Source: a virus. From it: DNA of 23,511 nt. Of the stretch, positions 1-23,511 are shown piece after piece; the stretch's first letter is position 1, and each line of letters begins with the position of its first letter. The stretch is taken from positions 1 to 23,511 of IMG/VR virus record IMGVR_UViG_3300025646_000381, one strand, 5' to 3'. The notes under the pieces were generated by a model that was not told where the DNA came from, did not search any database, and saw only the letters and a list, made by a program, of their open reading frames with translations. The translations under genes were made by a program, and so were the position numbers.

Positions 1-1021
1 AGTAAGTATTAGATGCGGGTAAATTTGATGTATTATATTCATTTACTCCGACTTGCCCATAAATTTGACCACTTGAGGTTATAGCAGATGCTGTGATATT
101 GCCTTGTACGTTTAAATTTCCATTATCAATTACGTAACTACCACTCAATGTTTTACCAGGGGACCAAGCATTATTCGATCGGTAAATCCATAAATCACCA
201 GGTTCGGATGCGGACCCTGATATACCCGAAATGTTATTAAAATGTACAGGTTCTTGAACTTTAACAAAAATTTCTCCATTTTGTGATTGAGCTCTTTTAA
301 CAAATCCTATCTGTACAATGTCGTATGGGAAAGGAGGAGGTGTGTTTCTAAATCCTCCAGAACCGGTTTGAAGATATAAAATATCACCTGCTGTAAAATC
401 TTCAGTATTAACACTTCTAACTATACCTTGTACAGTAGCATAACCAAACCCATTTATACCTACCTCATGTGTAATTAATCCAATTAGGTGGTTCTCATAC
501 ACAGAGGCTGTTGTATGGTCTTCTGCTATTGCAGGGGCAAATAACATATTAGCACCATTTGCGCCTGAAATACGTACTGGGGTACCATTAGCTAATATTT
601 GGCCTGAGTCGTTTTTTCCGTAAACCCAAAATTCTTGGCCTATTTGTAAGGTAACATCTGCTTCTTCATTATAAAAACCTAAAGCACCGTTACCAGAATC
701 ATAGAATAATCTCCCATCAGCATACGCAGGAGTAGTACCATCAAAATCAATATAAGAAGCAGATAATGCTGAGGCTGTTATTGCTCCTGTAATTTCTACA
801 CTTCCTGTAATTATTTGATCACCAATAAAAGTATTTGAACCAGTAGTTGCAAATGAACCTGTATCAATAGTAGTTCCTGTAAATTCTTTTACATCATTTC
901 CTGACCCACTACCATAAAATAATCTTCCATCAGTTACATTAAGGGCCATTTCTCCTTGCTCAAGTGAGGAAGGAGTTGAGCTTGGGGTTGCACTATTTTT
1001 TATTTTTATTGTTGTAGCCAT
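1..1021 (-). CDS. Phage fibre-type structural protein, C-terminus cut by window edge
   Basis: The minus-strand frame is open from an ATG at 1021 to base 1 with no stop, giving the first 340 residues. Residues 1-20 are a Ser/Thr/Pro-rich leader. Next come two DGRLFY copies (about 31-36 and 102-107) and a Gly/Thr/Ser-rich segment containing TGSNTFIGDQIITGS, typical of beta-structured phage fibre shafts. Residues about 130-255 form a beta-rich domain (GTPVRISGANG, GLITHEVG, YATVQGIV, GDILYLQ, then a Pro-rich turn and IVQIGFVKRA) that I recognise from many phage tail fibre or virion-surface proteins. It sits at the end of the baseplate genes, where fibres and spikes usually lie. GGAGG lies 13 bases before the start, inside the preceding small gene. 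The family is clear, but receptor binding is only inferred and the fibre tip is outside the window. Confidence 0.72.
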   Translation of the reverse strand, partial: MATTIKIKNSATPSSTPSSLEQGEMALNVTDGRLFYGSGSGNDVKEFTGTTIDTGSFATTGSNTFIGDQIITGSVEITGAITASALSASYIDFDGTTPAYADGRLFYDSGNGALGFYNEEADVTLQIGQEFWVYGKNDSGQILANGTPVRISGANGANMLFAPAIAEDHTTASVYENHLIGLITHEVGINGFGYATVQGIVRSVNTEDFTAGDILYLQTGSGGFRNTPPPFPYDIVQIGFVKRAQSQNGEIFVKVQEPVHFNNISGISGSASEPGDLWIYRSNNAWSPGKTLSGSYVIDNGNLNVQGNITASAITSSGQIYGQVGVNEYNTSNLPASNTY

Positions 1022-1024
1022 ATT

Positions 1025-1186
1025 TTAAAATGTACCTCCGTCAATAATAGAAACAAAAGAAGCTGATGTAGCTAATTTAGGTATAAAAAGAGATCCAGTA
1101 CCATTTCGAATATCTTCCCCATCCATTTGGAGGATGCGTTGATAAGTATCTTCTATGTTTGTTCCTGTTAAATCAGGTAAAGCCAT
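1025..1186 (-). CDS. Small 53-residue phage structural-type protein
   Basis: A short minus-strand frame starts MALPDLTGTNIEDTYQR and ends SIIDGGTF. It exactly fills the gap between the 188-residue gene (6 bases upstream) and the fibre-type gene (3 bases downstream), which supports its being translated. The N-terminus resembles small phage proteins that begin with a 'LPDLTGxNIxxTYQR' pattern. Its C-terminus, IDGGTF, is nearly the same as the last residues (LIDGGSF) of the 107-residue protein at 2085-2408, so both may share an assembly or fibre-attachment peptide. No catalytic motif or membrane segment is visible and the function is unknown. The product may be virion-associated, given its neighbours. 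Confidence 0.6.
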   Translation of the reverse strand: MALPDLTGTNIEDTYQRILQMDGEDIRNGTGSLFIPKLATSASFVSIIDGGTF

Positions 1187-1192
1187 AACCTA

Positions 1193-1759
1193 CTATTTTA
1201 ACTCTTGGATTAATCCTTTAATTATTTGTTGAGTTTGATCTTCTTTTATAGTATATTTTTCAGTATAAATTCCTATTATATTATTTAACTTATCTTTTTT
1301 ATATTCAATATTATTAATATTAATATCTTCTCTTAACAAAACTTTTAATAATCTATTAATATGTTTTTTAACTTCTAGATTTATTTCTTTATCTTCTTTT
1401 ATTCCTGAGATATGAACTTTAGGAGTAGTTTCTGAAATTATTTGAGCGTCTTGTTGTTTAACTTCTACTGTTACTTGTTTAGATGCTGCTACTTTAAAGT
1501 CTGATGACCATGGAGTAAAATAAGTATCTTCAGCTATTACTTCTAATTTTATTTTACCTTCAGTAGATTCATCCAATAATCCTTTTAATTTTTTTATAGG
1601 TATTTGACAGTTCCCTAAGTTATCAATCTTTCCTTGGAATAACAAGCTAACTTCAGGAGATTCAATAATAAGTCTTGCTTGACTATTTTTTAAGGAAGCC
1701 CCTTCAAGTTGTATTTGACATTCAAATACCTCAGTTTTATCTGTGAATAATTTATACAT
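1193..1759 (-). CDS. Hypothetical phage structural protein (188 aa)
   Basis: The N-terminal half (about residues 1-105) looks like a beta-rich domain: MYKLFTDKTEVFECQIQLEG, then KNSQARLIIESPE, then PIKKLKGLL, and LEVIAEDTYFTPWSSDF. I recognise this pattern from conserved proteins of unknown role in marine T4-like phages. The C-terminal half is Lys/Glu/Ile-rich and probably helical. No enzyme motif, signal peptide or membrane segment is visible. The ATG at 1759 shares one base with the stop of the preceding gene (TAATG), so translation is probably coupled. Its place among baseplate and fibre genes suggests a structural or assembly role, which is inference. Confidence 0.75.
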   Translation of the reverse strand: MYKLFTDKTEVFECQIQLEGASLKNSQARLIIESPEVSLLFQGKIDNLGNCQIPIKKLKGLLDESTEGKIKLEVIAEDTYFTPWSSDFKVAASKQVTVEVKQQDAQIISETTPKVHISGIKEDKEINLEVKKHINRLLKVLLREDININNIEYKKDKLNNIIGIYTEKYTIKEDQTQQIIKGLIQELK

Positions 1760-2085
1760 TATAATTTTACTTTTAAGTCTATTCCTAATACTTCTTTAAT
1801 TACCATTTCTATATCATGTATACGTATTTTAAAATCTTTTACCTCTTTAGTTTCTTTATATTCAATACCTTGAATCTTACATATAAGTTTTATAAATTTT
1901 TTCTTTTTTTCTTCTTTTTTAAAAAAATCTTGTATACTACCGCCTGCTCTTACAATATCTGCTATCTCTTCTACTAAAGCTACATCATCCCATTTAAAAG
2001 GAGAAGTACTTTGATTTGGAAAAGGTGTCCCATTATTCCATGCAAAATTAGCATTATCCCATTTAAAAGGTACTCTAGTTATCAT
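1759..2085 (-). CDS. Small FKWD-repeat phage protein (108 aa)
   Basis: The N-terminal 40 residues hold short aromatic repeats (PFKWDNANFAWNNG, then SPFKWDDVALVEEIAD), a pattern seen in small proteins of many phages of AT-rich hosts. Residues 44-108 are Lys-rich with a probable helical end (KKEEKKKKFIKLICK, then a segment ending in GIDLKVKL). It is joined to both neighbours by one-base TAATG overlaps at 2085 and 1759, so it belongs to a translationally coupled run of small genes. No function can be named; the Lys-rich half could be an interaction or assembly surface. Confidence 0.7.
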   Translation of the reverse strand: MITRVPFKWDNANFAWNNGTPFPNQSTSPFKWDDVALVEEIADIVRAGGSIQDFFKKEEKKKKFIKLICKIQGIEYKETKEVKDFKIRIHDIEMVIKEVLGIDLKVKL

Positions 2086-2408
2086 TAAAAAGATCCTCCA
2101 TCAATTAAATCAAAACTTCCAGTTACAGCTGATATTGTAGTACTACCTGTTATATTACCTTTTAAATTTAAAAGATTAGTTGCAGGATTAAAAGTAAAGT
2201 TAGAATTTCCTGATAAGGAACCTTTATTATTAAATTGAACTTGAGTATCAGAACCTCCAGGTCTGGGGAAGGTTTTCGAGTTTGCAATAGATTCCGAAAC
2301 ATTAGGAATACCTTCAATAGCTAAATTTTTATCTACTGTTACATTTTGTTGGAACTCAACATTTGGGGTAAATATAGGTCCTTTGTCTACTAAAAATTTT
2401 TCAGCCAT
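2085..2408 (-). CDS. Small fibre-like protein (107 aa)
   Basis: The C-terminal half reads like a fibre-shaft fragment: GGSDTQVQFNNKGSLSGNSN is followed by FTFNPATNLLNLKGNITGS and a TTISAVTGSF segment. The N-terminus (MAEKFLVDKGPIFTPNVEFQ) is a possible attachment region. The GGSDTQVQFN element recurs in beta-structured tail fibre proteins. The protein ends LIDGGSF, matching the IDGGTF end of the 53-residue protein at 1025-1186. The DNA coding that end includes GGAGG nine bases before the next gene's ATG, one of few Shine-Dalgarno-like sites here. The start overlaps the preceding gene by eight bases. It may be a short fibre or whisker component, but this is inferred from composition and position. 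Confidence 0.72.
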   Translation of the reverse strand: MAEKFLVDKGPIFTPNVEFQQNVTVDKNLAIEGIPNVSESIANSKTFPRPGGSDTQVQFNNKGSLSGNSNFTFNPATNLLNLKGNITGSTTISAVTGSFDLIDGGSF

Positions 2409-3081
2409 TATAATATTTTAAATAATCTTCTTTTAAGTAAAGATTAAATCCTACCAATTGATTACGTTGTGAAGTTAATGTTACTATATTTTTATTAGTT
2501 AAGAATACCTGTTCTTTCACCCCAGTCAATGTCCATGGTAATTTAAATGGTTTATATAATTGCCATGCAATTTGAGAATTCCTATTTAATAATTTATCAT
2601 AAATATCTTTTTTTATTTCAAGATAGATATTTTGGTTTCTTTTTACACAAAAATATCTCTCAAATTCACCTATCTTATAATTTTCTTCTGTAGGTAAAGT
2701 AGGAGAATATGTTGGAAGTTGTTGTAAAGTAGAAGATAAAGAATTTGATATGTTGAGGTAGGTTTCAACATTCTCTAAATTTGGATCTTTATTAATAGTA
2801 CTCCCAGAAGGAAGATTACTACTATCTAGATCTTCATCGTATCCCACAACATCATATAAAATTAAAATATTTTCTAAATAAACTCCAGGAGGAGAGACTA
2901 TTTCAGGAGGTATAATAAAAAATAATTCTTTAGGGATACCATCATTTGGGTTTTTCCCAGTAAAAAATCTCCCATTTGAGGTTGACCAATAAAACCCACT
3001 ATAAAATTCTCCTGTGGCTAATTGAAAGGTATCCCCATACGTGTAAAGATTAGTTTTTATTTGAGATTTTGGATAATACAT
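2401..3081 (-). CDS. Hypothetical baseplate-region protein (226 aa)
   Basis: The protein starts MYYPKSQIKTNLYTYGDTF and is rich in Tyr, Phe, Asn and Gly in its first 60 residues (GEFYSGFYWSTSNGRFFTGK). The C-terminal part (about 140-220) is a Lys/Leu/Gln-rich alpha/beta segment. I recall similar proteins beside the baseplate hub gene in environmental T4-like phages, where they have no assigned function. It lies directly downstream of the hub/peptidase gene with a one-base gap and overlaps the next gene by eight bases, so it is co-translated with baseplate parts. A baseplate wedge or fibre-connector role is possible but not shown. Confidence 0.72.
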   Translation of the reverse strand: MYYPKSQIKTNLYTYGDTFQLATGEFYSGFYWSTSNGRFFTGKNPNDGIPKELFFIIPPEIVSPPGVYLENILILYDVVGYDEDLDSSNLPSGSTINKDPNLENVETYLNISNSLSSTLQQLPTYSPTLPTEENYKIGEFERYFCVKRNQNIYLEIKKDIYDKLLNRNSQIAWQLYKPFKLPWTLTGVKEQVFLTNKNIVTLTSQRNQLVGFNLYLKEDYLKYYNG

Positions 3082-3082
3082 C

Positions 3083-6000
3083 TTAAACTGTCCAATCTTT
3101 TAGTAATTTTGGGTCTGTAGTCCAAGTGTAATGCCATGGTTCATTTACAGACTTACCCTCGTACCAAGACCAATTATATTTGAATCCATTCTTTTTAACC
3201 CATGTTTGAGCTGCTTCCGGTCCAATATCTACAGCTTTACCCCAACCATGATTTGAAGTACCTGGCCAAGCCACAGCGACTTCACCATTAGAATCTACTT
3301 TCTTTCTCTTAGCACCTTTAGTTGGCTTTACATCGATTTCATTCTTAATGGTTGCCTCGTGAGTTGGATCACCACCAGTTCGTACATATAAACCCCAGTC
3401 CATTATGTCATATTGTGTCTTATATGTTCTATATGCAGATGATACTTCTATATTGATGCCTTCTGCCGCAGCATCATTGAACATTCTTATAAAGTCTTCA
3501 GCAGGCCCACCTTTTAATAATTTTCTAGTTCTTTTACTTCCAGGAATTACCATTAATTGATCATCAGAAAGCCTACCATTTTTACCTTTATTTCCTTGTG
3601 GGGGTGATTTAGGTAAAGGAGTTTGTTTGGATTGTGCTGATTTCACAATATTTGTTATCCATTGTCTCGTAGTTAGTGGTGGAGAAGCAGAAGTTGATGA
3701 AGTTGATTGAACTGAAGGAGTAGATTGTGCTGTTACTGCAACAGTTTTTACTACATTATCTCCTGATATTTTAGGAATGCCTAAAGTTTCTAATTTAGTT
3801 ACCCAACCATTACTATCAATAGTATGAGAAATTCCTTTAACTAAAAAATCTAAGTTATTTTGGTAACTTTGAGGAAGATATTCTTCATTGATTGTAAATT
3901 TTTCATATATCTTTACTCCACTTAAACCATCCATGGTTAAAGATAGATTAATAGGTATAAATCCTCTTCCATCATAGGACACTCCTGATGATTCTTCTTT
4001 CCCTAAAAGATAACTAAAATATTGATCAGATAATTCAGTATAATTATCAATTTCATCTTCTTTAACTATACCAATACCTCCATTAACTTGAATAAATAAA
4101 TCATCAATAAATTTATTAAATTTAATTAGATTTTCCCCAAATACTTCTTTAGGATCTCTAGTAGGAGAACTAGAAGGAGAGCCAGAACTTACATCATTAG
4201 AAAAATTATCAGATAAAATTAAAATTCTATTTTCACATCCTGCATTTAAATGAGAAAATCTTGAACCATTAACTCCAGTTTGGTTTGAATCTTGGGAATT
4301 GGCGGTAGCAGCTATAGTTAATTCATTGGCAATTTCTTTTGTAATTTCAGAAGAAATAGAAACATCTTTAACAAAACTACCAAAATTATCTTTTAAGGTA
4401 TTTACATTTATTTTATAAGGATTTTTGTTAATATCAGAAATTAAATTTTTTATACCAGGAATGTAAGTATTGTCTATAATTTTTAAAGTATTAGTTTCAG
4501 GATCACAAGTTACTTCAAAATCATTAACATTTCCTAAAGCTTTTTGGATACCCTTCATTAAAGAAGTTAAAAAATCATATAAAGAAAATTCATCATTTTG
4601 GTATGATTCATCAAAAATTTTTCTAATATAATTAAAATTAACTCTAATATGCATTAAATAACCAACATTCTTATATGATGCATCTCTAAAACCATCAATA
4701 TATTGATTAAGTTTTGTAATATTGTCATTTGTTGATGTTGGGGTTATGGAGGATTCTCCTATAATTTCCATATTTAAATTTTTACCTTTTGCACTCACTA
4801 ATAATGGTTTTGCTTTACTTACAACATATCCTGTATTTCCATAATTCTTAGGGTTACCTAAATAATCTACATATATTTTATCTCCATTTGTATCTAATTT
4901 ATAAAATCTAAATAGATAATTTACTCTTGTAGGATTTACAGGTATTAAACATACTCTAGGATCTATAGAAGTATGTTGGTCTAACGTAAAACAATAATTA
5001 CTGTCATAATCAGTAAATATCTTAAATACAGGATTTTTCTTTTTATCATAATATAATAGATAAGATTCAATAAATCTTAATAAAAAACCTAATGTAAAAT
5101 AATGATTTGTCCCAACATTTCCTGGTCCTTCAGTATCTATTTCATTAAAATCTAATCTAACATATTCATTTGGAGCTTTTTGAGAAGGATCAAGACGAAG
5201 AGAAATATTTTGTTTTCCAAAAAATCCCTTAAAATCATCACTAAGTATTTTAGGTTGAGTTACATAATTTGGTTCGTAGAAATATCGCGCAAACCAACTT
5301 TGATCTGCCTCAATTTTTTTTTCCCAAAAAAGGAAAAAAGCTTCTAAAGAATTTCTAGTCTTCTTTCCTCCTCCTATTTCAGGAGAAGCAGCATTTCTTA
5401 AAGAGAACTTTAGTGATTCAACTATTTCTCCTATTGAAATAAGAGATATTGTAATATCATAAGATCCATCTACATTTAAAGACCAATTAAAGTTTTTAAC
5501 ATAAGCCAAAATTCCATCATAATTTCCCTCAAAATTTTTTCGGTTTTTTTCAATTTCTGAATATATATCATCTTGGGTAGGGGTAGGAATGGATGGATTT
5601 TTTCCTAGAAAGGTCTGAGCTATAGTATATATATTTTTTTGTGTGGTTTTGTTTCTATCTAAATAAATAGAATGTCCCCATTCTAATAAAACAGGGTATT
5701 TAAGTTTCATAAATAAAGTATCAATTATATCAAATTGAAATTTATTAAAACATTTTATTTTAACTGATGCCTCTTTTAAAGAACCTCTATTCAAAGATTT
5801 AATTTCAGCACTTAATAAACCAGGCATAGGGGATAGGCCAAAATTTTTATTAGAAGCCAACCCATATGCTGTATCAGATAAAAAAGCATTATTATAATTA
5901 TTTAAAATACCTCCTTTTTTTCCATTTCCACTTTCAACACCTCCTCTTAAAATGAAATCACTAGCTAATTTATTATTTGCATAAGTTGCAGAAAGATTTA

Positions 6001-6190
6001 ATTCTGCAGCTTTTTCTTGAGTTATATTTACTCCTGAGGTTAGTTGAATCCATGCTGTTTTACTTGTATAATATTGTAAATCTGAAGGGTTTTGGTTAGA
6101 GTATTTACCTAAAACTTCTTGTCTAACTTCTATTTGTTTTCCCACCCAATCAGAAAATGATTCTCCTAGTAGATTATTAGTTTTGCCCAT
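3083..6190 (-). CDS. Baseplate hub protein with C-terminal M15 (VanY-type) peptidase domain
   Basis: This 1035-residue protein has two parts. Residues 1 to about 830 form a large baseplate hub region (it begins MGKTNNLLGESFSDWVGKQ and contains SKTAWIQLTSGVNI near residue 44), of the type found in marine T4-like phages at the gp27/gp5 position. A Ser/Thr/Pro/Gln linker (about 835-880) joins it to an M15 zinc D,D-/L,D-peptidase domain. That domain shows SAYRTYKTQ (Arg921), SNHGWGKAVDIG (zinc ligands His981 and Asp988) and EPWHYTW (catalytic Glu1017, zinc ligand His1020). All expected catalytic residues are present. The enzyme probably cuts peptidoglycan stem peptides locally as the tail penetrates, where T4 uses a gp5 lysozyme domain. 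The exact bond cut cannot be read from sequence. Confidence 0.85.
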   Translation of the reverse strand: MGKTNNLLGESFSDWVGKQIEVRQEVLGKYSNQNPSDLQYYTSKTAWIQLTSGVNITQEKAAELNLSATYANNKLASDFILRGGVESGNGKKGGILNNYNNAFLSDTAYGLASNKNFGLSPMPGLLSAEIKSLNRGSLKEASVKIKCFNKFQFDIIDTLFMKLKYPVLLEWGHSIYLDRNKTTQKNIYTIAQTFLGKNPSIPTPTQDDIYSEIEKNRKNFEGNYDGILAYVKNFNWSLNVDGSYDITISLISIGEIVESLKFSLRNAASPEIGGGKKTRNSLEAFFLFWEKKIEADQSWFARYFYEPNYVTQPKILSDDFKGFFGKQNISLRLDPSQKAPNEYVRLDFNEIDTEGPGNVGTNHYFTLGFLLRFIESYLLYYDKKKNPVFKIFTDYDSNYCFTLDQHTSIDPRVCLIPVNPTRVNYLFRFYKLDTNGDKIYVDYLGNPKNYGNTGYVVSKAKPLLVSAKGKNLNMEIIGESSITPTSTNDNITKLNQYIDGFRDASYKNVGYLMHIRVNFNYIRKIFDESYQNDEFSLYDFLTSLMKGIQKALGNVNDFEVTCDPETNTLKIIDNTYIPGIKNLISDINKNPYKINVNTLKDNFGSFVKDVSISSEITKEIANELTIAATANSQDSNQTGVNGSRFSHLNAGCENRILILSDNFSNDVSSGSPSSSPTRDPKEVFGENLIKFNKFIDDLFIQVNGGIGIVKEDEIDNYTELSDQYFSYLLGKEESSGVSYDGRGFIPINLSLTMDGLSGVKIYEKFTINEEYLPQSYQNNLDFLVKGISHTIDSNGWVTKLETLGIPKISGDNVVKTVAVTAQSTPSVQSTSSTSASPPLTTRQWITNIVKSAQSKQTPLPKSPPQGNKGKNGRLSDDQLMVIPGSKRTRKLLKGGPAEDFIRMFNDAAAEGINIEVSSAYRTYKTQYDIMDWGLYVRTGGDPTHEATIKNEIDVKPTKGAKRKKVDSNGEVAVAWPGTSNHGWGKAVDIGPEAAQTWVKKNGFKYNWSWYEGKSVNEPWHYTWTTDPKLLKDWTV

Positions 6191-6193
6191 AAC

Positions 6194-6499
6194 TTAAACA
6201 TTTTGATTTAAAGAATTAAAAGTTAGTTCAATATTTGAGGGATCAATTGGTATTCTTAATTGAGTCCCTTCAGGAATAAATAATGAATTTTGAGATAAAT
6301 TAGAATTTGCTATAGATATTATCCACCATAAACTTGAATCTCCATAAAATTGTTGAGCTAAAATATCTAATCTATCTCCTGAGTTAGTTATAACATAAAT
6401 ATCATTATTTGACAAGACAACTTCAGGATATTTACTTTCAGCATAATATCTTTTATTGTCTGGGTTTATAAATAAAGGTATGTTTTTATATCTATTCAT
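6194..6499 (-). CDS. Baseplate wedge protein with LysM-like domain (gp53-like)
   Basis: This 101-residue protein carries a LysM-like fold: YVITNSGDRLDILAQQFYGD, then SSLWWIISIANSN, then IPEGTQLRIP, filling about residues 34-86. Small LysM-bearing proteins of this size are standard in contractile tails (T4 gp53, P2 gpX), where the domain binds other baseplate parts rather than peptidoglycan. The gene lies between two large baseplate genes: its start overlaps the upstream stop by one base (TAATG), and the hub/peptidase gene follows after three bases. The LysM assignment is firm. The gp53 equivalence rests on domain and position. Confidence 0.8.
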   Translation of the reverse strand: MNRYKNIPLFINPDNKRYYAESKYPEVVLSNNDIYVITNSGDRLDILAQQFYGDSSLWWIISIANSNLSQNSLFIPEGTQLRIPIDPSNIELTFNSLNQNV

Positions 6500-8664
6500 T
6501 ATACATTAAAATATTGAGCATCTTTTCTAGGGACAAAATCATGTATAGGTTGAAAGTCCATTCCACTAATTTTTATATGTTTAGGAAGTTGTTCTCCAGC
6601 TTTTATTCCCCATCCCCCATCTAATAAACCTTCCATTTTAAATCCTTTTATAATTCCTGGTACTGATTTTAAGTAATCCCCCACAGTTAATTTAACATAA
6701 GTTCCTCTCATAAAACCTATTCCACTATAATCTGGGGAAACAATACCCGCAAGTTGGTTTAATTTTGTATAAATAGGTTTTAATTCTTTTTCAGAATGAG
6801 CATATATTGTAAATCCTAAAGAAATACTTCTATTAAATCCTCCATAAGCATAAAAACCTTCAGCTCTACCTACATATTTAGTTTCATTCCATGTAGAAGA
6901 AAAACCATCACTAAAATTATCAATATAAGCCCTAAAATATAAATACTCAGATTGTAAGCTATCATTATTTATAACTTCTATATAAAATTTAATAATATCA
7001 TTACCTTCAAGCTTACTATTTTGATTTGTAGAAGTGTATAAATTAGGATTTGTATCTGAATCAGAAGTAGTTATTAAATAACTTACAGCTTTTGATCTTC
7101 CATAAGTAGAAGCTGCATCTGTAATAATTTTTCCTGCTTTATTTTCAGGTACATAAAGAGTAAGATTTTGATTAGTAGGTTTATTTTGAGCTAATTGTAT
7201 ACTTTTAAGACTAGTTTGAGTAACTGTAGGATTTGCATTTACCCTATTAGGCATATTTGCTGGAAGAGCGTTTTTTATAGAGGGGTCATTTATACCTCCA
7301 TCTATTTTAGATATACCTAAAACTCTATCAATATTATTTGTATCTATCCTATTATCTTGGAAAGGGGGGGATATAAAATCTTCTCCTTTTTCTATTTGAG
7401 TAATAGGATCTGTAATTATAGGATTATTTTGTCGAGGTTGAAAATCCGGATTAGAGAGTTGGGTATTAGATCTTTGTGGGATATAAAATTTATCATTATA
7501 AGAACTTAACCAAGTAGAATACCTAGAAGATAACCCAAAAACTCTTTTCATACTACCGCTATCTATCCTATTATCTTGGAAAGGTTCGAATTCACGTCCT
7601 TTTTTTATTTGAGTAGTAGGATCTGTAATTATAGGATTAACAGAAGGAACTTCTCCAGGTTCTAAATTTGTTAATAATGAGGGTTGGGCATTAGATCTTT
7701 CTGGGATTAAAGTAAAATTCTCAACAAAACTTAAGTCTTGAAAATAATTAGAAGAGAATCCTAAAACTCGAGGAGTATTAGATGACCCTATTCTATGTTG
7801 TTGGGTTGGGGGGAGTGGAGATGTAGGTTGTATCTGACTTAAAGGATTTGTAATTATTTTACTAGAATCAAATGAAGAACTTTTAGCTGTGGCTCTAGTA
7901 ATATCAGTAGTATTATAAAATGCTAACGCATCCGAAAAACTAATTTCCCCAAATGAACCATTAATATAAGTTTGTCTGATATCTGAATTAGGAGTACTTT
8001 CTAATGTAGGAATAGTTGAAGCAGTATCTGTTTTCTTTATAGTTGGATTAGATAATGGAATTATAGTTCTTATTCCCCCAGGTCCTCCTAAATACTTAAA
8101 TAAGTTATTTGAATTTAAATCATCTATACCATGTAAAGAAGCTCCAGTAGGGAATATAGATTTATTCTGGATTTTACTATTATATAAAATAGTAAGCTTA
8201 TTAGTAGATTCTTCATTGTATTCTCTAGTCAGTTGTAAGTACTTTCTAGTATCATTAAATAGAGGTAAAAGACCTTGCTTTTCAATATGTAATCCTAAAG
8301 CATTTCCTGCCACTTGTGCTATAGTATTAACAGGATTGTATAAACCAGATATAGGAGTTTGTCTATTTGGTTTACCTACAACTATAGGATTTAATAAAGA
8401 TAAAGCAATTTGTTTGCTTATAAATCCAAATCCACTTAAATTTTTAGTATCAAATAAAAATTGGGTTAATCTTGAAGTATCTTTTCCACTTCTAATTAAC
8501 GCCCCTTGTCTTAATAAAAAATCAGTCCTTGCCCCTTCAGGTTCTTCTGGGATATCAGTAGTAATATAAGGTTGACCACTCCAACCATTACCTCTTCTAT
8601 CACCAAAAGATCCATCCCCATATTTAAGAGACTTAAGATCTGTTTTTAAATCAATTAATCCCAT
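6499..8664 (-). CDS. Large baseplate/tail-tube-cap type protein with internal repeats (721 aa)
   Basis: The N-terminus (MGLIDLKTDLKSLKYGDGSF) and C-terminus (about 565-721, including FSDGFSSTWNETKYVGRAEG, then YAYGGFNRSISLGFTIYAHS and YTKLNQLAG) are conserved-looking. The C-terminal part resembles proteins capping the tail tube at the baseplate, in the role of T4 gp48/gp54. The middle (about residues 275-470) holds three degenerate copies of a roughly 71-residue unit with the pattern NPIITDPxTQIxKG...PFQDNRID...RVxGxSS...IPxRSN. Two are close enough that the DNA repeats at a 213-base spacing (7398 and 7611). The middle is Asn/Ser/Thr/Pro-rich and probably extended. The gene follows the 57-residue gene directly and overlaps the LysM gene by one base. 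The gp48/54 equivalence is tentative. Confidence 0.68.
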   Translation of the reverse strand: MGLIDLKTDLKSLKYGDGSFGDRRGNGWSGQPYITTDIPEEPEGARTDFLLRQGALIRSGKDTSRLTQFLFDTKNLSGFGFISKQIALSLLNPIVVGKPNRQTPISGLYNPVNTIAQVAGNALGLHIEKQGLLPLFNDTRKYLQLTREYNEESTNKLTILYNSKIQNKSIFPTGASLHGIDDLNSNNLFKYLGGPGGIRTIIPLSNPTIKKTDTASTIPTLESTPNSDIRQTYINGSFGEISFSDALAFYNTTDITRATAKSSSFDSSKIITNPLSQIQPTSPLPPTQQHRIGSSNTPRVLGFSSNYFQDLSFVENFTLIPERSNAQPSLLTNLEPGEVPSVNPIITDPTTQIKKGREFEPFQDNRIDSGSMKRVFGLSSRYSTWLSSYNDKFYIPQRSNTQLSNPDFQPRQNNPIITDPITQIEKGEDFISPPFQDNRIDTNNIDRVLGISKIDGGINDPSIKNALPANMPNRVNANPTVTQTSLKSIQLAQNKPTNQNLTLYVPENKAGKIITDAASTYGRSKAVSYLITTSDSDTNPNLYTSTNQNSKLEGNDIIKFYIEVINNDSLQSEYLYFRAYIDNFSDGFSSTWNETKYVGRAEGFYAYGGFNRSISLGFTIYAHSEKELKPIYTKLNQLAGIVSPDYSGIGFMRGTYVKLTVGDYLKSVPGIIKGFKMEGLLDGGWGIKAGEQLPKHIKISGMDFQPIHDFVPRKDAQYFNV

Positions 8665-8666
8665 TT

Positions 8667-8840
8667 TTATTGTGGAGGATTATCTAAATATTTTGGTGGG
8701 GTTACTCCATCTAAATCTAATTGTGATCCTTCTAACATTATATTTGGAGTGTTTTCTCCTGCTGTGGTGTTTACTGTTGGATTTCCACCATTAAATCCAA
8801 AAATAGTTCCAATTTGTGTTAATTTGTTTAATAGTCCCAT
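8667..8840 (-). CDS. Small 57-residue phage protein between tape measure and baseplate genes
   Basis: A minus-strand frame starts MGLLNKLTQIGTIFGFNGG and ends YLDNPPQ, with VNTTAGENTPNIMLEG in the middle. It fills most of the gap between the tape measure gene (stop at 8870) and the 721-residue gene, whose ATG lies two bases past its stop. The octamer ATATTTAT is on the sense strand 15 bases before its ATG, as at other genes here. No domain or catalytic motif is recognised. The first 14 residues could form an amphipathic helix. Position suggests a small baseplate or tail-initiator component, which is inference only. Confidence 0.6.
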   Translation of the reverse strand: MGLLNKLTQIGTIFGFNGGNPTVNTTAGENTPNIMLEGSQLDLDGVTPPKYLDNPPQ

Positions 8841-8855
8841 AATATGTTTTTGTTT

Positions 8856-8863
8856 ATAAATAT
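8856..8863 (-). promoter_or_regulatory. ATATTTAT motif before the 57-aa gene (candidate late promoter)
   Basis: Sense-strand ATATTTAT followed by AAACA, 15 bases before the ATG at 8840, in the short gap after the tape measure stop. It is one of eight intergenic copies. Promoter activity is inferred from recurrence and placement. Confidence 0.5.
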
Positions 8864-8869
8864 TAAATT

Positions 8870-11686
8870 TTATTGAATTTTTGCAGATGAAATTGACATT
8901 GCGGTTCCTAATTTTGTAGAATCAATAGAAATATTACTATCTTTATTTAGAATTTGAGTTAAAACATTTTCTATAGACATTAATTTATCTACTAATGGTT
9001 GTATGTTTATGGTAGGTGAGGAAACACTTTGTTTGTTATCATCTGATAATAAACCTGGGGCTGCTATGATATCATCATTTTGACGTTTGTTATCATCTGA
9101 TAATAAACCTGGGGCTGCTATAATATCATCATTTGGGCTTAATTCAAATAATCCTCCTTCTTTAGTTGATATTTGAGTTTTACCCTTAGCCGGGGACATA
9201 ATATCACCGGCTTTAGAAAATTTTCGATATAAAGCCATACCTCCCGCAGCGGCTGCTGCTATTGCTGCTATTGCTAAGATAGGTCCTATAATAGGTATCC
9301 CGGCTACAGCCATACCTGCTTTTAAAGCATATTTACCCACATCTACTAAAAATCCTCCAAGTTGTTTTATTCTAGTTTTAACAGCAGCAAATCCTATCCT
9401 ATTTTCGGCTGCTTCAGTTCTTGCTTTTGCTCTTGCTCTAAGATTTTCTAATCCTAAAGATACTTTAGTTTTAGCTGTTGTGATTCCTTCTTGTATATTA
9501 GTTCTAATAGTTGCACCTAGGGTTTTATTTTTATAAAAATTAGCAGCTCTAGAATTTCTTACACTGTCTTTAGTCATCATATTTGCCGCTTTTTGAGCAA
9601 CAGTAGCTTGTTGATCGGTTATTAAGCCTAATTTTTTAGCTATATTAATTCTACCTTGAGTAGTGAATATAGAAAACATATTTTTAAATATAGAACTAGT
9701 TAATAGTTTCCAAGTACCAAACCCAGCTATTAAATAGGGTAGAGAACCACCGGTAATATAATCTAATCCCTTAAATATTTGCCCAATAAATCCAACTATA
9801 GGACCTACTATTTTAGATATTTCAGCAAAAGAATCAACAACCGGAAGTAATGCTTCTCCTAAAGGAACAAATGCCTCTTTTAATTTTTCCATAGTTGCTT
9901 GAAATCTTTCTCCTACAGTTTGAGACGCTAACATATTAGAATATGAATTATCACCTGCTATAGCTCTTGCTTCTTCAATACTTTTTCCTTCTTCTAAAGC
10001 TTTATTAAATTTTTCTTGAACTTCATTCATAGAAGTTCCTAATTTTTCTAACTCTTCTTGTGTTTTAAGAGATTTAGCTAAATCTTCTCTATTCATACCT
10101 ACAGCCTTAGCTAAAGCTTCTTGTTGGATTACATTCATCTTTCCAAATTCAGCGGCTGACCCTATATTTTTAGATATTTCTTCAGTTAAAGTAGATAAAT
10201 CATTTGTTAATGCTGCTTCTCTAGCTTTTTCTAAATTTAGTTGCCTTCCTGTTATTAATTCAGCTGATAATTCATTTGATATAGAAGACTCAAAATCTAA
10301 TAATGAACTTGCTATATTTTCTACTTCTGCTAAACTCATCCCTAATGCAGTTGCCTTGAAAATAGCTTCAGCTAAAGATTTACCTTGAGCATTAAAAGTT
10401 AATAAAGTAGCAGCTGAGGTTTTAGATATTCCTTCTAAGATTTGTTTTTCATTTAAGGCAATACCATATTGGTTATTAAGAGCTGCGGTTTGTCCTAAAA
10501 ATTCTTTAGTTACATCCTCAGCATTTTCTCCAGTTAATAAGGATAAATCACTTATAGTTCCTATAGTTTCTGAGGTTAGACCTGCTAAATCCTTTAAGTC
10601 AGAAAAAGTTTCTAAATTTGCTTCACTAATAACAGCAAAAGTTCCATATCTATTATTTATTTCAGTAAAGGTTTCAGCTAAACCTTGGGTAGTAATATTT
10701 AATAAATAAGAAGAATTAGCAGAGTCATTTAACTCACTTGATAAACCCCGAGCCGCATCATAAGAAATACCAAAGTTTTTAGCTAATTTTCCTGCTCTTT
10801 CATCAGCACTGACCATAGCATCTACTATAAATCCTATAGCCATAACTGCTAAATCTAAAGGAGCAAAAGCTGAGAATAAATTTTCTCCTAAATTTGATAC
10901 AAAATTTCCAGCTATTTTGAATTGGTTATTTATAGTTCCTATATCTTCTCCTGAGCTTTTTAAAACTTCAGCATATGATTCAGCCTCATCTTTAGCATCT
11001 GATATTCCTAATCTTTCACTTAAACTACTTAATCCTAATTTATTTAAAGATTCAGTTATCCCATCTGCTGCTGTACCAGTTAATCCTAATGCATTTTCAA
11101 ATTTTTTAGCTTGTGTTATATTATCTTCTAAAGTCTCAGTTGTTTGTTTTAGATTATTGTCTTCATCCTCTAATAGAGCATTAATGTTTTTTAAAGCTAA
11201 TTCTATTCTTTCTCGTTGCTTTATATCTTTTTCAGTATTTCCTAAAATATCTAATTCTCTTTCTAAAGTTGTTTTAGTATTTTTAGCTATTAATAATTGA
11301 GTGTCAATTTTTTTCTTGTTAGTTTCTAATTCTTTTAAAGAAAGTTTTGATATACCTGATTGAGACTTTTGAATATCAAATGCTATGTCTCCTAATTTTT
11401 TGTATATACTTGTAGCTTCATTAACCCCAGATTTAAAGTTTTTCATTTCATTAACTGATTCTTTAAATCCCTGAACTGCTGATGAAATATCTGAGGTGAA
11501 TTCTTTATATTCTTCTTTAACTGCTTGGGCTATTTTTTTTAATTTTTCAAATTCAGCTACTGTGATTTTAGCAGATTGTGTGGGGAACTCATAAGAATCA
11601 AAATCCTCACCAATTTTAGATGATAATTTTGAAGTTTCTTCTAATAATTTATTATATTCCTTTAATTGATCTGAGTTTAAGTCCAT
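8870..11686 (-). CDS. Tail tape measure protein (938 aa)
   Basis: The length and build are those of a tape measure protein, which sets tail length and is threaded through the tube. Residues 1-250 are mostly coiled-coil helix rich in Lys, Glu, Leu and Ser. Hydrophobic stretches follow near 270-290 (LDLAVMAIGFIVDAMVS) and 785-815 (AGIPIIGPILAIAAIAAAAA), likely membrane-active. Residues about 350-600 are Ala/Glu/Leu-rich helix. The C-terminal 120 residues include a tandem duplication of about 18 residues (DDIIAAPGLLSDDNK twice), coded by 50-base direct repeats at 9031-9080 and 9085-9134. The gene follows the overlapping chaperone pair, the standard place for a tape measure gene. At 938 codons it would specify a tail of roughly 140 nm by the usual 0.15 nm per residue rule. 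Confidence 0.85.
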   Translation of the reverse strand: MDLNSDQLKEYNKLLEETSKLSSKIGEDFDSYEFPTQSAKITVAEFEKLKKIAQAVKEEYKEFTSDISSAVQGFKESVNEMKNFKSGVNEATSIYKKLGDIAFDIQKSQSGISKLSLKELETNKKKIDTQLLIAKNTKTTLERELDILGNTEKDIKQRERIELALKNINALLEDEDNNLKQTTETLEDNITQAKKFENALGLTGTAADGITESLNKLGLSSLSERLGISDAKDEAESYAEVLKSSGEDIGTINNQFKIAGNFVSNLGENLFSAFAPLDLAVMAIGFIVDAMVSADERAGKLAKNFGISYDAARGLSSELNDSANSSYLLNITTQGLAETFTEINNRYGTFAVISEANLETFSDLKDLAGLTSETIGTISDLSLLTGENAEDVTKEFLGQTAALNNQYGIALNEKQILEGISKTSAATLLTFNAQGKSLAEAIFKATALGMSLAEVENIASSLLDFESSISNELSAELITGRQLNLEKAREAALTNDLSTLTEEISKNIGSAAEFGKMNVIQQEALAKAVGMNREDLAKSLKTQEELEKLGTSMNEVQEKFNKALEEGKSIEEARAIAGDNSYSNMLASQTVGERFQATMEKLKEAFVPLGEALLPVVDSFAEISKIVGPIVGFIGQIFKGLDYITGGSLPYLIAGFGTWKLLTSSIFKNMFSIFTTQGRINIAKKLGLITDQQATVAQKAANMMTKDSVRNSRAANFYKNKTLGATIRTNIQEGITTAKTKVSLGLENLRARAKARTEAAENRIGFAAVKTRIKQLGGFLVDVGKYALKAGMAVAGIPIIGPILAIAAIAAAAAGGMALYRKFSKAGDIMSPAKGKTQISTKEGGLFELSPNDDIIAAPGLLSDDNKRQNDDIIAAPGLLSDDNKQSVSSPTINIQPLVDKLMSIENVLTQILNKDSNISIDSTKLGTAMSISSAKIQ
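9031..9134 (-). repeat. 54-base tandem duplication inside the tape measure gene
   Basis: Two 50-base copies (9031-9080 and 9085-9134) start 54 bases apart and differ at one position (gctatgatatc versus gctataatatc). The 54-base unit keeps the reading frame and gives two copies of DDIIAAPGLLSDDNK in the protein. The near identity suggests a recent duplication. Confidence 0.9.
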
Positions 11687-11708
11687 TTGAATAAGATATT
11701 ATATAACA

Positions 11709-11716
11709 ATAAATAT
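11709..11716 (-). promoter_or_regulatory. ATATTTAT motif before the tape measure gene (candidate late promoter)
   Basis: Sense-strand ATATTTAT followed by TGTTATATAA, 22 bases before the tape measure ATG. It lies directly after a hairpin at 11717-11742. Promoter function is inferred from the recurring motif. Confidence 0.5.
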
Positions 11717-11742
11717 GGGAATATCATTTTTTTGATACCCCC
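11717..11742 (-). other. Hairpin at the end of the gp51-like gene
   Basis: On the minus strand GGGGGTATCA, a six-A loop and TGATATTCCC can form a 10-bp stem with two G-U pairs. It spans the stop region of the 104-residue gene and directly precedes an ATATTTAT motif. There is no T-tract after it, so it may be a weak terminator, a processing signal or chance. Confidence 0.35.
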
Positions 11743-12038
11743 ACATTATAAGAAGTTTTATTGTTATTTTTTAAAAAATCAGGAATATTAACATTTCCCT
11801 TTTCATCAATTATGTTATGAACATTACTATTTTGGGATTTTTGGTATTCCTGAGTTTCTTTATCATACCATTCTTTTATTTTATTAAAAGTAAACTTTCT
11901 TAACCATATAGGCATATTATAAACTGTATTATAATCATATCCTCCTTTCCCATGGAAAACAATATCATGGATTTGTGAAAATAAATAAATTCTATAATCA
12001 GATGTCAGGCCAAAAAAAGGTAGTGTTAATAGGAACAT
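11724..12038 (-). CDS. Small gp51-like tail/baseplate assembly protein, possibly made by frameshift fusion
   Basis: The frame encodes 104 residues. FFGLTSDYRIYLFSQIHDI, HGKGGYDYNTVYNMPIWLRK and FTFNKIKEWYDKE form a conserved core I recognise from marine T4-like phages, where it sits between the gp26-like and tape measure genes. T4 gp51 assists baseplate hub assembly. The frame overlaps the end of the gp26-like gene by 41 bases. One option is independent initiation at ATG 12038: GAGGAGG lies 6 bases before it, rare here. The other is ribosomal frameshifting on a T7 run (12014-12020) shared with the upstream frame, giving a G/GT-like fusion. The first ten residues (MFLLTLPFFG) look less conserved, which leans toward the fusion. 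Confidence 0.72.
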   Translation of the reverse strand: MFLLTLPFFGLTSDYRIYLFSQIHDIVFHGKGGYDYNTVYNMPIWLRKFTFNKIKEWYDKETQEYQKSQNSNVHNIIDEKGNVNIPDFLKNNNKTSYNVGVSKK

Positions 12039-12735
12039 TAACGTCCTCCTCTACGCTATTAGAATTTAAATATGGGAATTTTAATTCAATATCAGGTTGA
12101 ATTTCTTTGATATAAGATCTTAAAGCTCTAGAGTCTCTGGCTAATAAATAATTATCAACAAATTCTCTAATATGCTTTTTATCAACTTCACCATTTACAG
12201 ATGTTATTATATATTTCATTCGAGTTGAAATTTCAGGATTGGAATTTTTATTAATTTTTTTTAATCCTTTAATTTCTTGTTCTATCAATTTATCATCTTT
12301 TTGGGTTAAAAGTCTAAAAGTTATTGATGTATCAGAATTAGGTAAAATAAAACTAAATTCATTTTTACCTTCAATAGTAAGACTTTCATCTAAGTATTTA
12401 GCATTTAACTTAGATAAATCTATAGTAATTTCTTCTCCCTCATAATTAAACGTATAATCTTTACCATAACCTAATATGCGAGCCGCAACTAATAAAGCAT
12501 TTTTATCTCCTATAAGTAGATCATCTAAATTAACTTTAGATACAATAAGAGATTTTAATAACTCATCAAGTACGGTGCCATTTTTAATATAATTTTGATT
12601 GGTTAGGATATCCTCTTCTTTAGCAGTCATATACTTCATTTCAATTTTACCGCTTGATAAAGGATTGTCTTTTGGATACAAAAAACCTTTTGAAGGTAAC
12701 TCAATAGTTTCAGTTGGGAATTTAAATTCATTCAT
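11998..12735 (-). CDS. gp26-like baseplate/tail assembly chaperone (245 aa)
   Basis: The N-terminal region matches the T4 gp26-type family (PF12322-like): IELPSKGFLYPKDNPLSSG (11-29), KYMTAKEEDILTNQNYIKNG (34-53), TVLDELLKSLIV and GDKNALLVAARILGYG (76-91). In T4 the family is annotated as a baseplate hub/assembly component. In many myophages and siphophages a protein with this fold sits just upstream of the tape measure and acts as a tail assembly chaperone. The gene follows a terminator and an ATATTTAT motif 31 bases before its ATG, so it probably heads a transcription unit. Its last codons cross a T7 run and overlap the 104-residue gene. Family confidence is good; hub part versus chaperone is unresolved. 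Confidence 0.82.
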   Translation of the reverse strand: MNEFKFPTETIELPSKGFLYPKDNPLSSGKIEMKYMTAKEEDILTNQNYIKNGTVLDELLKSLIVSKVNLDDLLIGDKNALLVAARILGYGKDYTFNYEGEEITIDLSKLNAKYLDESLTIEGKNEFSFILPNSDTSITFRLLTQKDDKLIEQEIKGLKKINKNSNPEISTRMKYIITSVNGEVDKKHIREFVDNYLLARDSRALRSYIKEIQPDIELKFPYLNSNSVEEDVNVPINTTFFWPDI

Positions 12736-12766
12736 AGATTTTATTTTTTTAAAACGTTTTCTTATA

Positions 12767-12774
12767 ATAAATAT
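12767..12774 (-). promoter_or_regulatory. ATATTTAT motif after the tail-tube terminator (candidate late promoter)
   Basis: Sense-strand ATATTTAT followed by TATAAGAAAA, 31 bases before the gp26-like ATG and 5 bases past the T-tract of the terminator at 12780-12811. The terminator-then-motif order also occurs at 19115 and 20838. Confidence 0.6.
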
Positions 12775-12779
12775 ACATT

Positions 12780-12811
12780 AAAAAAGGAAAGCCCACCAAA
12801 AGTGGACTTTC
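12780..12811 (-). terminator. Rho-independent terminator after the tail tube gene
   Basis: On the minus strand GAAAGTCCAC, loop TTTTG and GTGGGCTTTC form a 10-bp stem with one G-T wobble, followed by C and a run of six T. It lies 20 bases past the tail tube stop and separates that unit from the gp26-like gene. Confidence 0.9.
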
Positions 12812-12830
12812 TTTCAAAAGTATTTTAAAA

Positions 12831-13319
12831 TTAAAAATTCAATACTGCGTAATCAATACCTAAAGTTATGTCTAACACAACAGCACTATTTTCTGTATCC
12901 CAAGCAAATTCTGGGAAACTAGCTGTTTTAATATATGCTCCTTTTAAGATCCACTCAGAAACAATATCACCTACAGGTCCTAAAACATTAAGAGTTAAAT
13001 CTTTCTTATAGAAGTCAGAATAACCATCTCTACCTGTCACAGACTCATGATGTAATCTTACCCATTCCATTACAGCCTGAGCACCTGAAGGAGTAATAGG
13101 ATCAAATAAAGTTAATGATACATCACTCCATTTGGATTTACCTTTAACTTTTCTTAACACATTTATATGGTTAAGAACTACTTCTCCATTTTCTATATTA
13201 AAACCCGACACTTTTTTAATCATGAAACTTGGAAAACCATCTGCATAAAGGATAAATCTATTGGCCTGTTTAGGCTCAAAGGCTGTAAAAAATATTTCGT
13301 TTGGATCTAATATTGCCAT
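12831..13319 (-). CDS. Tail tube protein (gp19-like)
   Basis: This 162-residue protein is T4 gp19-sized and gp19-like. It starts MAILDPNEIFFTAFEPKQAN and shows the tube-fold patterns RFILYADGFPSFMIKKVSGF (21-40) and KWSDVSLTLFDPITPSG, then AVMEWVRLHHESVTGRDGY with the DITLGIDYAVLNF end. Tube subunits stack as hexamers inside the sheath and carry DNA. It follows the sheath gene, the universal order in contractile tails, and is followed by a strong terminator. An ATATTTAT motif lies 23 bases before its ATG, consistent with separate high-level expression. It lacks a Shine-Dalgarno sequence; the leader is A-rich. Confidence 0.93.
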   Translation of the reverse strand: MAILDPNEIFFTAFEPKQANRFILYADGFPSFMIKKVSGFNIENGEVVLNHINVLRKVKGKSKWSDVSLTLFDPITPSGAQAVMEWVRLHHESVTGRDGYSDFYKKDLTLNVLGPVGDIVSEWILKGAYIKTASFPEFAWDTENSAVVLDITLGIDYAVLNF

Positions 13320-13342
13320 TGTATTTGTTTTTAAGTTTTATT

Positions 13343-13350
13343 ATAAATAT
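13343..13350 (-). promoter_or_regulatory. ATATTTAT motif before the tail tube gene (candidate late promoter)
   Basis: Sense-strand ATATTTAT followed by AATAAAAC in the 46-base gap between sheath and tube genes, 23 bases before the tube ATG. No terminator lies between the two genes, so it would add transcription to read-through. Confidence 0.55.
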
Positions 13351-13365
13351 TCAGCTTTAAATTTT

Positions 13366-15096
13366 TTATGCAGGGAATTCAGCTCCTGTAGGTAATATAT
13401 TGAAATCAAGTATTACAAATTCAGCAGTTCTAGCAGGTTGAATAAAAATCTGACCTACTAATTGATTTCTATCAATTACATCTCCAGTATTATTAGTATC
13501 ATCCATTACTACTTTAAAAGCAAATAAACCTTGTCTTTGTTGTACACTTTCTAAATAAGGATTTACTTGGCTTAAGAAACTATTTCTTGTTGCTATTGTA
13601 TTTTGATCAAATACTAAGTTATTTGCAATTTGTGAAATAAATGACTTAAGTGCAATTAACAATCTTCTAACATTTACTCTATCAAGTGCAGTTGCTCTAG
13701 TTTGCAAGGTCTTTTGACCAAATACTACAACTCCAGCATTTGGGAAAGTTGCTATTGGATTGACTTTTCCTTGATATAAAGTATCTCTATCAGTATTTGG
13801 TAATTTTCTTTCTGCTCTTACTACAGTTGATAAAGTACCTCTATTTAAACCTGCAGGGGCAAACCAAGGAGCTGCTATTCTATCATTAAATGCATATACT
13901 CCAGGGATTAGTGTAGAAGCAGGTACCCAAACTGCTTGACCTGTATCAGGGTCAACTACTTGACACCAAGGCCAGTACATCGCAGCATAACTTGTATTAC
14001 GAGTACCAGCTTCAGTTACTGCTCCTTGAACTGTATCTCCATATAATACAGGATCAATAACTGCGATTGCATCCCCTCTAGTTTGAGTATTAGATATTAA
14101 AGTTGTTATAGTTGAAGTATGACCTGCAGCAGCATTGATCATACCAGGTAAAGAGATAACATTATATTGAAATTCATCTTTATTTGCTAATAATCCTAAA
14201 GCATCTGTATAGTCACTTCCTGTTAAACCTTGTGAATTAGCTGAAGTTATATTTTGATAATATCTATCTCCTCCTGCAATTGTACTAATAATGTCTCCTG
14301 ATGCGTTCTCGAATGAACCACTTGCCACTACAGGAACCAAATTTGCATATTGAGTTTTTCCATTTCCTGCATTATCAAAATAATTAGGGGTTGGATTGTT
14401 TACTGAACTAACATAAACATATGAGCTCTTATTAGGATATGAACCTGACATTTGCAGATATGAAGAAGCCCCACTACCTTGTAATGTTAGTACTTGATCA
14501 CCAATTATTTTAGATATGTAATTTTCTGAAAAAGGATCAAGTGAGATATTAGCATATGTTTCTAAGATGGTTTTCTCATTTGTAATGTCATTTCCTCTTC
14601 TAATTAAGAGTGTAAATGTACCTGATCCTGTACTAGCTTGAGAAATTTCCCATCTAATATTATCTTTAGATCCACTTTCTAAGGCTCCATTTGAATCTTC
14701 TGAGCTAGTTGAATTTTGAATAATTCCTTTTGAAATAGTTCTAAGTTCAAAAGCTATATCACTATTACTATTACTAATAGCAGTTGAAGTTGCAGAAGTA
14801 AAATTAGAGAAACCACCTGATACTACTCTAGTAACTAAAAGAGTTTCACCTCCTTCATTAAAGTAATTATAGGCGGCAATTGAAGTTAAGAAAGTATAAA
14901 CTTGTCCTCCACTAGTAAAAGTAGTTCCAAATTTATTTTGGTAATCACTATATGAAGTTACCAAAGTAGGTACATAAGGAGCACCTTTAACTGTAGGACC
15001 TACTAAAGCAGCCCCAGCTTCTACAGGTGCGGGTTGGATAAATGACTGGTCGTTTTCTCTTGCAAATACACCAGGTGATACTATTTGTTCTGCCAT
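13366..15096 (-). CDS. Tail sheath protein (gp18-like)
   Basis: The N-terminus MAEQIVSPGVFARENDQSF is the classic sheath start (xxxSPGVxxxExD). It is followed by AALVGPTVKGAPYVPTLVTS (about 29-48) and SDYQNKFG. The C-terminal domain (about 470-576) has the conserved pattern RRLLIALKSFISQIANNLVF, later GQIFIQPARTAEFVILDFN, which makes inter-subunit strands in sheath families. At 576 residues it is shorter than T4 gp18 (659), with a smaller variable outer insertion at about 100-300, rich in Ser, Asn and Gly. Sheath subunits contract to drive the tube into the host. It lies between the small coiled-coil gene and the tube gene, with an A-rich leader and no Shine-Dalgarno. Confidence 0.95.
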   Translation of the reverse strand: MAEQIVSPGVFARENDQSFIQPAPVEAGAALVGPTVKGAPYVPTLVTSYSDYQNKFGTTFTSGGQVYTFLTSIAAYNYFNEGGETLLVTRVVSGGFSNFTSATSTAISNSNSDIAFELRTISKGIIQNSTSSEDSNGALESGSKDNIRWEISQASTGSGTFTLLIRRGNDITNEKTILETYANISLDPFSENYISKIIGDQVLTLQGSGASSYLQMSGSYPNKSSYVYVSSVNNPTPNYFDNAGNGKTQYANLVPVVASGSFENASGDIISTIAGGDRYYQNITSANSQGLTGSDYTDALGLLANKDEFQYNVISLPGMINAAAGHTSTITTLISNTQTRGDAIAVIDPVLYGDTVQGAVTEAGTRNTSYAAMYWPWCQVVDPDTGQAVWVPASTLIPGVYAFNDRIAAPWFAPAGLNRGTLSTVVRAERKLPNTDRDTLYQGKVNPIATFPNAGVVVFGQKTLQTRATALDRVNVRRLLIALKSFISQIANNLVFDQNTIATRNSFLSQVNPYLESVQQRQGLFAFKVVMDDTNNTGDVIDRNQLVGQIFIQPARTAEFVILDFNILPTGAEFPA

Positions 15097-15112
15097 TTTT
15101 TAATTTTTATTT

Positions 15113-15367
15113 TTATTCTAATTTTGTAAAATAACCAGATTCTATATCTATAGAACCATTACCATATTTTTGGGTTAATTGATTTCCAATTAGTTCTTCT
15201 TCTTCTTTTAATTTACTTAATTGATCAATTGCAGTTTCTTTTTGAAGTTCCAAATTTTGGATTTCATACTCTAATTGACCAAACTTAACAACTAATTGAT
15301 TTTGCTTTTCTTGCAACAACTTCAGTGATTGAAGTTCTTCTTGAGATAACTTGACTTTATTGTTCAT
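15113..15367 (-). CDS. Small coiled-coil protein (84 aa)
   Basis: The protein is almost wholly helical and charged: KLSQEELQSLKLLQEKQNQL, then EYEIQNLELQKETAIDQLSK, then LKEEEELIGNQLTQKYGNGS. Regular Leu/Ile spacing predicts a coiled coil over about residues 5-70. It ends with a short non-helical tail (IDIESGYFTKLE). It lies between the gp15-like gene (30 bases upstream) and the sheath gene (16 bases downstream), with an ATATTTAT motif only 3 bases before its ATG. Similar small coiled-coil proteins are common between neck and sheath genes in T4-like phages of AT-rich hosts, without a known role. It could be an assembly factor. Confidence 0.7.
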   Translation of the reverse strand: MNNKVKLSQEELQSLKLLQEKQNQLVVKFGQLEYEIQNLELQKETAIDQLSKLKEEEELIGNQLTQKYGNGSIDIESGYFTKLE

Positions 15368-15370
15368 TTT

Positions 15371-15378
15371 ATAAATAT
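15371..15378 (-). promoter_or_regulatory. ATATTTAT motif before the coiled-coil gene (candidate late promoter)
   Basis: Sense-strand ATATTTAT followed by AAA and then the ATG at 15367. The 3-base spacing would give a leaderless or nearly leaderless transcript for that gene, so its main target may be the sheath gene downstream. Confidence 0.45.
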
Positions 15379-15397
15379 TAAAAAGATTTCAAAAACA

Positions 15398-16303
15398 TTA
15401 AAAATTTATATCTGTGTTATTTGGATTATTTGTATCAATTTGATTTTGGTTTCCAATTTGATTTATATCTGCTACAGTTTCTATACCAAATACTACTTGT
15501 GATTTAGTTGACATTTTCTTTTGTGATAAAATATCTCTTTGAGGAACATCAGGAACTATATAACCATACATATTAATTCCAAATGTAGACTTAACTACTC
15601 TTTCACTTCCTTCACTTAATTCTATTGCAGTAGTAAATGAATCAATTCCTGCCTTAAATTTAAAACGCTCAGGATTTCCCCAATATGAATCTGCTGCATA
15701 ATTTATAGCCTCTACTATTTTATTCATTTGTTCTACATAGTAAGTATAAATTACACATTCATATGAGATATTTACATAATCTGGGATTGTAACTGCATAT
15801 AATTGCTTTTCAGGGATACGATTATTTAGAATATTAAATTTATCATAAGTGTTTCTAGTAGTATATTTACTTTGGAAGTAATAATAATTTAATGGATGAT
15901 TGGCATCTAATTTAGTTGTAAGTTTAACACGATTAATATTATTTCGCTTAAACATTAAAATAGGAGCCATTATTTTCCCATTCTTATCTCTATAAAAGCC
16001 ATCTTTTTGAACTGATTTCCATCTTTCAGGATTCCCATAAATAATAGGTACATTAATACGTTGCCCATTTTGTATCACATAAGGCTTAATTACCTCATTA
16101 AAGTAATACATAATAGATTCATCAACATCTTTAATACTTACAACTAATGGTTTTGTGGTATCATTTTTAAAAGAAATTTCATTTCCTCTATTTAACTCAC
16201 CTGAAGTATTAGGATTACCTCTAGTAGTATCATAAGGATTAATAAGAGAGTTACTTATCTCCTTTTGAGTTTTGGGTATAGGAGTTTTTCCTTGATTTGC
16301 CAT
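15398..16303 (-). CDS. Tail terminator / sheath stabiliser (gp15-like)
   Basis: This 301-residue protein resembles T4 gp15 (272 residues), which caps the tail tube and sheath and joins the tail to the neck. Typical patterns are VDESIMYYFNEVIKPYVIQN, RINVPIIYGNPERWKSVQ, and IPDYVNISYECVIYTYYVEQ before MNKIVEAINYAADSYWG; the core ends with the INMYGYIVPD strand. The first 50 and last 30 residues are Asn/Thr-rich and probably disordered. The start shares one base with the preceding stop (TAATG). Its order after gp13- and gp14-like genes and before the sheath matches T4. Confidence 0.87.
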   Translation of the reverse strand: MANQGKTPIPKTQKEISNSLINPYDTTRGNPNTSGELNRGNEISFKNDTTKPLVVSIKDVDESIMYYFNEVIKPYVIQNGQRINVPIIYGNPERWKSVQKDGFYRDKNGKIMAPILMFKRNNINRVKLTTKLDANHPLNYYYFQSKYTTRNTYDKFNILNNRIPEKQLYAVTIPDYVNISYECVIYTYYVEQMNKIVEAINYAADSYWGNPERFKFKAGIDSFTTAIELSEGSERVVKSTFGINMYGYIVPDVPQRDILSQKKMSTKSQVVFGIETVADINQIGNQNQIDTNNPNNTDINF

Positions 16304-16815
16304 TATAATCTTTCTTTAGTTATCCCAACCTTATCAGCAGGTACAACATGGGTTTTACATATTATAGATACATTATACCCAAATTGTTCTAACCCAGGAT
16401 TTAAAGGATTAGGATCATAAGGATAATCAGGATTTTTTCCTATAAAGTATTGGTTAGCATTTGTTTCATCTACTTCGTAGTAAGTATCATAATACATAAT
16501 TATATCTCCCACTTCGGGTACTAGATTAGCATCTACTAAATCATCTCTTAAAAACATGAATGTTGTACCCCAAGCAAAATCAGGTCCAAAATCTGTTAAA
16601 GGTTGTGATTGGCCTTCTCTTTCTATTCTACAATTTAATAAAACAGGTTCAGCAAATATATAACCATTAGAAGATTCTCCATATAAATTGGTATAGGTTT
16701 CTTCAATTTTAATTTTATAATATGCAATTTGTTGAGTAACAACATCCCATAACAATTCTCGATTGATGTGTCTAAATAAACTTATATCACGTTGACGACC
16801 AAATAAAGCGCACAT
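16303..16815 (-). CDS. Neck / head-closure protein (gp14-like)
   Basis: The protein has 170 residues, shorter than T4 gp14 (256). It starts MCALFGRQRDISLFRHINRE and has FAWGTTFMFLRDDLVDANLV, PEVGDIIMYYDTYYEVDETN, then YFIGKNPDYPYDPNPLNPGL. The pattern 'GDIIxY...YYEVD...Q.F.GKNP' is shared with gp14-type neck proteins, as I recall them from marine T4-like phages. T4 gp14 with gp13 completes the head and provides the tail docking site. The stop/start TAATG overlap with the gp15-like gene shows coupled translation, and the gap to the gp13-like gene is two bases. The gp14 equivalence rests on partial pattern plus order. Confidence 0.78.
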   Translation of the reverse strand: MCALFGRQRDISLFRHINRELLWDVVTQQIAYYKIKIEETYTNLYGESSNGYIFAEPVLLNCRIEREGQSQPLTDFGPDFAWGTTFMFLRDDLVDANLVPEVGDIIMYYDTYYEVDETNANQYFIGKNPDYPYDPNPLNPGLEQFGYNVSIICKTHVVPADKVGITKERL

Positions 16816-16817
16816 AA

Positions 16818-17966
16818 TTATCCTATATAGATTGGGTAAGGTATTTTAGATAACTCTTTTTGAACATTATCTCCTTCTAAAGCTCTCTTTTCTAAAAGTT
16901 TACTTCTAGAAGTTTCATCTAAATATCCTCTTAATCTTTCTATTAAAGCTGCTTTTTCAGTAGTAGCAGCTGATATTAAATCAGCATGATTTAGAGTAAC
17001 ATCTGCATTAGGAATAGGTACAGTTTGATATTTACCTCGTACATAACCTAACATTTCTTTACATAAAGCTAATGTATATTCAAATATCCATTGTCTACCA
17101 ATAGCATTAATTAAAGAATATGTAGGATTATTATAAGGCACATTAGATACATTAGTAGCTACTCCATTATATAAACTACCACTAAAGAATGGATTGTTTC
17201 TATCTGATTTTAAAATATAATCAAAATATAAAGTATAATTTTGAGTAGGTATAGGGAATATTCTTAATTGATTATTAATCAATTCAAATGAATAATTTGA
17301 TCTTCTAATATTATCATTAAATTCAATAGCTTGAATCCTTTGCAAATCAAAATTTAAGGGCATCATTAAAAAATTTATCCCTGGGGAATAACTTCCAAAA
17401 CCAAAGGCATCCATTAATCCTTGAGGATTAGTACCCACACCTGCATAAGGATCAAAATATCTTATAATAGGAGGAGCTTCTCTATAAAATATTCTTCTAA
17501 CTTCTAAATCTCCACTAGTTATTCCTTGTTCAATAGCCCATGTATCTAAATCATATGTTTGAACATTAGCTGACATAGAGATTTCTCCTCTTCTCCATGT
17601 TACGTTACCTCCTACACCTGCTTCAGTACCATATTCATATGATAATCTTATAATAGAAGCTAAGTTAGGTCTAATCAGTTGATTATTTACAGCTGAACCA
17701 GTAGCCATACCTTCCAAATCTAAATAATTTTCAGATAGTTGGAAAGCATAAACCTCATTACCATAAGTAGTTATGGCTTCTTCAAATGCAGTATAAAAGT
17801 TTATATCTTGTAGTTCTATATCATTTAAAGGGTATCCTAATCTTCTAGAACAAAATACTGCTACTTTATCAGCATCATATTGAAATTGGGGATCATAATC
17901 ATAAAAACCAAAAGGAGTATCCCCGGGGTTGAAAGAAGATGATCCAGGCCAAATAGGTACATTCAT
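16818..17966 (-). CDS. Neck / head-completion protein (gp13-like)
   Basis: This 382-residue protein starts MNVPIWPGSSSFNPGDTPFG. It contains FYDYDPQFQYDADKVAVFCS (22-41), RRLGYPLNDIELQDINFYTA and FEEAITTYGNEVYAFQ, an acidic helical adaptor-type N-terminus. Later parts include RRIFYREAPPIIRYFDPYAG and a helical C-terminus. This is the pattern of neck proteins in environmental T4-like phages, usually equated with gp13, although T4 gp13 is shorter (309). It would seal the filled head at the portal vertex. It follows the 143-residue gene after nine bases and is followed by the gp14-like gene, the T4 gene order. Confidence 0.75.
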   Translation of the reverse strand: MNVPIWPGSSSFNPGDTPFGFYDYDPQFQYDADKVAVFCSRRLGYPLNDIELQDINFYTAFEEAITTYGNEVYAFQLSENYLDLEGMATGSAVNNQLIRPNLASIIRLSYEYGTEAGVGGNVTWRRGEISMSANVQTYDLDTWAIEQGITSGDLEVRRIFYREAPPIIRYFDPYAGVGTNPQGLMDAFGFGSYSPGINFLMMPLNFDLQRIQAIEFNDNIRRSNYSFELINNQLRIFPIPTQNYTLYFDYILKSDRNNPFFSGSLYNGVATNVSNVPYNNPTYSLINAIGRQWIFEYTLALCKEMLGYVRGKYQTVPIPNADVTLNHADLISAATTEKAALIERLRGYLDETSRSKLLEKRALEGDNVQKELSKIPYPIYIG

Positions 17967-17975
17967 AATATATTA

Positions 17976-18407
17976 TTAAGTAGTTGCTATAAAGTATTCA
18001 ATTTTAACATCACTTCCAGAAGGAGTAATTTCTAAAGAGGTAACATATTCAGTAATATTAGGAAAAGAACTAACATCATTACTTTGATATATAGAAGATA
18101 AATAGAATGAACCTTTAGGGGCAATTATAAAACTAGTACCTTCTTCTTGATCATTTTTAACTTTTAATCGGCATGGATTAGTAGAAGAATAATTAGTAAC
18201 TCTAGCATATTTTAAACTTGAAGTTACAAATTGACCTGCACCTGGTAATGATCCAAAAGTAGCTATTGTAGTTGTTGATCCTGAAGGGCAATTTATAATT
18301 CTATTATCTATATAATTGACTTCTGTGAGAGTTAAATTATAATCTGTACCTCTTTCAGTACCTTCAAGGTTTATTCTTTCTCTAATAAGAACGTTTAAAT
18401 CTGCCAT
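17976..18407 (-). CDS. Hypothetical small structural protein (143 aa)
   Basis: The protein starts MADLNVLIRERINLEGTERG and continues as a Ser/Thr/Ile-rich beta-type sequence: NYIDNRIINCPSGSTTTIAT, then YARVTNYSSTNPCRLKVKND, then FIIAPKGSFYLSSI and a VKIEYFIATT end. It looks like a compact beta-sandwich, a shape common to head decoration and neck-whisker parts. No catalytic motif is seen. It lies between phoH and the gp13-like gene, with an ATATTTAT motif 14 bases before its ATG. A head- or neck-surface role is possible but unproven. Confidence 0.72.
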   Translation of the reverse strand: MADLNVLIRERINLEGTERGTDYNLTLTEVNYIDNRIINCPSGSTTTIATFGSLPGAGQFVTSSLKYARVTNYSSTNPCRLKVKNDQEEGTSFIIAPKGSFYLSSIYQSNDVSSFPNITEYVTSLEITPSGSDVKIEYFIATT

Positions 18408-18421
18408 GGTTATGTTTTATA

Positions 18422-18429
18422 ATAAATAT
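18422..18429 (-). promoter_or_regulatory. ATATTTAT motif before the 143-aa gene (candidate late promoter)
   Basis: Sense-strand ATATTTAT followed by TATAAAACA, 14 bases before the ATG at 18407, in the 26-base gap after phoH. It could start a transcript covering the neck genes independently of phoH. Confidence 0.55.
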
Positions 18430-18433
18430 TAAA

Positions 18434-19099
18434 TTATTCATAACCTTTTAATAATTCAAATATTTCATTTAATGCCTCATGTCTATGATTTTCTCGTAAA
18501 ATAATTTTATTTACAAACTGAGATTTTTCTAATTTTGCAACTTCATGAATTGCTGAGTCATTTTTGTATTTTAAGTCAATTTGTTGGCTATCTCCTGTAA
18601 AAATCATAAATGAATCTTTACCTAATCTTCCTAAACACATTTGTAATTGTTGTTTAGTTAAATTTTGGAACTCATCTATAATACAAATAGCATTTTCAAA
18701 TGTTCTACCTCTAAAGTGAGTCAATGAAACTAATTCAATATTTTCCTCACTTTCCATTTTATTTAAAATATCAGGTTTATTATACACTTTTCGCATATTT
18801 GATCTGATAGGGACTAACCATGGTTCTAATTTCTCTTCTAATGAACCTGGTAAAAATCCATTATCTTCATTGGAAACTGTTGGGCGTGTTATAACAATTT
18901 TATTGATTTGTCTTTTAAAGAACATATCAAGCGCAACTTGTACTGAAAGTAATGTTTTTCCTGATCCTGCCTTTCCTATTACAAAACTAAAAGGTTTTTG
19001 ATATATTAATTCTTTAGCTTGTTTTTGCTCTTCATTCAAAGAAATAGAAAATCTAATATCACCTTTGGGTGGAATCTTTTCAATATTTGATTTAGCCAT
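18434..19099 (-). CDS. phoH: PhoH-like ATPase (221 aa)
   Basis: This PhoH-family P-loop ATPase shows Walker A GKAGSGKT (42-49), the family-typical segments ITRPTVSNEDNGFLPGSLEE (70-89) and FRGRTFENA (129-137), Walker B CIIDEFQN (139-146) and TGDSQQIDL (168-176). All ATP-binding residues expected for the family are present, and the length is usual. PhoH-like proteins are frequent in marine phages; RNA-related ATPase or helicase roles have been proposed but the phage function is not settled. The gene follows the terminator at 19124-19148 and an ATATTTAT motif 15 bases before its ATG, so it opens the unit running through the neck, sheath and tube genes. Confidence 0.93.
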   Translation of the reverse strand: MAKSNIEKIPPKGDIRFSISLNEEQKQAKELIYQKPFSFVIGKAGSGKTLLSVQVALDMFFKRQINKIVITRPTVSNEDNGFLPGSLEEKLEPWLVPIRSNMRKVYNKPDILNKMESEENIELVSLTHFRGRTFENAICIIDEFQNLTKQQLQMCLGRLGKDSFMIFTGDSQQIDLKYKNDSAIHEVAKLEKSQFVNKIILRENHRHEALNEIFELLKGYE

Positions 19100-19114
19100 G
19101 AAACTACATTTATT

Positions 19115-19122
19115 ATAAATAT
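19115..19122 (-). promoter_or_regulatory. ATATTTAT motif before phoH (candidate late promoter)
   Basis: Sense-strand ATATTTAT followed by AATAAATG, 15 bases before the phoH ATG and one base past the T-tract of the terminator at 19124-19148. Its position right after a terminator strongly suggests a new transcript start. Confidence 0.62.
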
Positions 19123-19123
19123 C

Positions 19124-19148
19124 AAAAAAGGCCCCAAATCTGGAGCCT
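19124..19148 (-). terminator. Rho-independent terminator after the phosphatidylserine decarboxylase gene
   Basis: On the minus strand AGGCTCC, a six-base loop and GGGGCCT form a 7-bp GC-rich stem with one T-G wobble, running into six T. It closes the two-gene enzyme cassette and isolates it from phoH. Confidence 0.87.
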
Positions 19149-19174
19149 CTTATTTTAACTTAAGAATTTTTTTA

Positions 19175-19894
19175 TTATTTGAAATTTATTCGAACCAGTT
19201 TATCTTTACCTGCCTCAACATGCATTTCATCATCTAATAATAATTCAAAATCAAATCTAGGATCTAAAGGAAGGACTAAGTCAACTTGAGAACCCCATCT
19301 AATTAAGCTAAATCTTTCATTTTGACACATAGGTTCTTTTTGTTCACTAACAAAATGAGCAATAACATTAACATCCTCATCTGCTATTTGAACCAAATCA
19401 TAAGTATAATCTAACTTAGTAGAATATATAGTATTTCTCATTCTTTCATTATATTTTAGATACTCCATATTGTTAGGGTTAATAGCCATATCTAAAATGT
19501 CTTTTTCCGTTGCTAACATTGGTCTATTCATAGATTCTATAGGATCCAATGGTTTATATGAAAGAACTCCAGCATAAGGTATACGGTTTATATGAACGTC
19601 ATAAAACGACATAAAAATACCAATTACCAAAGATGGTTTATTATATGTTTTATCTTGTAATACATCTTTTAAAGTATAATTAACTCCCTTAATTTCAACA
19701 ATAGGATCATCTGCATCTTCTACAAACTTTTGATATAAAATAGTACCATCCGCTGGGGAGTAGAAATGTTGGTAGTCAATATAATTTGGCCTAAGAGGGT
19801 CTCTGAAGAAAAATGTATTTGATAATTCACTTACAGATAGTTTTGATAACTCTTCTACATCTGTTTCTAGCCAGTCTTCTAATGTTTTAGCCAT
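19175..19894 (-). CDS. psd: Phosphatidylserine decarboxylase proenzyme (239 aa)
   Basis: This pyruvoyl-dependent enzyme would convert phosphatidylserine to phosphatidylethanolamine at the membrane. Family marks are in order: YSPADGTILY (45-54; Asp49 of the processing triad), IFMSFYDVHINRIPYAGVLS (93-112; His101) and FSLIRWGSQVDLVLP (195-209). Self-cleavage is expected between Gly201 and Ser202 to make a large beta chain and a 38-residue alpha chain with an N-terminal pyruvoyl group. A late segment, DDEMHVEAGKDKLVRI, matches the family end. There is no N-terminal membrane anchor, unlike many cellular enzymes. The start overlaps the stop of the DDAH-like gene by one base (TAATG), so the two are translated together. 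It is unexpected in a phage structural module. A substrate other than phosphatidylserine cannot be excluded. Confidence 0.87.
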   Translation of the reverse strand: MAKTLEDWLETDVEELSKLSVSELSNTFFFRDPLRPNYIDYQHFYSPADGTILYQKFVEDADDPIVEIKGVNYTLKDVLQDKTYNKPSLVIGIFMSFYDVHINRIPYAGVLSYKPLDPIESMNRPMLATEKDILDMAINPNNMEYLKYNERMRNTIYSTKLDYTYDLVQIADEDVNVIAHFVSEQKEPMCQNERFSLIRWGSQVDLVLPLDPRFDFELLLDDEMHVEAGKDKLVRINFK

Positions 19895-20808
19895 TATAAT
19901 AAGGTTTTATTTTGATCTACACGGTTCAAGTGGAAAATAAGGCAACTTAACATAGCACCTGATTTCATAAATTCTGATAAGTTAAAAATAACGGGTTCTA
20001 AGCCCTCATTAGCACAAATTTTTTCTAAAGTAAAGATTTTATTTCTTTCGGCTTCATAATCTTTATCTTTAATAGATAATTCAGAAATATTAGAAGCACA
20101 TAAAATCATATTTCCCATTCTTACTGAATTAGTTAAACCTCCAAAAGCATCATCTTCATTTATGTCTATAATTTCAGTATACTTTTCTATAAGCGCTAAC
20201 TCAGGTTTATCAAATAATTCCGTACAAATTAAAGTTTTGTTTTTAGTTAAAGGAAAAATAGAACAATCTAAATGATATAAATAATCTTCCATCATTTCCA
20301 CTTTAATAATTTCCATATCAAAGTTTTCTTCCATCCACTCATATGATTCATATTCAGAACGAATACCATATCCACCAATATAAACATTATCTTTTAAATA
20401 TTTAAGATCTGCTTCTCCTTCCCATTTATGGGGACACATATGAACATCATAATTCATCATTTGGAAAAACGATTTACCTACTTTTTCTTCTCCTTTTCTT
20501 GGGTCTGAGGTGAAGTTAGATAAAATAATATTGTTTGAGTCTTTAATATGAGGAAGATAAATCCCTAAATTAGCTACATAAACTTGATCTTGATATTCTC
20601 CATATGAAGGCATCAAATATACTAGAGAATCTCCTGACATAAAGTTATAGAGATCTAAGAATTGTCTATACGCTTTAGGTTTGTTAATTTTTAATTCTTC
20701 AGAAGACATTTCATTCATCCATACATTATTTGGATTTGAAGTATCTAGCGTAAATGGAAAATTCATTACATACGCAGGGATAGACAGTTGAGATGGGGTT
20801 TCTTTCAT
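19894..20808 (-). CDS. DDAH / amidinotransferase-superfamily enzyme (COG1834-like, 304 aa)
   Basis: The protein matches the guanidino-group-modifying fold of dimethylarginine dimethylaminohydrolases and amidinotransferases. Visible marks are VYVANLGIYLP (77-87; conserved Asn80), a NFTSDPRKGEE element (98-108), KWEGEADLKYL (128-138; the usual EGGD acidic site), GYGIRSEYES (146-155), YLYHLDCSIFPL (176-187; catalytic His179) and LSEFMKSGAMLSCLIFHL (277-294; nucleophile Cys289). Such enzymes attack the guanidinium carbon of arginine-like substrates through a Cys-linked amidino intermediate. The substrate cannot be told: hydrolysis of arginine or methylarginine, or amidino transfer, are all possible. 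The usual GG before the Cys is replaced by GAML. The gene lies between two terminators with psd and has its own candidate promoter. Confidence 0.83.
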   Translation of the reverse strand: MKETPSQLSIPAYVMNFPFTLDTSNPNNVWMNEMSSEELKINKPKAYRQFLDLYNFMSGDSLVYLMPSYGEYQDQVYVANLGIYLPHIKDSNNIILSNFTSDPRKGEEKVGKSFFQMMNYDVHMCPHKWEGEADLKYLKDNVYIGGYGIRSEYESYEWMEENFDMEIIKVEMMEDYLYHLDCSIFPLTKNKTLICTELFDKPELALIEKYTEIIDINEDDAFGGLTNSVRMGNMILCASNISELSIKDKDYEAERNKIFTLEKICANEGLEPVIFNLSEFMKSGAMLSCLIFHLNRVDQNKTLL

Positions 20809-20837
20809 TTTTACTTATTTACTTATTTTAAACAGCT

Positions 20838-20845
20838 ATAAATAT
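20838..20845 (-). promoter_or_regulatory. ATATTTAT motif before the DDAH-PSD cassette (candidate late promoter)
   Basis: Sense-strand ATATTTAT followed by AGCTGTTT, 29 bases before the ATG at 20808 and 20 bases past the capsid-gene terminator. It would give the enzyme cassette its own transcript with the same timing as the tail genes. Confidence 0.6.
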
Positions 20846-20865
20846 AATAAGAAATATTAGGAAAC

Positions 20866-20893
20866 AAAAAGAGCCTAGATTTCTCTAGGCTCT
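20866..20893 (-). terminator. Rho-independent terminator after the major capsid gene
   Basis: On the minus strand AGAGCCTAGA, a GAAA (GNRA) tetraloop and TCTAGGCTCT form a perfect 10-bp stem, with five T covering its last base and the tail. It lies 20 bases past the capsid stop. Confidence 0.93.
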
Positions 20894-20913
20894 CTCTTTA
20901 GTTTAGTACTCTA

Positions 20914-22563
20914 TTAAAGAGTGTTCAATCCTGCTACGTAGATTTTACCGTAAAATTCTGGTCTTAACATCTTCTTAGCATAACGAGTTAAGAGACCTTT
21001 TCTTGGAGTGAAGGTATCTGGATCGTATACTAGAGGAGTCATGATCAATGGAATGTACGGAGCAAAGGCAGCACCAGCTTCAAGGTATTGAGTACCTTTT
21101 AGACCCATTAAGATTGTATTCTCAGTCATGTATGGGTTTTTGTAAACTTGGTATCTGCTATTAAGCTGACCTACTTTCTGAACACCAAATGCATAAGACA
21201 TCTCAGCTGCATCACCATTGCTAGTTGAAGCAAATCCTGGGATTGATTCAAGAATAGTTGCAATAGTTGGAGAACATACTAAGAAGTTAGCACCACCTCT
21301 AAGAGTTTTCTGGTGAATAATATTAGATACTTTTTGGATTTTAGTACCTAGAGTTTGGAACCACTGACCTTGTGAATTGTAGAATCCTAAATTAGTAGCA
21401 ACACCTGAAGAGTTTAGAGAAATATTGTTCTGAGCCGACCATTGTTCAGTTGTTAAAGCATCACCAATTAACATATCAAGGATTTCCAAGTCAATTTCCA
21501 TTGAAATGTATTCACTCATGATTGAAGTTAATTCAGCTTCAGCATCCAAGTTTTGGTAAGCATTAAGGTCTTGTGCAAACTCAGGAGTCCATACAGCCTT
21601 TAGCTTTTTAGTTTTAGCAACAATAGCCTCTGACTTAAGCTTAACGTTAATTTCTGGAATTTCAAATGTTCCTGTTGCATTATTAGCATTAAGACCAGTG
21701 TTATTATCTTCAAAGTCACCTCTGAATTGATCAGTTGGTTGAAGTTGGAATGAAGCAGTAACATTTGAATAAGAAGCTAATTCAGCGCCTAATGAGCCTG
21801 TTAAAACAAAGGTTACATTAGTTCCACTAACTTTAGTAAATGCTGGGAGGTTATTAGCTTCGTTGAAGTCTGAACCAGATGCAATTAAGAAACCTCTAGC
21901 TGCTTTTAAATCAGCATTTGTACCTGCAAAGTCAATAGTAAGAGTTTTATACTCATCTGCAGCGGCTGAAGCTGAGAAATTTGAGTCAAAGTTAAAATCA
22001 GCCCATGATGCGGTTGCTACTGTAGCATCAAGATAAGATGAGGTATTATTAGTAGAGTAAGTAAATCTACCTGCTCCATATAAACCATCAGTTGGATCAC
22101 CTGCAGCATCAGTTACACCATAGGTAGAACCATTACCAAATACATCACCACCTACGTTAAATGGAGTGTTAACACCACTTATAGCTTTAGAAGTGCCATA
22201 TTGATAATCAAGGAAGAATACAAGACCTGAAGGAAGAGACATTGGTTGAACTGAAACGAAGTCTTTTGCTGCGATTTGACCAAATACCTTTCTTACAAGT
22301 GGAAGAGCTACACCAGCCCATTGCTCACCTGTTCCTGCTGTAAAACTACCTACAGATGAAGTACCACCACCAGTTTGTGATGATTCTACTACTAATTGTT
22401 TTGCTTGGTTTTCAAGCATAAGGGCCATGTTTGATTTATCATGTTTTGATAGGCCCTCTAAAAGTCCTGTTCTTTCCCATTTTTTAGCAAGTCTAACTGC
22501 ATCAGACTGTACATTTTTCCATTGGGCAGAACTCTCTAAAAGAGTTTGTAATTGATTTGCCAT
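20914..22563 (-). CDS. Major capsid protein (gp23-like)
   Basis: This 549-residue protein is close to T4 gp23 in length (521). The N-terminus is a helical prohead-type segment (LLESSAQWKNVQSD, later KKWERTGLLEGLS), followed by MALMLENQAKQLVVE at 46-60. The conserved capsid core follows: FTAGTGEQWAGVALPLVRKV (74-93), FGQIAAKDFVSVQPMSLPSG (94-113), VFFLDYQYGTS, then KAVWTPEFAQDLNAYQNLDA and the AKKMLRPEFYGKIYVAGL end. Residues about 125-300 are a Gly/Ser/Thr/Asn-rich insertion. By analogy with gp23, the prohead protease may cut near Glu60; this is inferred. The gene is visibly less AT-rich than its neighbours, consistent with very high expression. It follows the core protein after 18 bases and ends in a strong terminator. 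Confidence 0.95.
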   Translation of the reverse strand: MANQLQTLLESSAQWKNVQSDAVRLAKKWERTGLLEGLSKHDKSNMALMLENQAKQLVVESSQTGGGTSSVGSFTAGTGEQWAGVALPLVRKVFGQIAAKDFVSVQPMSLPSGLVFFLDYQYGTSKAISGVNTPFNVGGDVFGNGSTYGVTDAAGDPTDGLYGAGRFTYSTNNTSSYLDATVATASWADFNFDSNFSASAAADEYKTLTIDFAGTNADLKAARGFLIASGSDFNEANNLPAFTKVSGTNVTFVLTGSLGAELASYSNVTASFQLQPTDQFRGDFEDNNTGLNANNATGTFEIPEINVKLKSEAIVAKTKKLKAVWTPEFAQDLNAYQNLDAEAELTSIMSEYISMEIDLEILDMLIGDALTTEQWSAQNNISLNSSGVATNLGFYNSQGQWFQTLGTKIQKVSNIIHQKTLRGGANFLVCSPTIATILESIPGFASTSNGDAAEMSYAFGVQKVGQLNSRYQVYKNPYMTENTILMGLKGTQYLEAGAAFAPYIPLIMTPLVYDPDTFTPRKGLLTRYAKKMLRPEFYGKIYVAGLNTL

Positions 22564-22581
22564 TTTGTTAATTTAATTTAA

Positions 22582-23511
22582 TTATTGAATAATTCCTGCT
22601 AATTTTTGCATTCTTAAAAATGCATCATTTGATTCTAAGATTTGACGCTTAGGAGCATTTCCTGCAGGTTTTGAAGCCATACCTAATGATTCCTTAAGTG
22701 GAGAAGCAGTTTTTGCTTTTAAAGACTCACTTAATGTTTCATATACTAGTTTAACTTCTTTTACAGTTTCTGCTTTATCAAATGTAGATAAAACTTTTAC
22801 TTTTTGTGATTCAGTTAAATTTTTACTTCTGAAGATTTTGTTGGTATAAAGAAGTTTAGAATTTAAAAGATTAATTTCATGAAGTTCAGATCTAAGTTCT
22901 TGAATTACTTCTTCAGCTTTTTCAAGCTCTTTGTCTTTTTTCTTCATTTCTTTTAACCTTGGATCATCTGAATAGATATAATTCCCATCCCAATCAACAC
23001 CTACTAATGTAGCAGGTTTATTAGTTTTAGGGGCTTCAGCTTTTTTCTTTTTTAAGAAATCAAGTAAACCTTCTTTTAACTCTTCTTCTTCATCTAAAGA
23101 ATCCATTTCAGATAAAAGTTCATCAATAGACATTTCTTCATCTTCCATCTCTCCACCCATTTCATCATCTTCAATTTCAAGGTCGATTTCTTCATCTTCC
23201 ATTTCACCTCCGAATTTTTCACCGGCTTCAAGCTCTCCAGCAGCTACCATGTCTTCGATTACATCTTCAATAAGTTTTTTTAACTCATCTTCAGACATAT
23301 CATCTAGATCCATGTCTTCTTCTTCATTTAAAGAATATTTATCTTCAGCTTCATCAGCTTCAGACATTTCTTCTTTTTCTAACTCTGCTAAGATCTCGTC
23401 TAGATCCATTTCACCCATCTTGTCTTTTCCATACCCTTCTTCCATTTCTGCCATAGAATCGTCATAAGCTTCATCCATTTTGTCTTCAGCTTCATCCATT
23501 TCTTGGAGTTT
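22582..23511 (-). CDS. Prohead core / scaffolding protein (gp22-like), N-terminus cut by window edge
   Basis: The frame stays open to the last base (23511), so the ATG at 23499 is probably not the true start: the codons before it (K-L-Q-E) are in frame without a stop. Visible residues 1-150 are strongly acidic, dominated by Glu, Asp and Met, with two copies of GGEMEDEE. A Lys-rich segment follows (LKEGLLDFLKKKKAEAPK), then a coiled coil (about 190-250; KKDKELEKAEEVIQELRSEL). The C-terminus ends SNDAFLRMQKLAGIIQ, a pattern I associate with core proteins just upstream of gp23 in T4-like phages. Such proteins fill the prohead, shape it and are proteolysed before packaging. The acidic, helical composition fits. 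Exact gp22 orthology is inferred from place and composition. Confidence 0.75.
   Translation of the reverse strand, partial: KLQEMDEAEDKMDEAYDDSMAEMEEGYGKDKMGEMDLDEILAELEKEEMSEADEAEDKYSLNEEEDMDLDDMSEDELKKLIEDVIEDMVAAGELEAGEKFGGEMEDEEIDLEIEDDEMGGEMEDEEMSIDELLSEMDSLDEEEELKEGLLDFLKKKKAEAPKTNKPATLVGVDWDGNYIYSDDPRLKEMKKKDKELEKAEEVIQELRSELHEINLLNSKLLYTNKIFRSKNLTESQKVKVLSTFDKAETVKEVKLVYETLSESLKAKTASPLKESLGMASKPAGNAPKRQILESNDAFLRMQKLAGIIQ

Follow-up and report, generated by a model that had tools for sequence, protein, structure and literature searches.

A guanidino hydrolase and a phosphatidylserine decarboxylase-fold enzyme form a paired gene cassette in T4-like phages that may make an arginine-derived amine

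Two groups of well-described enzymes and one class of viral pathways lie closest to the locus considered here. The arginine dihydrolase reaction, represented by ArgZ (Sll1336) and the N-terminal domain of AgrE (Alr4995), frees two NH3 per arginine, and Asn71 of these enzymes is tied to dihydrolase rather than deiminase catalysis; PDB entry 6juz is titled as ArgZ(N71S) covalently bound to an intermediate. The phosphatidylserine decarboxylase (PSD) of E. coli, in turn, requires acyl chains, one of which is contacted by Thr204, and is inactive on serine and phosphoserine (PMC7952604). According to their entry titles, the Aspergillus oryzae arginine decarboxylase (9jer, 9jf5) and PsiD use the PSD fold on free amino acids. 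Finally, some viruses encode polyamine pathways in which putrescine is supplied from arginine or ornithine; the pyruvoyl-dependent decarboxylases of these pathways derive from AdoMetDC/SpeD, and their arginine step is an arginase, present in giant viruses and not detected in phage (PMC9992855). In other words, polyamine genes in viruses and amino-acid decarboxylases of PSD fold in fungi both have precedents.

We analyzed a 23,511-nucleotide stretch of viral DNA (IMG/VR record IMGVR_UViG_3300025646_000381; hereafter the window) that carries two adjoining genes on its minus strand. Gene A (19894..20808, minus strand) encodes a 304-aa arginine-dihydrolase-like guanidino hydrolase of PHROG 12759, and gene B (19175..19894, minus strand) a 239-aa putative pyruvoyl-type decarboxylase of PSD fold, of PHROG 12670; neither PHROG family has an assigned function. 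As a preliminary description of this DNA had stated, the pair lies between the major capsid gene gp23 (20914..22563, minus strand; PF07068, E 4e-75) and a gene for a PhoH-like protein (phoH; 18434..19099, minus strand; PF02562, E 5e-50), and the two reading frames share a TAATG stop/start overlap (19892..19896, minus strand; read from the sequence), through which we infer that A and B are translationally coupled. The catalytic residues named in that description are likewise all found at the positions given. Both genes are under purifying selection, with dN/dS of 0.07-0.17 for A and 0.06-0.09 for B. Elsewhere in the window, the C-terminus of a 1035-aa tail-region protein (3083-6190) resembles, by eye, a D-Ala-D-Ala carboxypeptidase/VanY-type peptidase (HGWGKAVDIG).

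Searched against Pfam, the A protein has no match at E values up to 1, and its best curated matches are arginine dihydrolase and ArgZ. Among NCBIfam models, arginine dihydrolase (1e-26) scores ahead of DDAH (9e-21), with both well under their cut-offs (93.6 of 450 bits for the arginine dihydrolase equivalog NF052232, and 74.2 of 300 bits for the curated DDAH model); because the NF052232 cut-off is missed, we name A arginine-dihydrolase-like only. An A-family profile run against PDB sequences retrieves ArgZ/AgrE (1e-22 to 1e-26) and nothing else significant. Structural comparison agrees: the AlphaFold2 model of A (pLDDT 93) superimposes on ArgZ over 264 of 273 residues at 1.8 Å with Z 34.7 (range for ArgZ/AgrE, 34.5-34.7), a better fit than to every other pentein class, namely AstB (27.8), DDAH (27.3), arginine deiminase (<=26), amidinotransferases (<=24.6) and, lowest of all, agmatine deiminases (<=20.9). 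The label "DDAH-like" used in the preliminary description is therefore superseded by a likeness to ArgZ/AgrE. We also set aside the amidinotransferase annotation given to the Campylobacter phage homologs, given the empty Pfam search and the lower structural fit.

The residues needed for this chemistry are also retained. By alignment, and by motif for the last two, Asn22, Asn71, Glu118, Asp122, Arg139, His168 and Cys264 of ArgZ/AgrE correspond to N28, N80, E130, D134, R150, H179 and C289 of A (the C289 codon lies at 19942-19944, minus strand). C289, H179, E130, D134 and N80 are present in the window protein and in all phage rows; family-wide, N80 and C289 are near-invariant, position 134 is Asp or Glu, and N80 and R150 (the Arg of GYGxRS) are kept in nearly all members. 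The retention of N80 speaks for dihydrolase over deiminase chemistry, and the reaction suggested by sequence and model is the conversion of arginine to ornithine, two NH3 and CO2. Unlike ArgZ/AgrE, with which it shares 27% identity, A lacks an ornithine cyclodeaminase domain and has a decarboxylase gene next to it. In Streptoalloteichus, the A homologs (L181:7947-8900 and L183:7947-8918) have Ser for the catalytic Cys and no NNxWM motif, with an intact B alongside; this A is possibly a pseudoenzyme partner of B. In that genus, A may serve an additional purpose outside catalysis, or the ornithine for B may come from another source.

The B protein matches PF02666 (PS_Dcarbxylase) above the cut-off (3e-22). 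The predicted self-cleavage site Gly201-Ser202 (Ser codon 19289-19291, minus strand), H101 (equivalent to His144 in E. coli PSD) and D49 are conserved in all phage rows, G201-S202 and H101 being invariant, and the closest solved folds to the B model are E. coli PSD, at a moderate level of match (Z ~10.8, 4.3 Å). B thus shares with E. coli Psd and other short-type PSDs the fold, the Gly-Ser pyruvoyl site and the catalytic His, and to that extent its earlier identification as a phosphatidylserine decarboxylase stands. The function implied by that name is not supported: B misses every cut-off of the NCBIfam PSD equivalogs (best, 73 of 183 bits), its members form a separate clade (support 99/97) that a long branch sets apart from PSDs, and no membrane anchor is found at its N-terminus by a hydropathy test or by alignment to canonical short PSDs (the most hydrophobic N-terminal stretch of 19 residues scores -0.72 to 0.53 in B members versus 1.1-1.6 in canonical short PSDs), although B may contact the membrane through an amphipathic surface. 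An acidic D172-x-D174 stands where short PSDs have G-x-x-A-R-R and adjoins the position of E. coli PSD Thr204; the position of Tyr137, which binds phosphate in E. coli PSD, is uninformative, as canonical short PSDs differ there too. Further structural neighbors of B are the A. oryzae arginine decarboxylase (9jf5) and the Trp decarboxylase PsiD, which are structurally no nearer to it than E. coli PSD is. These fungal enzymes are much larger than B and share 13-15% identity with it over the structural alignment. We know of no fungal PSD-fold amino-acid decarboxylase that is paired with an arginine dihydrolase.

The substrate class of B is illuminated by genomes in which another enzyme takes its place. 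At all five cyanobacterial A loci, B is absent and a different decarboxylase adjoins A on the same strand, ~70-180 nt before or after it: a PLP fold-III Orn/Arg/DAP-family enzyme (PF02784 with PF00278) at four, and a fold-I Orn/Lys/Arg decarboxylase (PF01276) at the fifth. Three unrelated families (B, PLP fold III and PLP fold I) hence occupy the decarboxylase slot beside A. The fold-III enzymes have G-x-TCDSxD near the C terminus, which we take to resemble the active-site motif of ornithine decarboxylase; ornithine is nonetheless not fixed as the substrate, because the PLP decarboxylases reach no curated equivalog cut-off and have diaminopimelate decarboxylase as their top-scoring model. In the three of these five genomes that were searched, no PSD was found, and every A-B genome searched has another PSD match in addition to B, clearly stronger than B in eight of nine (in the genome of L156, the PSD matches are fragments on contig ends); bacteria that carry B thus also carry a canonical PSD. 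This distribution of PSDs, together with the replacement of B by PLP decarboxylases, is our main ground for taking B to be an amino-acid decarboxylase and argues that its substrate is an amino acid rather than a lipid. Downstream of A and the PLP decarboxylase, some cyanobacteria have an agmatine-deiminase-like (PAD_porph) gene (L157:4404-5165, L158:10258-11262 and L159:9138-10121), followed by ABC transporter genes. At another locus, a condensation/PapA-type acyltransferase-like gene (L164:9414-10676) follows the PLP decarboxylase-A pair, and the product of that cluster may be acylated.

Beyond cyanobacteria, a genome scan found A homologs of ~50% identity in Xenorhabdus, Photorhabdus, actinobacteria, Thermoleophilaceae, an acidobacterium and others, most of them with B immediately upstream. 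The genes are rare: in one actinobacterial order, B is present in 3 of 349 genomes, and in cyanobacteria A is present in 3 of 293 genomes and in 1 of 244. Genes in high-GC contigs were called by a codon-position method. The divergence of the two proteins runs in parallel: over 17 lineages, A and B distances correlate with r = 0.92, a value reached in none of 5000 Mantel permutations. A MATE exporter lies downstream of the pair at six loci (L154, L155, L156, L161, L162 and L178), and an ABC exporter in Xenorhabdus, Photorhabdus and L160; beside the phage pair, there is no exporter. In Photorhabdus tasmaniensis, a DDE transposase (IS630-like; L171:1125-2159) interrupts B and leaves A and the ABC exporter intact. 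More distant A homologs without a neighboring decarboxylase occur in alphaproteobacteria (L173, L174, L176, L179, L180 and L182) and Myxococcales (L175, with two A copies), those of L173 and L174 following genes that by eye are adenylate-cyclase/TPR-like; these distant homologs may have a different function. Searches of plasmids gave distant matches only.

In phages the two genes travel together. Among IMG/VR loci with A or B, 142 of 148 contain both, usually 2 nt apart, and the six that show one gene all stop at a contig edge. Deposited phage genomes contain the pair in 39 Campylobacter records (a fortieth has an A fragment only) and six Bacteroides phages, and the only other A match there is in Xanthomonas phage phiXF1 (23%; annotated DDAH). 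The preliminary description did not recall the pair in T4-like phages, yet Campylobacter phage NCTC12673 and its relatives have both genes: the "aminidotransferase" and "phosphatidylserine decarboxylase" genes of Fletchervirus are A and B homologs (~40% identity), annotated separately and with no joint function proposed in the record. Unlike in the window, they lie 43 kb apart, in NCTC12673 with A near gp41 and gp45, and with groES next to B. That description had also held that either gene standing alone in unrelated places would speak against a functional link; the Fletchervirus genes are indeed separated, but still co-occur. A third context, beside peptide deformylase and in the order B-A, is seen at L067. 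The earlier proposal of a functional link between A and B finds strong support in their co-occurrence in four or more phage contexts, in the bacterial B-A operon and in the correlated divergence. In most of the nearest phoH relatives, gp23 adjoins phoH and A-B is absent (L209-L221 and L229-L285), for which reason we regard the pair as a movable insert at the gp23-phoH junction; some phages, L252 and L261 among them, have ~1.1 kb of other DNA in the slot. In one phage locus, a GIY-YIG homing-endonuclease-like ORF (L007:1904-2660) separates A from B.

Two leads from the Campylobacter phages were set aside. Guanine is 100% replaced in Campylobacter phage DNA; we put aside a tie between A-B and this replacement, since the pair is also found in phages with no known link to it. 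The annotators of NCTC12673 cite a bleomycin/tallysomycin record (AF210249) for B, and no recognizable peptide-synthetase cluster appears at the Streptoalloteichus hindustanus pair or at its second B, within the stretches read around each. That second B paralog (G009:C6:164548-165099, L203) sits at another locus, and its context is uninformative.

The transcriptional context of the cassette is consistent with late expression. A promoter-like element, ATATTTAT (20838..20845, minus strand), stands 30 nt upstream of A. Of its 10 coding-strand copies in the window, eight precede a start codon by no more than 45 nt (binomial P ~8e-10; minus-strand sites at 20838, 19115, 18422, 15371, 13343, 12767, 11709 and 8856), and the genes so preceded include, besides A, phoH and several structural or tail-block genes. 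Among 87 distinct relatives, 43 also have it upstream of A, where 2.7 would be expected. The candidate promoter noted earlier therefore holds up by position and in relatives, though not by raw count, which in the window shows no excess over chance; we consider that ATATTTAT probably serves this phage group as a late promoter element. On the gp23 side, a hairpin with a T-run (20870..20893, minus strand) would end gp23 transcripts upstream of the cassette; it comes from a structure scan that reported the plus strand, with the minus-strand T-run taken from the sequence, and it is kept in 77 of 88 relatives and in none of the shuffles. A second hairpin with a T-run, found by the hairpin scan, follows B (19126..19151, minus strand). 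Of the terminators said to isolate the cassette on each side, the first is thus present and conserved, whereas the second, present in the window, recurs in 1 of 87 relatives when a perfect stem is strictly required, so that isolation on the phoH side is not general and transcripts may read through from the cassette into phoH in relatives. From the placement of promoter and terminators, the cassette looks like its own late transcription unit in this window.

Taken together, we favor, with moderate confidence, a two-enzyme amine-synthesis operon expressed late, leading from arginine to ornithine (A) and on to putrescine (B); its substrates, product and role are what we infer, while fold, residues, pairing, promoter context, conservation and the PLP replacement of B were computed here. 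Under this proposal, A would convert host L-arginine and 2 H2O to L-ornithine, CO2 and 2 NH3 via a Cys289 thiouronium intermediate. B, a soluble PSD-fold enzyme, would cut itself at Gly201-Ser202 to generate its pyruvoyl group and would then decarboxylate the basic amino acid provided by A, most likely ornithine to putrescine and CO2. The cassette would be transcribed alongside the late structural genes, and putrescine, directly or after host spermidine/homospermidine synthesis, would neutralize the packaged DNA and aid late translation. In T4 heads, putrescine and spermidine neutralize part of the DNA charge, and such a role fits late expression beside the capsid gene. A search of 11 related phage records, several of which are incomplete, turned up neither spermidine synthase nor SpeD, and any later polyamine steps would thus be the host's. 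We find it slightly more plausible than the contrary that B represents a new bacterial and phage class of pyruvoyl amino-acid decarboxylase arising from the PSD fold, forming with A an undescribed route from arginine to putrescine (or to a new amine), a module of T4-like phages and scattered bacteria that has been misannotated as lipid metabolism. The literature searched contains no report of the A-B pair as a pathway, nothing joining pyruvoyl, ODC and PSD, and nothing on Campylobacter phage PSD; the described virus-encoded polyamine pathways resemble the proposed one in supplying putrescine, and their account mentions neither PSD homologs nor dihydrolases (PMC9992855).

Another arginine-derived amine is a possible product, and the strongest competing explanation, which we hold tentatively to be the less probable one, is that the pair makes such a compound: for instance an amine with a guanidino or carbamoyl group, or the product that arises when B first turns arginine into agmatine and A then opens it, the compound being exported in bacteria and kept inside the cell in phages. 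The MATE and ABC exporters that follow the pair in many bacteria and the agmatine-deiminase-like genes of some cyanobacteria suggest a secreted product that is not necessarily putrescine, and the condensation-domain protein of one cyanobacterial cluster, a sporadic distribution like that of accessory metabolites and the existence of a PSD-fold arginine decarboxylase all point in the same direction. Against it, the phage pair has no exporter alongside, agmatine deiminases are the weakest pentein fit to A, and R150, equivalent to a carboxylate-binding Arg, is kept, which favors an amino acid over agmatine as the substrate of A. Much less probable is that the cassette serves chiefly to remove arginine, whether for nitrogen release, for pH or to block an arginine-dependent host response, with B merely pulling the reaction forward. 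The two NH3 released per arginine and the late expression suggested by the promoter context would suit such a role, but it fails to account for the persistence of a decarboxylase next to A in phages, in bacteria and, through three unrelated enzyme families, in other lineages. The earlier suggestion that an arginine-derived nutrient or signal is depleted comes nearer to our reading, in which arginine is the starting point and amine synthesis replaces mere depletion. Least probable of all is the lipid-headgroup remodeling late in infection first proposed for this locus, with B a true phosphatidylserine decarboxylase, which the Pfam match, the conserved Gly-Ser and His, the E. coli PSD-like fold and the listing of psd among marine virus genes (PMC11360552) would favor, and which is opposed by the missing anchor, the separate clade, the failed PSD cut-offs, the extra canonical PSD of A-B bacteria, the lack of PSD in the three searched cyanobacteria, the PLP amino-acid decarboxylases in place of B, and the acyl-chain requirement of E. 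coli PSD with its inactivity on serine and phosphoserine (PMC7952604).

If the arginine-to-amine proposal is true, the phage labels "phosphatidylserine decarboxylase" and "amidinotransferase", including those in the well-studied Campylobacter phages, would refer to amine synthesis and not to lipids, and inventories of viral metabolism in which psd is scored as a lipid gene would have to be corrected. A PSD-derived decarboxylase would join the independent origins of amino-acid decarboxylases, and the cassette would offer a direct test of the old idea that large phages control polyamines for DNA packaging.

Follow-up and report, generated by a model that had tools for sequence, protein, structure and literature searches.

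The locus analysed here raises the question of what a T4-like phage does with a gene of the phosphatidylserine decarboxylase (PSD) superfamily that lies, together with a second gene, between its capsid and phoH genes. The window, by which we mean the whole stretch of DNA that was analysed (23,511 nucleotides), is the complete record IMGVR_UViG_3300025646_000381, a 23.5-kb linear viral contig. Its genes, which encode a Gp23 capsid protein, PhoH, and neck, sheath, and baseplate proteins, form the set of a T4-like myovirus, and among annotated sequences Flavobacterium phage immuto matches its DNA best. The features discussed below are the following, listed in the direction of transcription:

20914..22563, minus strand: major capsid protein Gp23, upstream of the pair (PF07068, 254 bits)
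20868..20893, minus strand: hairpin and T-run, terminator-like, between the capsid gene and the pair (from the sequence and its conservation in relatives)
20837..20846, minus strand: TATATTTATA element, candidate phage promoter, 38 nt before the ATG of the partner gene
19894..20808, minus strand: partner gene (called AMT), 304 aa, guanidino-group-modifying enzyme superfamily, arginine-dihydrolase-like, PHROG_12759 (from profile, structure, and residue comparisons)
19175..19894, minus strand: PSD-like gene, 239 aa, PF02666 and PHROG_12670, predicted soluble pyruvoyl-dependent amino-acid decarboxylase
19289..19294, minus strand: codons of Gly201-Ser202, the predicted self-cleavage site at which Ser202 would become the pyruvoyl group (from the sequence and invariance in relatives)
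19178..19291, minus strand: predicted alpha chain, residues 202-239, 38 aa (from the sequence)
18434..19099, minus strand: PhoH-like protein, next gene downstream of the pair (PF02562, 170 bits)

The partner is the upstream gene of the pair, and its stop codon overlaps the ATG of the PSD-like gene by one base (TAATG). The plus strand of 19175-19894 is stop-rich, and the open reading frame is confined to the minus strand. An earlier note on this DNA had placed the PSD-like gene in the late region, which is right as to position, with the gene for the major capsid protein (gp23) upstream and phoH and the neck and tail genes downstream; from this position, and from nothing else, we infer late timing of the pair.

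The PSD-like protein carries intact processing motifs

The PSD-like protein matched the Pfam profile PF02666 with 79.6 bits, against a curated cut-off of 22, and PHROG_12670 with 152 bits; PHROGs lists both genes of the pair as being of unknown function. The motifs that the earlier note had recognized, SPADG (residues 46-50), DVHINR-P-G (DVHINRIP at 99-106), and RWGSQVD (199-205), are present in the right order. D49, H101, G201, and S202 are invariant in 83/83 full-length phage copies, those of Campylobacter and Bacteroides phages included, and the processing motifs are thus intact far beyond chance; the self-processing residues (Asp of PADG, His of DVH, and Gly-Ser) are also conserved in 27/27 rows of what we term the module clade (see below). 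The sequence likewise agrees with the expected cleavage between Gly201 and Ser202 and with an alpha chain of 38 residues, and we predict that the protein cleaves itself at this site to generate its pyruvoyl cofactor. The earlier note had regarded phage genes of this kind as uncommon, a view that the present data overturn: with 185 relatives in viral contigs and 45 annotated phage records, the PSD-like gene is widespread in phages, not rare.

Structure comparison of the PSD-like protein returned E. coli PSD first (Z 10.8, rmsd 6.7, 163 residues aligned), with the unrelated barrel IIA-Glc (1gpr) nearly equal (Z 10.4, rmsd 3.6, 141 aligned) and with PsiD (Z 8.9) and the arginine decarboxylase of Aspergillus oryzae (9jer; Z 7.9, rmsd 4.3, 152 aligned) also among the matches. 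The best Foldseek match was PsiD, with an E value of 3e-3. Given the score of IIA-Glc, the structural match is weak by itself and not decisive, which also holds for the non-enzymatic barrel that the earlier note had named as the finding that would speak against it; the sequence does not point to such a family.

The module clade is separate from canonical PSDs

In a tree of 50 selected rows, which do not represent all loci and from which the degenerate paralogues L202 and L203 were dropped, 27 module rows lay on one side of a branch with a support of 100/98 and 23 canonical PSDs on the other. Eleven of the canonical rows were from Flavobacteriales, and none of these fell inside the module clade, so that the phylogeny proposed earlier as a check for grouping with Bacteroidota enzymes gave a negative result. 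An earlier tree of 39 selected rows, which included L202 and L203 but was built without Flavobacteriales, agrees on a separate module clade. L202 and L203 are copies of a third PF02666 paralogue found in two pair-bearing bacterial genomes; they are without the catalytic His and the Gly-Ser site, and this paralogue is apparently a dead or repurposed form. None of the 14 listed NCBIfam PSD equivalog models was reached at its cut-off, the best score being 73.1 bits versus a cut-off of 183. Of the original identification as a PSD, the superfamily and the intact motifs are confirmed, but a phospholipid (PS to PE) role is not supported.

Short-type phosphatidylserine/archaetidylserine decarboxylases (PRK05305, TIGR00164; PF02666) resemble the PSD-like protein in superfamily, in motif order (FFRDP, PADG, DVH.NR.P, N.R, and RFGSxVD-like), and in predicted self-cleavage. 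The PSD-like protein, in contrast, has no N-terminal hydrophobic segments, lies far below the equivalog cut-offs in a clade of its own, has Q203 after Gly-Ser and acidic residues at E130, D172, and D174, and is accompanied by an arginine-enzyme partner. The lack of an N-terminal anchor, already remarked on in the earlier note, was borne out by maximum 19-residue hydropathies of -0.66 to 0.34 in the 27 module rows and of up to 0.43 in 83 phage rows, while Flavobacteriales short-type PSDs reach 2.15 to 3.25. As three canonical long-type PSDs score low too (0.26, 0.43, and 0.54), the missing hydrophobic segment alone is not decisive. Several positions that vary little or not at all within the module differ in canonical PSDs. 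E130 of the module stands where eight of the nine canonical rows with a letter have R/K, D172 where canonical PSDs have A, G, or K, and D174, present in 26/27 module rows, where they mostly have C/N/V and similar residues; Q191 corresponds to K in 10/14 canonical rows, and Q203 likewise differs from the canonical residue. These exchanges could reflect a switch in substrate, with a cation taking the place of the anionic head group of a lipid, a reading that we treat as a hint only because E130 sits in a loop (122-134) modelled with low confidence.

The PF02666 match and motifs are what would be expected of a true PSD that raises phosphatidylethanolamine in late infection, the role before lysis that the earlier note had envisaged, and the gene is annotated as a PSD in Campylobacter phages, whose records annotate both pair genes, separately. 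An ocean phage gene survey also treats psd as a phage lipid gene in the accessible part of its text (PMC11360552). Such a role is difficult to reconcile with the separate clade and the failed equivalog cut-offs, with the missing membrane segment, and with a strict partnership in which the gene is inherited together with an arginine-dihydrolase-like gene. In addition, 12 of 13 searchable pair-bearing bacterial genomes have an ordinary PSD as a second PF02666 gene, scoring 136.6-210.6 bits versus 76.9-96.6 bits for the module copy, the sole genome without one being from Latescibacterota, and no lipid genes were seen beside the PSD-like gene in the viral and bacterial loci examined. We therefore consider a true PSD very unlikely, and the PSD-like protein is very probably a non-lipid decarboxylase coupled to its partner gene.

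The partner gene resembles arginine dihydrolases

The closest solved relatives of the partner by sequence are the arginine dihydrolases Alr4995/AgrE and Sll1336/ArgZ. When its AlphaFold model (pLDDT 84.2) was searched with Foldseek, the top 13 chains were all ArgZ/AgrE (E values of 4e-18 to 4e-16), followed by SxtG and dimethylargininases (4e-11 to 1e-10). Positions aligned to N22, D65, N71, R90, E118, R139, H168, and D170 of AgrE are identical in 78/78 phage and 20/20 phage-plus-bacterial rows, and Cys289 of the partner is invariant in 78/78 phage rows. We take N71 to be the residue that confers dihydrolase instead of deiminase activity, whereas R90 and R139 of AgrE, to which R104 and R150 of the partner align, presumably hold the alpha-carboxylate of arginine. 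In the PDB titles of ArgZ/AgrE entries, N71 and C264 appear as mutated residues (Asn71 to Ser in PDB 6juz). Fold and catalytic residues are thus as in ArgZ (Sll1336) and AgrE (Alr4995), but the partner has no ornithine cyclodeaminase domain, carries Glu132 where AgrE has Ala120, and misses the NCBIfam arginine-dihydrolase cut-off with 93.6 bits versus 450. From these comparisons the partner is most likely an arginine-hydrolysing enzyme of the ArgZ/AgrE type, which would convert arginine to ornithine, CO2, and ammonia.

Amidino transfer is a different chemistry open to this superfamily: the partner would transfer arginine's amidino group onto an acceptor, and one of the products would then be decarboxylated by the PSD-like enzyme, yielding a small guanidino compound that bacteria would export and phages would use otherwise. 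The amidinotransferases SxtG, HsvA, and AGAT among the further structural matches, the difference from AgrE at Glu132, the MATE exporter that adjoins the bacterial pair (see below), and the name 'amidinotransferase' in Campylobacter phage records are all consistent with this. However, ArgZ/AgrE are clearly closer than any amidinotransferase (E of about 1e-17 versus 4e-11), and the partner keeps Asn71, the position changed to Ser in the mutant structure, and amidino transfer appears to us quite unlikely.

The two genes are present or absent together in phages

We examined 80 viral loci chosen by likeness to the PSD-like protein, a set that includes near-copies and comprises 65 distinct PSD-like DNA sequences. 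In 78 of them the partner ends no more than 20 bp before the start of the PSD-like gene, with a contig end in the other two, and a capsid gene lies upstream in 75/80 and phoH downstream in 76/80, the rest being cut by contig ends. To avoid selection on the PSD-like protein, a second set of 80 loci was chosen anew by the capsid protein. This revealed 34 loci with both genes, none with the PSD-like gene alone, two with the partner alone (at contig ends), 12 that were too short, and 32 with neither gene, which here means absent within 6 kb after the capsid gene or up to the contig end, so that the pair could sit elsewhere in those genomes. The 66 informative loci (34 with both genes, 32 with neither) hold no single gene, and the pair is thus all-or-nothing among them. 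In most of the 32 loci with neither gene, phoH comes next after the capsid gene. Mapped onto the capsid tree, the pair switches between present and absent at least 10 times, eight of these changes being forced by supported branches, and always as a unit. About half of the informative related phages do without the pair near the capsid gene, which makes it dispensable there.

Median identity in 31 capsid-chosen loci was 73.3% and 70.4% for the pair genes versus 62.5% for the capsid protein; the same comparison in 61 of the 80 loci chosen by likeness to the PSD-like protein, which is biased by that choice, gave 75.3 and 70.7 versus 60.5%. We considered a structural (virion) role because both pair genes are more conserved than the capsid protein, and rejected it in view of the 32/66 informative phages without the pair near the capsid gene. 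All 45 cultured-phage records with a PSD-like gene also have the partner, as judged from two lists compared by eye and in records that are mostly close relatives and GenBank/RefSeq doubles. The pair genes are about 43 kb apart in Campylobacter phage NCTC12673, side by side in Bacteroides phage DAC19, and on opposite strands in the related contig L298. Taken together, the pairing of the PSD-like gene with its partner is well supported.

A divergent virus (L296) carries a gene of the agmatine deiminase family (PF04371, 5133-5996) between its arginine-dihydrolase-like and PSD-like genes. This gene ties the pair to arginine/polyamine chemistry, and arginine and ornithine both fit as the decarboxylated substrate. 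Decarboxylation of arginine could then come first, with the PSD-like enzyme producing agmatine and the partner removing the guanidino carbon to give putrescine or a carbamoyl form, an order to which the agmatine-deiminase-family gene would be suited and for which a PSD-fold arginine decarboxylase (9jer) among the matched solved structures offers a parallel. The partner nonetheless keeps R104 and R150, the counterparts of the presumed carboxylate-holding residues of AgrE, and agmatine is without that carboxylate; we consider this order of steps unlikely.

Spermidine synthase, SpeD, and PLP ornithine/arginine decarboxylase (PF01564, PF02675, and PF02784) were found in 0/9 phage records, seven of which are possibly incomplete contigs, and in such phages the amine product would accordingly serve unchanged or be processed by host enzymes. 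For a 165.7-kb relative of the window (tiles L204-L212), no further polyamine genes were seen among the 25 of 32 families shown from one search or among those shown from others.

The pair probably has its own phage promoter

The terminator-like structure after the capsid gene is present in 51 of 55 distinct relatives versus 0.2 expected in shuffles. Elements of the TATATTTATA type (at most one mismatch) precede 26 of the 66 genes that have a gap upstream in the 165.7-kb relative, its partner gene included, where shuffles gave 3.6, and look like a phage-specific promoter class. The conserved terminator-like hairpin together with the TATATTTATA element suggests that the pair probably has its own phage promoter. 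Two other candidate signals were rejected: a Bacteroidota-type promoter (TTTG-N-TAnnTTT) before the pair, found in 6/55 distinct loci versus 1.15 expected, is not general, and a terminator-like site downstream of the PSD-like gene (at 19126-19151) recurs in only 1/54 distinct gaps.

The 165.7-kb relative has T4-type portal, prohead protease, and terminase genes. It also encodes a Cpn60-type chaperonin, a Band_7/SPFH protein, and a Por secretion-system sorting-domain protein, the last of which points to Bacteroidota hosts. In phage immuto, the gap between capsid gene and phoH holds a different gene of 546 aa (L085:2397-4037), so that cargo genes may often settle at this position; the immuto gene was also considered as a fusion of both pair genes and dismissed, as Pfam gives neither family. 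Elsewhere in the window, residues 870-1025 of a 1035-aa ORF (3083-6190, minus strand) match a family annotated as tail tape measure. The C-terminal part of this ORF may, by eye, be a peptidase-like domain, and the ORF could thus encode a baseplate component that carries a cell-wall enzyme.

Bacterial relatives of the pair

A scan of bacterial genomes returned 23 loci at about 50% identity to the PSD-like protein, 22 of which look bacterial, the remaining one (L089) being a phage contig; as the search for these relatives relied on no more than two short patterns, they give a minimum for the bacterial spread. Carriers include Verrucomicrobiota, Saccharothrix, Sulfurimonas, Sedimenticola, Latescibacterota, Eisenbacteria, KSB1, and others. 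In 20 of the 22 bacterial loci the partner follows immediately after the PSD-like gene, an order reversed relative to the window lineage. Of the two exceptions, the contig of L111 ends too early, and in L090 the PSD-like gene adjoins a distant partner relative (369 aa, with a weak dimethylargininase match). Among 141 genomes of one verrucomicrobial order, the same four hold each gene and 137 hold neither. The genes more likely passed from bacteria to phages than the other way, which we infer from a tree rooted by canonical enzymes only.

Fifteen of the 22 bacterial loci have a MATE-type gene adjoining or close to the pair, with 13 of these genes in one BLAST cluster, plus L101 and L110; Pfam tests of these genes covered L091, L092, L093, and L096 of the cluster and, separately, L101 and L110. 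One Saccharothrix locus (L097) has an ABC exporter gene directly upstream of the pair. A bacterial exporter would fit a secreted guanidino or amine metabolite as well as putrescine. Two or more other PF02784 decarboxylases are encoded in 9/13 pair-bearing bacterial genomes, whose completeness is uncertain, and a putrescine shortage in these bacteria, which we had considered, could not be concluded. In the Verrucomicrobiales genomes G003, G009, and G011 we found a single PF02784 gene each, with PF01276 and SpeD giving no match above cut-off, and G012 is borderline for PF01276.

The occurrence of the pair in bacterial genomes beside an exporter also bears on a role in DNA-base modification, in which ornithine made by the partner would be attached to a modified pyrimidine and decarboxylated there. 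The model for this is the putrescinyl-thymine of phage phi W-14; the chemistry fits, and the 165.7-kb relative has a thymidylate synthase gene. Besides the bacterial loci, two observations speak against such a role: no modification genes were noticed among the families shown for the 165.7-kb relative, and Campylobacter phage NCTC 12673 is reported to have deoxyinosine instead, according to the accessible part of PMC8306585. We judge DNA-base modification to be extremely improbable. The same part of that paper reports dADG in CP220/CPt10, and 7-deazaguanine or another DNA modification, considered from the Campylobacter phages, was set aside since deoxyinosine in the one and dADG in the others provide no common link.

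A possible route from arginine to putrescine

The best explanation of these observations, to which we would give about even chances, is that the pair encodes a soluble pyruvoyl-dependent amino-acid decarboxylase and an arginine hydrolase which, from behind the capsid gene, take arginine through ornithine to putrescine. The partner would hydrolyse arginine, and the PSD-like enzyme, once its predicted cleavage at Gly201-Ser202 had supplied the pyruvoyl group, would use the acidic residues at its clade-specific positions in decarboxylating a small basic amino acid, namely ornithine, to putrescine. In phages, where the pair directly follows the capsid gene, has its own promoter-like element, and is not joined by an exporter, the amine would probably be made during head filling and would neutralise the DNA packaged in phage heads. 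Polyamines neutralise packaged DNA, and T4 heads contain putrescine and spermidine; for the predicted product, the use that suggests itself most readily is therefore to neutralise DNA during packaging.

Two fungal enzymes combine the PSD fold with action on a free amino acid, and to our knowledge neither belongs to a two-gene cassette. These enzymes, the L-tryptophan decarboxylase PsiD (PDB 8zia/8x4q) and the Aspergillus oryzae arginine decarboxylase (9jer), differ from the PSD-like protein in being larger and share 12-15% identity with it in structural alignments. According to the accessible part of PMC9992855, phages carry pyruvoyl ornithine/arginine decarboxylases derived from SpeD, and an arginase homologue was not found in phages. 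The SpeD-derived enzymes (PMC9992855 and PMC10407285, the latter likewise accessible in part) are also pyruvoyl-dependent, phage-borne, and converted to ornithine/arginine, but belong to another family (AdoMetDC). Our literature search found no text describing the pairing of PSD-like and arginine-dihydrolase-like genes, which is not proof of absence.

As a tentative and somewhat doubtful extension of this model, a PSD-derived ornithine (or arginine) decarboxylase family may have arisen in bacteria and, with the dihydrolase, have moved as a complete arginine-to-putrescine cassette into T4-like phages of Bacteroidota and Campylobacter, taking its place behind the capsid gene in Bacteroidota-type phages and supplying counter-ions for packaging.

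The novelty lies in a metabolic cassette carried by phages, in which one gene represents a newly recognised PSD-superfamily clade. Phage records label members of this clade as phosphatidylserine decarboxylase or as hypothetical, and if the proposed function is true, these labels mislead toward lipid instead of arginine/polyamine metabolism. With SpeD as the first example, the cassette would then also be a second, independent instance in which phages drew on a family of pyruvoyl enzymes for amine synthesis. Present or absent in otherwise similar phages (34 versus 32 informative loci), this compact two-gene route would provide a direct test of its effect on amine pools and DNA packaging.
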